64,000 bases of DNA, taken from Idiomarina sp. Its GTDB lineage: Bacteria > Pseudomonadota > Gammaproteobacteria > Enterobacterales > Alteromonadaceae. The stretch spans positions 186,001 through 250,000 of the forward strand of contig JAFIFP010000007.1 of NCBI GenBank assembly GCA_020831965.1, in the 5' to 3' direction. Positions 1-64,000 of this stretch are shown piece after piece (position 1 is the stretch's first letter; the number at the start of each line of letters is the position of its first letter). The position numbers and the translations under genes are program-made. The notes under the pieces are model-generated. The model was not told the origin of the DNA. It worked only from the letters and a program-made list of their open reading frames with translations, and searched no databases.

Positions 1-1496
1 CATATTCGATGCTGGTGCCGTTCTTGGTCTTTGCGATTGGTGTGAGTCATGGTGTACAGATCATTAACGCGGTTATTGCCTACCGAGTTGAAGGTGAAGA
101 CAAGTTTAATGCCTCTCGCTTAGCGTTCCGCAGCTTATATGTTGCAGGCTTAACGGCTCTTGCGAGTGACGCCATCGGCTTTACCACACTGATGGTTATT
201 GATATTGAAGTCATTAAAGAACTCGCGATCGCTGCCAGTATCGGTGTTGCCGTTATCGTACTCACCAATTTAGGTTTGCTGCCTATTTTGACGTCCTACA
301 TTGATGTGAGCAAACGTGGAGTGAATTATCTGCGGGAAACGCAGAAAAAAGACCATCCAGTGCTCACCATGTTTGCTCGTTTTGCGCAGCCGAATTGGGC
401 GAAAGGTGCCATTGCTGTTGCGATCGTAATGGCCGCTTTCGGATTATGGCAGGGGCAGAAGCTTCAGATTGGCGATTTAGATAGTGGGGCACCGGAATTA
501 CGAGCTGACTCGCGCTATAACCTTGATAACGCTTTTATGGTTGCGAACTACAGCGCGAGCACGGATATCTTTGTGGTCATGGCTGAAACGGCACCTGGGC
601 AATGTATTGCTTGGGAAAACATGGTTCTGATGGACCGTTTCCAATGGCATATGGAAAACGTGCCGGGCGTGCAGACAACGCGCTCCATTACCTATGTGTC
701 AAAAATGGGGATGGCGGGGATCAACGAAGGAAACAATAAGTGGTATAGCATTAACCGCGACGACTTCGTGATCAATGCTTCTATTTCACAAGCCCCAAGC
801 GGTCTTATGAATCGCGATTGCAGTATGGCGCCGATGATTCTGTATTTGAATGATCACAAGGCCGATATGTTAAATCGCGTGGTTGACGAGGTGCGGGCCT
901 TTGCTGCGCAGTTCCCAACGGATGAGCTCGATTTCTTGATGGCGGCCGGTAATGCGGGAATTGAAGCGGCAACCAATAAAGTGATCGAGCAAGCTCAGTT
1001 TGAAATGCTGTTGTGGGTGTACAGTGTTGTAATCGCGCTGTGTTTACTGACCTTCAGAAGCATTCGGACGGTGCTCTGTATCGTTCTGCCATTAATGTTT
1101 ACGACCATTATGAGCCAGGCGTTAATGGCGACCCTAGGCATTGGTGTGAAGGTGGCGACATTGCCAGTCATTGCACTCGGGGTCGGGATAGGTGTGGATT
1201 ACGGGATCTATATCTACAGCAAAGTCCGAGAAGCGCTTAAACAAAACATGAACTTAGCAGAGAGCTATGCTTACGCTTTGTCGAAAACGGGTAAAGCGGT
1301 TGGCTTTACTGGCTTGACGCTCGCCATTGGTGTAGCGACTTGGATGTGGTCACCCATTAAGTTCCAAGCGGACATGGGATTACTCTTAACCTTCATGTTT
1401 ATCTGGAACATGTTAGGCGCGTTGATTCTAATTCCTGCGCTTGCACACGTATTCCGAGTAGGACCGAAACCCGGCGATAAAGAACCAACGATGTAG
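1..1496 (+). CDS. RND/MMPL-family transporter, C-terminal part (5' end outside window)
   Basis: The reading frame is open from the left edge, so the start lies outside the window. The visible part begins inside a membrane region, passes through a transmembrane stretch ending about base 300, then a soluble periplasmic-type domain of roughly 200 residues (about 480-1000) containing several Cys and Trp residues. It ends with a cluster of hydrophobic segments carrying the VIALGVGIGVDYGIYIY motif typical of RND proteins of the MMPL/hopanoid-exporter-like group. These are proton-driven inner-membrane exporters. Substrate cannot be inferred here. A hairpin terminator follows the stop. Family assignment is firm, function is not. 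Confidence 0.85.
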   Translation, partial: YSMLVPFLVFAIGVSHGVQIINAVIAYRVEGEDKFNASRLAFRSLYVAGLTALASDAIGFTTLMVIDIEVIKELAIAASIGVAVIVLTNLGLLPILTSYIDVSKRGVNYLRETQKKDHPVLTMFARFAQPNWAKGAIAVAIVMAAFGLWQGQKLQIGDLDSGAPELRADSRYNLDNAFMVANYSASTDIFVVMAETAPGQCIAWENMVLMDRFQWHMENVPGVQTTRSITYVSKMGMAGINEGNNKWYSINRDDFVINASISQAPSGLMNRDCSMAPMILYLNDHKADMLNRVVDEVRAFAAQFPTDELDFLMAAGNAGIEAATNKVIEQAQFEMLLWVYSVVIALCLLTFRSIRTVLCIVLPLMFTTIMSQALMATLGIGVKVATLPVIALGVGIGVDYGIYIYSKVREALKQNMNLAESYAYALSKTGKAVGFTGLTLAIGVATWMWSPIKFQADMGLLLTFMFIWNMLGALILIPALAHVFRVGPKPGDKEPTM

Positions 1497-1540
1497 GTTC
1501 TGGCTGGCTCTAAAGCAACGCTTTGGCGTGATTGAAAGTA

Positions 1541-1570
1541 AAAGGCAGCATCTTAGATGCTGCCTTTTTT
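1541..1570. terminator. Rho-independent terminator between the RND gene and sbcB
   Basis: A 12-bp perfect stem (1541-1552 with 1556-1567) with a 3-nt loop is followed by a run of T on the plus strand. A-rich sequence precedes it, so it can also stop transcripts coming from sbcB on the minus strand. The two genes converge here. Confidence 0.9.
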
Positions 1571-1594
1571 GTGGCGGTCAGAAGGGTTCACAGA

Positions 1595-3025
1595 CTACAG
1601 CGCTTGCGCCCACAAGAAGAGATCTTTCAAGATACGTAACTTGTTGGGTTGGTCGCCGTACAACTCGGCTGCTTGTTCTAGCGCCAGACCAAATTCTTCG
1701 ATACTAAGATAGTCGGCTGAGCCAAACTGTAGGCGCTCCTGACAGTGGCTGCGCCAGCGTTGCCGTTCCTGCTCACTTAATGTTTGTGGATAGTTACGGG
1801 CTCGGTAGCGGAATAACAACTCGTCAAGCCTCGCGTCCTCAAAGTTCAGGTCCACTGCAGCCAGTCGCTCGGGTGGCGTTTCACGAATGATCTGAATATG
1901 AGCCTGTGACTGGCGGCTAAACAAACCGCCGCTGTATAACGCAACATCTGGATCGGCAGCAACGGAGTCGTCAAAAGAGTTATTCTGCTCAAATACGTCT
2001 ATGCAGCGCTGTTTAAAGTCATCTACTGTTTTTAGCTGCTCAAGAATCGAGAAACTGTGCTCGACCTGTTGGCCAAAGTGAGCCGCGCGCTCAGGCTCCC
2101 AAGTTTTGAATGGAGCAAGAAAGGGCGCTTGGTTGAGCGCAATCTTTACTATACCTGGTCGTTCGTTGGCAGGAACATCTGACTGATAGAGTGCTTCCGC
2201 TAAGACATTTGGATTGGAAGCGAGCCAAGGTTCTAGCGGACAGTCGAGGCGCCATGCTACGAGCGTGTTTGGCTGACTTTGTAAATACCCGAGAGGCATT
2301 ATCCAACGGCAGTAGCCAGCGGTGGTACCGTAAAAACCACTGACATGAACTAGGGGTTGCTGACTGACAATCGCTTGATCGACGAGTTGTTGAAGATATG
2401 CTTTGTGACGGTGTGAAAAGCCCCAATCAAATAGTTTTGGCTGTGCTTGTTTGATGAGTTTTGCTAGACCAATCGTGGCATACACATCAGACATTGCGTC
2501 ATGAGCTTGGCCATGATCAAGTTTGTTTTCTCGAGCCAAGTCCTCGAGTTTTAGACTCACGCGTCCATCTTCATGCTGTGGCCATTGAATGCCGTCCGGA
2601 CGCAATGCATAGCATGCTCGAACGAGTTCCAATAAGTCCCACCGTGAATTGTTGTTTTGCCATGTGTGAGCATAAGGGTCGCGAAAGTTGCGATAAAACA
2701 GAAAACGGGTCATCTCGTCATCATATCTAAGGTTGTTATAACCAATAGTTACCGTATTGGGTTGCTCAAGTTCGGCGGCGATTCGTTGGGCAAACTCAGC
2801 TTCAATATAGCCATCACGTTGGCACCGTTGTGGCGAAATTCCGGTAATTAGGCAAGCTTCCGGGTGGGGAAGGTAGTCGGGTGCAAGCTGACAAAAAATA
2901 TTCAAAGGTTCACCGATAACGTCTAGATTTTCATCAGTTCGGATGCCAGCAAACTGCATGGGGCGATCGACTCGGGGATTGACGCCACCCGCTTCATAGT
3001 CATGCCAATAGAATGTATGTGTCAT
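1595..3025 (-). CDS. sbcB: Exodeoxyribonuclease I
   Basis: 476 residues, matching the 475 of E. coli ExoI. The N-terminus carries the DEDD exonuclease motif in FYWHDYEAGG (the Asp and Glu bind metal), followed by the conserved DRPMQFAGIRTD and LITGISPQ blocks, and later a YNNLRYDDEM motif. The protein degrades single-stranded DNA 3' to 5' and acts in recombination and mismatch repair. The open frame extends 42 codons upstream, but the ATG at 3025 is where similarity to the family begins and gives the family length, so I use it. It is monocistronic and divergent from the isoaspartyl peptidase gene. Confidence 0.95.
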   Translation of the reverse strand: MTHTFYWHDYEAGGVNPRVDRPMQFAGIRTDENLDVIGEPLNIFCQLAPDYLPHPEACLITGISPQRCQRDGYIEAEFAQRIAAELEQPNTVTIGYNNLRYDDEMTRFLFYRNFRDPYAHTWQNNNSRWDLLELVRACYALRPDGIQWPQHEDGRVSLKLEDLARENKLDHGQAHDAMSDVYATIGLAKLIKQAQPKLFDWGFSHRHKAYLQQLVDQAIVSQQPLVHVSGFYGTTAGYCRWIMPLGYLQSQPNTLVAWRLDCPLEPWLASNPNVLAEALYQSDVPANERPGIVKIALNQAPFLAPFKTWEPERAAHFGQQVEHSFSILEQLKTVDDFKQRCIDVFEQNNSFDDSVAADPDVALYSGGLFSRQSQAHIQIIRETPPERLAAVDLNFEDARLDELLFRYRARNYPQTLSEQERQRWRSHCQERLQFGSADYLSIEEFGLALEQAAELYGDQPNKLRILKDLFLWAQAL

Positions 3026-3144
3026 GGATCTGCTACGTTTAAAGGGATGATATATAAAGAGGATAACACTCGACAGGACTTGTATGCGAGTTGCGAGGAT
3101 GGTCATAATGGCATCATCCAAATAAAAAATAGAAGAGGACGAAG

Positions 3145-4215
3145 ATGACAAGTCGGAATATCAGTCGAACGGCAACAATGATTCTCGCTGCGGGCTTACT
3201 CACTGCATGTGGAGCAGAACAAGACGCGAGCTCAGTGACTAGTGCACCAGCGGGTGAACAACCTATCGCAATAGCGATTCATGGTGGCGCAGGAACAATT
3301 ACGCGAGAAAATATGAGCCCGGAGCGTGAAGCTGCTTTTACGGCTGCTTTAACCGCCGCAACTCAAGCGGGTTACCGTGTTCTCGAGGCTGGTGGTAGCG
3401 CGTTGGATGCGATTGAAGCTGCGATCTTACTTATGGAAGAAGAGCCTTTGTTCAACGCGGGCGTAGGCTCTGTATATACCTATGAAGGCGGCCATGAACT
3501 CGACGCTTCAGTCATGATTGGCAATACCATGGACGCTGGTGCGGTTGCAGGTGTGCGGACTATTCGAAATCCAATCTTAGCCGCTCGTGCTGTCATGGAG
3601 CAGTCCCGTCACGTGATGCTGAGTGGTGCCGGAGCAGAGGATTTCTCGGTAACTATTGGTTTGGAGCAAGTCGAAAACAGTTTTTTCAATACAGAGCAGC
3701 GCTATCAGCAGCTACAACGTGCTTTAGAGCGTTTACGTGAACAGCAGAATACAGGTGATCAAATTGCTAAAGTTGAGGGCTGGGATCCTGCTTTTAACAT
3801 GGGAACCGTAGGGGCAGTCGCTGTTGATCGTCATGGCAACCTTGCGGCTGGCACGTCGACAGGCGGCATGACCGCGAAGCAATGGGGACGTATTGGCGAT
3901 GCGCCAATCATCGGAGCGGGTACTTGGGCCGACAACGAGAGTTGTGCTGTGTCTGCGACCGGTCATGGTGAATACTTTATTCGTTATCACGTGGCAGCGG
4001 ATGTTTGTAGCCGCGTGAAGTATCAGGGATTATCTATTGAAGAGGCTGGACGTGCAGTGATTCATGATGTGTTATTGCCTGCCGGTGGCACTGGCGGTGT
4101 AATAATTGTGGATCGGGCTGGAAATATCAGCATGCCGTTCAATACTGAAGGTATGTATCGCGCCTCAAAGAATAACTCAGGAGAGTTAGTGATAGGCATT
4201 TATCGGGAGGAGTAA
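3145..4215 (+). CDS. Isoaspartyl peptidase / plant-type L-asparaginase, predicted lipoprotein
   Basis: 356-residue Ntn-hydrolase of the IaaA type, which hydrolyses isoaspartyl dipeptides and asparagine. The conserved IAIHGGAGTI block opens the mature protein. NMGTVGAVAVD holds the nucleophile Thr221, where the precursor cleaves itself into alpha and beta subunits. GTSTGGMTAK is the substrate-binding stretch. Unlike cytoplasmic IaaA, this one starts with a basic-hydrophobic signal peptide ending in a lipobox LTAC (Cys22), so it is probably lipid-anchored at the cell surface or in the periplasm. An AGAGGA ribosome site precedes the ATG. It lies 3 bp from the CBS gene, so they are probably cotranscribed. 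Confidence 0.88.
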   Translation: MTSRNISRTATMILAAGLLTACGAEQDASSVTSAPAGEQPIAIAIHGGAGTITRENMSPEREAAFTAALTAATQAGYRVLEAGGSALDAIEAAILLMEEEPLFNAGVGSVYTYEGGHELDASVMIGNTMDAGAVAGVRTIRNPILAARAVMEQSRHVMLSGAGAEDFSVTIGLEQVENSFFNTEQRYQQLQRALERLREQQNTGDQIAKVEGWDPAFNMGTVGAVAVDRHGNLAAGTSTGGMTAKQWGRIGDAPIIGAGTWADNESCAVSATGHGEYFIRYHVAADVCSRVKYQGLSIEEAGRAVIHDVLLPAGGTGGVIIVDRAGNISMPFNTEGMYRASKNNSGELVIGIYREE

Positions 4216-4218
4216 TCT

Positions 4219-4638
4219 ATGCGTTCATTAAAAGTGAGTGACTATATGACGCGTCACCCTGTAATTTTTACTGCAAATATGTCCATTGAAGAAGCGGTAA
4301 GCCGTCTCATTACTGGGAAGCAGGGTGGAGGACCCGTTGTCAATGAGCAGCGCGAGGTCATTGGCTTTTTGTCTGAGCAAGACTGTATCAAGATGATGCT
4401 CGAAGGGACCTATCATAAAGAGCAGTCTGCGACGGTGGGAGATTGCATGAGCCCGCATGCGCCGGTAACTGTGATGGAAGATAAGGCAATAGTCGATTTA
4501 GCACAGGAACTTGGTGCGGGTCGACCCAAGCTCTATCCGGTTATTGATTACAATCGTCAGCTGGTTGGGGTGATTAGCCGAACGGATGTTCTTAGAGCGA
4601 TAGATTTGCATTTAAAAGACTCCTATCGGAATCATTAA
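4219..4638 (+). CDS. CBS-domain pair protein
   Basis: 139 residues made almost entirely of two CBS domains: residues about 7-65 (SDYMTRHPVIFTANMSIEEA) and about 75-135 (GDCMSPHAPVTVMEDKAIVD). Stand-alone CBS pairs bind adenosyl nucleotides or other ligands and usually regulate a partner. No partner is evident. A strong GGAGG ribosome site lies 9 bp before the ATG and overlaps the 3' end of the preceding peptidase gene, so translation is coupled. Exact biochemical role is unknown. Confidence 0.85.
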   Translation: MRSLKVSDYMTRHPVIFTANMSIEEAVSRLITGKQGGGPVVNEQREVIGFLSEQDCIKMMLEGTYHKEQSATVGDCMSPHAPVTVMEDKAIVDLAQELGAGRPKLYPVIDYNRQLVGVISRTDVLRAIDLHLKDSYRNH

Positions 4639-4660
4639 TTAGCTGATGACTCCATGTTCT

Positions 4661-4702
4661 AGAGCCACTGAGTTTGATAGACTCAGTGGCTCTTTTGTTT
4701 TT
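4661..4702 (+). terminator. Rho-independent terminator after the CBS gene
   Basis: A 13-bp perfect inverted repeat (4661-4673 with 4681-4693), 7-nt loop, then TTTGTTTTT. It closes the peptidase-CBS unit and lies immediately upstream of hrpA, so hrpA probably has a promoter overlapping or just after this site. Confidence 0.92.
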
Positions 4703-4722
4703 CATTGATTAGTAATGAGCAC

Positions 4723-7700
4723 ATGAAACATTTGTTGTCATTGTTGGATAATTGCCGTACCCGTGATCAGCATCGTTTCAAACAGCGAATTCGGGCATTA
4801 CAGCAGAAGTCCTCGCCGGCTCAGCTTGAAGAGCTGGCTCTCGAAATCGAAACGTCACGTGCGTGGGTCAGTGAGCGTCGCAGTCGTGTTCCCGTCATAG
4901 AATTCCCCGAGTCCTTACCTGTCGTTGGCGAAAAAGATCGAATCAAAGGCGTCATAATGGATCACCAGGTGGTTGTGCTCGCTGGTGAAACAGGCTCAGG
5001 AAAAACAACGCAACTGCCCAAGATTTTGCTTGAAATGGGCTATGGTTGCCGCGGGTTGATTGGTCATACCCAGCCTCGGCGCCTCGCAGCTCGTTCTGTG
5101 GCAGCCCGAATTGCCGACGAGCTAGGCGTAGCCGGTGGAAGCCTTGTCGGTACTAAGATAAGATTCCAAGATTCTTCTAGTGACCAGACGTCAGTAAAAC
5201 TAATGACCGATGGTATTTTATTGGCAGAGCTCCAAAGGGATCGCTATCTATCTGATTATGAAGTTATAATTATAGATGAAGCGCATGAGCGTTCGCTGAA
5301 CATTGATTTCTTGTTAGGTGTGCTTCATCAGTTACTTGCCCGTCGATCTGACCTGAAACTCATCATTACCTCTGCAACAATTGAGACAAAGAAGTTCTCA
5401 GAGCACTTTCATAATGCGCCAGTTATCGAAGTATCTGGGCGAACTTATCCAGTGGAAGTGAGATATCGTCCGCTCACCGAGGATGATGAGGGGGCAGATC
5501 TACATCAGGGTGTAATCTCAGCTGTAGAAGAGCTTATGCACGAAGGTCCGGGCGATATTCTGGTGTTCTTAAGTGGTGAGCGCGAAATTCGTGATTTGGC
5601 TGATAGTCTGCAAGACGCGTTACGCGGTCACCGTGAAAGTATTGATATTTTGCCACTTTATGCGCGCTTGTCGAATAGCGAGCAAAACCGTGTATTTCAA
5701 ACGTCTGGTCGGCGTCGTGTAGTACTTGCCACTAATGTTGCTGAAACCTCACTCACTGTGCCTGGCATTCGTTATGTGATTGATCCTGGCTTGGTACGAA
5801 TTAGTCGTTACAGTTACCGTACTAAGGTGCAGCGCTTGCCTGTGGAGGCTATTTCACAGGCGAGTGCTAATCAGCGGCAAGGCCGTTGTGGTCGGGTCGG
5901 TCCAGGCATTTGCATTCGCCTTTACAGTGAAGAGGACTTTCAGACTCGCCCTGAGTTTACTGACCCAGAAATACTGCGCACCAATCTTGCATCAGTCATG
6001 TTGCAAATGGCGAATCTGAAGTTAGGAGATATTCGCCAGTTCCCATTTCTACAACGTCCGGATGAGCGTTTCGTTAATGACGGGTTACGATTGCTTGAAG
6101 AGCTTGGTGCCGTGGAGTTGGTTAGCCACAGATCGAAGCAGCGACGTAGGGGACTTACGCTTTCCGCGATTGGCCGTCAACTTGGACGATTACCGGTCGA
6201 TCCGCGCCTCGGGCGAATGATTCTTGCCGCTCATGAGCTCCATTGTGTACGTGAAGTGCTGATCATTGTCGCGGCGATGAGTATTCAGGATCCCCGTGAG
6301 CGCCCCCATGACAAGCAGCAGCGGGCAGATGAGTTACATGGCCGTTTCAGCACCGAAGGTTCCGATTTCTTAAGTTATTTGAAGTTGTGGGATTACATTC
6401 AGACTGCGCAAAAGGAAGATTCGAGTAGTCAATTCCGTAAGCGCTGTAAGAAAGAATTTCTACACTATTTGCGCGTGCGCGAATGGCAGGATCTTTATGC
6501 GCAGTTGCGCTATGCCGCGCGTGAACTCAATCTGTCATTGAGCGAAGAGCCTGCGACCGATTCGTCGATTCACCGTGCACTCTTAACTGGCTTACTATCA
6601 AACATTGGTGTGAAAGACGAAAAACATCAATACCAAGGTGCGCGGCAGACCAAGTTCTTCGTGTTTCCCGGCTCGCAACTCTTTAAATCTCAGCCAAAAT
6701 GGCTGATGGCCGCAGAGTTGGTCGAAACGTCAAAACTCTATGCGCGTTGTGTGGCAAAGATAGATTCTGATTGGATTGAGCCGATTGCCGCCCATTTAGT
6801 GCGAAAAAGCTATCATGAGCCACGGTACTCAAAGAAACGTGGCGCTGTGGTGGCGACAGAGCAAGTAACCTTGTTTGGGCTACTCCTGGTTGCGGGCCGA
6901 ACAGTCCAATACGGCCCCATTAACCCGGCAGATGCGCGTGCGCTATTTATTAGAGAAGCCATTGTAGGCAATCAGTTGAGTCGCGCCCCAGAATTTGTTT
7001 CCCACAATCAGCTGCTCATTAACGCAGTACACGAGCTCGAGGCGAAGAGTCGGCGACGCGATATCCTAGTGGACGAAGAGACCTTGATTGGCGCCTATGA
7101 TCGCGTACTTCCCGAATCATTATTTGATGACCGCACGCTACAACGCTGGTGGAAGCAACAAGACGAAGCAAACCGGGCTCGGTTGTTTTTCTCTCGTGAT
7201 GATTTGATGGCGCGCGACGCACAGCATGTTACAGAGGATGACTATCCAGATGTATGGCACCATGCTGGTTTGCAGTTACCGATAGAGTATATCTTTGAAC
7301 CAGGACGCGATGATGATGGTGTGAATCTGGACATTCCAGTGTCAGCCCTGAATCAGATCGATGAAGATGATTTTGCTTGGCAGGTGCCTGCATATCGACA
7401 TGAGTTAGTTACGGCTTGGATAAAGAGCTTACCCAAACGACTGCGACGAAACTTTGTTCCTGCGCCTGATTATGCAACAGCACTGTTGCAAGCGATGAAA
7501 CCTCATGAATCATCGTTGCAAGAAGCTATGGCCAAGCAGTTGCGCCGCATGTCCGGCATTGAAATTCCAATGGATGAGTGGAACCGAACCTTGGTGCCTG
7601 ACCATTTAAAAGTGAACTTTCGGGTGCGTGATATGAACGATAAGATTATCGCCATGGGACGCGATTTGGAGACGATTCGTGCACGCATTCAAGGTGTCGT

Positions 7701-8598
7701 GAAAGAGACTATTGTTGAAGCGACAAGTGATGCAGTTGAACAAACAGGTTTAACGGATTGGAGCTTCGGTGAGCTTCCAAGTGTTATCGAAAAAACGCAA
7801 GGGCGCTTTGCGGTCAAGGCTTATCCTGCACTGACAGATGAAGGCAGTACAGTAGCCATACGAGTCTATGAGGATGAGCGTGAAGCCCTGCTCGTGCAGC
7901 GAATCGGCCTACGTAAACTCGTTTTATTACAGGTTCCTTCGCCAGTTAAATATCTACAAGAGAAATTAACGTCCCACTCAAAACTCGCCATGTATTTTAA
8001 TCCATGGGGCCGCGTAGACGCGTTGATACAGGATTGTATTGATGCGGCGATCGAGGAGTTAATGCAAGGAACGGAATTACACAGCGAGGGAGAGTTCAAA
8101 CACTTCGTGACTCGAGTAAGAGGTGAGTTGAACGATAAAACCCTTGAGGTCGTTGCGCGCGTTGAACGCTGCTTGTTGCTTAGTTACGGGATAAATCGGG
8201 AACTAAAGGGCAAAGTTCCGTTGAACTTAGTGCAGTCTTACAATGATATCAAAGCCCACTTGAGCGACCTAATTTTCCCCGGGTTTGTGAGTTATTTTGG
8301 CGCTACCCGTTTGAGTGATGTGGAGCGGTACCTCAAAGGGCTGACATTGCGTTTGGAAAAAATGCCGGCGGATCCAAATAAAGACCGTTTGCGAGTGTTA
8401 CAAGTAGAAAAGTTTTACGAGCGTTGGCAAGCGGCGCTTAAAAAGTTACCTGCCCATCGGCCTGTTCCTGAAGCACTACAGGTATTTCGTTGGCACCTTG
8501 AGGAGTTCCGAGTTTCCCTTTTTGCTCAAACATTGGGAACAGCGTTTCCTGTGTCAGAGCAACGGTTAAAGAAATACTTAGATGAGCAGGGGGCATGA
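4723..8598 (+). CDS. hrpA: ATP-dependent RNA helicase HrpA (DEAH box)
   Basis: About 1291 residues, the normal size for HrpA. Helicase motifs are intact: GETGSGKTTQLP (Walker A), DEAH (Walker B), SAT (motif III) and QRQGRCGRVG (motif VI). The helicase-associated OB-type domains and the long HrpA-specific C-terminal extension (DUF3418) follow. The protein unwinds structured RNA, resolves stalled ribosomes and helps process some fimbrial mRNAs in E. coli. An in-frame TTG at 4705 would add six residues, but it sits right at the end of the upstream terminator. I prefer the ATG at 4723, although neither has a good ribosome site. Confidence 0.94.
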   Translation: MKHLLSLLDNCRTRDQHRFKQRIRALQQKSSPAQLEELALEIETSRAWVSERRSRVPVIEFPESLPVVGEKDRIKGVIMDHQVVVLAGETGSGKTTQLPKILLEMGYGCRGLIGHTQPRRLAARSVAARIADELGVAGGSLVGTKIRFQDSSSDQTSVKLMTDGILLAELQRDRYLSDYEVIIIDEAHERSLNIDFLLGVLHQLLARRSDLKLIITSATIETKKFSEHFHNAPVIEVSGRTYPVEVRYRPLTEDDEGADLHQGVISAVEELMHEGPGDILVFLSGEREIRDLADSLQDALRGHRESIDILPLYARLSNSEQNRVFQTSGRRRVVLATNVAETSLTVPGIRYVIDPGLVRISRYSYRTKVQRLPVEAISQASANQRQGRCGRVGPGICIRLYSEEDFQTRPEFTDPEILRTNLASVMLQMANLKLGDIRQFPFLQRPDERFVNDGLRLLEELGAVELVSHRSKQRRRGLTLSAIGRQLGRLPVDPRLGRMILAAHELHCVREVLIIVAAMSIQDPRERPHDKQQRADELHGRFSTEGSDFLSYLKLWDYIQTAQKEDSSSQFRKRCKKEFLHYLRVREWQDLYAQLRYAARELNLSLSEEPATDSSIHRALLTGLLSNIGVKDEKHQYQGARQTKFFVFPGSQLFKSQPKWLMAAELVETSKLYARCVAKIDSDWIEPIAAHLVRKSYHEPRYSKKRGAVVATEQVTLFGLLLVAGRTVQYGPINPADARALFIREAIVGNQLSRAPEFVSHNQLLINAVHELEAKSRRRDILVDEETLIGAYDRVLPESLFDDRTLQRWWKQQDEANRARLFFSRDDLMARDAQHVTEDDYPDVWHHAGLQLPIEYIFEPGRDDDGVNLDIPVSALNQIDEDDFAWQVPAYRHELVTAWIKSLPKRLRRNFVPAPDYATALLQAMKPHESSLQEAMAKQLRRMSGIEIPMDEWNRTLVPDHLKVNFRVRDMNDKIIAMGRDLETIRARIQGVVKETIVEATSDAVEQTGLTDWSFGELPSVIEKTQGRFAVKAYPALTDEGSTVAIRVYEDEREALLVQRIGLRKLVLLQVPSPVKYLQEKLTSHSKLAMYFNPWGRVDALIQDCIDAAIEELMQGTELHSEGEFKHFVTRVRGELNDKTLEVVARVERCLLLSYGINRELKGKVPLNLVQSYNDIKAHLSDLIFPGFVSYFGATRLSDVERYLKGLTLRLEKMPADPNKDRLRVLQVEKFYERWQAALKKLPAHRPVPEALQVFRWHLEEFRVSLFAQTLGTAFPVSEQRLKKYLDEQGA

Positions 8599-8622
8599 GC
8601 ACCCTTGCGAAGTTGACAGAAA

Positions 8623-8650
8623 AAAACCGTCGGTAGCGACGGTTTTCTCG
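8623..8650. terminator. Bidirectional terminator between hrpA and grxA
   Basis: A 10-bp perfect stem (8623-8632 with 8637-8646) with a 4-nt loop, A-run on the left and T-rich sequence on the right. It serves two convergent genes. Confidence 0.9.
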
Positions 8651-8661
8651 TTTTCTTATAT

Positions 8662-8934
8662 TTAGGCGCGGCTGGCGTAAAGCCCGAGTTCTGACTTTGC
8701 ATAGGCTTCAAACTCGGTACACCCACCAATGTGACTCTCATCGACAAAGATTTGCGGCACTGTCAGCACTGGCTTGCCAATGGTTTTTTCTAAATCGGCT
8801 TTAGTAATGCCTTCCTTTTGAATATCAACGTAGCGATATTCAAAGTCGTCACGCTCACCGGCCAGTGTTTCGGCGATCTGCTTCGCTCGAACACAAAAAG
8901 GGCATGAATCTCTTCCAAAGATAACGGCTAACAT
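8662..8934 (-). CDS. grxA: Glutaredoxin 1 type
   Basis: 90 residues, closely matching GrxA in GRDSCPFCVRAKQIAETL, ERDDFEYRYVDI and TVPQIFVDESHIGG. The redox-active motif is CPFC (Cys11, Cys14) rather than the usual CPYC, and a third Cys is at position 72 where E. coli GrxA has Tyr; other glutaredoxins also carry Cys there. It reduces ribonucleotide reductase and protein-glutathione disulfides. An AGGAG site lies 8 bp upstream of the ATG. It follows nrdA-nrdB-yfaE on the same strand after a 141-bp gap, which fits its role as electron donor to NrdAB. Confidence 0.92.
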   Translation of the reverse strand: MLAVIFGRDSCPFCVRAKQIAETLAGERDDFEYRYVDIQKEGITKADLEKTIGKPVLTVPQIFVDESHIGGCTEFEAYAKSELGLYASRA

Positions 8935-9028
8935 GGCTTGGCTCCTGATTAATTGAATAGGCTATTATGTCATTTTCTGGGGGTAAACTGTAATCGAAAG
9001 GACCGATACCCCTGTTCGATTAGGCTCG

Positions 9029-9073
9029 GCTTAGACCTTGAATGCTTAGGCCTTGAAAACCCGGACCTCGAAA
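9029..9073. repeat. Degenerate 15-bp tandem repeat in the yfaE-grxA gap
   Basis: Two adjacent 15-bp units (9029-9043 and 9044-9058) match at 13 of 15 positions, and a third unit (9059-9073) matches the second at about 9. The repeat sits just beyond the yfaE stop, between two minus-strand genes. No function is apparent. It may be replication slippage. Confidence 0.6.
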
Positions 9074-9075
9074 AA

Positions 9076-9339
9076 TCAGTGGTCGAGGATCAAGTCACTT
9101 TTAGCTATACAGATACAAGGTAATACTTCACCTGGGCGAATGTAAGCGAGTGGATCATTCACGTACTCCACTTCGCCTTCATGGAGTTTACTGCGACACG
9201 CACCACAAAACCCCGTACGGCAGTGATAGCGGGTTTCGATACCAGCGGCTTCCAGGGCTTCAAGCAGTGATTGAGAGCCATCTGCAGGCACCTCAATCAC
9301 TGGAAGTTGATTGACCCGGACTTTAAAGGTCTCGGACAT
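9076..9339 (-). CDS. yfaE: Class I ribonucleotide reductase maintenance ferredoxin YfaE
   Basis: 87-residue plant-type [2Fe-2S] ferredoxin. The cluster ligands are visible as HCRTGFCGAC (Cys-x4-Cys-x2-Cys) and a fourth Cys in LPCICIA. YfaE reduces the diferric centre of NrdB so that the tyrosyl radical cofactor can be re-formed. It lies 5 bp downstream of nrdB on the same strand, the arrangement found in E. coli, so it is almost certainly cotranscribed with nrdAB. Confidence 0.93.
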   Translation of the reverse strand: MSETFKVRVNQLPVIEVPADGSQSLLEALEAAGIETRYHCRTGFCGACRSKLHEGEVEYVNDPLAYIRPGEVLPCICIAKSDLILDH

Positions 9340-9344
9340 AAAGT

Positions 9345-10475
9345 TTAGAGGTCAAAATCTCCGAAGTCGCCAGCACTGACTTCACTATCAATCTGGCCCA
9401 CAAGGTACGAACTGATTTCCGCTTCTTGCGGAGCAACCTGAACGTTGTCAGAGACCAAATACTTATTCATCCAAGGTAATGGATTACTAGTTTGGTTGTA
9501 CTGCGGGTCAAGGCCGATAGCTTGCATACGCAGATTTGCGATGTACTCAACGTACTGACACAAAATTTCTTTATTCAGGCCAATCATTGAGCCATTCTCG
9601 AACAAATAGGCCGCCCATTGCTTTTCTTGTTCAACCGCTGAAGTGAAGATTTCTAGGGCTTCTTCGCGAAGCTCCTCGGCAATTTCTTTCATCTCCGGAT
9701 CATCGTCACCGTATTGCCACAGATTCAAGATGTGCTGGGTTGAAGTGAGGTGTAAATTCTCATCCCGTGCGATTAACCGGATGATCTTAGAGTTACCTTC
9801 CATCATTTCCCGTTCAGCAAAGGCGAAAGTACAAGCAAAGCTGACGTAAAAACGAATCGCTTCCAATGCATTGACCGAGTTCATACAGAGGAATAATTTT
9901 TTCTTCAACTCGCGCACAGTGACATGGTAGGTCACATCATCAATAGTAATGTCGCCTTCGCCATGAGTTTGCCAAAGCTGGGTATGGAAAATGAGGTCAT
10001 CGTAGTAACGTGAAATATCGGTGGCACGACGACAGATTTGATCGTTCATGACGATGTCGTCGAACACCTTACCCGGGTCGCTGAATAAATTACGCAAAAT
10101 ATGTGTGTAAGACCGCGAGTGAATAGTTTCTGAGAACGACCAGGTTTCAATCCAAGTCTCAAGTTCAGGCAGTGAAACAATAGGCAAGAACGCAATATTT
10201 GGACTGCGTCCCTGCACTGAGTCGAGCAGAGTCTGATACTTCAGATTTGAAATGAAAATGTGCTTCTCGCTGTCAGTCATCGCCTGAAAATCAACGCGAT
10301 CGCGACTGACATCCACTTCTTCCGGGCGCCAGAAAAAGCTGAGTTGTTTCTCAATCAGCTTTTCAAAAATGCTGTGCCGCTGTTGGTCGTAGCGGGCGAC
10401 ATTCACTGGGTTGCCGAAGAACATCGGCTCCCCCAATGGATTTGCGTTGGTTTGGTTAAACGTCGAGTAGCGCAT
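9345..10475 (-). CDS. nrdB: Ribonucleoside-diphosphate reductase class Ia, beta subunit
   Basis: 376 residues, the same length as E. coli NrdB. The diiron and radical region reads [14 protein letters not shown], with iron ligands Glu116 and His119 and radical Tyr123. The N-terminal block [17 protein letters not shown] is also family-typical. The frame extends 17 codons upstream, but the ATG at 10475 has an excellent AGGTGAT ribosome site and starts the homologous sequence. It begins 8 bp after the nrdA stop. It makes the tyrosyl radical needed by NrdA for dNTP synthesis. Confidence 0.97.
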
Positions 10476-10482
10476 AATCACC

Positions 10483-12828
10483 TCAAATTTTGCAGGCTCC
10501 ACCGGCACAATCATCGTCTTCTTCAATGATGGCGGTTACCGCTGCTGCGGCTTGGTTGCCTCGTTCTTCTAATTTTTTACGGGAGGCAGCAGAGAGATCC
10601 GTCTGACTGTCTGCAGCACCGTCACGGGTGTTGTGGTAATACATTGTTTTTACGCCTAATTTGTAGGCATATAACAAGTCTTGAAGGAGCTGACGCATGG
10701 GGACTCGGCCACCTTCAAATTTGTTCGGATCGTAGTTGGTATTGGCAGAGATCGTTTGGTCGACGAACTTCTGCATAATGGCGACCAGCTCTAGGTATCC
10801 TTTATTACTTGGGATCGTCCAAAGCAGTTCATATTTGTCTTTTAATGTTTCGTACTCAGGCACTACTTGCTTCATCACGCCGTCTTTCGATGACTTCACA
10901 CTAATGTGACCGCGTGGTGGCTCAATACCATTCGTGGCATTGGAAATTTGCGACGAGGTTTCGGAGGGCATCAGGGCCGATAGCGTTGAGTTACGCAGGC
11001 CGTGTTGCTTAACTGATTCGCGGAGTGCTTCCCAGTCGTAGTGCAATGGCTCAGAACAAATACCATCGATATCCTTTTTATAGGTGTCGATCGGCATGAT
11101 GCCTTCAGAGTAGGTCGTCTCGTTAAACTTCGGACAGGCACCTTTCTCTTTCGCAAGCTCATTTGAAGCTTTCATCAAGTAGTACTGGATCGCTTCAAAA
11201 GTACGATGCACTAGATTATTCGCGCTGCCGTCTGAATAACGCACGTTATTCTTTGCTAAGTAGTAGGCAAAGTTGATGACACCGATACCAAGGGTTCGAC
11301 GGCCCATACTGGCATGGAATGCTGCCGGCACTGGGTAGTCTTGATAATCCAAGAGGCTATCAAGCGCGCGAACCGCAAGGTCGGCAAGTTCTTCGAAATC
11401 GTCCAGTGACTTGATTGCGCCTAAGTTGAAGGCAGAAAGGGTACAGAGCGCAATCTCACCATTCTCATCGTTCACGTGCTCTAAAGGCTTGGTTGGAAGC
11501 GCAATTTCCAGACAGAGGTTGCTCTGACGTACTGGAGCCAATTTTGGATTGAATGGACTGTGATTATTGGTGTGATCGACGTTCTGCAGATAGATGCGTC
11601 CCGTACTGGCGCGTTCTTGCATAAACAGGCTAAACAGTTCAACCGCTTTAATACGCTTCTTACGAATGCTCTCGTCGGCCTCGTACTGCACGTATAGTCG
11701 CTCGAACTCGTCTTGATCAGCGAAGAAAGCGTCGTACAAGCCAGGGCAGTCAGACGGGCTAAATAGCGTGATATATTCGTCTTTGATCAAACGTTGATAC
11801 ATCACTTTATTGAATTGCACGCCATAGTCGAGGTGACGAACACGGTTTTCTTCTACACCTCGGTTGTTTTTCAATACGAGGAGAGACTCCACTTCTAAAT
11901 GCCACAGTGGGTAGAAGAGGGTGGCTGCACCACCGCGCACGCCTCCCTGAGAACAGCTCTTAACAGCGGTTTGAAAATACTTAAAGAATGGAATACAGCC
12001 TGTATGGAAAGCTTCACCATTGCGAATTGGGCTACCTAAAGCACGGATACGACCTGCGTTAATGCCAATTCCTGCGCGCTGTGACACGTATTTTACAATT
12101 GCGCTCGCCGTAGCATTGATTGAGTCAAGGCTATCGCCGCATTCAATCAGAACACAGGAGCTAAATTGACGGGTCGGTGTGCGCACTCCCGACATGATGG
12201 GTGTTGGGAGTGAGATTTTAAATAGTGACGTGGCGTCATAGAAACGGCGAATGTAATCCAGTCGCGTTTCTTTCGAATAGTTTGCAAAGAGGCACGCAGC
12301 CACAAGCACATACAAGAACTGGGCGCTTTCGTAAACTTCACCTGTGACCCGGTTTTGTAAGAGGTATTTACCCTCGAGCTGCTTCACCGCAGCATAGGAG
12401 AAGTTTAAGTCGCGACTGTGATCCAAGAAGCTATTCATTTGTTCGAATTCTTCTTGGGAGTAATCTTCGAGCAGGTGCTTATCATAACGATTCAAGCCGA
12501 CCATGCGCGTGACTTGATCATAGAGATGCGGCGGCTCAAACTCACCATAGGCCTTCTTGCGCAAATGGAAAATTGCTAAGCGTGCAGCGAGGTATTGGTA
12601 GTCTGGAGACTCTTCAGAAATCAGGTCTGCCGCTGCTTTGATGATTGTCTCATGGATATCATCGGTGCGAATGCCGTCGTAGAACTGAATTTGTGATTTG
12701 ATTTCGACTTGTGACACAGAAACGTTCTTCAAACCTTCTGCGGCCCAGCTTACGACTCTATGGATTTTATCGAGGTCAAGCGGCTCGCGACGACCGTCAC
12801 GTTTAGTTACCTGAATAGACTGGCTCAT
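10483..12828 (-). CDS. nrdA: Ribonucleoside-diphosphate reductase class Ia, alpha subunit
   Basis: 781 residues. The N-terminal ATP-cone ([20 protein letters not shown]) carries the allosteric activity site. The catalytic barrel includes the [21 protein letters not shown] and [10 protein letters not shown] segments. The extreme C-terminus CAGGACKI supplies the redox-shuttle cysteine pair reduced by thioredoxin or glutaredoxin. I chose the ATG at 12828, which has a GAGGG ribosome site, over an upstream ATG at 12891 that would run through an NrdR-like box and add unrelated residues. It is first gene of nrdAB-yfaE-(grxA). Confidence 0.97.
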
Positions 12829-12853
12829 GGCTCCCTCTCTGGTGTTTTTGTTA

Positions 12854-12911
12854 TCACAAGATGTAGTGGTTATTTTCGCGTCAAATGGCAAAAGGACACA
12901 ATATCTTGTGT
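12854..12911 (-). promoter_or_regulatory. Pair of NrdR-repressor boxes upstream of nrdA
   Basis: The box at 12896-12911 reads acacaatatcttgtgt and fits the NrdR consensus (acaCwAtATaTwGtgt) at nearly every position. A second, weaker copy at 12854-12869 (tcacaagatgtagtgg) matches about 12 of 16. Their starts are 42 bp apart, four helical turns, so both face the same side of DNA. NrdR represses ribonucleotide reductase genes when dATP/ATP is high. The position in the nrdA leader supports this reading. Confidence 0.8.
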
Positions 12912-13156
12912 TGGGGTATGTTCGGTATGCTAGTCAGGTTGTGGTTTCTGATCAAGTTAGTTTTAGGGTTATTTTCATGACGAAATGGTTGCAAAATGAA
13001 AGCGCCAGAGATGGCGCGGCTTTGCGCGTAAATTATTTTTTGTGCTTAGAAATAACAGTTCTAGAACGCTTTCAATATATATAACAGATGCACTATTTCG
13101 ATGATGGATAAACTATCGGTGCTTATCTGCCTACATCAGCTGCCTACATGAGCAGC
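12912..13156. other. Remainder of the nrdA-gph intergenic gap (328 bp in all)
   Basis: Beyond the NrdR boxes I see no convincing gene. There is a short GC hairpin (13002-13006 with 13013-13017) without a T-run. Two adjacent near-identical 13-bp units (13127-13139 and 13140-13152, 12 of 13 identical) are followed by a six-base inverted repeat touching the gph stop codon (13138-13143 with 13152-13157). An open frame crossing the area on the plus strand has no ribosome site and resembles nothing I recognise. Confidence 0.5.
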
Positions 13157-13807
13157 TTATAACAACGGCATTAAATCCTGTGGGACTTCAATTCGGTAAT
13201 CGGCGAGCCATTGTTCGGGTTGATCTTCGTGCCCTAAATAACCCCAATTTACGAGAACAGTACGCATACCTGCGTGACGACCCGCCTGAATATCACGCTC
13301 TGCATCTCCGAGATACCAGCAATGCTCTGGCTTTACTCGTAGGTGTTCAGCTGCGAGCAAGAGAGGAGCGGGGTGAGGCTTGGCGACTGCTAGAGTGTCG
13401 CCGCAAATCACGACCTCCATCGAAGCAAGTTGACTGAACTGAGCAACGACCGGCAGGGTATAGCGCGTTGGCTTATTAGTTACAATGCCAACAGCAATAG
13501 ACTGCTCTGCTAACGCATTGAGAAGTTCGGACATACCGGGAAAAAGGCAGGTATTTTCACACAGCGCTTGTTCATAGAGTGCGAGAAACTCTTCCCGTAG
13601 ATCTTGCTTGGTCGTTTCATTAAAGGCGTCGCCAAAGCCCAACTTAAGCAAGCCATTCGAACCATGGCTTGCCATAGGACGGATGATATCTGCCGGGAGT
13701 GGCGCTAATCCGCGCGCTGTCAGCATCTGATTTAGCGCTGCACCTAGGTCTGCCGCGGTATCAAGAAGCGTACCGTCGAGATCAAACAAAACTGCCGATT
13801 GTGTCAT
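13157..13807 (-). CDS. HAD-family phosphatase, Gph/MupP type
   Basis: 216 residues with the four HAD motifs: FDLDGTLLDT (nucleophile Asp), VTNKP, a central Lys in AKPHPAP, and YLGDAERDIQAG. Members of this group are phosphoglycolate phosphatase (Gph) or N-acetylmuramic acid 6-phosphate phosphatase (MupP). Location directly after ubiG (3-bp gap, same strand) is the arrangement described for MupP in Pseudomonas, where it serves cell-wall recycling, so either substrate is possible. Motifs are complete, and the ATG follows the ubiG stop directly. Confidence 0.85.
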   Translation of the reverse strand: MTQSAVLFDLDGTLLDTAADLGAALNQMLTARGLAPLPADIIRPMASHGSNGLLKLGFGDAFNETTKQDLREEFLALYEQALCENTCLFPGMSELLNALAEQSIAVGIVTNKPTRYTLPVVAQFSQLASMEVVICGDTLAVAKPHPAPLLLAAEHLRVKPEHCWYLGDAERDIQAGRHAGMRTVLVNWGYLGHEDQPEQWLADYRIEVPQDLMPLL

Positions 13808-13810
13808 TGA

Positions 13811-14551
13811 TTATGACTCCACTTGCTCAGTAGGGCGGGCACAGGCTAGCAGATAATTTACGTCCACATTACGATCGCTCAGGTAAAAACCTGAGGTGAG
13901 AGGATTGTAGTGGATTCCTGTCATCGCTAATGGGCTTAATCCCGAATGCTCGGCAAACCCGACCAACTCAGAGGGGCGGATAAACTTCGCGGCATCATGA
14001 GTTCCTTGCGGTAGCCACCGCAACACGTACTCGGCGACATAGACACCTAACAACTTGGCTTTCAAGGTTCTATTTAAGGTTGAAAACACAATGCGCCCGC
14101 CGGGTTTCACTAAGGTTGCGCATGCTGCCACCACAGCGGCGGGTTGAGGAACATGCTCGAGCATCTCTAAACAGGTGACAACGTCAAACTGATCTGCGTG
14201 TTGAAGGGCAAACTCTTCAGCGGTAATCTGTTGGTAGTCGATGCTGACACCACTTTCGAGGGCATGCAATTTTGCCACTCCCAGGGCGTCGGGGCTCATA
14301 TCAATTCCCGTAACTTGCGCCCCGGCCTTAGCCATGGCCTCACTGAGAATGCCGCCACCACACCCCACATCAAGAACACGTTTTCCGGCGAGTCCTTCGG
14401 CATATTGTTCAATAAACTGCACGCGCAGCGGATTCACACGGTGGAGTGGCTTGAAATCGCCGTCAGGGTCCCACCAGCGTGATGCCATGGCATTAAATTT
14501 CTCGATTTCAGCAGGATCAACATTAGGGGACTGCACCACAAAAGACCTCAT
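13811..14551 (-). CDS. ubiG: Ubiquinone biosynthesis O-methyltransferase UbiG
   Basis: 246 residues, Rossmann-fold SAM methyltransferase. Family blocks are clear: [23 protein letters not shown] near the N-terminus (residues about 19-41), the SAM motif [23 protein letters not shown], and [11 protein letters not shown] near the C-terminus. It performs both O-methylations of ubiquinone synthesis at the inner membrane. It is divergent from gyrA, as in several gammaproteobacteria, and leads a two-gene unit with the HAD phosphatase. Confidence 0.95.
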
Positions 14552-14790
14552 TATATTCCGTAAGATATTGTCAGTATTTTATTCGCCGACAGTCTACCTG
14601 AGCTCGACCGGCTAAACCAGTTGCGGATGTGGTCGAGGCGTGTCATAACACCATCGCTATGGTATGCTGTGCCAGTTTACCAAAAGGGTAATATGGCGTG
14701 TGTCAGTATCAACACCAGAGCCAACAGTTTCGCCATAAGTATCACCATAACTATAACGATTTGAAGTCGATTGATTCAGGGAAATAAGAT

Positions 14791-17412
14791 ATGAGCGATC
14801 TTGCCAAAGAAGTCGTGCCGGTCAATATCGAAGACGAGCTGAAAAACTCCTACCTAGACTATGCAATGAGCGTCATTATTGGTCGTGCATTGCCAGACGT
14901 TCGTGACGGGCTAAAACCAGTTCATCGCCGGGTGCTTTTTGCGATGAATGTACTCGGTAACGACTTTAACAAGCCGTACAAGAAGTCGGCGCGTGTTGTC
15001 GGTGATGTTATCGGTAAGTATCACCCACACGGTGACTCCGCTGTGTATGACACTATTGTACGGATGGCACAACCATTCTCCTTACGCTACATGTTGGCAG
15101 ACGGACAAGGTAACTTCGGTTCAGTTGACGGTGATTCGGCCGCGGCAATGCGTTATACCGAAGTGCGGATGTCGAAAATTGCACATCAGTTACTTGCAGA
15201 TCTTGAGAAAGAAACCGTTGATTTTGTGCCGAACTACGATGGCACGGAACAGATTCCAGAAGTACTTCCCACCCGAGTTCCTAACCTGCTAGCTAATGGC
15301 TCTTCGGGTATCGCGGTAGGTATGGCGACAAATATTCCGCCACACAACCTGACTGAAGTGATCAATGGCTGTTTAGCCATGATCGAAAACCCCGACATCA
15401 CGCTTGATGAGCTTATGGAATATATTCCAGGCCCAGATTTCCCTACCGCCGGGATTGTCTCCGGGCGACAAGGAATCATCGACGCGTACCGAACCGGACG
15501 TGGAAAAATCTATATCCGCGCTCGCGCTGATGTTATCACCGACGAAAATAATGGTCGCGACACTATTATCGTGCATGAATTGCCGTATCAGGTGAACAAG
15601 GCTCGTTTGATCGAGAAGATCGCTGAGCTAGTAAAAGACAAGAAAATTGAAGGCATTAGTGCGCTGCGCGATGAGTCAGATAAAGATGGTATGCGTGTGG
15701 TCATTGAACTTAAGCGTGGTGAGTCGGGTGAAGTGATGCTGAATCACCTCTATCAACACACGCAAATGCAGGTTGCGTTTGGCTTCAATATGGTTGCCCT
15801 CGATAAAGGACAGCCGAAGCTCTTTACTTTACCTGAAATGCTCGAAGCCTTTATTACGCACAGACGCGAAGTTGTCACCCGTCGTACCGTGTTTGAATTA
15901 CGCAAGGCCCGCGAGCGCGCCCATATTTTAGAAGGTTTGGCGATAGCGCTTGCCAATATCAACGAGATCATCGAACTCATTAAAGCATCACCGTCGCCAG
16001 CGGAAGCAAAAGCACAGCTGATTGCTCAAGCGTGGGCACTCGGTGGTGTTTCAGTGATGTTAGAACGCGCAGGTGTCGATGCCGCTCGTCCTGACTGGGT
16101 TGAAGAAGAGTTCGGCGTACACAATGGTCAGTACCGCTTAACTGAACAGCAAGCGCAAGCCATTCTTGATTTGCGTCTTCACAAGCTCACTGGGCTTGAG
16201 CACGAGAAGATCCTCGACGAATACAAATCGCTACTGGAGCAGATAGCTGAGCTAATGCATATCCTGTCGAACACTGACCGTTTGATGGAAGTTATTCGCG
16301 AAGAGCTCGAGAAAGTTCGCGAAGAGTTTGGCGATGAGCGTCGCACAGAAATTACTGCAGCGAGCCATGATATTAACTTGGAAGATTTGATTGAGCGCGA
16401 AGACGTAGTCGTCACGCTCTCGCACCAAGGTTACGTGAAATATCAGTCCTTAGGTGAGTACGAAGCACAGAAGCGCGGTGGTAAAGGTAAAGCTGCCACG
16501 AAGATGAAAGATGAAGATTTCATCGAGCGTCTGTTGGTCGCTAATACACACGATATGATCTTGTGTTTCTCGAGCCTTGGCCGCGTGTACTGGATGAAAA
16601 CCTATCAATTACCATACGCCAGCCGTGCTGCGCGTGGTAAACCGATAGTGAACTTATTGCCATTGCAGCAGGATGAGCGGATTACCGCGATTCTTCCGGT
16701 CACTAATTTTGATGAAGACCGTTATGTATTTATGGCAACCCGTCGTGGAACGGTGAAGAAGACACCTTTGGTTGAATACTCACGTCCTCGTACAAGTGGA
16801 ATTATTGCGTTGAACTTAGTAGAGGGTGACGAACTGATTGGCGTTGACATGACTGACGGCAGCAGCGAAATCTTACTCTTCTCTGACGCAGGGAAAGTAG
16901 TACGTTTCCATGAGGATCATGTACGTTCCATGGGACGAACTGCCACAGGTGTTCGCGGTATGCGGATTCCAGACGACCAGCGCATTGTTTCTCTGATTGT
17001 CCCACGTGGCGAAGACAGTGCCATCTTGACGGTCACTGAGAATGGTTATGGTAAACGTACACCGCTTGCCGATTATCCTGCGAAGAGTCGCGCCACCATG
17101 GGTGTCGTTTCGATCAAAGTCAGCGAACGAAATGGTGCGGTAGTCGGAGCACTTGAAGTGGTTTCCGGTGAACATCTTATGCTCATCAGTAATCGCGGAA
17201 CCTTGGTTCGGACGCGCGTTGACGAAGTGTCACAAGTGGGTCGAAATACACAAGGCGTCACTCTAATTCGAACAGGTAGTGATGAAGTTGTTGTGGGTAT
17301 TGCTCGAATCGCTGAAATGGATGAGGAAGATTCTGAGATTGTCCTAGATGAAGACGGTGTCGCTGTGGAAAGTCCAGCGCCTGAATCTGGAGCTGAAGGT
17401 GATGATCTATAA
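14791..17412 (+). CDS. gyrA: DNA gyrase subunit A
   Basis: 873 residues. The N-terminal breakage-reunion domain carries the active-site Tyr122 ([10 protein letters not shown]). The quinolone-resistance region reads [12 protein letters not shown] with Ser83 and Asp87, the sensitive (wild-type) residues. The GyrA box in the C-terminal beta-pinwheel is visible as QKRGGKGKA. The end is acidic (DEEDSEI...[20 protein letters not shown]), as in other gammaproteobacteria. It introduces negative supercoils together with GyrB. The stop overlaps the start of serC by 11 bp, so the two are cotranscribed. Confidence 0.98.
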
Positions 17413-18481
17413 CTTCTCAGCAGGGCCGGCGATGTTGCCGGCCGCTGTTTTAGCGAAAGCGCAAGCGGAGCTGTGTAATTGGGGTGGGCGTGGTATTTCC
17501 GTGATGGAAATTAGTCATCGAGACCCCGAATACATCGCGATGACTCATGAAGCCGAAAGAGACGTTCGTGATTTACTCGCTATTCCAGATAATTACTCCG
17601 TATTGTTTATGCATGGTGGCGGGCGAGGACAGTTTTCGGCTGTTGCTCAGAACCTTGCTGCAGCCGACGCTACGGTTGACTACTTAAATACTGGTACGTG
17701 GTCTGGTTACGCCATTCGTGAAGCGCAGAAATATGTCGGTCAGGTTAATGTGATAGAAGCCTTACAAGACACTGCGGAAGGAAAAAGTGTTAGCGCTCAA
17801 AATGAGTGGAACCTCTCTGAGAACGCGGCATATTTTCATTATTGTCCGAATGAGACTGTGGACGGTATCGCCGTTCATGAGATTCCTGATGTTGCGGCGC
17901 CTATAGTCGCAGATATGTCGTCGGTCATTTTGGCGGAACCTCTTGATGTGAGTAAGTTCGGCTTAATATATGCCGGGGCACAAAAGAATATCGGTCCATC
18001 AGGTCTTGCTCTCGTTATCGTCCGGAATGATCTGCTAGTTACGCAGCAGGAGCGTGTCTGCACGGTGATGAACTATCGTGTGCAAGCGGAAGAAGGTTCG
18101 ATGTATAACACGCCGAATACTTTCGCTTGGTATCTCGCAGCAGAAGTATTCAAGTGGATTAAGGCGGAGGGTGGCTTAGAGGCTATGGCTGACTTAAATC
18201 AGCGTAAAGCGAAGCTACTTTACGATTGTGTCGATCACTCCGCATTCTATGTGAACCGAATAGCCCCGAAGAACCGTTCTTTAATGAATATACCTTTCCA
18301 ATTACGTCGCTCAGAGCTCGACGCTGAGTTCTTGAAACAGGCGAAAGCTGAGGGCTTATTGGCATTGAAAGGGCATCGTTTTGTAGGTGGCATGCGGGCA
18401 AGTATGTACAACGCAATGCCATACTCCGGTGCACAGGCGCTGGTGGATTTTATGACGCGATTCGCGAAAGAGCATTCTTAG
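17402..18481 (+). CDS. serC: Phosphoserine aminotransferase
   Basis: 359 residues, class V PLP aminotransferase. The N-terminus [13 protein letters not shown] is diagnostic, as are [15 protein letters not shown] and the PLP-lysine motif [12 protein letters not shown]. It makes phosphoserine in serine synthesis and acts in PLP synthesis. The frame extends 18 codons upstream inside gyrA, but the ATG at 17402 begins the homologous sequence. It starts the aromatic/serine part of the gyrA operon. Confidence 0.97.
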
Positions 18482-18506
18482 AAAAACAACAATATTGAGG
18501 TCGTTT

Positions 18507-19616
18507 ATGCGTGATTTTGACGCAGCAGCATTAGCACTACCCGGAATTCGTAAACTTCAGCCTTATCAGGCAGGTAAGCCTATAGAAGAGCTCGAGCGCG
18601 AGCTGGGCATCAAAGATATAGTTAAGTTAGCGTCTAACGAGAACCCGTTAGGGGTGAGCCCTAAGGTGAAAGCTGCACTGATTGAAAAAGTATCTGGTTT
18701 GGCGCGCTATCCAGATGCTAATGGTTTCTATTTGAAGCAAGCCATTGCGGACAAGTTCGGAGTTGGAATCAAGCAGATTACACTCGGAAATGGTTCAAAT
18801 GACGTGCTTGAATTGCTCGCTCGGACATATGTTACTCCGCAGCATGAAGTGATTTTTTCGCAGCATGCATTTGTGGTGTATCCGCTAGTGACTCAAGCGA
18901 TTGGCGCAAAGCCTGTGGCCGTTCCAGCGCTAGATTATGGTCATGACTTAGACGCGATGGCCGCTGCGGTGAACGACAAGACTCGCATGATTTTCGTCGC
19001 GAACCCCAATAATCCAACAGGTACTTTTCTATCTTCCGCTGACTTGAAGGCGTTTTTAGGGAAGATCCCGAGCCATGTGTTGGTGGTTTTGGATGAAGCC
19101 TATTATGAATACGTACCAGAGCAGGAACGCGCGCCTTCAATTGCGTGGATTGAGGAGTTCCCTAATTTAGTAGTCAGCCGAACGTTCTCAAAAGCTTATG
19201 GATTAGCCGGGTTACGTGCAGGTTTTGCAGTGTCTCACCCCGCGGTCGCGGATTTGATGAACCGGATTCGCCAGCCATTCAACATGAATGAGTTGGCGTT
19301 GACAGCGGCAATGGCTGCATTGAGTGATGAAGACTTCCTGCAGCGTTCTGTAGAAGTTAATCATCAAGGTATGGCGCAACTTATTGAGTTCTGCGTAGCC
19401 CAGGGACTGAGCTACATTCCGTCCTACGGTAACTTTTTGACCATTGAAGTCGGTAGTCGAGCGGGAGAGTTGTATCAGCAACTGCTCGAGAAGGGGGTGA
19501 TTGTTCGTCCTGTAGCAGGCTATGAGCTCCCACATCACTTGCGTGTCAGTATTGGCCTTCCCGAAGAGAATGAGGCCTTTATTCAGGCGATGAAAGCACT
19601 CGGATATGACCACTAA
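18507..19616 (+). CDS. hisC: Histidinol-phosphate / aromatic aminotransferase (HisC2 type)
   Basis: 369 residues, class I/II PLP aminotransferase. Seen are VKLASNENPLG, YPDANGFYLK, NPNNPTGT, LDEAYYEY and the PLP-lysine segment SRTFSKAYGLAGLRAG. The ATG at 18507 has a GAGG site 7 bp upstream; a TTG 12 bp earlier is unlikely. Lying between serC and aroA and away from other his genes, it corresponds to the HisHb-type enzyme of the Pseudomonas supraoperon, which works mainly as an aromatic aminotransferase. The dual role is inference from context. Confidence 0.92.
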   Translation: MRDFDAAALALPGIRKLQPYQAGKPIEELERELGIKDIVKLASNENPLGVSPKVKAALIEKVSGLARYPDANGFYLKQAIADKFGVGIKQITLGNGSNDVLELLARTYVTPQHEVIFSQHAFVVYPLVTQAIGAKPVAVPALDYGHDLDAMAAAVNDKTRMIFVANPNNPTGTFLSSADLKAFLGKIPSHVLVVLDEAYYEYVPEQERAPSIAWIEEFPNLVVSRTFSKAYGLAGLRAGFAVSHPAVADLMNRIRQPFNMNELALTAAMAALSDEDFLQRSVEVNHQGMAQLIEFCVAQGLSYIPSYGNFLTIEVGSRAGELYQQLLEKGVIVRPVAGYELPHHLRVSIGLPEENEAFIQAMKALGYDH

Positions 19617-20916
19617 AAAATTAATCTTGAATGGCCCACGGCAAGCACGTGGGTCTATTATCCTGCCGGGTTCAAAAAGCATTTCTAATCGCGCACTCCT
19701 GCTGGCTTCGTTAGCTGCTGGAGAAACGCGTCTGCACAACTTGTTAAAGAGTGAAGATACCCATTGGATGCTCAAGGCATTGGCTGCGCTTGGTGTTCAA
19801 ATCAAAGAGGAAACCACAGCCGATAAAGCTGTGTTCGTTGTGCAAGGACAGGGGGAACTTTTTAATTCGACAGCGGAAGTCATTGAGCTGTTTCTTGGCA
19901 ATGCAGGGACTGCCATGCGACCACTTTGCGCGGCGCTAGCAGCTTCAGCAGGGCACTATGTACTCACTGGTGAGCCTCGCATGACCGAGCGTCCAATCGG
20001 TCCTTTGGTCGATAGTTTGCGGCAGCTTGGGGCTGAGATTAACTATTTGAATACGACTGGTTATCCGCCACTCGAGCTGAAACCTTCGCAATTGGTTGGA
20101 GGACGAGTGACTATTGATGGCTCTCAATCTAGCCAGTTTATTTCGGCACTTCTAATGATTTTGCCGTTGTTCAAAAATGATTCAACTCTAGAGCTCACGG
20201 GCGATATTGTCTCGTTACCTTATATTCGATTGACGCTCGGCATGATGCATCAGTTTGGTGTTGAGGTTACGCAACCAAGCGAACGTGTTTTCGTTGTCTC
20301 CGGGGGGCAGCAATATCAAAGCCCTGGAGATTACCTGATCGAAGGTGACGCTTCCTCCGCGTCTTATTTTCTTGCGGCTGCTGCAATTGCTGGCGGTGAA
20401 GTCTGTGTCGAGGGCGTCGGCTCTGCAAGCCTACAAGGCGATCGTGAGTTCGCCCAGGTGCTTGCTGCTATGGGGGCAGAAATTGCCTTGGAGCCTCACT
20501 GTATACGCGTTCGCAAAGGTGAATTAAAAGGAGGAGACTTTGACCTCAATGCAATTCCCGATGCCGCCATGACGATTGCGACAACTGCCTTGTTTGCCAA
20601 AGGTAAAACAACCATTAGAAACATTGAAAACTGGCGTTTCAAGGAAACCGACCGACTTGCGGCAATGGCTACGGAGTTACGCAAAGTAGGCGCTTCGGTG
20701 ATAGAAGGCCAAGATTTTATCGAAATTACACCGCCGTCGCAGATTGAGCATGGGCAAATCGAAACCTACAACGATCACCGGATGGCCATGTGTTTCTCAT
20801 TGCTGGCCTTTGCACCTGTGGGAGTCACGATTCTTGATCCTGATTGTTGTGCGAAAACGTACCCCAATTACTTTTCGGATTTTGAGCGCATTACAACCGA
20901 TACACCAAGGTCATGA
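19606..20916 (+). CDS. aroA: 3-phosphoshikimate 1-carboxyvinyltransferase (EPSP synthase)
   Basis: 436 residues of class I EPSP synthase. Diagnostic motifs are LPGSKSISNRALLLA (phosphate and PEP binding), LFLGNAGTAMRPL, GEPRMTERPIGPLVD and YNDHRMAMCFSL. It transfers enolpyruvate from PEP to shikimate 3-phosphate, the sixth shikimate-pathway step. The G and A of LFLGNAGTAMR are the residues of the glyphosate-sensitive enzyme. The start overlaps the hisC end by 11 bp, so it is in the same operon. Confidence 0.97.
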   Translation: MTTKKLILNGPRQARGSIILPGSKSISNRALLLASLAAGETRLHNLLKSEDTHWMLKALAALGVQIKEETTADKAVFVVQGQGELFNSTAEVIELFLGNAGTAMRPLCAALAASAGHYVLTGEPRMTERPIGPLVDSLRQLGAEINYLNTTGYPPLELKPSQLVGGRVTIDGSQSSQFISALLMILPLFKNDSTLELTGDIVSLPYIRLTLGMMHQFGVEVTQPSERVFVVSGGQQYQSPGDYLIEGDASSASYFLAAAAIAGGEVCVEGVGSASLQGDREFAQVLAAMGAEIALEPHCIRVRKGELKGGDFDLNAIPDAAMTIATTALFAKGKTTIRNIENWRFKETDRLAAMATELRKVGASVIEGQDFIEITPPSQIEHGQIETYNDHRMAMCFSLLAFAPVGVTILDPDCCAKTYPNYFSDFERITTDTPRS

Positions 20917-20994
20917 GTCGATAGTCTTTCCGAAGTTCAGTCATTAGCCTGTCAATTACTTGTGCGATACAAGTGCAATTTTCCACAAAGTCCG

Positions 20995-21000
20995 TATAAT
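20995..21000 (+). promoter_or_regulatory. Probable cmk(-rpsA) promoter, perfect -10 hexamer
   Basis: A perfect TATAAT lies 55 bp upstream of the cmk ATG, in the short gap after aroA. No good -35 hexamer is at the right spacing (best is gtgcaa at 16 bp), so the promoter may need an activator or be weak. It would separate cmk-rpsA expression from the upstream operon. Confidence 0.5.
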
Positions 21001-21055
21001 TTCGCGGCTGAAAATAGATCGGTGGCGCGACTGCAGCTCTCAACCTGAGGTTTTT

Positions 21056-21763
21056 ATGGCTTTATCCGCAAAACAACATGCACCCGTTATTACGATTGAC
21101 GGTCCCGGAGGTTCTGGTAAAGGGACGATCACTCGAATGCTTGCGGAAAAACTTGGCTGGCATTTGCTCGACAGTGGTGCGATTTATCGCGTCTTAGCCG
21201 TGGCAGCATTACATCATGATTTCACTGCAGAAGATGAAGAGAGTCTCGTGGCTCTCGCGGCTGACCTCGATGTGGAGTTTGTGGTGAATGATGATACTGG
21301 GCTGACCCATGTCATCCTCGAAGGTGAAGACGTTACAGAGACCATTCGGGCGGAAGCCATGGGCATGAGCGCATCGAAGATTGCTGCTCTGCCAAGGGTT
21401 CGCGAGGCATTATTGCGCCGTCAAAGGGGATTTCGTGAACTTCCGGGTCTAGTTGCTGACGGACGCGACATGGGTACAGTGGTGTTCCCAGATGCAGAAG
21501 CTAAAATCTTTCTTACCGCGAGCACCGAAGAACGCGCCCGGCGGCGCTTTCAGCAATTGCAGGAGAAGGGTTTTGATGCTAATATGACCAGTCTCATCGC
21601 AGAAATTGCTGAGCGCGATGAACGAGACACGAAACGCTCCGTTGCCCCATTGAAGGCTGCGGAGGATTCTCTTGTTCTCGATTCTACCGGTAAGTCGATT
21701 GAGCAAGTGTTAGACGAAGTGCTGCAATTTGCACATCAAAAGCTCTCGACTGTAAAAAATTGA
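21056..21763 (+). CDS. cmk: Cytidylate kinase
   Basis: 235 residues. The P-loop reads [14 protein letters not shown], followed by [37 protein letters not shown] (matching [10 protein letters not shown]) and the ERDERDTKR lid. It phosphorylates CMP and dCMP. The frame extends 32 codons upstream, but the ATG at 21056 has a TGAGG ribosome site and begins the conserved sequence. cmk-rpsA-ihfB is a universal gammaproteobacterial order. Confidence 0.96.
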
Positions 21764-21882
21764 TTAAATCGAGCGTCGCTCGATTACTCAAGGGTCAGCG
21801 ACAGGATGTGGCTGATTACGTACAACAACCCCGTCGATATGGATTTCGTACGGATGTCAAAACTTAGACGAAGTTATCAAAT
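21764..21882 (+). promoter_or_regulatory. rpsA leader with weak Shine-Dalgarno (candidate S1 autoregulation site)
   Basis: The gap before rpsA has a 7-bp hairpin (21767-21773 with 21779-21785) and no canonical ribosome site. The best is GAAG at 21870-21873. E. coli rpsA also uses a degenerate GAAG element in a folded leader that is bound by S1 itself for autogenous repression. The same design is inferred here. Confidence 0.5.
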
Positions 21883-23556
21883 ATGACTGAGAATTTTGCG
21901 CAATTATTTGAGGAAAGCCTCAAAGAAATCGAAACCCGCCCAGGTTCAATTGTAACTGGCATCGTTGTCTCTATCGAAAAAGATCTCGTATTGGTTGATG
22001 CTGGCCTGAAATCCGAAAGTGCAATCCCTGCAGAACAGTTCATGAATGCCGAAGGTAAGCTGGATATCAGCGTCGGTGATTCTGTTGAAGTTGCTCTCGA
22101 TGCAGTGGAAGACGGCTTCGGTGAAACTATCCTGTCTCGTGAGAAAGCGAAGCGCTACGAAGCTTGGCTGCAGCTGGAAGTTGCTTATGAGAAAGAAGAA
22201 ACTGTTATCGGTATTATTAGCGGTAAAGTTAAAGGTGGTTTTACAGTTGATCTGAACGGTGTTCGCGCGTTCCTACCGGGTTCACTGGTAGATGTTCGTC
22301 CAGTTCGTGACACAGCTCACCTGGAGAACAAAGATTTAGAATTCAAAGTAATCAAGCTTGATCAGAAGCGTAACAACGTTGTTGTTTCTCGTCGTGCAGT
22401 AATCGAGAAAGAGAACAGTGCTGAGCGTGAGCAGTTGCTTGAGAACTTGCAAGAAGGCCAAGAAGTTACAGGTATCGTTAAGAACCTGACTGATTACGGC
22501 GCGTTCGTTGATCTTGGCGGCGTAGACGGCTTATTGCACATCACAGATATGGCTTGGAAGCGCGTGAAGCACCCAAGTGAAATCGTGAATGTTGGCGACG
22601 AAATTACCTGTAAGGTATTGAAGTTCGACCGCGATCGTACCCGTGTATCTCTGGGTCTGAAGCAGTTGGGTGAAGATCCTTGGAGTGACTTAGCTAACCG
22701 TTACCCAGAAGGTGCTACTTTATCTGGTCGTGTAACTAACTTGACTGACTACGGCTGTTTCGTAGAACTTCAAGAAGGCGTTGAAGGCCTTGTACACGTT
22801 TCTGAAATGGACTGGACAAACAAAAACGTTCACCCATCTAAGATCGTGAACTTAGACGACACCGTTGAAGTGATGGTGCTAGAAATTGACGAAGAACGTC
22901 GTCGTATTTCTTTGGGTATCAAACAGTGTAAGCCAAACCCTTGGGAAGAGTTCGCGAAGAGCTTCCAGAAAGGCGATAAGGTCAGCGGTAAGATCAAGTC
23001 AATTACTGACTTCGGTATCTTCATCGGTCTTGACGGCAATATCGACGGTTTGGTTCACTTGTCAGATATTTCTTGGAACGCAACAGGTGAAGAAGCTGTT
23101 CGTGAGTTCAAGAAAGGCGAAGAAGTTGAAGCTGTTGTGTTGCAAGTTGACGCAGAGCGCGAGCGCATCTCTTTGGGTATCAAGCAAATTTCTGAAGATC
23201 CAGTGAATAACTATCTGGCGTCTCATAAGAAGGGTGCTATGGTTACTGGTACTATCAAAGAAGTTGACGCGAAGGGTGCAGTCGTCGATCTTACTGATGG
23301 TGTTGAAGGTTACATTCGTGCCTCTGATATCTCACGTGAGCGTATTGAAGACGCATCAACGGTACTGAAAGCTGGTGATAGCATTGAAGCTCGCTTCATG
23401 GGTATCGACCGTAAGAACCGTGTTATCAGCCTGAGTATTAAGGCGAAGGACGAAGCAGAAGAGAAAGCTGCGATGGACTCCGTCAATTCACAGGAAGAGA
23501 GCGCGTTCAACAGTGCAATGGCTGAAGCATTTAAAGCAGCTAAAACTGACGACTAA
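21883..23556 (+). CDS. rpsA: 30S ribosomal protein S1
   Basis: 557 residues, the same length as E. coli S1, made of six S1 RNA-binding domains. The third to sixth are recognised from repeated GxVxxxxxYGxFV-type motifs such as [17 protein letters not shown] and [16 protein letters not shown]. Domains 1-2 bind the ribosome and domains 3-6 bind mRNA during initiation. Codon use is strongly biased toward those of highly expressed genes (few rare codons), as expected. It is followed by ihfB after 43 bp. Confidence 0.98.
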
Positions 23557-23599
23557 GGTCGTTTGAGTTGAGGCTGGTTACCAAAGGAAAGGATCTGTT

Positions 23600-23884
23600 A
23601 TGACCAAGTCAGAGCTGATTGAACTTCTCATAAGTAAACAGCCTCAGATGGCGCCCAAAGAAGTCGAGGCCGGTGTACGCACGATTCTAGAATCGATGAT
23701 TACATCATTGGCCGGTGGTGAACGTATCGAAATTCGTGGCTTTGGTAGTTTTTCATTACACTACCGTAAGCCGCGCGTCGGGCGGAATCCAAAAACTGGT
23801 GATAAAGTCGAGTTGAATGGTAAGTATGTTCCTCACTTTAAACCGGGAAAATCGCTTCGCGAACGGGTTGACCACAACTCTTAA
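23600..23884 (+). CDS. ihfB: Integration host factor subunit beta
   Basis: 94 residues of the DNABII family. [25 protein letters not shown] and the DNA-intercalating loop RNPKTG are present. IHF-beta pairs with IhfA to bend DNA sharply at promoters, origins and recombination sites. A AAAGGAAAGGA purine tract provides the ribosome site. It is placed directly after rpsA as in E. coli, and a terminator follows. Confidence 0.96.
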
Positions 23885-23900
23885 AAGACCTCGGAATCAG

Positions 23901-23933
23901 AAAAAGGCATGCTATACTGGCATGCCTTTTTTA
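23901..23933 (+). terminator. Terminator after ihfB
   Basis: An 11-bp stem (23902-23912 with 23920-23930), 7-nt loop, then a T-run. It precedes lapA by only 25 bp, so lapA-lapB-pyrF is probably expressed by readthrough or from a promoter overlapping this site; the loop itself holds a tatact sequence. Confidence 0.88.
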
Positions 23934-23957
23934 TATCCGCTGCCAAAAGGACTGAAC

Positions 23958-24221
23958 ATGGCTCGTCTTCTGCTTGGACTTATACCGCTGTTGGTATTCT
24001 TCGTGCTGGCATTAGTAGTCGGCTCACAGAATACGGATGTGGTGTCAGTTAACCTTATTGTTTTCCAGACTGAAGCGACCCTAGCTACGGTAATCGCTTG
24101 GAGTTTAGCGATTGGGTTCTTCTTCGGTTTGAGCTCATTTATTGCAAGTTACCTTGGCCTTCGTTTTCGTTATCGTCGGTTACGTAAAGACTTGATTCAA
24201 CGTGCAAAAGCTGGGAAGTAG
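23958..24221 (+). CDS. lapA: Lipopolysaccharide assembly protein LapA (DUF1049)
   Basis: 87 residues with two transmembrane helices (about 3-22 and 41-63) separated by a short loop with GSQNTDVVSVNLIVF, then a basic tail RFRYRRLRKDLIQ. This is the LapA/YciS pattern. LapA works with LapB in controlling LPS synthesis at the inner membrane. The open frame runs 47 codons upstream, but the ATG at 23958, with AAAGGA before it, begins the family sequence. The stop is 2 bp before lapB. Confidence 0.9.
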   Translation: MARLLLGLIPLLVFFVLALVVGSQNTDVVSVNLIVFQTEATLATVIAWSLAIGFFFGLSSFIASYLGLRFRYRRLRKDLIQRAKAGK

Positions 24222-24223
24222 CG

Positions 24224-25381
24224 ATGCTTGAGTTGCTCTTTCTTTTACTCCCTGTTGCAGCCGCTTATGGTTGGTTTATGGGCCGTAACAGCGTTCGACA
24301 AGAGCAACGCAAAGAACAAGAGCAATTTTCTAAGAATTATGTGGCCGGAATTAATTTATTACTTTCAGAGCAGAGTGATAAAGCGGTCGATCTCTTCATT
24401 GATATTCTGAATGTCGATAGCGAAACCATAGAAACTCACTGGACTTTAGGAAAACTTTTCCGGCGTCGCGGCGAGGTGGATCGGGCAATTCGCATTCATC
24501 AGAACCTCATTGCACGGCCCTCATTAACAGAACATCAACGCCACCAAGCTATGCTCGAGTTAGGACGTGACTATTTGTCCGCAGGCTTGTACGACAGAGC
24601 TGAAAACATGTTCACGGAACTCGAGGCTCATAGCGAGTTCCGCGAGGAAAGTGAAAGACTGCTGCTTCAGCTCTATGAGTCAACGAATGAGTGGGATAGG
24701 GCGATTAAGGTGGCTTTGCGTTTACGTCGACATGACGCCACGACCTCAGTTGTGATTGCACAATTCTATTGTGAGCTAGCTGACCGGCAAGAGGATCGCG
24801 GGAGTGCCTTAAAGTTCTACGAGAAAGCTCTCAAGCACGATAAGCAATGTGTGCGAGCACGACTGGCGATGGGGCGCTGGTGCCTCGCGGAGTCGAACCC
24901 CAGAAACGCGCTTGATTACCTGCTACCGCTATTGAACGACGATCCTGACTTCATTCCCGAAGCCTTGCCTTTGATCGAGCAGGCCTATGTAGCGAAGGAT
25001 GACGTAAGCGGATTACTCAGTTGCTTGCATGATGTCGTCATGGAACACCCCTGTGCGACAGGCGTGATTATGCTGGCGAAGTATGTGGCAGAACAGAATG
25101 ACATTCTGGCAGCTGAGCAATTTATGTTGGCGGCACTCAGACGCAACCCCACGATGCGCGGTTTCCATAAGCTGATTGATTTACATGTGCAAAATGCCGC
25201 ACCTGGGAAAGAGAAAGATAGCCTGACCTTGCTGAAGAACATTGTTTCCGATCAGTTAAAGCAGCGTTCACGATATCGCTGCCGACACTGTGGCTTCTCA
25301 AGCCAAATGCTTTATTGGCATTGTCCGTCATGTAAGGTTTGGGGAGAAATTAAACCGACACGAGGATTGGACGGAGAGTAA
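24224..25381 (+). CDS. lapB: LPS assembly protein LapB (YciM), TPR and rubredoxin-like domain
   Basis: 385 residues. An N-terminal membrane anchor (about 1-18) is followed by GRNSVRQEQ, several tetratricopeptide repeats and a C-terminal rubredoxin-type metal domain (CRHCGF...CPSCKVW, two CxxC pairs). LapB controls LpxC degradation by FtsH and so sets the LPS amount. Length matches E. coli LapB (389). It overlaps pyrF by one base (TAATG), as in other members of the order. Confidence 0.95.
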
Positions 25382-26091
25382 TGAAACGTATTGTAGTAGC
25401 ACTCGACTTTTCGCAGCCGGAGCAAGCATTGGATTTTGCTCGCACGCTTACACCTGAATCTTGCCGATTAAAAGTAGGTAAAGAGCTGTTCACTCGCGGT
25501 GGCCCAGGACTGATTAAACAGTTGCATGCTTTAGGTTTTGAGCTATTTCTCGATTTGAAGTTTCACGATATCCCTAACACCGTGGCCCAAGCTGTAAAGG
25601 CGAGTGCTGAATTAGGTGTTTGGATGGTCAACGTTCACGCGAGTGGCGGTGCTAAGATGATGAGTGCAGCAAAGCATGCGCTCGCAGAATTTGGCGAGAA
25701 GGCCCCATTACTGATTGGCGTAACTGTATTGACCAGCATGTCGGATGAAGATCTGCACTCAACAGGCATTACACGGTCACTTGAAGAGCAGGTTCTCTTT
25801 CTTGCCAAACAAGCTCAATCTGCTGGTCTTGACGGTGTTGTGTGCTCGGCACGCGAGGCGGAGATGTTACGACGGGAGCTTGGCCCTGATTTTCTACTAG
25901 TGACACCGGGAATTCGTCCGAAGGGTGCTGCCTTGGATGACCAAACTCGCGTGATGACACCGGAAGAGGCAGTCATATCTGGAGTCGATTATTTAGTGAT
26001 GGGACGACCAATTCGTCTGAACGACCAACCTGTAGAGTTATTATCAGCAATTAACCAGCAATTAGCTGCGCTTCCTCAGTCGCAAGGCTAG
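25381..26091 (+). CDS. pyrF: Orotidine 5'-phosphate decarboxylase
   Basis: 236 residues, TIM barrel. The catalytic charge network is visible in [13 protein letters not shown] (Asp58, Lys60, Asp63), with VTPGIRP and YLVMGRPI forming the phosphate-binding end. It converts OMP to UMP, the last step of pyrimidine synthesis. Translational coupling to lapB by a one-base overlap is the usual arrangement. Confidence 0.97.
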
Positions 26092-26102
26092 GCGCTTGTT
26101 CC

Positions 26103-26137
26103 TATAATGTTGACGTTGCAATGGATGCAGCGTCAAC
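26103..26137 (+). promoter_or_regulatory. Promoter -10 and 5' hairpin before the comEA-like gene
   Basis: A perfect TATAAT at 26103-26108 (12 bp after the pyrF stop) is followed at once by an inverted repeat: 26109-26115 pairs with 26131-26137, with an inner 4-bp helix. The -35 region is poor. The hairpin would be at the very 5' end of the mRNA. It might stabilise the transcript or be an operator. Confidence 0.45.
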
Positions 26138-26154
26138 TTAAATAAGGAACTTAT

Positions 26155-26478
26155 ATGCTTCGTAAAACCCTGTTATTTGCTTCGCTGATTTCACCCCTGG
26201 TTTTAGTCTGCCCACCTGCTGCACTAGCAGATGTCGGGGCGGGTGGTAAAGAATCTCGTGACGCATCAATGCAAGAACAAACGCCACGCGTAAATATTAA
26301 TACAGCGTCTGCCGAAGAAATTGCTGCGGCATTGCGCGGAGTAGGCTTAGCGCGAGCGCGCGCTATTATTGAACTAAGAGAGAAGCTGGGGCAGTTTACT
26401 GACATTGACCAGTTACTAGAGGTACGAGGTTTGGGTATCCGTATTCTCAATGAGAATCGAGAACGTATTCGTCTTTAA
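26155..26478 (+). CDS. ComEA-family helix-hairpin-helix DNA-binding protein
   Basis: 107 residues. The signal peptide (about 1-25, ending PPAALADV) is followed by a linker and a ComEA helix-hairpin-helix region (VNINTASAEEIAAALRGVGLARARAIIELREKL is the recognisable block, residues about 43-75). Related proteins bind incoming DNA in the periplasm during natural transformation. Short secreted versions like this one are common in Vibrionales and Alteromonadales. It follows pyrF and converges with rne. Confidence 0.88.
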   Translation: MLRKTLLFASLISPLVLVCPPAALADVGAGGKESRDASMQEQTPRVNINTASAEEIAAALRGVGLARARAIIELREKLGQFTDIDQLLEVRGLGIRILNENRERIRL

Positions 26479-26509
26479 TCTGGTCGCCGTTTACTTGGCA
26501 CCAAACAAA

Positions 26510-26538
26510 AAAGGCCGGCGTAAAGCCGGCCTTTGTTC
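26510..26538. terminator. Bidirectional terminator between the comEA-like gene and rne
   Basis: A 10-bp GC-rich stem (26510-26519 with 26525-26534) with a 5-nt loop. A-run on one side and TTTGTT on the other suit the two convergent genes. Confidence 0.88.
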
Positions 26539-26550
26539 ATTTCAAAGCGA

Positions 26551-29500
26551 TTAGCTATCTTGGTCTGGGGTGCAGCGAGCGGCACCTGCAGAACTCTTAT
26601 TCACTGGGAATGAGTATCCGCCAATTCGTCCACTTACCGAAACCGGTGTGCGTGCTTCAGCTGCAACAGGCTTAAGCACAACTGGGGCTTCTTCTACGGC
26701 GACTGGACTTGCTTTCACCATACCAGAAGAGGCTTTGCCGCGAGGTTTCTGCACTCTTGCAACTACGACTGGGGCAGATGCCTTTTTAGCTACTACTGGC
26801 TCTTGCTCCGGGAATAGGGGGCTCTCTGAGCTTTCTGCGGCAACTTCTTCACTCACTACTTCTGAAGTTGTTGTAGTTGCCTGATTTGGCTCAGTCGCTT
26901 CAGTAGCCTTAGTAAGAGTTTCTTCGTCGGCTGCTACCTGCGCTTCGTCGGTGGTTGGCTTAACCGGTACTTCTGCCTTTTCGGTCTCGCTTGCAGTGGC
27001 AGCCTCGGCTACATCGGTGTTTGACGGAGCCGTGACCTCGCTTTCACCTTCCGGAGTAGTTGCTTCAGGTACCGATGATGTCTCGACAGCCTTTTCCTTG
27101 CTTGAGGTTTTCCGTTTCGTTTTCGGTGCCACAGCTTCTTCAGTCGGCGCAGTATCTGCAACTGAGTCGTTATGTTCCGCAGAAGTTTTTGCTTCTGTGT
27201 CAGCGATTTCAGTATTCTCGACCGGTGTACTTTCTTCGGCTACAGTTGTGACGTCCGCTTTCTTCGGACGACGCGTGCGACGAGGGCGCTTCGGTTTATC
27301 TGCATTTGCTTCAACGCTTTCCTTCGTTTCAGCGGTTGCAGAATCGACAGCTTGCTCAGTTTCATTAGTCGTCGTAGCCTCGGTATTTTGGGTACTCTCT
27401 GACTGTTCGGTCGCAGTTTCTGAAGTAACGTCTGTGGCAGCGTGCTCAACTGGTGCTGACTGCTCGTCCGTTTTGGTCTGTGCAGTAACTGGAGCATCGT
27501 TAACAATCTCAGTTGCTGGAACTGGAGCGTTATCTTGCGCTTCCACATCACTCTGCGGTTGGCGAACCGAGCGCTCTAGGTTACGGCGTTCGCGACGATG
27601 TTTCTGAACTGTATCGCTAACTTCCACTTCTTCAGCTTGAGTTTGGGTTTGTACAGAATCTTTTGGCTGACTTGCGCCTCGATTCTCACTGCCGCCACGG
27701 CGACGACGGTTACGACGGCCGCGGCCTTCGTTAGTCGTTGCTGCTTTTGTTTCATCAGTGGCTTTGTCGTGACTTTCCGGACGTTCAGTGCGTTGCGTCT
27801 GTGAGTCTGCATCTGCTGTTTTCTGACTACGTTGACGGTTTTGGCCACCACGTGTATTGCGACGACGCTGACGGTTTTGACCACCGCGCTCACCAGACTT
27901 ATTGCGATCTTGCGGACGACGATTATCCGTGCTTTTCGACTTTTGATCTTTGTCATCAGTTTCAAATAATGACTTAAGCCAATCGCCTAAACGTTTCATC
28001 AGCCCAGGACCCGCCGGAGCTTTTGCAACTTTGGCTACCGTTGGCGCAACAGGGCTAGCCGCTGGCTTTTCAGGGGCTACAATTTGCTTTAATGCAGGTT
28101 CGTCACTGCGCTCGCGGGGGCCTTGGAACTCGACTCTTTGTTCCGGCGGTGCTTGCAACAGCTCAAAGCTATGCACATCCTGTAGCTCATCCGTACGAAT
28201 GCGAGACACATCAAAATGAGGTGTTTCCAAGTATGGATTTGGAATAATGAGAATCTGTGTCTTATTTCGCTTCTCAATGGTTTGCAATGCTTCACGCTTT
28301 TCATTCAGAAGGTAGGTAGCCACCGGCACAGGAACCTGTGCTGTCACCTGAGCAGTGTTGTCTTTCAGTGCCTCTTCTTCGATTAAGCGAAGAATTGAGA
28401 GCGCTAATGACTCGTTACCACGAATTGTTCCCTGACCGTTACAGCGCGGACAAACGTGGTTCGCTGACTCACCGAGTGATGGACGTAAACGCTGGCGGCT
28501 CATTTCAAGTAAGCCAAACCGTGAAATACGAGTGACTTGCACACGTGCGCGATCTTGCTTCAACGCGTCCCGAAGGCGGTTTTCAACTTCGCGTTGGTGC
28601 TTCATTGGTGTCATGTCGATAAAATCGATAACAATCAGGCCACCGACGTCGCGCAAACGAAGTTGACGGGCAATCTCGTCCGCTGCTTCTAGGTTTGTTT
28701 GCAACGCGGTCTCTTCGATATCTCCGCCTTTTGTTGCTTTTGCAGAGTTAATGTCGATCGAGGTGAGCGCTTCAGTAGGGTCGATTGAAATCGAACCACC
28801 AGACGGCAAACGAACTTCGCGTTGGAAAGCAGATTCAATTTGGCTTTCGATTTGATAATGATTGAAAAGAGGGACGTCACCTTTGTAAAGCTTCACGCGT
28901 TGCATGAAGTCTGGACGCACAATCTTAATGTGTTCACGAGCTTGATCGAAGATGGTTTCGTCATCAATCAGGATTTCACCGATGTCGCGGCGTAAGTAAT
29001 CACGGATTGCGCGGAAAATGACATTACTTTCCTGATGGATCAGGAAGGGCGCAGAACGGCTTGCAGACGCCTCTTCAATGGCTTGCCAGTGATGTAGCAA
29101 TACATTGAGATCCCATGCTAGCTCTTCTGCTGATTTGCCAACACCAGCAGTGCGGACAATAAGCCCCATACCGTCTGGCACGACAAGATCGGTCATTGCA
29201 TCTTTTAATTGAGTTCTTTCATCGCCTTCAATACGACGAGAAATACCACCAGCGCGTGGGTTGTTTGGCATTAACACCAAGTAGCTACCCGCGAGAGAGA
29301 TAAAAGTAGTTAACGCAGCGCCTTTTTGGCCACGTTCTTCTTTATCAATCTGGACAATCACTTCCTGACCTTCACGGATGACGTCTTTGATGTTCGGACG
29401 GCCACTGAATTTGTAGTCTTTAGGGAAGTAATTCTTAGCGATTTCTTTCAGGGGGAGGAAACCGTGCCGGTCGGCACCGTAGTCTACGAAGGCGGCTTCG

Positions 29501-29658
29501 AGGCTTGGCTCTACGCGCGTAATTTTGCCTTTATAGATATTTGATTTCTTTTGCTCGTGACCTGGACTTTCGATATCTAGGTCATATAGACGCTGACCGT
29601 CTACCAACGCAACACGGAGTTCTTCCTGTTGCGTCGCATTAATTAGCATTCTTTTCAT
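26551..29658 (-). CDS. rne: Ribonuclease E
   Basis: 1035 residues. The N-terminal catalytic half has the S1 domain ([20 protein letters not shown]), DNase I-like catalytic residues Asp302 ([10 protein letters not shown]) and Asp345 (IVIDFIDM), and the zinc-link Cys403/Cys406 (CPRC). The C-terminal half is disordered and low-complexity: Arg-rich stretches with GGQNRQRR-type repeats, then long Glu/Thr/Ala-rich tracts. It is the scaffold for RNA binding and the degradosome. The ATG at 29658 gives [10 protein letters not shown], the family start; an open frame extends 29 codons upstream. It is the main mRNA-decay and rRNA-processing endonuclease. Confidence 0.96.
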
Positions 29659-30076
29659 ATATTGTGACTCATACTCTGATGTATAGGGCCACAACACTGC
29701 ACCGGAAAACGGTCCTGTTCCGCCAACTGAAACTATCGGTGTCATCGCTTACTCAGCGCGATAGACGATACTTTTGAATTCCCGAAAGTTGCAATGTGCT
29801 CTTTGTCTGCTTGTCAATTTCATCGCATGAGCCGTGGTCGGCTGATGCGGGGCTACCCGTGTTTTGGCATGTTCATACTGCGCCAAGGCCACGTGTAGCT
29901 CTAAATTTCTGCTGAACCGAAACAGGCAATATTTGCCTCGTCAGTGTTGTCGCATGGTTGTAAATTCAACAGGCGGACTATTTGAGTCTACGCCCCGACC
30001 ATTAAATGATTCTGACAGGGCATTGTCGCATTATTGCCCCAGTGTGACAAGCAAGAAATAAGCCACTCAAATCTGC
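29659..30076 (-). promoter_or_regulatory. Long rne 5' leader / rne-rluC intergenic region
   Basis: 455 bp separate rne from rluC with no gene. In E. coli this divergent gap holds the about 360-nt rne leader, whose hairpins let RNase E regulate its own mRNA. Here small hairpins are visible: 29701-29713 (accg/cggt) and 29922-29937 (aggcaa/ttgcct). No strong ribosome site precedes the rne ATG. Conserved autoregulation is inference. Confidence 0.5.
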
Positions 30077-30104
30077 TCGACCCGTTTATAACTCATGCTA
30101 CAAT
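30077..30104 (+). promoter_or_regulatory. rluC promoter (extended -10) placing +1 next to the ATG
   Basis: The -10 hexamer TACAAT (30099-30104) has an extended TGC element directly before it and a -35-like TCGACC (30077-30082) at 16 bp. The predicted start, about 7 bp downstream of the -10, falls near 30111, only about 3 bases before the rluC ATG at 30114. No ribosome site is present. Confidence 0.6.
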
Positions 30105-30113
30105 GCGCACCCT

Positions 30114-31076
30114 ATGAGTGACACCAATATTCCACAAGTGAGTTGGCACAGAATCAGCTCAGACGAAGCAGGGCAACGGGTCGACAACTTTTTGTTGAGT
30201 CGACTTAAAGGCGTGCCTAAAAGTATGATTTATCGCATCGTGCGCAAGGGCGAAGTGAGAATAAACAAGAAGCGCTGCAAACCTGACTATAAGTTAGCCG
30301 AGGGGGACGAAGTTCGAATTCCCCCAGTTCGAGTCGCTCCAAAGCAAGAATTACCGAACCCCAAACTTGGGCGCATCGCTGAGCTAGAATCATGCATTAT
30401 TTACGAAGATGACTCTTTAATCGTAATTAATAAATCCTCAGGGCTTGCTGTGCATGGTGGTTCAGGGTTGCAGTTTGGTTTAATTGAAGGCCTGAGAAGC
30501 TTGCGACCTGACCATAAATTCCTAGAGCTTGTGCATCGGCTGGATCGCGATACATCGGGAATCATTTTAGTTGCAAAGAAACGTTCTGCACTGCGAGCGC
30601 TGCATGAACAACTTCGCGAAAAGACCATGGATAAGCGTTATCTTGCTTTAGTCGTCGGGAAGTGGCCTGCGCAACGTAAGAAGGTTAGCGCTCCCTTGTT
30701 AAAGAATACCTTGAAGTCGGGTGAGCGGGTCGTTCGCGTTGATGATACGGGCAAACCATCTTTGACGCGTTTTAGTGTGGTTGAGCGTTTTCACGACGCC
30801 ACGCTAGTGGAAGCAGAGCCGGTCACGGGCCGTACCCACCAGATTCGTGTACACGCGCAGATTGCAGGGCATCCTATTGCCTGCGATGACAAGTACGGAG
30901 CGCCTGAGTTCGATGCCCGGATGCGTAGTTTGGGTTTGGCGCGTTTGTTTTTGCATGCTCGTGAGCTGGCGTTTCTACACCCGAAAACAGGCACCACTAT
31001 GCGTTTCGAAGCGCCCCTTGATAACGCACTGATAACCGCACTTGAACGCTTACGGAAGGACAGTCCAGCGGCATGA
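30114..31076 (+). CDS. rluC: 23S rRNA pseudouridine synthase C
   Basis: 320 residues. An N-terminal S4 RNA-binding domain ([25 protein letters not shown]..., residues about 20-80) is followed by the RsuA/RluA catalytic domain with the active-site Asp in [11 protein letters not shown] and the [12 protein letters not shown] motif. It modifies U955, U2504 and U2580 in E. coli 23S rRNA. The N-terminus lines up with the E. coli protein, so the ATG is right although no Shine-Dalgarno precedes it. It overlaps the next gene by 4 bp (ATGA). Confidence 0.96.
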
Positions 31077-31744
31077 CAACGGCTAAATCAATTATTATCT
31101 TCGATTGGGATGGAACCCTAATGGATTCGGTTCCACGTATCGTTTCTTGTATGCAGAAAATGGCCTTAGAAGCGGGGTTACAGGTTCCGGCAGAAAGCGC
31201 AATTCAAAATATTATTGGGTTAAGTTTACCTGTTGCCTTAGAACTTCTATTTGACTGCCATGAACCCGATGAACAGCAGAAGTTAATCGCGATTTATCGT
31301 CGCTATTATGTAGATGAAGATGCAACGCCAAGTCCTTTATTCGCCGGCGCTTTGGAGCTGTTGGATGAGCTGAAAAGTCGCGGGCATGTACTGGCAGTGG
31401 CAACGGGTAAAGCGAGAGAAGGGCTTGAACGCGCATGGACAGAAACCAACACGCGTAATTACTTTTCAGCTTCTTGTTGTGCTTATGAAGCGCCATCAAA
31501 ACCGGATCCAACTATGTTGCAACGCATTCTCGTTGAAACCCAATATACGCCGGATGCCGCGTTCATGATTGGCGATTCACGCTTTGATCTGCGAATGGCC
31601 GCTGCGGCCGGCGTACCGAGTATCGGTATTACCCATGGCGTGCACGACGCGGACACCTTAAGCGCTGAGAGCCCAGTCTATATTGCAGATGATTTGTTGA
31701 ATCTTTCCCTATGGCTGCAGCGGGTTCACGCCGAAACTGCGTAA
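31073..31744 (+). CDS. HAD-superfamily hydrolase linked to rluC
   Basis: 223 residues with HAD motifs [23 protein letters not shown], the Lys in SKPDPTM, and [12 protein letters not shown]. This group sits after rluC in many gammaproteobacteria and is of unknown substrate, perhaps a phosphoglycolate-like phosphatase. Translation is coupled to rluC by a 4-bp overlap. Its 3' end overlaps that of yceF on the other strand by 36 bp. Confidence 0.88.
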
Positions 31745-32296
31745 CATTGATAAGAGTTGAATCAAAGGGAGTCCGATGAGTGCGTTCGGGTCATTACCTT
31801 CCATCCGCTCAAACAAGGTAATTCCCAATCCTTCGCTTTTAAAACTACCCGCACAATCTAGCGGTTGCTCTTCCTTTATATAGGTTATGATTTCATTCTC
31901 GGTTAACGAGCGGAAATAAACCTGAAAAGGCTCAACAATCGTCCGTTGCTCTCCTGTTTGCGTGTTAAGCACTGAAAGTCCAGTGAGAAAGCTTACTGCA
32001 TGCCCACTAAACTGTGTTAATTGCTGTATCGCTGCTTCCGAACTACCGGGCTTTCCTAAGATCTGTTGTTGAAATACGGCGACTTGGTCGGAACCGATAA
32101 TGAGGTGCCCGGGATAGCTATCGCTTAGCGCTTTGGCCTTATTAGTAGCAAGGCGTTTGACCAGTGCGTCGGGCGTTTCATTTGGATGAGGGGACTCATC
32201 AATTTCTGGAGCTACCGCAATAAATGAAAGGTTTAATCGCTCTAATAACGCGCGGCGATATGGTGAGCTAGACGCCAGAACAATAGGAAGTGACAT
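31709..32296 (-). CDS. yceF: Maf-family nucleotide pyrophosphatase YceF (7-methyl-GTP type)
   Basis: 195 residues. Maf motifs ASSSPYRRALLERL, PEIDESPHPNETP, IIGSDQVAVF and GSFKSEGLG are present. YceF hydrolyses 7-methyl-GTP and related modified nucleotides so they are not built into nucleic acids. The frame extends 26 codons upstream, but the ATG at 32296, with AAGG before it, begins the Maf fold. It is divergent from yceD and convergent with the HAD gene, the same order as in E. coli. Confidence 0.93.
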   Translation of the reverse strand: MSLPIVLASSSPYRRALLERLNLSFIAVAPEIDESPHPNETPDALVKRLATNKAKALSDSYPGHLIIGSDQVAVFQQQILGKPGSSEAAIQQLTQFSGHAVSFLTGLSVLNTQTGEQRTIVEPFQVYFRSLTENEIITYIKEEQPLDCAGSFKSEGLGITLFERMEGNDPNALIGLPLIQLLSMLRSFGVNPLQP

Positions 32297-32365
32297 AAAA
32301 TTGCCTTGCTTGAAATTACCGAAAGCAAAAGTGTGCCATAACTCACTCCAATTCCATAAATTTCT

Positions 32366-32394
32366 TTGACTCAAAGCCTTACAACCAGTATCAT
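32366..32394 (+). promoter_or_regulatory. yceD promoter (sigma-70 type) placing +1 next to the ATG
   Basis: TTGACT (32366-32371), a 17-bp spacer, and TATCAT (32389-32394): each hexamer matches consensus at 5 of 6. The expected start is near 32401, about 3 bases before the yceD ATG at 32404, and there is no ribosome site. This would make a leaderless or nearly leaderless mRNA for yceD-rpmF and possibly the downstream lipid genes. Confidence 0.72.
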
Positions 32395-32403
32395 TCGCGC
32401 GCT

Positions 32404-32922
32404 ATGCAAAAGGTTCGAATACCGATATCGGTAGACCCGGTTCGCAGCGCAGGTAAAGGATTAACTTTTGAGGGCGTAGTGCCATCAAGTAATCTGAAAC
32501 GGCTGCAAGAGATGTTGTTCAGTCCGAGTGATGATGTAGAGGTAACCCTCTCATTTGATCGGGACGAACAGAACATCGTCTACTTTCGTGGGAACGCGAA
32601 AGTTAGTGTTGAGCTAGGCTGTCAGCGCTGCGGAGAACCGTTGAAAATGCCGGTAACGGCTGAGTTTCAGTATGCTCCAGTAAATCAAAAGGTGACAGCC
32701 GAAGATTTGCCGGAATATTACGATGCTGCGGAAATGAACGAGCTAGGAGAAGTGTTGCTTCATCCGATTATTGAAGATGAACTCATTCTCGCGCTGCCGT
32801 TGGTCGCTATGCATGCTGAAGAAGATTGCGCAATTGATCGTAATGCCATGACATTTGGTGACTTACCGCCAGAAGCGGAAAAGAAGAACCCATTTGCGGT
32901 GTTACAACAGTTAAAGAAATAA
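32404..32922 (+). CDS. yceD: 23S rRNA accumulation protein YceD (DUF177)
   Basis: 172 residues. MQKVRIPISVDPVRSA begins as in E. coli YceD, with CQRCGEPL (a single CxxC) and the DELILALPLVAMH segment following. DUF177 proteins are required for normal 23S rRNA accumulation and ribosome assembly; plant homologues do the same in chloroplasts. It is placed before rpmF as in nearly all gammaproteobacteria. The N-terminus is reliable despite no Shine-Dalgarno. Confidence 0.93.
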   Translation: MQKVRIPISVDPVRSAGKGLTFEGVVPSSNLKRLQEMLFSPSDDVEVTLSFDRDEQNIVYFRGNAKVSVELGCQRCGEPLKMPVTAEFQYAPVNQKVTAEDLPEYYDAAEMNELGEVLLHPIIEDELILALPLVAMHAEEDCAIDRNAMTFGDLPPEAEKKNPFAVLQQLKK

Positions 32923-32944
32923 TTGTATTTAGGAGACCATTACA

Positions 32945-33115
32945 ATGGCAGTACAAAAGAATCGTAAGACCCGCTCTAAGCGTGGTATGCGTCGTGCTCA
33001 CGATGCACTAAGCACGACAGCTGTGTCAGTAGACCAGACGAGCGGTGAAACGCATCGTCGTCACCATGTGACTGCTGACGGTTATTACAAAGGTAAGCAA
33101 GTCATCGTCAAATAA
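32945..33115 (+). CDS. rpmF: 50S ribosomal protein L32
   Basis: 56 residues beginning [20 protein letters not shown] and ending KGKQVIVK. It is rich in Lys, Arg and His and has no CxxC zinc motif, which is normal for the gammaproteobacterial form. A TAGGAG ribosome site lies 8 bp before the ATG. It lies 22 bp after yceD and 5 bp before plsX, the classical order linking ribosome and lipid synthesis. Confidence 0.97.
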
Positions 33116-33120
33116 GGCGT

Positions 33121-34146
33121 ATGAGCTCGCTCACGCTTGCCCTTGATGCAATGGGCGGGGATCGTGGTCCCGCCGTTGTCGTTGCAGCGCTCTCTCGAGC
33201 GCTGCATTCGTTTCCTAATGTTCATTTTATTCTCATTGGCGATGCTAATGAGCTCAAACCGCTGTTGCAGCAAGAAAAACTCTTCGAACACCCGCGTATT
33301 ACGCTAGAACATACCGATGAAGTCATTGAGATGACGGATAAGCCAGGTCAATGTTTACGTTCAAAGCCGAAAGCTTCAATGCGAATTGCTATCGAAGCGG
33401 TCGCAGATAATCGTGCTCAAGCATGTGTGAGCGCCGGTAATACCGGTGCCTTAATGGCGATCGCCTACTTAAAGTTGAAGACAATTCCCGGCGTAATTCG
33501 TCCCGCACTTGTTGCTCCGCTTCCAAACCAAGCGGGAGGTCAAAGCTTCCTGCTTGATCTAGGTGCGAACCCAGTATGTGACTCCGATACGCTATTTCAG
33601 TTTGGTGTCATGGGCTCTGTATTGGCACGTGAAGTTGCTGGCATCGAAAATCCGAAAGTCGCGCTGCTCAATATGGGTGAAGAAGAGATTAAGGGGCATG
33701 ATACTGTGCGTCATGCAGGGCAACAGCTAAAAGCATCGTCCCATATCAACTACATCGGCTTTATTGAGGGCAACGATATATTCTCAGGTCGTGCTGATGT
33801 GATTGTTTGCGATGGTTTTAGCGGTAATGTTGCGCTGAAAAGCTGTGAAGGCATGGCAAGGCTACTTTTCGATAACCTGCAGAAAAGCATTAAAGGTCAT
33901 TGGTTGAGCCGTGGTTTGGCTTGGCTTCTCTACAAACGCTTTAAAAAATCCTGGGAATGGCTCAACCCCGACCAGTACAACGGCGCAAGTTTGTTAGGAT
34001 TGCGCGGTGTGGTTATGAAAAGTCACGGGAACGCGTCGGCAAATGCGTACTTTAGTGCTATTAGACAAGCTGTTGCAGAAGCATCAACTCAGCTTCCTGA
34101 ACGAATTCATGACCGGGTCGAAGCCGTTTTACTTGACGACAAGTAA
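33121..34146 (+). CDS. plsX: Phosphate acyltransferase PlsX
   Basis: 341 residues. [13 protein letters not shown] at the N-terminus, [21 protein letters not shown] and [14 protein letters not shown] are diagnostic. PlsX makes acyl-phosphate from acyl-ACP, the first step towards phosphatidic acid by the PlsX-PlsY route. It is a peripheral membrane enzyme. It is the first lipid gene of the cluster, 5 bp after rpmF. Confidence 0.96.
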
Positions 34147-34166
34147 TACAACCTCCGGGAAATCTA

Positions 34167-35126
34167 ATGTTCTCAAAAATTGCGGGTACTGGGCATTTTT
34201 TACCAGCTCACCGTCTGACTAATTCCGATCTTGAAAAGCGCGTTGATACCTCTGATCAATGGATTAGAGAACGCACCGGTATTTCTGAACGCCGAATTGC
34301 ATCACCTGATGAAAATGTGGTGACTATGGCTGTCGCCGCCGGGCGTTCCGCATTAGAAGCAGCAGGTATTAAAGCGACCGACTTGAATATGATTGTAGTC
34401 GCCACGACTTCTGCTGAACGTGCTTTTCCAAGTGCGGCCTGTGAAGTGCAAGCAGAACTAGGAGCAACGAATGCAGCAGCATTCGATGTGGCGGCGGCTT
34501 GTGCGGGCTTTATTTTCGCCATGAGTGTCGCTGACCAATATATTCGGACGGGCATGGCAAAACATGTCCTCGTGATTGGCTCAGATACCTTATCTCGCTT
34601 ATGTCGACCTGATGATCGCAATACGATCGTGCTTTTCGGTGATGGCGCGGGTGCAGCCGTTTTGAGTGCGTCGGAAGCGCCAGGCATTCTCTCTACCCAT
34701 ATCTACTGTGCCGGTGAGTATGCGTCTTTACTTGGGGCTGATTTACCTAAGCGCAATAACGACCCCATTGCAGAACAAGCTTGGCTGTATATGAAAGGGA
34801 ATGAAGTATTTAAAGTTGCTGTGCAAAAACTCTCGGAATTGGTGCACGACACCTTAGAACGGCATAAACTAGATTCTTCAGAGCTTGATTGGCTGATTCC
34901 ACACCAAGCGAATTTCCGAATTATTCAAGCGACAGCGAAGAAGTTGAATATGTCGCTTGAGCAAGTCGTGTTGACTCTTGAGTACACCGGTAACACGTCT
35001 GCTGCATCCGTTCCGATAGCGCTTGATGTTGCGGTTCGCGACGGACGCGTTCAGCGTGGCCATCGACTACTGCTCGAAGCCTTCGGTGGTGGTTTTGCTT
35101 GGGGCTCGGCACTGATTGAATATTAA
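34167..35126 (+). CDS. fabH: 3-oxoacyl-ACP synthase III
   Basis: 319 residues. The catalytic triad is visible: Cys112 ([11 protein letters not shown]), His in [10 protein letters not shown] and Asn in [12 protein letters not shown]. FabH starts fatty-acid synthesis by condensing acetyl-CoA with malonyl-ACP. Motifs and length match E. coli FabH (317). It is preceded by a CTCCGGGA stretch and lies in the plsX-fabHDG operon. Confidence 0.97.
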
Positions 35127-35144
35127 TAAGAATAGAGGATGAAC

Positions 35145-36065
35145 ATGACTAAACGTGCGTTTGTATTTCCAGGTCAAGGCTCACAAGCTATCGGTATGTT
35201 GAGCGATTTAGCAGCGCGTTTCCCGCAAGTTGGACAGACCTTTGGCGAAGCGAGTGAACAGCTCGGTTACGATTTGTGGGCTGTAGTGCAGGACGATACT
35301 GATGGGCGACTTAACCAAACCGAGGTGACGCAACCAGCAATTCTTACTGCGAGCGTTGCTGTTTTTCGTTGTTTGCATGACCAAAGTGCGGCAGTTATGG
35401 CGGGGCACAGTCTTGGTGAGTACTCTGCTCTCGTGTGCGCGGGCGCAATCGACTTTAAAGATGCAGTGCGTTTAGTGGCACTGCGCGGGCGCGCCATGCA
35501 GGCAGCCGTACCTACTGGTACCGGCGCTATGGCCGCAATTATTGGACTTGATGACGCTGCAATTGCTGATGCTTGCATGCAAAGTGCAGGTACAGAAGTT
35601 GTAGCGCCTGTGAATTATAACTCGCCAGGACAAGTGGTGATCGCAGGGCATAAGGCAGCCGTAGAGCGCGCTGGTGAAGCCTGTAAAGCTGCTGGAGCCA
35701 AGCGGGTGTTGCCATTACCGGTGAGTGTTCCGTCTCATTGTGCCCTCATGCAGCCAGCTGCAGACGCACTTGCAGAGGCGTTAGCTACAATCGACATTAA
35801 AGTACCTGCTGTACCGGTTATTCATAACGTCAATGTTTCTGTGAGCACCTCCGTAGACGCTATTCGTGCCGCATTGGTCGAACAACTCTACTCGCCAGTA
35901 CGCTGGACTGAAACAGTTCAACGGTTAGCTGCTGAAGGTGTGACCGAGCTCTATGAACTTGGGCCGGGGAAAGTATTATCAGGGTTGACGAAACGGATCG
36001 TGAAGGATCTTGCATCGACGGCGGTGGGGGATGCCGCAAGCGTTGACGAATTGAATGACGAGTAA
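35145..36065 (+). CDS. fabD: Malonyl-CoA:ACP transacylase
   Basis: 306 residues. FVFPGQGSQAIGML, the nucleophile serine in MAGHSLGEYSAL, and the catalytic His in VSVPSHCALM are present. FabD loads malonyl groups on ACP. I choose the second of two close ATGs (35145, not 35139) because the GAGG site at 35135-35138 then has a proper 6-bp spacing, and the E. coli N-terminus also matches there. Confidence 0.96.
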   Translation: MTKRAFVFPGQGSQAIGMLSDLAARFPQVGQTFGEASEQLGYDLWAVVQDDTDGRLNQTEVTQPAILTASVAVFRCLHDQSAAVMAGHSLGEYSALVCAGAIDFKDAVRLVALRGRAMQAAVPTGTGAMAAIIGLDDAAIADACMQSAGTEVVAPVNYNSPGQVVIAGHKAAVERAGEACKAAGAKRVLPLPVSVPSHCALMQPAADALAEALATIDIKVPAVPVIHNVNVSVSTSVDAIRAALVEQLYSPVRWTETVQRLAAEGVTELYELGPGKVLSGLTKRIVKDLASTAVGDAASVDELNDE

Positions 36066-36101
36066 GTCATAACGAACATTGAATCAAAAGAGGAGTGAGT
36101 C

Positions 36102-36839
36102 ATGAGCTCATTACAAGGACAGATAGCCGTCGTGACTGGTGCCAGTCGTGGTATTGGACGTGCTATTGCAGAGAGTTTAGCAAGTCAGGGTGCTAAAGTT
36201 ATTGGCACAGCAACCAGCGACGGTGGGGCCGAAGCCATTAGTGCTTACCTTGGTAAGAATGGTCGGGGCATGCGCTTGAACGTCAATGAAGTCGGTGCAA
36301 TTGATGCATTTATTAGCGAAGTACAAGAACAGTTTGGACCGATTGATATTTTGATCAACAACGCTGGTATTACGCGTGACAATCTCCTGATGCGCATGAA
36401 AGATGACGAGTGGAATGATGTGATCGATACAAATCTAACTTCAGTGTTTAAGTTGTCCAAAGCGGTCATGCGCGGCATGATGAAAAAACGCCAAGGTCGA
36501 ATTGTAAATATTGGGTCAGTGGTTGGCACAACTGGCAACCCAGGACAGGCGAATTATTGTGCAGCAAAGGCTGGATTAATTGGTTTTACAAAGGCTTTGG
36601 CGAAAGAAATCGCGGCTCGTGGAGTCACAGTCAACGCTGTTGCGCCAGGCTTCATCGATACAGATATGACGAAATCATTGACGGATGAGCAACGAGAGCG
36701 TATTTTCGACACCATTCCTGCGGCCCGTCTGGGTAAACCAGAAGAGATTGCTGCGGCTGTGAGCTTCCTGGTATCTGCCGGTGCAGCATACGTCACAGGT
36801 GAAACTATTCATGTCAATGGTGGTATGAGTATGGTGTAA
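36102..36839 (+). CDS. fabG: 3-oxoacyl-ACP reductase
   Basis: 245 residues of the short-chain dehydrogenase fold. TGASRGIGRAIAESL is the NADPH-binding loop, NNAGITRDNLLMRM the NNAG motif, and YCAAKAG holds the catalytic Tyr and Lys; the C-terminus HVNGGMSMV is typical. It reduces 3-oxoacyl-ACP. An AGAGGAG ribosome site lies upstream. A weak 6-bp hairpin (36840-36854) without T-run follows the stop. Confidence 0.97.
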   Translation: MSSLQGQIAVVTGASRGIGRAIAESLASQGAKVIGTATSDGGAEAISAYLGKNGRGMRLNVNEVGAIDAFISEVQEQFGPIDILINNAGITRDNLLMRMKDDEWNDVIDTNLTSVFKLSKAVMRGMMKKRQGRIVNIGSVVGTTGNPGQANYCAAKAGLIGFTKALAKEIAARGVTVNAVAPGFIDTDMTKSLTDEQRERIFDTIPAARLGKPEEIAAAVSFLVSAGAAYVTGETIHVNGGMSMV

Positions 36840-36943
36840 CGAGGTCATACCTCGCTATATTCATGAAACTTTTGCTTTAATCGTGCGGTCGGTTTGTCTA
36901 AACTACACGCAAATTTATCCAAGATACCTATTGAGGGATCCTA

Positions 36944-37183
36944 ATGAGCACTATCGAAGAACGCGTAAAGAAAATTATCATTGAGCAACTGGGTGTTAAA
37001 GAAGAAGAAGTTAAGTCAGAAGCTTCGTTTGAAGCTGACTTAGGCGCTGACTCTCTAGACACAGTTGAGTTAGTCATGGCTCTTGAAGAAGAGTTTGAGA
37101 CTGAGATCCCAGACGAAGAAGCGGAGAAGATCCGTACTGTTCAGGCTGCTATCGATTACGTGAAAGCACACTCTGAAGGTTAA
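36944..37183 (+). CDS. acpP: Acyl carrier protein
   Basis: 79 residues, strongly acidic. The 4'-phosphopantetheine site is Ser37 in [12 protein letters not shown]; the helix-2 sequence is near-invariant. It carries growing acyl chains in fatty-acid synthesis. A TTGAGGGATC tract gives the ribosome site. The 104-bp gap after fabG is larger than others in the cluster, consistent with its own promoter as in E. coli, though I could not pick a convincing one. Confidence 0.98.
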
Positions 37184-37200
37184 TTGTTCGAATTAAGAAG

Positions 37201-37233
37201 AGGGCGGAATTGAAAAATTCCGCCCTTTTTTTT
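37201..37233 (+). terminator. Terminator after acpP
   Basis: An 11-bp stem (37201-37211 with 37216-37226) closed by a GAAA tetraloop, followed by a long T-run. It lets acpP be expressed at higher level than the downstream fabF unit. Confidence 0.95.
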
Positions 37234-37265
37234 ATTGTGAATTCAGTTTTTTGTGAGAGTGACTT

Positions 37266-38513
37266 ATGACGAAGAGACGTGTTGTCGTCACCGGCCTAGG
37301 TATGGTGACTCCAAATGGGTTAGATGTAGCCAGCACATGGCGCAGTGTCTTGAATGGTGAGTCGGGTGCGGCTCCTTTAACGCATATAGCAACTGAAGGC
37401 TTAAGTACGACTTTTGCTGCGACGGTAAAAGGATTCGATGTTGCAAATTATATGAGTGCCAAAGAGGCGCGCAAAATGGATACCTTTATTCAGTATGGCG
37501 TTGTTGCGGCGCAGGAAGCATTGACAGACGCAGCGCTTTCCATTGATGACTCGAACCGTCACCGTATAGGCGTCATGGTCAGTTCTGGTATCGGTGGTTT
37601 GAAAGGGATCGAAGAGAACCATGAGAAGCTACTAAATGGCGGTCCGCGCAAAGTATCTCCGTTTTTCGTTCCGGCGAGTATCATTAATATGATTTCGGGC
37701 CAAATTTCCATGCTTTATGGTTTGACGGGCCCGAATATGGCTATTGTGACCGCCTGCACCTCGGGCGTGCATAATATCGGTCAAGCAGCGCGGGTCATTG
37801 CGTACGGCGACGCCGATGTGATGATCGCAGGTGGGGCTGAAAATGCTTCTACGCCCCTTGGAATGGCTGGATTTGGTGCTGCTCGTGCGTTATCAACGCG
37901 CAATGATGAGCCAACCCGAGCAAGCCGCCCGTGGGATCGCGATCGTGATGGATTCGTACTAGGTGACGGTGCAGGTGTTATGGTGCTCGAAGAGTATGAG
38001 TCTGCGAAACGGCGTGGCGCGAAGATCTACGCAGAACTAGCGGGTTTTGGTATGAGTGCCGATGCATTCCATATGACAGCTCCCCCAGAAGATGGTGCAG
38101 GAGCGGCCGCATCAATGCGTAATGCCTTGTATGACGCTCAGTTGAATCAGGATCAAATTCACTACATTAATGCGCACGGCACCTCGACGCCTGCCGGCGA
38201 CATCGCGGAAACGCGCGCGGTAAAAGCAGTATTTGGTGATGCTGCTTACCAAGTTCCGGTGAGTTCAACGAAGTCCATGACCGGGCATTTATTAGGTGCC
38301 GCCGGTGCGATTGAGTCGATTTTCTCAATCTTGGCGATTCGCGATAATGTGGTTCCACCAACAATTAATCTCGATAACCCAGGACCCGATTGTGACTTGG
38401 ATTATGTGCCACATCAGGCACGTGAAATGCAGGTCGATGCAACTTTATGTAATTCCTTTGGATTTGGCGGCACCAATGGCAGTTTGATTTTTTCTCGGTT
38501 GCGCGACGCATGA
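37266..38513 (+). CDS. fabF: 3-oxoacyl-ACP synthase II
   Basis: 415 residues, thiolase fold. The catalytic triad is Cys164 ([12 protein letters not shown]), His in [11 protein letters not shown] and His in [13 protein letters not shown]. FabF elongates acyl chains and drives temperature-dependent cis-vaccenate synthesis. It is separated from acpP by the terminator and overlaps pabC by 4 bp (ATGA). Confidence 0.97.
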
Positions 38514-39310
38514 CACAACTCGTGAATGGTGTCGAGGGAGCCCTTATCAGTTCGAGCGATCGCGGGCTCATGTATGGTGATGGATTCTTTACTACTTTAC
38601 GAGTTCAGCATGGTATCCCCGAGTTGTGGGATCACCATGTTGCGCGCCTCGCACTGACGAGTGAGCGACTTGGAATACCCCTGCCGGATGTGGCTCAACT
38701 TCTCGCGGAGATTAAATTGGTCAGCACTAATCTGATCGATTGCGTGGTGAGAGTTACCGTAACCCGAGGGCAGGGTGGGCGTGGCTATGCTCCCCCTCAA
38801 GAACCGCAACCAACGCGGATTGTCGAATCTTTTGATATTCCTAAAGACTATGACTCGTGGCGAAGTCATGGCATTGACCTGGGCTTCGCTCAGATGCGTT
38901 TACCGAAACAACATAAGCGGCTCGCTGGCTTAAAAACCTTAAATCGAATTGAGCAGGTGTTACTAAAACAAGAGCTCATGCATGATTCTCGTTACCATGA
39001 CTTACTTGTGCTGCATGAGGGAGGCTTTGTATTAGAGACCACCGCTGCCAATATTTTCTGGCGAACTGGGGATCAATGGTTTACGCCAGCGATGACAGAG
39101 GCAGGTATTCAGGGCGTTGTTCGTGCATATCTATTGGCAGAGAATCCAAAAGTTATCGTCGGCGAGTTTCCATATGAAGATGTACTTGCGGCTGATGAAG
39201 CCTTTATTTGCAATTCCTTGCTAGGACTCGCTCCAGTGCGTACCATTGAAGGCGCCGCTTTGCCCATTGTGAAGCCTTATCCAAAGTCTTTTGCGACAAG
39301 ATTGAGTTGA
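38510..39310 (+). CDS. pabC: Aminodeoxychorismate lyase
   Basis: 266 residues of the class IV PLP fold, with [18 protein letters not shown] near the start, the PLP-lysine in [12 protein letters not shown], and [10 protein letters not shown]. It releases p-aminobenzoate and pyruvate from aminodeoxychorismate for folate synthesis. Its place between fabF and mltG is standard. It is translationally coupled on both sides. Confidence 0.94.
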
Positions 39311-40335
39311 GTGAGATTGTGTTTCGAATTATTAGAAATCTACTAGTTGCGCTTATTACCCTTGGCTTTGCCGCAGGCGTAGGCGGCTGGCTTTGGTTGC
39401 AACATTGGTACACCGATGCAAATAATGTGGTAGTAGAACAGGCTCAGTTGATTGAAATTCCGCGAGGAAGTCATGCCCGGTCTGTTACTCGTCAGCTTGT
39501 TGCCAAAGGGGTATTTGAATCAGAAACTATTGCCTATGCGACCGCCCGGTTATTTAAAGACGCCGACAGAATTCAGGCGGGCGTATACGAACTGCGTGAG
39601 TATGATACGCCACAATCGATTTGGCAGCGGTTTAATCAGGGACATCAACACTACTTCAGCATCACTTTTGCAGAGGGCTTAAATTTCGCGGAGTGGCGGG
39701 CATTGATTGCCGAACACCCTTGGTTGCGCGCAGATTGGCAGGAAAAGTCTGCGGAAGAGGTGATGCAAGCCTTGGCGCCCGATTCAGAGTTTTCGCATCC
39801 GGAGGGGTTGCTCTTCCCAGACACTTATCGGTTCCACGCCTATACGACTGACGCTCAAATTTTCCGACAAGCCTATCGGAAAATGGAGAGCTTACTCGAA
39901 ACGCTGTGGGCGGGACGCGATCGTGATGTTCCACTGCAATCTCCTTATGAAGCGCTTATCTTGGCCTCTATCGTTGAGAAAGAGACCGGTGCAGCACATG
40001 AGCGGGGACTTGTTGCTTCGGTGTTTGTAAATCGGTTGCGCACAGGCATGCGGCTGCAATCGGACCCAACTATTATTTATGGCTTAGGTGATCGATATCG
40101 TGGTGTCATATATCGCTCTGATATTCAGGAGCACACGGCTTACAACACATACCGAATCAACGGTTTACCGCCAACACCCATTGCAATGCCAGGTCGTGAT
40201 GCAATTTTTGCGACACTCAATCCCGAGTCTTCCGAGTATTATTATTTTGTGAGTCGCAACGATGGCACTCATGTTTTTTCACGCACACTGCAAGAACACA
40301 ATCGCGCGGTGAATCAATATCAGAGAAATCGATGA
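39307..40335 (+). CDS. mltG: Endolytic murein transglycosylase MltG (YceG)
   Basis: About 342 residues. One N-terminal transmembrane helix (about 7-30), a LysM-like segment, and the catalytic YceG domain with the active-site Glu in SIVEKETGAAHE and the conserved YNTYRINGLPPTPIAMPG. MltG cuts nascent glycan strands at the inner membrane and limits their length. The start is uncertain: TTG at 39307 overlaps the pabC stop, and GTG at 39319 is an alternative. It ends in an ATGA-type overlap with tmk. Confidence 0.93.
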   Translation: MSEIVFRIIRNLLVALITLGFAAGVGGWLWLQHWYTDANNVVVEQAQLIEIPRGSHARSVTRQLVAKGVFESETIAYATARLFKDADRIQAGVYELREYDTPQSIWQRFNQGHQHYFSITFAEGLNFAEWRALIAEHPWLRADWQEKSAEEVMQALAPDSEFSHPEGLLFPDTYRFHAYTTDAQIFRQAYRKMESLLETLWAGRDRDVPLQSPYEALILASIVEKETGAAHERGLVASVFVNRLRTGMRLQSDPTIIYGLGDRYRGVIYRSDIQEHTAYNTYRINGLPPTPIAMPGRDAIFATLNPESSEYYYFVSRNDGTHVFSRTLQEHNRAVNQYQRNR

Positions 40336-40955
40336 CAGCGCCATTTATTGTAGTTGAAGGACTTGAAGGAGCCGGCAAGAGTACGGTTATGACCGTGATT
40401 GCGAATTGGCTTGCGCAACGTGGTACTGACTATATTCAGGTAAGAGAGCCGGGCGGAACACCATTTGCTGAAGCTTTGCGCGATATCGTGAAAGGGCATT
40501 GGGATGAAAAGGTAAGTGCCGAAGCTGAATTAATGCTGATGTATGCTGCTCGCGTACAGTTAGTGAGAGAAGTCATTCAACCTGCATTAGCTCATGGTCA
40601 ATGGGTCTTGGGTGATCGTCACGATCTATCCTCAAGAGCCTATCAAGGTGGTGGACGCCAATTACCTGATTCAGTGTTCACTACTCTACGCGCGTTAACC
40701 TTGGGTGAGTTTCGCCCCAATCTCACTATTTATCTGGATATTGATCCCGCAGTCGGGCTCGAGCGCGCTCGCTCGCGTGGGGCACTTGATCGGATCGAGC
40801 AGGAGCAGATTTCATTCTTCACGAGAACGCGAGCGCGCTATTTAGAGATTGCGAATAGCGAGCCGAATATTCAAACTATTGAAGCAGATCAGCCACCAGA
40901 TAAGGTTCGTGATGACGTGATTAGACTGTTGGAGAAGTTATGGCCGCTGGCATAG
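40332..40955 (+). CDS. tmk: Thymidylate kinase
   Basis: 207 residues. The P-loop is EGLEGAGKST (residues 9-18), followed by the dTMP-binding VREPGGTPFAEALRD and the DRHDLSSRAYQGGGR motif. It converts dTMP to dTDP. The 3' end overlaps holB by 16 bp, as these genes are tightly packed in the same order as E. coli. Confidence 0.97.
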   Translation: MTAPFIVVEGLEGAGKSTVMTVIANWLAQRGTDYIQVREPGGTPFAEALRDIVKGHWDEKVSAEAELMLMYAARVQLVREVIQPALAHGQWVLGDRHDLSSRAYQGGGRQLPDSVFTTLRALTLGEFRPNLTIYLDIDPAVGLERARSRGALDRIEQEQISFFTRTRARYLEIANSEPNIQTIEADQPPDKVRDDVIRLLEKLWPLA

Positions 40956-41908
40956 ATTTCCCCTGGTTAAGACCACTGTGGCAGCAACTCGCTGTTGCGC
41001 GGTCTCAACAACAGCTGCCGCATGGGATTGGTCTTCCTTGGCGGCCTGATGCAGGCATTGAAGCCTTTCTTGACGCCTTCGTTGCTTGGCTACTGTGCCA
41101 AGAGCATCGTGGACAAGCCTGTGGACTGTGTAAAAGTTGCTTACTATATAAAGCCGGCACGCACCCAGATTACGTGTTAATTAAGCCTGAAGCCGGTAAG
41201 AAAATTGGTGTTGAAGCGATTCGTCAGCTGCATGACAAAGTGTGGCAGCGCTCGAGTCAGTCGGGTGAGACCGTGGTCGTGATTCAGCAAGCTGAACATA
41301 TGACAGAAGCTGCGGCGAACGCTTTGCTGAAAACGCTCGAAGAGCCACCGCCACAAAATTACCTGATTGTAATGCCTGAGCGTTTCTCTCGTTTACTTCC
41401 GACCGTACGCAGTCGCCTTACGACCTATCCTTTACCAGTTCCCAATGCGGATGATATGGCAGAGTGGCTTATGCGTCATGGTCAATTAGCGAAACGACCC
41501 GATGATAGCTTCATTAGCGAGGCACAGTTGAATCCGTTAAAGGTGCTGAAACGTTTACAGGGTGAGAGTGCCGAGCAGGTATCTGTTTTTAAAGCCGTTT
41601 ACGCAGGCGAACAAGTTATAGTTCCAGACTCGGCAGAAGCACAGGGTGAATGGCTGGACAATTTACTGCGCGAATTGCAGCGCGGGTTGGCAGAAGCGCA
41701 GGGTGATAGGGTGCGAGCGGATAGCATTTGGCCTGACACGTTGTCACAGCATCCTCATGTGGCGGGCCTATTGCCCCAATGGTACCAACAAGTGATGCAA
41801 ATAAAGCGTGAGCTCGGTGGCTCTGGGTTGAATGCAAAGTTACTTGTGCAGCGCTTTCTGAGCGCAGTACTCATAGACACTTATTATTCGAAAGGACAGA
41901 ATTCCTGA
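40940..41908 (+). CDS. holB: DNA polymerase III subunit delta'
   Basis: 322 residues of the AAA+ clamp-loader family. The zinc module (CQEHRGQACGLCKSC) is clear, then GVEAIRQLHDKV, the AANALLKTLEEPP motif and the sensor-1 VRSRL region. The P-loop is degenerate, as is normal for delta'. It is part of the complex that loads the sliding clamp. It starts inside the tmk end and ends one base into tatD. Confidence 0.93.
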   Translation: MAAGIDFPWLRPLWQQLAVARSQQQLPHGIGLPWRPDAGIEAFLDAFVAWLLCQEHRGQACGLCKSCLLYKAGTHPDYVLIKPEAGKKIGVEAIRQLHDKVWQRSSQSGETVVVIQQAEHMTEAAANALLKTLEEPPPQNYLIVMPERFSRLLPTVRSRLTTYPLPVPNADDMAEWLMRHGQLAKRPDDSFISEAQLNPLKVLKRLQGESAEQVSVFKAVYAGEQVIVPDSAEAQGEWLDNLLRELQRGLAEAQGDRVRADSIWPDTLSQHPHVAGLLPQWYQQVMQIKRELGGSGLNAKLLVQRFLSAVLIDTYYSKGQNS

Positions 41909-42690
41909 TGTTTGTGGATTCTCATTGTCACCTCGACAAAATTAAAGAGGTACAAACTAACGGTGTAGGGCCAACGCTGGCGCGCGCCGAGCAAGCGGGT
42001 GTTGAACACGTCCTTTGTGTTGCCGTGACCCTTGACGACTATCCAGTGATGCGACGAGCAATCGGTGAGCAGATTAATGTTAGCTTCTCATGCGGCCTGC
42101 ACCCGCTTTACATGAAGGATCAGCAGCTCGATGTCAGCAAGCTTACAGAATTGGTTCGCGATCCCCAGGTCGTTGCAGTTGGAGAAACGGGGCTAGATTA
42201 CTTCTATGATAAAGAGTTCCATGCGCAGCAACAGTCTAGTTTCGAACAACATATTCGTGTGGCTTGCGAAATAGAAAAACCTCTGATTATTCATACGCGC
42301 GATGCACACGCAGATACCATTCGAATGCTGCGGGAAGGGAGTGCAGAACATTGTGGCGGAGTATTGCACTGTTTTACTGAGTCGCTTCGTATGGCTGAAG
42401 AAGCGATGGAGATTGGTTTTTATATTTCGATCTCAGGTATCGTCACCTTTGCCAACGCAGATGAATTAAGAGAAACGGTGAAGAAAATTCCCCTTGAACG
42501 TCTGTTGATTGAAACAGACTCACCTTGGCTTGCGCCGGTTCCACATCGTGGTAAAGAGAACGAACCGGCGTTCGTTCATGAAGTGGCTCGCTGTGTAGCC
42601 GCACTGCATGGCGTTTCCGTCGAACAGGTTGCAGAAGTAACCACAAATAACTTCTATACCTTGTTTAACTCAGTGAAAAAGATAATTTAA
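41908..42690 (+). CDS. TatD-family deoxyribonuclease (YcfH type)
   Basis: 260 residues, metal-dependent TIM barrel. FVDSHCHLD binds the metal at the N-terminus, VGETGLDYFY is next, and HTRDAHADT, HCFTE and ETDSPWLAP follow. Members have 3'-5' exonuclease or D-aminoacyl-tRNA deacylase activity, and the physiological role is unsettled. It overlaps holB by one base. In Pseudomonas and several other genera a pilZ gene lies between holB and tatD; here it is absent, as in E. coli. Confidence 0.93.
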   Translation: MFVDSHCHLDKIKEVQTNGVGPTLARAEQAGVEHVLCVAVTLDDYPVMRRAIGEQINVSFSCGLHPLYMKDQQLDVSKLTELVRDPQVVAVGETGLDYFYDKEFHAQQQSSFEQHIRVACEIEKPLIIHTRDAHADTIRMLREGSAEHCGGVLHCFTESLRMAEEAMEIGFYISISGIVTFANADELRETVKKIPLERLLIETDSPWLAPVPHRGKENEPAFVHEVARCVAALHGVSVEQVAEVTTNNFYTLFNSVKKII

Positions 42691-42699
42691 CTTATTGAT

Positions 42700-42840
42700 A
42701 TAAAAAGAAAAGCTCGGAACCAAGGCAGGTGTTCCGAGCTCAGGGGAAAGGCTCATCATGAGCCGTGCGCTAACTCCTGCAATGCGATGAAAGCAGGCCT
42801 GAGGCCTAACATCGCGGGGAGAATGTTACTCAAAAGCGAT
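42700..42840 (-). ncRNA. Candidate intergenic small RNA ending in a strong terminator
   Basis: Read on the minus strand, this stretch folds well: an outer helix pairs gcgatg (42817-42812) with catcgc (42788-42783) around two adjacent aggcct hexamers; a second hairpin is ggctcat/atgagcc (42764-42750); the third is a 10-bp terminator stem. Two C-rich stretches, tccccg (about 42820) and tttcccc (about 42749), lie outside the helices and could pair with ribosome sites. No coding gene on this strand lies upstream, so the terminator implies an independent transcript. The promoter is unclear (a weak ttggta/tactat pair near 42875/42850). Size about 100-140 nt; no known family recognised. Confidence 0.45.
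42701..42740 (-). terminator. Rho-independent terminator of the candidate small RNA
   Basis: On the minus strand agctcggaac (42740-42731) pairs perfectly with gttccgagct (42720-42711) around a 10-nt loop, followed by TTTTCTTTTTA. On the plus strand no T-run follows the stem, so it does not suit tatD. The direction is therefore minus. Confidence 0.85.
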
Positions 42841-42929
42841 TACTAGAATAGTAGTCAAGAAAAAATAAAATTACCAAATTGTCTGCACATCTTTTCAGAA
42901 AAATAACCAATGCTCTGGTCCAAACCGCA

Positions 42930-42956
42930 TATAGTTTTTCTTGGGCGTTCCGATAA
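42930..42956 (+). promoter_or_regulatory. Sigma-28 (FliA) promoter upstream of the diguanylate cyclase gene
   Basis: TATAGTTT (42930-42937), an 11-bp spacer, and TCCGATAA (42949-42956). The enterobacterial FliA consensus is TAAAGTTT-N11-GCCGATAA, so each half matches 7 of 8 and the spacing is exact. The start would be about 50 bases before the ATG at 43018. This puts the downstream gene in the flagellar/motility regulon. Confidence 0.75.
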
Positions 42957-43017
42957 GATCACATCTAAGCTTACTTAAGTCGCACTTAAATTATTTCCTT
43001 GGGATAAGACGGTACCT

Positions 43018-44946
43018 ATGTACTTTTTTCCTCGTCGTTTAGTAACACGTTTGGCTCTCTCTCTTGGCATTGCCTTGATTCTTATGTTGGTGCTATTGGT
43101 CTCACTGTCACTGCGTGTGCAAGAGGACTCCATTCAAGAGCAAACACAAACCATGCTTATCCGTATGACCGAGTCCTATGCTTCAAGCCTTATGGTCATG
43201 TTGGATACGCGCCTGACGGCAGCACGAAGTCTTGCGGAACACTACGATGTTGAAGCCCATCAACCTTTGTACTTCTCGACAGCTCAAAATCTATTTCAAA
43301 GTGTGTGGGTTATCAGCGCCCAAGGCGATCTTGTTTCCAGTTGGCCTGCAGAGCAGGGACCAGAGCCTGGCACGGATGTTTCAGCCTATAGTTTTTTCTC
43401 TGAGGTGGATAAAAGTGCTTCTGTCTGGATAAGCGAGCCTCACGTGTATGAGGAGATAAGCAGTGAGCCTTTAATTCACTTAGTTGCTTCAATCTGGAAT
43501 GAGGAAGAGTTCAAAGGCTTTATCGTTGCCAACCTTGGGGTATTTTCGACACCGCTGTTCCAACGGATTGCTGGCGTGGCTTTTGGTAACTCAGGCTACT
43601 TCTAGTTGACAACTGAGTCGGGCGTAATTATTGCGCATCCTCAACGTTCCGAATTGCTTCAAATTCTTGACACCAATTTGCAGTCTGAGTTGCTGACTCA
43701 TTTCGGCACCGAGTCAGACGCTCAGGTTGTGCACAGTAACTTCTCTGGAGATGCTCTGCAAACTTATCAGCGAATTCCATCGACTGGATGGATTATTGGG
43801 GCTACTTTGCCACTCGATGAAGCCATGACCCCGATACAAACACTTTGGCGTGTACAGTTGATTGGTGGCGGCATTTTTACGCTTATTGCGCTATTAGCAT
43901 TGATTGGGATCATTCACTCGCAGCTCAGGCCCATCAGGCGACTACAACGTGAAGTCAGTTTAGTCAGACAGAATCATGCGCTTCGATTGAGTGAGCCCCG
44001 TTTAGCTGAGTTGTTGCAACTGGTGCGTAACTTTAACCAACTCATTGATGAGAATGAACATCAGCGACGCGCATTGAAACAGCGTCAAGCCTATTTTGAT
44101 ATGGTTCTTAATACTTCATCTGTTGGTCATTTTGTTGCTGATTCGCGTGGTTTTATTGAGTATGTAAACGGTGCCCTCGAAACTATAACCGGGTACAGCG
44201 AAGAACAGATTCGCCAAGGCCAGTTAGCAGATGGCTTAGAAGATTCCACGGGTAAGCAGGAGCGTGACCGCTGGGTTAATGCGCTTGAGGCACATCAAGA
44301 AATAGAGATTGAATTTAAGTTTCGTCGTGCAGATAAAACACTCGTTTGGCTGCATATTGCGAGTAAACCAGTGTTTGACCATGGCTTATGTTAGGGCCAT
44401 GTGGGTACCGTGACTGACGTTACAGAAAGCTATACCGAGATTGAAGACCTGAGGCATCGTGTACATCTTGACGAATTAACGAAGGTATTGAACCGGCGTG
44501 GAATTGAGGATGCTCTGCGCTCGGCTTGGAACGAAGCACAACTGTACAATCATCCGTTGATCATTATGGCGCTAGACCTCGACAACTTTAAGAATGTGAA
44601 TGACGAGGCGGGTCATGAACAAGGGGATTGGATTCTCCAGCAGGTAGCGGGAATACTTGAGGGAGCGGTGCGAGATACGGATATTGTTGGTCGCCTTGGC
44701 GGCGATGAATTTGTAATTGTATTGCCGGGCTGTCCCCTCGACCGCGCGGAATCGATTGCGGCAATGATCGTCGCTTCAGTGTCGGCTATTAGTGCGCAAC
44801 GGAACTTGCCGGCAGTTACGATGAGTATAGGAATAGCGGCAAAGTGTCCAGATGATCAATCCGAGCTCGATTTGCTCAGACGTGCTGACAAGGCGGCTTA
44901 CCAAGCAAAGCATGCGGGTCGTAATCAATGGGTTATGACTCAGTAA
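43018..44946 (+). pseudogene. Membrane diguanylate cyclase (dCache-PAS-GGDEF) interrupted by two in-frame TAG codons
   Basis: One frame of 643 codons runs the full length with only two stops inside it: TAG at codon 196 (43603-43605) and TAG at codon 459 (44392-44394). The product would have TM helix 1 (about 8-30), a periplasmic dCache-like domain, TM helix 2 (about 280-302), a HAMP-like linker, a PAS domain with PAC end, and a GGDEF domain. The active site GGDEF (561-565) and the inhibitory RDTD site (552-555) are intact. The first TAG sits in a conserved GYF-x-L position, where Tyr is expected; the second is in the PAC strand before GHVGTVTDVTE. No frameshift or deletion is seen. It is either a very recent pseudogene or read through. 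Its 3' end overlaps ansA by 14 bp. Confidence 0.85.
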
Positions 44947-45973
44947 TAGTGCGGTCTTGTTGCGGGGTAAGCTCGCCGCGTAGGTTCTGACTAAAAGCGC
45001 GAGCCAATGCCTCAGGCGCAAGCTCCTGACTTAACAAATAATGTAGCTTCGTAAGCGCGGCCTCCACCGTCATATCTTGACCACTAATCACACCCAAATC
45101 AGCAAGCGCATTTCCAGTTGCGTATCCGTGCATATTCACAGTGCCTTTGAAACACTGGGTACAGTTAACTACCGGTATACCAGCTGCAACCGCGCGGCCA
45201 ATAGCCTCAGGAAGTGCTCCAAAATGAGGCGCGTTGCCAACACCAAAACTTTGCAAAATCAGAGCTTTGACAGGTTGTTTAACCAGACTGTCTATGATCT
45301 GAGCACTCATTCCAGGGTATAAGGTGACGACTCCGATTTCTTGAGCTGAAACTTCTTGTAGTGTCAGCGCTTGCTTAGCCAGCGGTTTAACTTCACCCGC
45401 AATCAAGTCAATGTCGATCCCGGCCTCTAGTAATGGCGGAAAGTTAGGTGATGCAAATGCATCAAAGCCGTCGGCATCGGCTTTTGTTGTTCGATTACCT
45501 CGAAAGAGTCGATTATTAAAGAACAGTCCCACTTCGTGAATTGGATAGTGAGCTGCTAAATAAAGCGAATTCAATAAGTTAGTCTGACCGTCTGAGCGGA
45601 GCGCTGCCAGCGGGATTTGTGAACCCGTAACGATAACCGGTTTGCCAAGGTTTTCGAACATAAAGGATAGTGCTGACGCGGTGTAAGCCATGGTATCGGT
45701 GCCATGAAGAATCACAAAGCCATCGAAATCTTCATAGTGTTGCGCAATATCTAGCGCAATACGTTGCCAATCCCTTGGGCTCATATCTGAGGAGTCCATT
45801 AAGGGATCATATTCACAGAGCGTAAACTCGGGCATTTCAGGCCGATAGAACTCTGGCATGCCACGTAAGCAAGTTTCGAGAAATCCAGGAGCTGGCACGT
45901 AGCCTTGCTCAGACTTCATCATGCCGATGGTTCCGCCGGTGTAGGCGATGTAAATGCGTTTCCTACGACTCAT
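44933..45973 (-). CDS. ansA: Type I L-asparaginase
   Basis: 346 residues. The two catalytic Thr motifs are IAYTGGTIGMM near the N-terminus and LHGTDTMAYTASA. The lack of a signal peptide and the length near 338 of E. coli AnsA indicate the cytoplasmic low-affinity enzyme that converts Asn to Asp and ammonia. It begins one base inside the sppA stop (TAATG), so the two form an operon, the same pair as in E. coli. Confidence 0.95.
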   Translation of the reverse strand: MSRRKRIYIAYTGGTIGMMKSEQGYVPAPGFLETCLRGMPEFYRPEMPEFTLCEYDPLMDSSDMSPRDWQRIALDIAQHYEDFDGFVILHGTDTMAYTASALSFMFENLGKPVIVTGSQIPLAALRSDGQTNLLNSLYLAAHYPIHEVGLFFNNRLFRGNRTTKADADGFDAFASPNFPPLLEAGIDIDLIAGEVKPLAKQALTLQEVSAQEIGVVTLYPGMSAQIIDSLVKQPVKALILQSFGVGNAPHFGALPEAIGRAVAAGIPVVNCTQCFKGTVNMHGYATGNALADLGVISGQDMTVEAALTKLHYLLSQELAPEALARAFSQNLRGELTPQQDRTITES

Positions 45974-47832
45974 TAAAATTCCTTACACTCAATACAGCGC
46001 ATATAGATGTGCTTAGGATCATTGAATTCATTCAAAAACTCAACTTCGGTCCGGAGGCGCTGAAGTAATTTGGCAGAGTCTGATGAACTAGGGGGCATGA
46101 TTTGAGTGACCAAGGCTTGAGCATTGCTTCCCAGCAATCGGGCGAGGAACAGTTCAAAGCCAGAAATATGTCGACGAGGCTGACTGACTTGGTAATCTTT
46201 GAGCTCGGCGAGCTTTGCCGCACTGTGGATGGCCTCACTAAGTTCACCAAGCTCATCTACGAGCCCCCGGGCATGAGCCTGCCGACCGGTCCAAACGCGC
46301 CCTTGTGCGATATTGTCCAGATCAATCTGGCTGACAGGGCGATGCGTTAAAAGGTGATCAGTAAAAGTTTCATAGGCACGTTCTACATTACGTTGAATAA
46401 TAAACTCAGCAGCCGGGTCGAGGTCGCGGGTCAGATCAATATAGGGAAACTCCGTCGTTGAAAAACCATCGGAGTGAATTCCTAGATGGGATAATCCTTC
46501 TTGTGCAGTAATCAACATACCAAATACACCGATTGAACCCGTAATGGCTGCAGGCGGCGCATAAATGCGGTTTGCTCCTAATGCGATCCAGTACCCACCG
46601 GATGCCGCAGTAGAACTCATTGAGATCACTACAGGTTTGCCAGCTTCGCGCAGAGCGGCCACCTGCTCCGCAATGAGTTCGGAGCCAAAAGAGCTTCCTC
46701 CCGGCGAATCAATACGTAGCACCACTGCCTTCACTTGTTCATTGAAGCGTGCGTCTTTGAGTTGCTCGACGATTTGATTCGCGTTGACTTGCGAAGTTTG
46801 TGCGGAACCTTCGACAATACTCCCGCGTAACACGATGAGATGAATCTCCGGCGCATCAGATTTAAATTGTGAACGCTCATACTCGACGATACGACGATAG
46901 TCTGTGAATTCGATCGCGGGGTAGTGTCGCATCTCTGGATCAAAGCCGAAGGTTTCATGAATAAACAATCGCTGCTCTTCACGGTTAGTGATGTGATCGA
47001 TCAGCCCAACCCCAAGTGCATATTCGGCTAAGCTATATTGAGCTTGCTCAAAACTATAGAGGAAACTATCGAATTGACCATCCAGTGCCGTGGGTGAAAT
47101 GACTCGGTTTTGTGTTACGCCGGCCAGGTACTGAGTCCATAGATCATCAAGCCACACTCGCGTTGACTCGAGTGCCTCTGGCGACATGTCATCACGGCTA
47201 AAGGGCTCGGTGGCGGTTTTAAAGTCACCCGCACGAAATACATGCGGCTGGAGTTTGAGTTTGTCAAACATAGAAGCGAAGTGAGCAGGGTAGTAGTGAT
47301 AACCTTCCAGCAGCACACTCCCGTCGGGATGCATCAATATATCTGCAGCGAATGAGGCAAGGTAGTATTGGCTTTGGGTATAGTAGTCACCAATCGCCAC
47401 GATAGGTTTACCGCTGTCTCGAAACTTTGCTAAATGCTGTCCGACAAGCTGGAGCTTACTCAGACCTCCCCCCCAAAAATAGCGAAGATCAAGTACTAGC
47501 CCCGTAATTTTCGGATCATGAGTAGCGCGGTCGATGACACTGACGAGGTCAAACAACGCAACTTCTGGAATTGTCCCGCCACCCAATGCAGAGCTAAAGA
47601 ATTGATCGACTGGGGATACATAGGTTTCTTGTTCCACAAGAATCCCAACTGGGTTTAAAACAAGCACACTGTCCTCTGTGACCTGCGGAATATCTTCACT
47701 TGACGTGAACAGCAGAATTACGCCGATGAGTACCACGAAGAAAACAAGGTTTACCACAACGCGTCGAATGGAATTGATTACTCGTGCAATACTTAAAGAT
47801 ATCGCTTTCAGCGATGCGCGGTCTAATTTCAT
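45973..47832 (-). CDS. sppA: Signal peptide peptidase SppA, 67K type
   Basis: 619 residues, like E. coli SppA (618). One N-terminal transmembrane helix (about 20-42) is followed by two tandem S49 peptidase domains. The catalytic Lys is in FRAGDFKTATEPF of the first domain, and the catalytic Ser is in TAASGGYWIALGANRI of the second. It degrades leftover signal peptides in the inner membrane. The frame extends 28 codons upstream, but the ATG at 47832 begins the family sequence. Confidence 0.95.
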   Translation of the reverse strand: MKLDRASLKAISLSIARVINSIRRVVVNLVFFVVLIGVILLFTSSEDIPQVTEDSVLVLNPVGILVEQETYVSPVDQFFSSALGGGTIPEVALFDLVSVIDRATHDPKITGLVLDLRYFWGGGLSKLQLVGQHLAKFRDSGKPIVAIGDYYTQSQYYLASFAADILMHPDGSVLLEGYHYYPAHFASMFDKLKLQPHVFRAGDFKTATEPFSRDDMSPEALESTRVWLDDLWTQYLAGVTQNRVISPTALDGQFDSFLYSFEQAQYSLAEYALGVGLIDHITNREEQRLFIHETFGFDPEMRHYPAIEFTDYRRIVEYERSQFKSDAPEIHLIVLRGSIVEGSAQTSQVNANQIVEQLKDARFNEQVKAVVLRIDSPGGSSFGSELIAEQVAALREAGKPVVISMSSTAASGGYWIALGANRIYAPPAAITGSIGVFGMLITAQEGLSHLGIHSDGFSTTEFPYIDLTRDLDPAAEFIIQRNVERAYETFTDHLLTHRPVSQIDLDNIAQGRVWTGRQAHARGLVDELGELSEAIHSAAKLAELKDYQVSQPRRHISGFELFLARLLGSNAQALVTQIMPPSSSDSAKLLQRLRTEVEFLNEFNDPKHIYMRCIECKEF

Positions 47833-47952
47833 GTGGACACCAGATAATTTGCTCTTAGTAGAGTTTAACGAGTTCTTAGGGCGATGCGAAGCGTTGCTTT
47901 TAAGTATTCGAAGCAAATGGTATCGTTATTTTCTTTTTGTGGTGGTCTCTTT

Positions 47953-48504
47953 ATGCACGCTCGTCATTTACTCCTTAATCGTTCCTCTATGCCGCGTCTT
48001 CAAGCACCTGCACCGACGCCAGCTGATATTGAACTGATGAAAGCTGCCGCATTGCGGGTTCCAGACCACATGAGTCTCGTACCCTACGAGTTTTTGCTAT
48101 TTGAGGGTGAGGCAAGAGTTTGGCTTGGTGATGTGTTTCGCGCAGCTGCGACGCAAGAGAACCTTGGTGAGCAGGCTGTCACAAGAGCTCCGCAACTCCC
48201 TTTACGTGCTCCGCTTGTCATGGTGGTTGTTACCAAGTATCAAGAACACCCGTCAGTACCTTTTAAAGAACAATTTGCCAGCGCCGCCTGTGCGGCATTC
48301 GCTGTGGAGCAAATGGCATTTACTCAGGGCTATGGTGCAGTCTGGCGTACTGGACCTTATGCAGAATCAGACACGGTAAAGGACGCGCTGAAAGTCTCCA
48401 AGCAAAACGATATCTTAGGGTTCTTGTATATCGGAACGCCACCAGTAGACGTGCCCATAAAGCCTGCCAAAGATGCCGATATTTTTAGACAGATTCAGGC
48501 CTGA
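47953..48504 (+). CDS. Nitroreductase family protein, YdjA type
   Basis: 183 residues. HLLLNRSSMPRLQAPAPT at the start, AALRVPDHMSLVPYEF, and AQGYGAVWRTGPYAES-like sequence (TQGYGAVWRTGPY) match YdjA. These are small FMN-binding oxidoreductases; the natural substrate is unknown. The ATG at 47953 fits the family start; an earlier ATG adds 23 unrelated residues. It is divergent from sppA, an order also found in E. coli. Confidence 0.92.
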   Translation: MHARHLLLNRSSMPRLQAPAPTPADIELMKAAALRVPDHMSLVPYEFLLFEGEARVWLGDVFRAAATQENLGEQAVTRAPQLPLRAPLVMVVVTKYQEHPSVPFKEQFASAACAAFAVEQMAFTQGYGAVWRTGPYAESDTVKDALKVSKQNDILGFLYIGTPPVDVPIKPAKDADIFRQIQA

Positions 48505-48546
48505 ACCGTGCAGTCTTAAGTGAGCAAAAAAGCTACCTTTGAAAGT

Positions 48547-48574
48547 AAAAACGCCAGCGAATGCTGGCGTTTTT
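48547..48574. terminator. Bidirectional terminator between the ydjA-like gene and asnS
   Basis: A 12-bp stem (48547-48558 with 48563-48574), 4-nt loop, A-run before and T-run after. It sits between two converging genes. Confidence 0.93.
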
Positions 48575-48595
48575 CGGTGTAACGCGGATATTGGA

Positions 48596-49996
48596 TTAGA
48601 AATCTGCGTTGTTCGGGCTACGTGGAAAGGGAATCACGTCACGAATGTTTTGCATACCTGTTACGTAAGCCACTAAGCGCTCGAAACCCAGTCCAAACCC
48701 GGCATGCGGCACAGTGCCATAGCGGCGTAAGTCGCGATACCAAGAGTACTCTTCTTTCGGCAAGTTCATTTCTGCTAGTCGGCGATCAAGCAAGTCGAGG
48801 CGCTCTTCACGGGCGCTACCTCCGATAATTTCGCCGATCCCAGGAGTAAGTACATCCATCGCTGCAACGGTCTTGCCATCACTATTCTGGCGCATGTAAA
48901 ACGCCTTAATGTCACGGGGGTAGTTCTTCAAGATAATTGGGGCGCCCACATGCTCTTCTGCAAGATAACGCTCATGTTCTGATTGCAGATCCGTTCCCCA
49001 TTCAACTGGGTACTCGAAGGTCTTGTCGCAATTCTTCAATATCTCAACTGCATCGGTGTAGTCCATATGCACGAAGTCATTCTCGACAACTTGCTGAAGT
49101 CGCGTGATAGCGTCCTTATGGATGCGCTCCGCGAAAAACGACATATCGTCCGCTCGCTCTTCGAGGACTGCTTTGAACACATATTTCAGCATATCTTCTG
49201 CGAGTTTGGCGACGTCATCGAGGTCAGCGAACGCAACTTCAGGTTCAATCATCCAAAACTCAGCTAAATGGCGGCTGGTGTTTGAGTTCTCAGCTCTGAA
49301 GGTCGGACCGAAGGTATACACGTTTGATAGGGCACAGGCGTAGGTTTCGACGTTCAACTGGCCTGACACAGTAAGAAAGGCCTCTTTGCCGAAAAAATCT
49401 TCTTTAAAGTTCACGCTGCCGTCTTGGTTCTTTGGCAGGTTCATTAAATCGAGGGTAGACACCCGAAATAGTTCGCCAGCACCTTCAGCATCACTCGTTG
49501 TGATGATCGGCGTGCTAATCCAGTAGAAGCCGCGCTCGTGGAAGAAACGATGGACTGCTTGCGCTAAACAATGCCGAACGCGAGTCACTGCACCCGCAAC
49601 ATTGGTGCGAGGGCGTAAGTGGGCGAATTCACGAAGGTATTCCATGCTATGACGCTTGGGCGCCATCGGATAAGTGTCTGGGTCTTCAACCCAGCCCAAA
49701 ACTTCGAGATGGCTTACTTGTAATTCGAAATCTTGACCTTGGCCCGCTGAAGCGACGACTGAACCAGTCACCGCTACAGAGCAACCCGTGGTCAGCTTCT
49801 GAATTTCAGCTTCATAATTAGGCAAGGTATTAGGAGCAACCACCTGAACTGCGTCAAAGCACGAGCCATCATGCACATTTATAAAGGAAATGCCGGCTTT
49901 TGAATCACGACGGGTGCGAACCCAACCGCGCACCACAAGGGTGTCGCCAACGGCAAATTTTCCAGCCAAGATATCTTTGACGACTGCAAAGGTCAT
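48596..49996 (-). CDS. asnS: Asparaginyl-tRNA synthetase
   Basis: 466 residues, equal to E. coli AsnRS. An N-terminal OB-fold anticodon domain ([23 protein letters not shown]) is followed by the class II catalytic core, with [25 protein letters not shown] (motif 2) and [15 protein letters not shown] (motif 3). The C-terminus [10 protein letters not shown] is typical. The ATG at 49996 gives the family length, and an open frame extends 10 codons upstream. Confidence 0.97.
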
Positions 49997-50075
49997 GAAT
50001 GCTCTCCAACTCACATAATTGAACAAGCCGCTATGTTACCTTGACTGCTGCCAGACTCAAGGAAAAATAGCGGAT

Positions 50076-51392
50076 TTAGACGCCTTGAAGGTATTTCTCT
50101 GAGCTTTTGCAGACCGTTAGCATGGCGCGCGTTAGGTGTGCCACTTGGTCGGCTGTCATGACGTAGGGTGGCATCACATATAAAAGCTTACCAAATGGAC
50201 GAATCCAGACCCCAAGTCGCACTAATTCGGCTTGTACCGCTGCAACATTCCAAGGCCGTGTCATTTCAATGACTGCAATAGCGCCCAAGATCCGACAATC
50301 TTCGACATTAGGCATGTGTTTCGCGTCTGCTAATCCGTCACGAAGCCATTGATTCAATTGTGGGACCTGAATTTGCCAATGGTTTTCTTGCACTAACGTT
50401 AAGCTGGCGTTGGCGACAGCGCAGGCTAATGGGTTCCCCATAAAGGTAGGGCCGTGCATTAAGCTACCTCCTCCCGGACCTGCTCCAATGGTCTCTGCTA
50501 CTCGACGAGTAGTGAGCGTTGCTGCCAAAGTCATGTATCCACCCGTTAATGCTTTACCAAGGCACAAGATATCTGGAGTGATTGCCGCGTGTTCGCAAGC
50601 AAAGAGTTTTCCGGTGCGACCAAAGCCAGTCGCTATTTCATCGGCGATAAGCAAAACATCATAAGTGTCGGCAAGTTGACGAACTGTTTTCAGATAGTTC
50701 GGATGGTAAAACCGCATTCCGCCGGCACCTTGCACGATGGGTTCGAGAATAATTGCGGCAATAGACTGGTGATGCTCCGCAAATAAAGCCTCTAGGGCAA
50801 GGGTATCCGAAGGATCCCAAGGCTCGTCTGGGCGGGTCATAGGTGCAGGAGCGAACAAATGTTCAGGCAATACGGAGCGAAAGAGTTCATGCATACCATT
50901 AACGGGATCGCAGACTGACATCGCAGCAAAGGTATCGCCATGGTAGCCCTGGCGAATGGTGATTAACTTCGAACGTTGAGCTTGTCCACGACTTACTTGA
51001 AACTGCAACGCCATTTTTATCGCTACTTCGACGGCGATCGAGCCTGAGTCAGCGAGGAATACAGCATCAAGTGGCGCTGGCGTCATTGCAAGCAGCTGAC
51101 GTGCAACAGCCACCGCTGGTGGATGTGTGATTCCACCAAACATGACATGGCTCATTTGCTCAATTTGACTATGTGCGGCGGCATTGAGCTTTGGATGATT
51201 GTAGCCATGAATAGCAGACCACCAACTGGCCATACCATCGATTAAGTGCTCGCCAGTCTCTAAGACCAGTTCACAACCCTCTGCCCGCACGACAGGGTAA
51301 GTGGGTAGGGGGTTTGTCAGTGATGTATAAGGATGCCAAATGTGTTCGCGGTCGAATGCCAGATCATGTTCAATTGATTGAAATTTAATCAT
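50076..51392 (-). CDS. bioA: Adenosylmethionine-8-amino-7-oxononanoate aminotransferase
   Basis: 438 residues, class III PLP aminotransferase. The N-terminal [24 protein letters not shown], and PLP-lysine [16 protein letters not shown] are diagnostic, together with [14 protein letters not shown]. It makes diaminopelargonate in biotin synthesis. It is divergent from bioBFCD across a 101-bp gap, as in E. coli. The start lies at the edge of the shared control region. Confidence 0.96.
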
Positions 51393-51446
51393 TCGTAAAT
51401 ATTTTTAGATTGATTGTGTTGACAGTTTATCTGGCGCGTTTATTCT
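51393..51446. promoter_or_regulatory. Divergent bio control region: bioB promoter and candidate BirA operator
   Basis: On the plus strand TTGACA (51419-51424), a 16-bp spacer and TATTCT (51441-51446) form a sigma-70 promoter for bioB. A BirA-like imperfect palindrome covers 51393-51401 and 51417-51425 with a 15-bp gap; each half matches the reported TTGTAAACC / GGTTTACAA halves at about 6 of 9. It overlaps the -35, as expected for biotin-dependent repression. The promoter is more certain than the operator. Confidence 0.5.
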
Positions 51447-51493
51447 GGTCGAGTTTTTACATCATGAATTGTCGATTCCAAATGGGAACCTCC

Positions 51494-52576
51494 ATGACTA
51501 CATCATCTGAACGTTGGTCTAAGCAGGCCATTGAAGCATTGTTTGCACTGCCCTTTAATGACCTCTTGTTTCGCGCACATTCGACGCATCGCGAGCACTT
51601 TTCGCCGAATGAAGTACAAGTGTCGACGTTATTGTCGATTAAAACGGGGGCATGTCCCGAAGACTGCAAATACTGTCCGCAGAGTGCGCGATATGATACC
51701 GGGCTTGAGAAAGAGCAGTTGATGGAGGTCGAGCAGGTTCTCGAGCAAGCGAAACGAGCGCAAACCACAGGCGCATCCCGTTTCTGTATGGGAGCAGCAT
51801 GGCGAAACCCTAAGGAGCGTGATATTCCAAAGCTAGTTGCCATGATTCGTGGAGTGCGCGATCTCGGTCTTGAAACTTGCATGACCTTAGGCATGCTGTC
51901 GGAAGAACAAGCTAAAGTTCTCAGTGAGGCCGGTTTGGATTACTACAACCATAACCTTGATACTTCGCCCGAGTTCTATGGCGACATTATTACAACTCGC
52001 ACCTATCAGCAGCGCTTAGATACATTGCAGAATGTCCGTGATAGCGGCATGAAGATCTGTTCAGGCGGCATTGTCGGTATGGGCGAGGGCGTCACTGACC
52101 GTGCTGGCCTTTTGCATCAGCTCGCAAACTTAGAGCAACCGCCCGAGAGTGTGCCTATCAACATGTTGGTCAAAGTCAGCGGTACTCCGATGGCTGACTT
52201 AGAAGATCTCGATCCATTTGAGTTTGTCCGCACAATTGCGGTTGCTCGAATTATTATGCCTGGCTCACATGTGCGCTTGTCCGCCGGACGAGAAACCATG
52301 AGCGATGAGCTTCAGGCGTTGTGCTTCTTTGCCGGAGCCAACTCAATTTTCTACGGCGAGAAACTTCTGACGACTGCGAATCCTGTGGCTGATGCGGATA
52401 TGAAACTCTTTGCCCGACTTGGTATTTCACCAGAGCGTCGCGAAGTGACAGAAACTCCTGAAGCACAGGAGCTTGCTGAGTTAGATCGGGCGATTGCCGC
52501 GCATGAGCCTGAACCTCTGTTTTATGATGCAACGGCTCATGACGCGACTGAGCGTTCGCAGCGAATTCAAGCTTAA
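51494..52576 (+). CDS. bioB: Biotin synthase
   Basis: 360 residues, radical SAM enzyme. [11 protein letters not shown] gives the three [4Fe-4S] cysteines; [19 protein letters not shown] and the cluster-ligand region LSAGRETMS follow. BioB inserts sulfur into dethiobiotin. The ATG at 51494 is the best start: the sequence before it in the open frame covers the promoter. It overlaps bioF by one base. Confidence 0.97.
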
Positions 52577-53727
52577 TGACGCCAGATACCTTTATTCGTA
52601 ATGAATTAGCTTTGCGTGAGAAGCAGGGGCTGCTGCGTGCTCGACGTATCAGTGGCACACCTATGCGCGCTAATTTCTCCTCGAATGACTATCTGGCGCT
52701 GAGCACTGATGAGGCGGTTATTGCTGCATTTCGCGAAGCCCTCCAGCGTTATGGGGCGGGTTCAACAGGCAGCCCGTTAACTGCCGGTTATCATCATGCG
52801 CATCAAGTGCTTGAGGAGGCGCTCGCTGACTATCTCGGAGTTGAGGCCGTGCTTTTGTTCTCCAGTGGTTATGCAGCGAATAGTGGGGCATTGAATGTTT
52901 TACGGCGGATCGGGTATACGCCAATTCTGGACAAGCTCTGTCACGCGTCACTATACGAAGGTGCTGGCGATAAGCCATTGCGTTATCGGCATAATGACCT
53001 AGACCACCTTACAGATCAGCTTATAGGGCTTCCCGATAATCAAGATGTCGTTGTAGTGACTGAAAGCGTGTTTAGCATGGACGGCGACCAATGGGACGGC
53101 ACTGGCCTTCATGCATTGTGCGACAAAATGGATACTGTAAGGACTGGCGCCACGCATATCTTTCTTGACCATGCGCATGGCCTAGGAGTGACCGAGGTCG
53201 TTACGCCTTCCAATCAAATTAAGCTCCAGACCGGCACTTTTGGCAAGGCGCTTGGCAATGGTGGTGCGTATGTTGCCGGTGATCAGGATTGGATCGATTA
53301 CTTGCAGCAGCAATGTCGCCACTACATTTATAGTACGGCCTTCGGTCCGGCGCAGGCGGCTGCCATTCATCGAGCGTTGCAGGTTATTGTAAAGGAGCCA
53401 GAACGTCGAACGATGTTACGCGAGTACGTAGACTATTTTCGCCAAGGTGCTGAGTCACTCGGGCTTAGACTCGCCCCGTCACAAACACCGATTCAGCCAC
53501 TACTTGTTGGCGATAGTGGGTTAGCAATGCGGTTAAGTGAAGCACTGCGCCAGAAAGGCATTGTGTGTGTCGCCATTCGTCCACCGACAGTGCCACCGGG
53601 AACTGCAAGGCTCCGTTTTACGGTGACACTACATCACGATCACGCAGCGATAGATCATCTCTTCAGTGCGCTGCAGGAAGTATTGCAGCAGGATCCAGAG
53701 TTGGCGGAGGTGTGTTGTGCAGCATAA
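52576..53727 (+). CDS. bioF: 8-amino-7-oxononanoate synthase
   Basis: 383 residues of the alpha-oxoamine synthase family. FSSNDYLALS, GAGSTGSPLTAGYH, SVFSMDGD, and the PLP-lysine motif TGTFGKALGNGGAYV are present. BioF condenses pimeloyl-ACP (or CoA) with alanine. The start overlaps the bioB stop (TAATG), and the 3' end overlaps bioC by 11 bp, so translation is coupled throughout. Confidence 0.96.
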   Translation: MTPDTFIRNELALREKQGLLRARRISGTPMRANFSSNDYLALSTDEAVIAAFREALQRYGAGSTGSPLTAGYHHAHQVLEEALADYLGVEAVLLFSSGYAANSGALNVLRRIGYTPILDKLCHASLYEGAGDKPLRYRHNDLDHLTDQLIGLPDNQDVVVVTESVFSMDGDQWDGTGLHALCDKMDTVRTGATHIFLDHAHGLGVTEVVTPSNQIKLQTGTFGKALGNGGAYVAGDQDWIDYLQQQCRHYIYSTAFGPAQAAAIHRALQVIVKEPERRTMLREYVDYFRQGAESLGLRLAPSQTPIQPLLVGDSGLAMRLSEALRQKGIVCVAIRPPTVPPGTARLRFTVTLHHDHAAIDHLFSALQEVLQQDPELAEVCCAA

Positions 53728-54511
53728 AGAGCGTGTCAAAGTCGCTTTTGATAAGGCAGCTGAAGCCTATCAGAGTCGCTGCTATGTGACTGAATCGCGG
53801 CATCAAAGTTTGCAGCAACAAGCCGCTCAGCTGCTATTTCAAGAGCTCCAGACTCACAAACTGGGTCATCATATTGTTGACCTAGGCTGTGGGCCTGGAG
53901 TGCATGCGCCGCGGCTTGCGCCTCACTCCGTGCGCTACACCGGTATTGATATCGCACCTAACATGATTCAGGTTGCGGCTTCGCGAATGCCCGATCTCGA
54001 CTGGCTTGTTGGGGACGCAGAGGCCTTGCCCCTCGCGCAACGTTGTTGCAGTAGTGTCTTCTCTAATCTGGCATTGCAGTGGTGTATTTCTCCTCAAGTT
54101 GTCGCTGACGAACTCAATCGGATATTGTTACCTTCGGGAAGGCTTTGGTTATCGACGCTCGTTGAGGGCAGTCTATGGCCATTGAATGAATTATACGAAC
54201 AGGGCTTACTCAGCGCGGTAAACCAATATCCTACTAAGGATATTTGGCAGCATGCGCTAGTAGAGGCGGGCTTCCGTGTTGAAACCGTCGCGGTATATGA
54301 GGTGACGACTTGGCACGGATCGGCACAGGCTGCGTTACACAGTATGAAAGACGTGGGCGCTAGTGTTTCGACTGAGCGCAATGTTGAGGTAGGGATGCGC
54401 GGAAAACAATGGCTTCAGAGCTTGTGTAAAGCATATGAAAGGTATCAGCAACCCTCTGGTATGCCTTTGAAATATAACGTCCTCGTTTTATCCGCTTGCA
54501 AACGTGAGTGA
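53717..54511 (+). CDS. bioC: Malonyl-ACP O-methyltransferase
   Basis: 264 residues, SAM methyltransferase. KERVKVAFDKAAEAYQSRC is the BioC N-terminus, then the SAM motif IVDLGCGPGVHAPRLA and a YTGIDIAPNMI block. It methylates malonyl-ACP to disguise it for pimelate chain synthesis. I start it at the GTG at 53717 because GGAGG lies 6 bp upstream; the longer open frame in bioF does not match the family. No bioH is present in the window. Confidence 0.93.
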   Translation: MQHKERVKVAFDKAAEAYQSRCYVTESRHQSLQQQAAQLLFQELQTHKLGHHIVDLGCGPGVHAPRLAPHSVRYTGIDIAPNMIQVAASRMPDLDWLVGDAEALPLAQRCCSSVFSNLALQWCISPQVVADELNRILLPSGRLWLSTLVEGSLWPLNELYEQGLLSAVNQYPTKDIWQHALVEAGFRVETVAVYEVTTWHGSAQAALHSMKDVGASVSTERNVEVGMRGKQWLQSLCKAYERYQQPSGMPLKYNVLVLSACKRE

Positions 54512-54520
54512 TATTAAGTC

Positions 54521-55204
54521 ATGTCAAAGTGCTTTTTTGTAACAGGTACAGATACTGAAGTGGGAAAAACAAAGGTGTCTACCTTATTGATGCAATCCTT
54601 GGCGTCTCGGGCAAGCGTGACTGGCTTTAAGCCAGTGGCAGCGGGGTGTGAGCTAATCGAAGGCCGACTGCAAAATGAAGATGCATTAGCGTTAATGAAA
54701 GCAAGTAATCTTGCAATGGATTACGAACAGGTTAACCCCATTGCCTTGCAACCACCTATTGCTCCGCATATTGCAGCAGCAGAAGCTCGAATAAAATTAT
54801 CAATTCAGCAACTCAGTGAACTGTGGGCTAACTATCCGAAAAGCGCCGACTATTGTTTGATTGAAGGTGCAGGAGGATGGTGTCTTCCATTGAATGACAG
54901 AGAGTGGATGTCAGATTGGGTAGTACAAGAAAGTTTTCCTGTCTTACTTGTTGTTGGCATGCGGTTAGGTTGTTTAAACCATGCGTTATTGACCTATCGA
55001 GAGTTAAAGCGCGCTAAGGTTCAAGTTGTAGGTTGGGTTGCTAATCAATGCCAACCGGAGCCTATGAGTCGATATCAAGAGAATTTAGAGTATTTGAAGG
55101 CGCAACTGGCTGCGCCATTAATTGCTGAAGTACCATTCTTTGCGCAACCTCATGACGAAGAACGGTGGCTGCGAGATACAGGGTTTGGCCCATTGGCCTT
55201 CTAG
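54521..55204 (+). CDS. bioD: Dethiobiotin synthetase
   Basis: 227 residues. The P-loop GTDTEVGKTKVS at the N-terminus, then GFKPVAAGCE and the IEGAGGWCLPL motif. It closes the ureido ring using CO2 and ATP. It follows bioC after 9 bp and completes the bioBFCD operon. It converges with pepE after 19 bp with no visible terminator. Confidence 0.95.
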   Translation: MSKCFFVTGTDTEVGKTKVSTLLMQSLASRASVTGFKPVAAGCELIEGRLQNEDALALMKASNLAMDYEQVNPIALQPPIAPHIAAAEARIKLSIQQLSELWANYPKSADYCLIEGAGGWCLPLNDREWMSDWVVQESFPVLLVVGMRLGCLNHALLTYRELKRAKVQVVGWVANQCQPEPMSRYQENLEYLKAQLAAPLIAEVPFFAQPHDEERWLRDTGFGPLAF

Positions 55205-55223
55205 GGCGTTTGGGCTAAGCGAA

Positions 55224-55922
55224 TTACAGCCATTGAGAGCAGTCTTTCCCGGCCTTTAGTGGAAGTCGTTTCCCACCATGGAATATCACGCCATCTTGGT
55301 CCCCGAGCAGTGCCATATGTTTCCCTGTTACACGTAATGCGGTGCCTTCCGGAATAGCTAATACGGGTGTATGGCTGTCAACACACATGAACTCTTCAAT
55401 GCGTTGGCTACGGGTTTCACCCATATGGCCCGGTGGTATAGCATCTGTAAAATGCGGATTTAATTGAAAAGGAACGACATTGAGCGCGTTGAAGGACCGA
55501 GGTTGTACTATCGGCATGTCGTTAGTAGTGCGAATGCTCGTGCCAAGAATATTTGATCCTGCACTCCAGCCTGCATAGGGCAACCCAGCTAAGATGCGTT
55601 GGCGCAATGGGTCCAGCAAACCGAACTCATAGAGTTTGTGAAGCAGCATGAAGGTGTTGCCACCGCCTACGGCGATGGCTTGTGCTTGCTCAATCGCTGC
55701 CTGAGGACTGCTAAATTCATGGATACCAAACACTTTTACGCCTGCGCTCGCCAAAGCACCCGCGACGCGGGCGGTGTATTCATCAGCATCTAGGGTCACG
55801 CCAGCATAAGGAATAAAAACAACGTCTCGTCCAGCAAAATGATTTGCGAGCCACTGGCGACCATGCGCAAGATAATCAGGGTTGGCGGCACGAGAGCTGC
55901 TCATCATTAATAAGTTTCGCAT
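55224..55922 (-). CDS. pepE: Dipeptidase E (aspartyl dipeptidase)
   Basis: 232 residues of peptidase family S51. The nucleophile serine is in PYAGWSAGSNILG; AVGGGNTFMLLHKLYE and LNPHFTDAIPPGHMGETR are family blocks. PepE cuts dipeptides with N-terminal Asp in the cytoplasm, which links loosely with the asparaginases in this window. Length and motifs match E. coli and Salmonella PepE (229). Confidence 0.94.
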   Translation of the reverse strand: MRNLLMMSSSRAANPDYLAHGRQWLANHFAGRDVVFIPYAGVTLDADEYTARVAGALASAGVKVFGIHEFSSPQAAIEQAQAIAVGGGNTFMLLHKLYEFGLLDPLRQRILAGLPYAGWSAGSNILGTSIRTTNDMPIVQPRSFNALNVVPFQLNPHFTDAIPPGHMGETRSQRIEEFMCVDSHTPVLAIPEGTALRVTGKHMALLGDQDGVIFHGGKRLPLKAGKDCSQWL

Positions 55923-56093
55923 GGCGGACCGTTCTCCTTAGTATATTCCATTACTTTGTGAATCAATCGTATTGATGAAGCTATTGTCGACAAAATAGTG
56001 CGGCATTCGTGCTGCGTTAGCGTACTAAAACTGCCACAAAGTGCCGTGGCGATTAGCTTAACCTGTGCGTATCGATGAATCAAAGGCCATGTG

Positions 56094-56123
56094 CTTGAAC
56101 TGAATTGGCATAATCCCCATATA
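56094..56123 (+). promoter_or_regulatory. Sigma-32 heat-shock promoter of htpX
   Basis: CTTGAA (56094-56099), a 15-bp spacer, and CCCCATATA (56115-56123): this matches the sigma-32 consensus (CTTGAA, 13-17 bp, CCCCATnT) at all core positions. The start would be about 30 bases before the htpX ATG. htpX is a known sigma-32 target in E. coli. Confidence 0.88.
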
Positions 56124-56160
56124 AAGAGGGAGTTCGGGTCTTTAACTGAGAGATGTAGAG

Positions 56161-57039
56161 ATGAAACGTATTGCGTTATTACTGGCTACCAACCTAGCCA
56201 TTTTGGTTGTGTTCAGTATTGTTCTAAATATTCTCATGACAGTGTTTGGTGTGCAGCTGGATAACACGCAAACACTATTATTGTTTGCTGCTATGTTCGG
56301 TTTTGGTGGCGCATTCATTTCCTTGTCAATTTCGAAATGGATGGCAAAGCGCTCTACGGGTGCTCAAGTCATTACTCAACCGCGTAATGACACTGAACGC
56401 TGGTTAATGTCGACTGTTGAAGGTCAGGCACGACGAGCCGGCATTAAGATGCCGGAGGTCGCGATCTATAATTCGCCGGAGCCGAATGCATTTGCTACGG
56501 GTCCCAGTCGCAATAATTCCTTAGTAGCAGTCTCCACTGGGCTGCTTCAGTCAATGAATAAAGACGAAGTAGAGGCAGTTCTTGCGCATGAAGTAAGTCA
56601 CGTGGCAAACGGCGATATGGTCACCATGACTTTGATTCAAGGTGTGGTAAATACCTTCGTGATCTTCTTAGCGCGACTCTTGGCTGGCGTGGTGAACAAC
56701 GCGTTAAGCGGCAATCGCCAGAGAGGCGGCCGCGGTGGTTTTGCCTATTATGGACTCGTCATCTTATTCGAGATCCTGTTTGGCTTTTTAGCCAGCATTG
56801 TTGTGATGTATTTCTCTCGTCAGCGCGAGTATCGAGCAGACGCAGGGGCAGCACGATTAGTTGGGGCTCCGAAAATGATCGCAGCGTTGAACCGATTAAA
56901 GCAAGGGCGCGAATCACAACTCGACGGTTCGCTCGCAGCTTTCGGCATTAAAGGTGGTAAAAAGCCTGCAAGTGAACTGTTGCTGACGCATCCGCCGCTA
57001 GACAAGCGTATCGCAGCATTGCAACAAGGTCGCTTCTGA
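56161..57039 (+). CDS. htpX: Membrane zinc metalloprotease HtpX
   Basis: 292 residues of family M48. Two N-terminal transmembrane helices, the zinc motif HEVSH (in [13 protein letters not shown]), two further membrane segments and the third ligand in [11 protein letters not shown] are visible. HtpX removes damaged inner-membrane proteins, overlapping with FtsH. The heat-shock promoter in front and the one-base overlap with the next gene are notable. Confidence 0.97.
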
Positions 57040-57677
57040 TGAATCTGGACCTAAGTTCTCACAACGCGAGCGCTATCTACCACTTAATGACGCAAACGGT
57101 ATTACCGCGGCCAATCGCTTGGGTACTCACCGAGCATACGGATGGTCATCATAATCTTGCACCCTTCTCTTATTTTACTGCGGTATCGAGTGAACCTCCG
57201 TTACTGATGTTTTCAGTCGGCGAAAAGTCGCCGGGGGAAGCTAAGGATACCCGCGCTAATTTGCTAGTGAATCCTTATTGTGTGATTCATATTCCAAGCA
57301 GTAGGCATGCAGAGGCTGTGACCGAATCATCACGGACCTTACCGGCCTCGGAATCAGAACTGGCAAATCTGAATCTAGACCTGGTTGAGTTTGAGTACTT
57401 TCCTCTACCTCGAATTCGCGACGTGGCCGTGGCGTTCGGGTGTCGTTTACACAGTACGCAGCAAGTGCAGGGTGCACCCCAGCTGCTCGTGTTCGTGGAA
57501 ATTGAGCGTGTCTTTTTAGCAGATGATGTTGTTGAGCTTGTCCAACAAACCAGAGCCGACGGAGCTATATCGGCACGTTATAACATAGATGCAGTGCGTA
57601 TCGATCCATTAGCGCGACTCGGCGGTATCCAATATGGGACCTTAGGCGCTATTAAGTCAGTTCCTAGGCCAAAGTAG
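57039..57677 (+). CDS. Flavin reductase-like domain protein (DIM6/NTAB family)
   Basis: 212 residues. IYHLMTQTVLPRPIAWVLTE, APFSYFTAVSSEPPLLMFS and DTRANLL are typical of FMN-binding split-barrel flavin reductases. The reductase partner and substrate cannot be told. It starts one base inside the htpX stop, so it may be expressed from the heat-shock promoter too. After its stop there is an 8-bp stem (57676-57697) with no T-run. Confidence 0.82.
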   Translation: MNLDLSSHNASAIYHLMTQTVLPRPIAWVLTEHTDGHHNLAPFSYFTAVSSEPPLLMFSVGEKSPGEAKDTRANLLVNPYCVIHIPSSRHAEAVTESSRTLPASESELANLNLDLVEFEYFPLPRIRDVAVAFGCRLHSTQQVQGAPQLLVFVEIERVFLADDVVELVQQTRADGAISARYNIDAVRIDPLARLGGIQYGTLGAIKSVPRPK

Positions 57678-57789
57678 GCGCGACTTTTCGTTGCGCCAGC
57701 TCGGCCCATTTAGTAATTTAGTAGCTTAAGTTTCGTCATCGGTTCTACCGGTGTTTCATTTGGAAAGTAGCAGTCAATTGAAGGTGACC

Positions 57790-59154
57790 ATGACAGAGTG
57801 GAGTGCGAGTAGCTGGAGACAGTTTCCGATTCAGCAACAACCGGAATACGCCGATCTAGCCCAATTAAAAAGTATTGAAAGTCAGTTAAAGACCTTTCCT
57901 CCGTTGGTATTTGCAGAAGAGATCCGCCGGCTCGAACAGCATCTGGGCGAGGTGTGTCATGGTAAGGGATTCCTATTGCAAGGTGGCGATTGCGCCGAAT
58001 CCTTCAGCGATTTCACTGCCCCTAAAATACGCGATACTTTTAAAGTTATTTTGCAGATGGCGATTGTGTTGACGTTCGCTGGTTCTTGCCCAGTAACAAA
58101 AGTAGCTCGCATGGCCGGTCAATATGCGAAGCCTCGCTCCAGTGGTATGGAAACCGTCAACGGCGTTACTTTACCTTCTTATCGCGGCGATATTATTAAT
58201 GGTGCTGCATTTACACCTGAAGCGCGAGTTCCCGATCCACAGCGCATGTTAACGGCATATCACCACTCTGCGGCCAGCCTAAACTTATTGCGTGCCTTCG
58301 CGCAGGGTGGTTTTGCTGACCTTCATAAAGTACATAAATGGAATATGAGTTTTATTGCTGCCAATCCACTAAAAGAGAAATACCAGGAGTTGGCGGGGAA
58401 AATTGAGGATGCACTGCACTTTATGGAAGTGCTTGGTATTACAGCAGAAACTCACCCGACTATTCATGAAACTGAATTGTTTACGTCACATGAAGCCTTG
58501 TTACTACCCTATGAAGAGGCACTGACCCGCACAGATAGTCTTACTGGTATGCCATACAACTGTTCAGCGCATATGGTGTGGATGGGGGAGCGCACGAGAC
58601 AATTAGACCATGCTCATATGGAGTTTTTCCGCGGTATTAATAATCCTGTGGGCGTTAAGATTGGGCCGAATACACAGCCAGATGATGTGATTGCGCTGAT
58701 TGATGCTTTGAATCCAAAAAATAAAGCAGGGCGCTTAACCTTTATCACGCGGATGGGAGCAGACAACCTTGCTGAACGTTTACCAAAGTTGATTCGCCGA
58801 GTTCAAGAAGAGGGGCGAAATGTGGTATGGTCCAGCGATCCGATGCATGGCAATACTGTAAAAACGGACAATGGATTTAAAACGAGAGATTTCTCTTCTA
58901 TTGTACGTGAGCTTGAACAGTTCTTTGCGATTCATCAAGCCGAAGGCTCTTATGCTGGCGGTATTCACCTAGAAATGACAGGTGAAGATGTGACGGAATG
59001 CACTGGTGGTGCATACGCTATTTCTGAATCAGACCTTGAGCAACGTTACAAAACGCAGTGCGACCCGCGTTTGAACGCAGACCAAGTACTGGAACTCGCG
59101 TTCTTAGTTTCTGATTCGCTCGCTAAAGCGCGACAGGGCAAGACAAACGCTTAA
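57790..59154 (+). CDS. 3-deoxy-7-phosphoheptulonate synthase, class II
   Basis: 454 residues of the plant-type DAHP synthase family. [17 protein letters not shown] at the start, [27 protein letters not shown], and GKGKR-free C-terminal [13 protein letters not shown] are typical. It condenses PEP with erythrose 4-phosphate, the first shikimate step feeding aroA elsewhere in the window. E. coli uses the unrelated class I enzymes. The ATG at 57790 has an AAGGTG site; an upstream ATG adds 13 residues. Confidence 0.94.
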
Positions 59155-59190
59155 CTGTCGAGTAAAATAGACAGCCTGAATTAGATGACT

Positions 59191-59220
59191 GGCGCGCCCA
59201 ATAGGGCGCGCTTCTTTGTT
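59191..59220 (+). terminator. Probable terminator after the DAHP synthase gene
   Basis: An 8-bp GC stem (59192-59199 with 59204-59211) with a 4-nt loop, followed by TTCTTTGTTG. The T-run is interrupted, so efficiency may be moderate. Confidence 0.7.
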
Positions 59221-59235
59221 GTAAGGAGTAACCAC

Positions 59236-60036
59236 ATGTCGATGACCGCTGAGCAGTTTTTCGCAAATTTATGGCAAGACTATATTCAACGTACGCCCTC
59301 GGCTGCCAAGGTACACGCGGTGCTCGGCCAAGGTGGCGAGATCATCAATGATCATGTGGCATTTCGCACTTTCAACCTAGACCCTGTTCGGCTAGAGGTG
59401 TTAGCGAGACACTTTGAGGCGATGGGTTACTTTGAGAATGGTGATTATTTCTTCGAGCAAAAGAAGCTCCGAGCCAAGCACTATGAGCATAGCAATCCAG
59501 AATTGCCAAAAATCTTCCTCAGTGAACTCTTGGTTGAAGAATTCTCTGAGGAACTTCAAGAGTTCGTAAAGGATATCGTTGGGCAAATTCCTGTAAACGC
59601 CTTGCAATCGCCAGAGTTCTTGTATTCGGGAACCCACTGGGAGCTAGACTATAGCCGCTATGAAAAGCTGCTTGCGGAAAGTGAGTATGCTGCTTGGGTT
59701 GGCGCCTTCGGTTTCTGTGCAAATCACTTCACTGTGAGTGTCAATGCGTTACATGATTACGATACCTTGCAAGCGGTAAATCAACAGCTAAAAGACGCGG
59801 GCTTCACACTGAATACATCGGGTGGTGAAATCAAAGGCTCACCAACGGTATTTTTAGAGCAATCTTCTACCATGGCTGATCAGATTGAAGTGGTATTTCA
59901 GGATCGCACAGCGGTTATTCCGAGTTGCTTCTATGAGTTTGCGCGGCGCTATCCATTACCCCATGGTGGCTTGTACACGGGTTTTGTGGCTGCTTCTGCA
60001 GATAAAATCTTTGAGAGCACAAACGCAAAGCGATAA
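59236..60036 (+). CDS. DUF1338 family protein, possible 2-oxoadipate dioxygenase/decarboxylase-like
   Basis: 266 residues. The DUF1338 signature is clear: NDHVAFRTF (metal His and nearby Arg), SGTHWELDYSRY, and GFCANHFTVSVN with the second His. Larger members (HglS/YdcJ) convert 2-oxoadipate to D-2-hydroxyglutarate. This one belongs to the shorter branch, so its reaction is unproven. The ATG at 59236 has an AAGGAG site; upstream frame codons overlap the terminator. The closeness to ydiJ, 3.4 kb away, is suggestive. Confidence 0.8.
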   Translation: MSMTAEQFFANLWQDYIQRTPSAAKVHAVLGQGGEIINDHVAFRTFNLDPVRLEVLARHFEAMGYFENGDYFFEQKKLRAKHYEHSNPELPKIFLSELLVEEFSEELQEFVKDIVGQIPVNALQSPEFLYSGTHWELDYSRYEKLLAESEYAAWVGAFGFCANHFTVSVNALHDYDTLQAVNQQLKDAGFTLNTSGGEIKGSPTVFLEQSSTMADQIEVVFQDRTAVIPSCFYEFARRYPLPHGGLYTGFVAASADKIFESTNAKR

Positions 60037-60057
60037 GTTTTGATGCCTCAAATAAGA

Positions 60058-60092
60058 AAGCGACGCCGTTAATCAACGTGCGTCGCTTTTTT
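60058..60092 (+). terminator. Terminator after the DUF1338 gene
   Basis: A 10-bp perfect stem (AAAGCGACGC with GCGTCGCTTT) enclosing an inner cgtt/aacg helix, followed by seven T. It lies between convergent genes. Confidence 0.92.
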
Positions 60093-60118
60093 TATGTTTA
60101 CACTTACCAGTCAGCTAA

Positions 60119-60925
60119 TCAATATCGATGGCGCTCAAGACGCGCCGTGGTCATGATTTTCGCAGCAATTTCTTCGACTGAAGCGTGCGTTGAGTTCACA
60201 TAGGGAATCGCCTCACGTCGATAGAGTCCTTCAATTTGATCAATTTCAAACTGGCATTGTTCCATCGATGCATAACGGCTGTTTGAGCGACGTGCGTCAC
60301 GAATTTGCTGTAAGCGGTCGGGATCAATTGTTAGTCCAAACAGTTTATGCCGATGCATCTTTAAGTCATATGGCAGTTGTAGATCTGCCATATCCTCCTC
60401 GGTTAATGGGTAGTTCGCTGCTTTGATGCCATATTGGAGTGCGAGATAAAGACAGGTTGGGGTTTTCCCGGTTCGCGAAGCGCCGATAAGAATGATATCT
60501 GCCTCTCCGTAGTTTCGTGTGGTAACGCCGTCGTCATTAGCGAGCGTGTAATTCACTGCGTCAATTCGAAAGTTGTAGTCCTGATGAATGCCATGAGTTC
60601 GATTTGTTTTCGGCTTTGCAGCGACACCAAGTTCGGCTTGTACAGGAGCCACGTAATGATCGAGAAAGTCATAGCATACGCCTTCGCTGCGCACTATAAC
60701 TTGCTTAAGTGCACTGTCAACGAAGGTATGAAAAATCAACGGGCGTTCGCCACTGTCTCGAAAAGCAGTATTGATCTCTTCAACAACTTGTTGCGCTTTT
60801 TCTGAATCATCAATAAAGGGAAGTGTTCGGTGCCGAAACTGGACTGGGAATAAGGACAGTATCGCATGCCCAAAGGTTTCGGAGGTCAGGGCGGTGCCGT
60901 CTGAGATATAGAAAGCTGAGCGCAT
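60119..60925 (-). CDS. ppsR: PEP synthase regulatory protein (bifunctional kinase/pyrophosphorylase)
   Basis: 268 residues of DUF299. [17 protein letters not shown] at the start, the P-loop-like [30 protein letters not shown] and [12 protein letters not shown] are diagnostic. PpsR inactivates PEP synthase by ADP-dependent threonine phosphorylation and reactivates it by phosphorolysis. It is divergent from its target ppsA. ATG at 60925 is preferred; a TTG three codons earlier is possible, with no ribosome site for either. Confidence 0.95.
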
Positions 60926-61031
60926 ATTAGCCAAGTTTTATAAGGATGTTAAAGGAGATATTAACTTGTTCGGGTCGAGCGTGTAAAATGCATACTTCAC
61001 TTCGCGATGCTCAGACAACAAGGAAAATACC

Positions 61032-63407
61032 GTGCAAGAGTTTGTACTTTGGTACCAAGATTTGGGAATGGGAGACGTCAACCGAGTTGGCGGTAAGAAT
61101 GCTTCTTTAGGTGAGATGATCAGTAACCTCGCTGGCGCCGGTGTGACCGTCCCTGGTGGCTTTGCGACTACTGCTGAAGCATTCAACAGCTTTCTTGAGC
61201 AAAGTGGGGTGAATGACAAGATTTATGAAATCCTTGATGGCCTTGATGTCGACGACGTAAAAGCACTTGCAGTCGCAGGTAAGAAGATTCGTCAATGGGT
61301 TATTGATACACCATTCCAACCAGCCTTAGAACAGGCTATTCGTGAAGCCTATGAACAGTTAAGTGGTGGTCATGCAGAAGCTAGTTTTGCGGTTCGTAGC
61401 TCTGCGACAGCCGAAGATATGCCTGATGCGTCATTCGCTGGCCAACAAGAAACCTTCTTAAATGTGAAGGGAATTGATGCAGTGATGGAAGCAATCAAGC
61501 ATGTGTTTGCCTCACTATTTAATGATCGCGCTATCTCCTACCGCGTGCATCAGGGATATGACCACCGTGGTGTTGCATTGTCCGCTGGTATCCAACGTAT
61601 GGTGCGTAGTGACCTTGCGGCGTCGGGCGTCATGTTCTCAATTGATACGGAATCAGGGTTTGACCAAGTTGTCTTTATTACATCGTCTTATGGCCTAGGT
61701 GAAATGGTCGTGCAAGGGGCGGTAAACCCTGACGAATTCTATGTTCATAAGCCAACCTTGGCTGCTGGGCGTCCCGCAGTGATTCGCCGTACTATGGGCA
61801 GTAAGAAGACAGAAATGGTGTATTCCGATAGCGCGGAGCACGGCAAGCAGGTCACCATTCAAGATATCGACCTTGGTCGCCAGAAGCGTTTCTCGTTGAC
61901 TGATGCTGAGCTACATGAGCTTGCCAAGCAAGCGGTGATCATAGAGCAACATTATGGTCGTCCCATGGATATTGAGTGGGCGAAAGACGGCTTGGATGGC
62001 AAGCTCTACATTGTGCAGGCGCGGCCAGAAACCGTGCGGTCGAATGAGACGGGACAGAGCATTGAACGTTTCGCGCTCAAAGAGAAATCAGATGTGCTCG
62101 CGACAGGGCGTGCTATCGGACAAAAGATTGGTCGAGGTGTTGCACGCGTCTTAGATTCAATTGAAGACATGGACCAAGTACAGCCCGGCGACGTACTTGT
62201 TACTGATATGACGGATCCTGACTGGGAGCCGATCATGAAGCGGGCATCGGCCATAGTAACGAATCGAGGCGGCCGTACCTGCCATGCCGCCATTATTGCG
62301 CGTGAATTGGGCATTCCAGCCGTTGTCGGTTGCGGTGATGCGACTGAGTTTGTGGCTGATGGCCAGCATGTCACGGTGTCATGTGCAGAGGGTGATGAAG
62401 GCGTGATCTACCGTGGTTTGCTCGACTTTGAAGTGAGCCATTCTGAGATTGGTAGTATGCCGACATTGCCGTTGAAAATTATGATGAACGTCGGTAACCC
62501 TGATCGCGCTTTTGATTTTGCTACGTTACCTCATGAAGGTGTCGGGCTTGCGCGACTGGAGTTCATTATCAATCGAATGATCGGCATTCATCCGCGCGCA
62601 CTGCTTGAGTTCGACGACCAAACTGAAGAGATGCAAGCTGCTATTAAAGAGCAGATCGCCGGCTATCCCGATCCGGTAGAATTTTATATTCGTCGATTGG
62701 TGGAAGGTATCGCGACTATTGGTGCGTCCTTTGCGCCTGAACGCGTCATAGTGCGCATGTCTGACTTTAAGTCCAACGAGTATGCTAACTTGCTCGGTGG
62801 ACGTCGCTACGAGCCGGAGGAAGAGAATCCAATGCTCGGCTTCCGCGGAGCATCGCGTTACTTATCAAAAGACTTTGAGGCCTGTTTTGCACTCGAGTGT
62901 GAAGCGATCAAGCGCGTCCGTAATGACATGGGGCTGACAAACGTCGAAATCATGATTCCATTCGTACGTACTTTAGACGAGGGACGTAAAGTGATCGAGT
63001 TATTGGCGAAGCATGGATTACGTCAAGGAGAGCATGGTTTGCGTGTGATCATGATGTGTGAGCTTCCTTCTAACGCTCTCTTAGCGGATAAGTTCCTCGA
63101 TATCTTCGACGGCTTTTCAATCGGTTCCAATGATCTCACTCAGCTCACATTGGGCTTGGATCGTGACTCAGGGTTGATAGCTCATTTGTTTGATGAGCGC
63201 GATCCAGCGGTGAAAGCTTTGTTAGAAATGGCTATTAAAACAGCTAAAGCGCGCGGTAAATACGTAGGTATTTGTGGCCAAGGACCATCTGATCATCCCG
63301 ATTTTGCCAAGTGGTTGGTGGAACAGGGGATCGATTCAGTTTCTTTGAATCCAGATACAGTCGTTGAAACTTGGACTTATCTTGCGAAGGAATTAAGTCA
63401 GCAGTAG
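61032..63407 (+). CDS. ppsA: Phosphoenolpyruvate synthase
   Basis: 791 residues, near-identical in pattern to E. coli PpsA (792). The N-terminal ATP-grasp domain ([23 protein letters not shown]), the phospho-histidine in [24 protein letters not shown], and the PEP-binding TIM barrel ([26 protein letters not shown]) are complete. It makes PEP from pyruvate and ATP for gluconeogenesis and aromatic synthesis. The start is GTG at 61032, with AAGGAA upstream. Confidence 0.97.
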
Positions 63408-63416
63408 GGGAGTTGC

Positions 63417-64000
63417 ATGTCGACAGTATTACCGGTACTTGATGTTACGCCTGGCGTGCACTCGAAAACCCAACACTTTGTGAGTGCGCTTCGCACAGCC
63501 GGTTTTATTGGTGATCTGGACTTAAGTTACAGTGGCCGGCTAGTGGCGGCCACTGACAACAGTATTTATCAGCAATTACCTCAAGCAGTCATCTACCCAA
63601 AGGCACAGAATGATGTGGCCTTACTCATGCGTATTGCTGCGAAAGAGGAGTTCCAAGAGGTCGCCTTTGCGCCGCGCGGCGGCGGTACAGGAACCAACGG
63701 TCAGTCACTTACGCCTGGGATTGTTATCGATCTCAGTCGTTATCTTACCCGTATTTTGGAACTCAATCTGAAAGAAGGTTGGGTTCGGGTTGAAGCCGGT
63801 TTGGTGAAAGATGCGTTAAACGAGTTTTTAGCACCTCACGGTTATTTCTTCGCCCCAGACACTTCTACCAGTAATCGCGCGACCATTGGTGGCATGATTG
63901 CAACAGATGCATCGGGCCAAGGTTCGCTGGTATATGGCAAAACGAGTGATCATGTGCTTGGATTGCGCAGTTTTCTGACGACGGGTGTTTGTTTAGAGTC
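63417..64000 (+). CDS. ydiJ: D-2-hydroxyglutarate dehydrogenase YdiJ, N-terminal part (3' end outside window)
   Basis: The first 194 codons of a gene running off the right edge. They contain the FAD-binding PCMH fold of the glycolate oxidase/D-lactate dehydrogenase group: YPKAQNDVALLMRIAA, APRGGGTGTNGQSL, and ATIGGMIATDASGQGSLVYG. The sequence follows E. coli YdiJ closely (TDNSIYQxLP, GKTSDHVLG). The full protein should be about 1020 residues with C-terminal iron-sulfur domains. It starts 9 bp after ppsA with AGGGGAG before the ATG. Confidence 0.93.
   Translation, partial: MSTVLPVLDVTPGVHSKTQHFVSALRTAGFIGDLDLSYSGRLVAATDNSIYQQLPQAVIYPKAQNDVALLMRIAAKEEFQEVAFAPRGGGTGTNGQSLTPGIVIDLSRYLTRILELNLKEGWVRVEAGLVKDALNEFLAPHGYFFAPDTSTSNRATIGGMIATDASGQGSLVYGKTSDHVLGLRSFLTTGVCLE

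Follow-up and report, generated by a model that had tools for sequence, protein, structure and literature searches.

Two in-frame amber codons in an Idiomarina diguanylate cyclase gene: a probable recent nonsense pseudogene

The interrupted cyclase frame and its neighbours

The window analysed here is a stretch of 64,000 nucleotides from Idiomarina sp. (G000:C14:186001-250000), taken from a genome assembly of 2,665,365 bases in 14 contigs that is 97.78% complete. On its forward strand, at 43018..44946, lies a broken diguanylate cyclase frame with dCache, HAMP, PAS and GGDEF parts, which was recognised by its domain matches and by ten intact orthologs. The frame starts with the ATG at 43018 and ends with the TAA at 44944-44946 (642 codons and the stop, 643 in all). 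Only two in-frame stops fall within it, the TAG at 43603-43605 (codon 196) and the TAG at 44392-44394 (codon 459), and with these in place no single open frame joins the sensor to the GGDEF domain. Codons 1-642 of the window are identical, letter for letter, to the copy in the genome assembly.

The stops divide the frame into three pieces, all on the forward strand. Piece 1 (43018..43605; 195 aa, ending in TAG) holds the first membrane segment, assigned by eye, and the N-terminal part of the dCache domain, which is a partial dCache_1 match of 27.7 bits (Pfam cut-off 45); it has no catalytic domain. Piece 2 (43606..44394), which would be 262 aa long if it started at the TTG at 43606, also ends in TAG and covers the remaining dCache part, HAMP and most of PAS. 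The Pfam search found the PAS domain in this piece together with a weak HAMP match (22.2 bits against a cut-off of 25). Piece 3 (44401..44946) would be 181 aa long if it started at the GTG at 44401, and it contains the whole GGDEF domain (PF00990, 154.5 bits, cut-off 23.8). Its translation carries the GGDEF motif and, five residues N-terminal of it, an RxxD motif (RDTD).

All three pieces aligned in one frame to the ten intact orthologs, which argues for one broken gene rather than a chance arrangement, and each of the two TAG codons (43603..43605 and 44392..44394) is a sense codon in 10/10 of these orthologs. In domain order and in its GGDEF and RxxD motifs the gene is like the dCache-HAMP-PAS-GGDEF membrane cyclases (PF02743, PF00672, PF13426, PF00990); unlike them, its frame is broken twice and its dCache and HAMP matches fall below the Pfam cut-offs. 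A preliminary description had reported a 643-codon frame with dCache, PAS and GGDEF parts, with the motifs present, TAG at codons 196 and 459 and no frameshift. Translation and the Pfam matches confirm this structure, and the one-frame alignment confirms that the frame is unshifted. A promoter and terminator scan gave no result.

The left neighbour is a TatD-family nuclease gene (tatD; 41908..42690, forward strand). The right neighbour is a type I asparaginase gene (ansA; 44933..45973, reverse strand), which is convergent with the cyclase and overlaps its end by 14 nt; synteny in kin bears out both neighbours. Between tatD and the cyclase, on the reverse strand, lies an SdsR/RyeB-type small RNA (42704..42801; Rfam RF00111, 46.5 bits, gathering score 38). 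Matches to this family next to tatD exceed the gathering score in 10 of 16 congeners, and two of the remaining six have one that falls just short of it. The SdsR-type match also occurs in some genomes without the cyclase (G004; weakly G014), and it therefore belongs to the tatD-ansA interval and not to the cyclase. A literature search for SdsR together with tatD found no paper.

The locus across the genus

With the middle piece as query, orthologs were sought in the window's genome and in 16 further genomes of the genus (17 in all). Comparison of the locus in relatives had been proposed in the preliminary description as a check: an intact ortholog was present in ten of the 16 congeners, a short copy in one and no cyclase in five. 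The ten orthologs are all open frames of 647-666 aa. All ten are flanked by ansA, and tatD lies on the other side in nine and farther off in the tenth (G006), so the window gene has intact counterparts at the same place in its kin, as a recent pseudogene should. The orthologs in G009, G011 and G012 end in TAG themselves. In G006, about 1.8 kb of extra DNA separates tatD from the cyclase, and SdsR and SraC/RyeA matches adjoin tatD.

In the five congeners without the cyclase (G002, G004, G014, G015 and G016), tatD adjoins ansA and the interval between the two genes contains no cyclase match. In G010 the ortholog between tatD and ansA is an open frame of only 399 aa in which most of the dCache region is missing, a naturally shortened version of this cyclase. 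One stop was flagged inside the ansA match in G007 and one in G016. A wider contig scan with six peptide patterns gave stretches that, among the best 80 of 582 confirmed, were 27-45% identical over their best segments.

On a tree of ansA and tatD, the presence of the cyclase requires at least three changes; this tree (591 columns, a quick method, G006 without tatD) is unrooted and cannot separate gain from loss. G016 belongs to the small clade that contains the window genome; the position of the latter within it is weakly supported (42 with the neighbouring genes and 40 when the cyclase tree was left free). The absence of the cyclase from five genomes, its shortening in one and the three or more changes in presence indicate that the gene is dispensable and that it has been gained or lost on more than one occasion within the genus.

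Age of the damage and other broken cyclases

Even the closest ortholog shares only about 45% protein identity with the window copy, and synonymous sites were judged too diverged for the dN/dS of the three segments that the preliminary description had proposed; we therefore used invariant alignment columns and branch lengths on a fixed topology to assess how long the gene may have been free of constraint. At columns invariant in nine intact orthologs (the short copy of G010 and the near-copy G011 being left out of the reference set), the window copy has changed in 3 of 88. When each of the intact kin was scored in the same way against eight references, the counts were 9 of 97 for G012 and 13 of 101 for G007, the two closest to the window copy, and 1-4 of 89-92 for the other eight, which have closer relatives within the reference set. 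When one dissenter was allowed, the counts were 12/121 for the window copy, 32/144 for G012, 34/142 for G007 and 4-12 of 124-132 for the rest. The window copy is therefore better kept than its two nearest kin, while relative to the remaining eight it is near the top of their range or a little beyond it.

The branch lengths gave a similar picture. The ratio of the cyclase branch to the neighbour-gene branch was 2.63 for the window copy, compared to 1.97-4.85 in the eight of ten kin with usable branches on the fixed tree (G010 was left out, and G009 and G011 had branches too short for a comparison). For the PAS-GGDEF half (codons 346-642) the ratio was 1.45, below the 1.59-3.48 of the eight usable kin. 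For the N-terminal half it was 4.03, within the 1.58-6.92 of these kin and beside values of 5.17 and 5.47 in the two nearest. Ratios within or below the range of the kin, together with the few changes at invariant columns, show no sign of long free drift: apart from its disabling lesions, the gene has no clear surplus of changes. Old decay of the cyclase was rejected, as its conserved sites are mostly kept and its branch is not lengthened.

In a simple Poisson count, 1.5-2.3 stops are expected at a neutral divergence of 0.02-0.03. The three changes at invariant columns cap the divergence between 0.03 and 0.05 (three or fewer would be seen with a probability of 0.16 at 0.03 and of 0.012 at 0.05). 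If indels are assumed to make up 10% of substitutions, the probability of seeing none is 0.15 at a divergence of 0.01 and 0.02 at a divergence of 0.02; under this assumption the lack of indels favours a divergence of 0.02 or less. The pair of stops and the small number of changes at invariant columns agree with a neutral divergence of at most a few percent.

In the preliminary description, two stops of the same type were treated as special, on the ground that lesions in ordinary pseudogenes are usually mixed. This premise proved weak. Among the single substitutions that would create a stop in the cyclase frame, 42-45% give TAG, depending on the transition bias. Two stops would both be TAG with a probability of 0.17-0.20 (about 0.18), and they would be of any one same type with a probability of 0.35-0.36. 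Since a matching pair is expected at about 0.36 and a TAG/TAG pair at about 0.18, the amber pair needs no special cause.

The window cyclase is one of 34 GGDEF matches in the genome. Another of these has an in-frame TAA, and two others are halves of one gene in different frames. The TAA-broken and the frameshifted genes lie close together at G000:C9:30000-34500, with the TAA inside the GGDEF domain at 1597-1599 of that segment. Relatives of the TAA-broken gene, 59-61% identical and with longer frames of 343 and 357 aa, were found in two of the 16 kin; one TAG was flagged inside the match to the 343-aa relative (G006). The frameshifted gene had matches in 11 of the 16 kin, the best two being 59-61% identical with frames of 306 and 294 aa; one TAA was flagged inside the match to the 294-aa relative (G002). 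There are thus two further broken cyclases in this genome, and we claim no excess of broken cyclases over chance. A genus-wide GGDEF search gave 26-46 matches per genome in 16 of the 17 genomes, figures that are match counts and give no base rate of broken cyclases.

Explanations for the double-stop gene

The reading that we favour, with a probability of a little over three in four, is that the window cyclase is a recent, ordinary nonsense pseudogene and that the full-length enzyme is probably no longer made. Very recent loss was the first of three explanations offered in the preliminary description, and it fits the mostly kept conserved sites, the unlengthened branch, the intact, short or absent copies in the kin and the two other broken cyclases in the genome. 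The ancestral gene would have encoded a membrane-bound diguanylate cyclase under dCache/PAS control, which recent base substitutions would have inactivated by creating the two in-frame TAG codons. Translation would now end at codon 196 and leave a fragment of 195 residues without a catalytic domain. The cell may have tolerated this loss because about 30 other GGDEF-domain genes are present. The second stop would then have arisen free of selection after the first, and either of the two may have been the first.

Three points stand against this reading. It takes some luck to acquire two stops and no indel. In the eight other kin, which have closer relatives in the set, fewer invariant columns are changed (1-4 of 89-92) than in the window copy. 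Finally, the absence of decay is equally expected of a gene that is still used.

Of the alternatives, the one that survives best is that the gene has been split. Ribosomes might restart at the TTG that directly follows codon 196 and at the GTG three codons past codon 459, and in this way produce a soluble, sensor-free GGDEF piece of 181 aa. We consider such restarts unlikely, although start-like codons do lie one and three codons past the stops and the whole GGDEF domain is contained in piece 3. A start-like codon occurs within three codons of 20.5% of the places in the frame, so that two such sites are expected by chance at about 4%, and the pattern was noticed afterwards. Shine-Dalgarno matches are of three bases at best; the GTG at 44401 has a three-base match 5 nt upstream. 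The PAS-GGDEF half does have a ratio (1.45) below those of the eight usable kin (1.59-3.48), but the N-terminal half is also not faster than in the two nearest kin (4.03 against 5.17 and 5.47), and conservation therefore extends beyond the piece that restart would produce.

A further point in favour of restart comes from Shigella flexneri. There, nonsense mutations precede GGDEF in dgcE, dgcQ and dgcN, and these genes are reported to raise c-di-GMP nonetheless (PMC11327459). Like the window gene, these three and dgcM are interrupted by a stop codon ahead of a GGDEF domain that is itself intact, and their genome, too, has other cyclases; a table in the study places a Met three codons past the stop in dgcM (stop 177, Met 180) and in dgcQ (stop 56, Met 59) (PMC11327459). 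Protein and c-di-GMP were measured in Shigella (PMC11327459), whereas the window gene has two stops in one gene and is known from its sequence alone. The activity of the nonsense-broken Shigella cyclases makes a split or leaky window gene conceivable, if unlikely.

That the gene is split rather than dead, with restart at GTG 44401 yielding a working sensor-free GGDEF enzyme, appears slightly less likely still than the restarts themselves. If it were, the stops would be a route from a membrane-tethered to a soluble cyclase, and the gene would be an example from outside Shigella of degenerate cyclases that still work. Restart of the GGDEF piece is a live alternative and one worth an experiment.

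Another possibility is a sequencing or assembly error, such that one or both TAG codons are absent from the organism. An error would leave the gene intact in kin and free of decay, as observed. However, two separate substitution errors in one gene, both creating stops, seem unlikely in an assembly of 14 contigs and 97.78% completeness, and no stop lies within any of the 18 EAL or 38 ABC-transporter matches of the same genome (34 of the latter over the cut-off). We regard this explanation as improbable.

It could also be speculated that TAG is read as an amino acid and that the full-length cyclase is made. Both stops are TAG and the remaining frame is conserved, and the window gene shares an in-frame TAG in an otherwise conserved frame with known amber recoding systems (pyrrolysine and CUA suppressors). 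In the Shigella study, full-length-size bands are described for dgcQ and dgcN, and the authors name readthrough as one possibility for these two cyclases (PMC11327459).

In contrast to amber recoding systems, none of the expected machinery was found in the window genome. A suppressor tRNA with a CUA anticodon, which the preliminary description had proposed looking for, has no support, as this anticodon occurs at none of 47 tRNA places in the 97.78% complete assembly (located with the Rfam model, with anticodons from ARAGORN; 46 are distinct when flanks are included). Pyrrolysine was rejected because the two PylS matches scored 25.8 and 21.8 bits, far below the cut-off of 178.15; in a control search PylS was over the cut-off in 1 of 14 control genomes. 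Global recoding of TAG was rejected because RF1 (prfA) is present and open (559.7 bits) and TAG is in use as a terminal stop. It ends nine of the 47 other window ORFs of at least 150 aa, which bears out the earlier view that TAG is a normal stop here. (Fifty such ORFs were chosen and 11 end in TAG; three of the 50 are cyclase pieces, two of them TAG-ended.) In the ten orthologs, the column of the first stop holds Ser, Ala or Val and that of the second Leu, Ile or Val. These are unlike residue classes, and a single suppressor would therefore not give the usual residue at both columns. A tRNA in an assembly gap may exist, or ordinary tRNAs may read through. Taken together with the intact RF1 and the missing CUA anticodon, the residue classes leave the earlier suggestion of amber readthrough or suppression without support, and we judge it very improbable.

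The last option, phase-like on/off switching of the cyclase, was rejected and is hardly credible: there are settings in which losing c-di-GMP genes can be advantageous, but region 42690-45000 has neither tandem repeats nor direct repeats of at least 14 nt, and no slippery repeat or invertible flank at either lesion (the frame contains two 6-T runs, neither at a stop, and there is one 73% inverted pair), the reading frame is kept throughout, and we know of no mechanism that lets two point stops switch at a high rate. The preliminary description's phase-like option thus found no support.

Recent nonsense inactivation is therefore our preferred reading of the window cyclase. A striking double amber in an otherwise clean frame may simply be what recent gene loss looks like: two stops will match in roughly one case out of three, and a fresh breakage has not yet gathered other damage. 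Within this one genus the cyclase locus is intact, shortened, broken or absent, a pattern of turnover in a large c-di-GMP repertoire.
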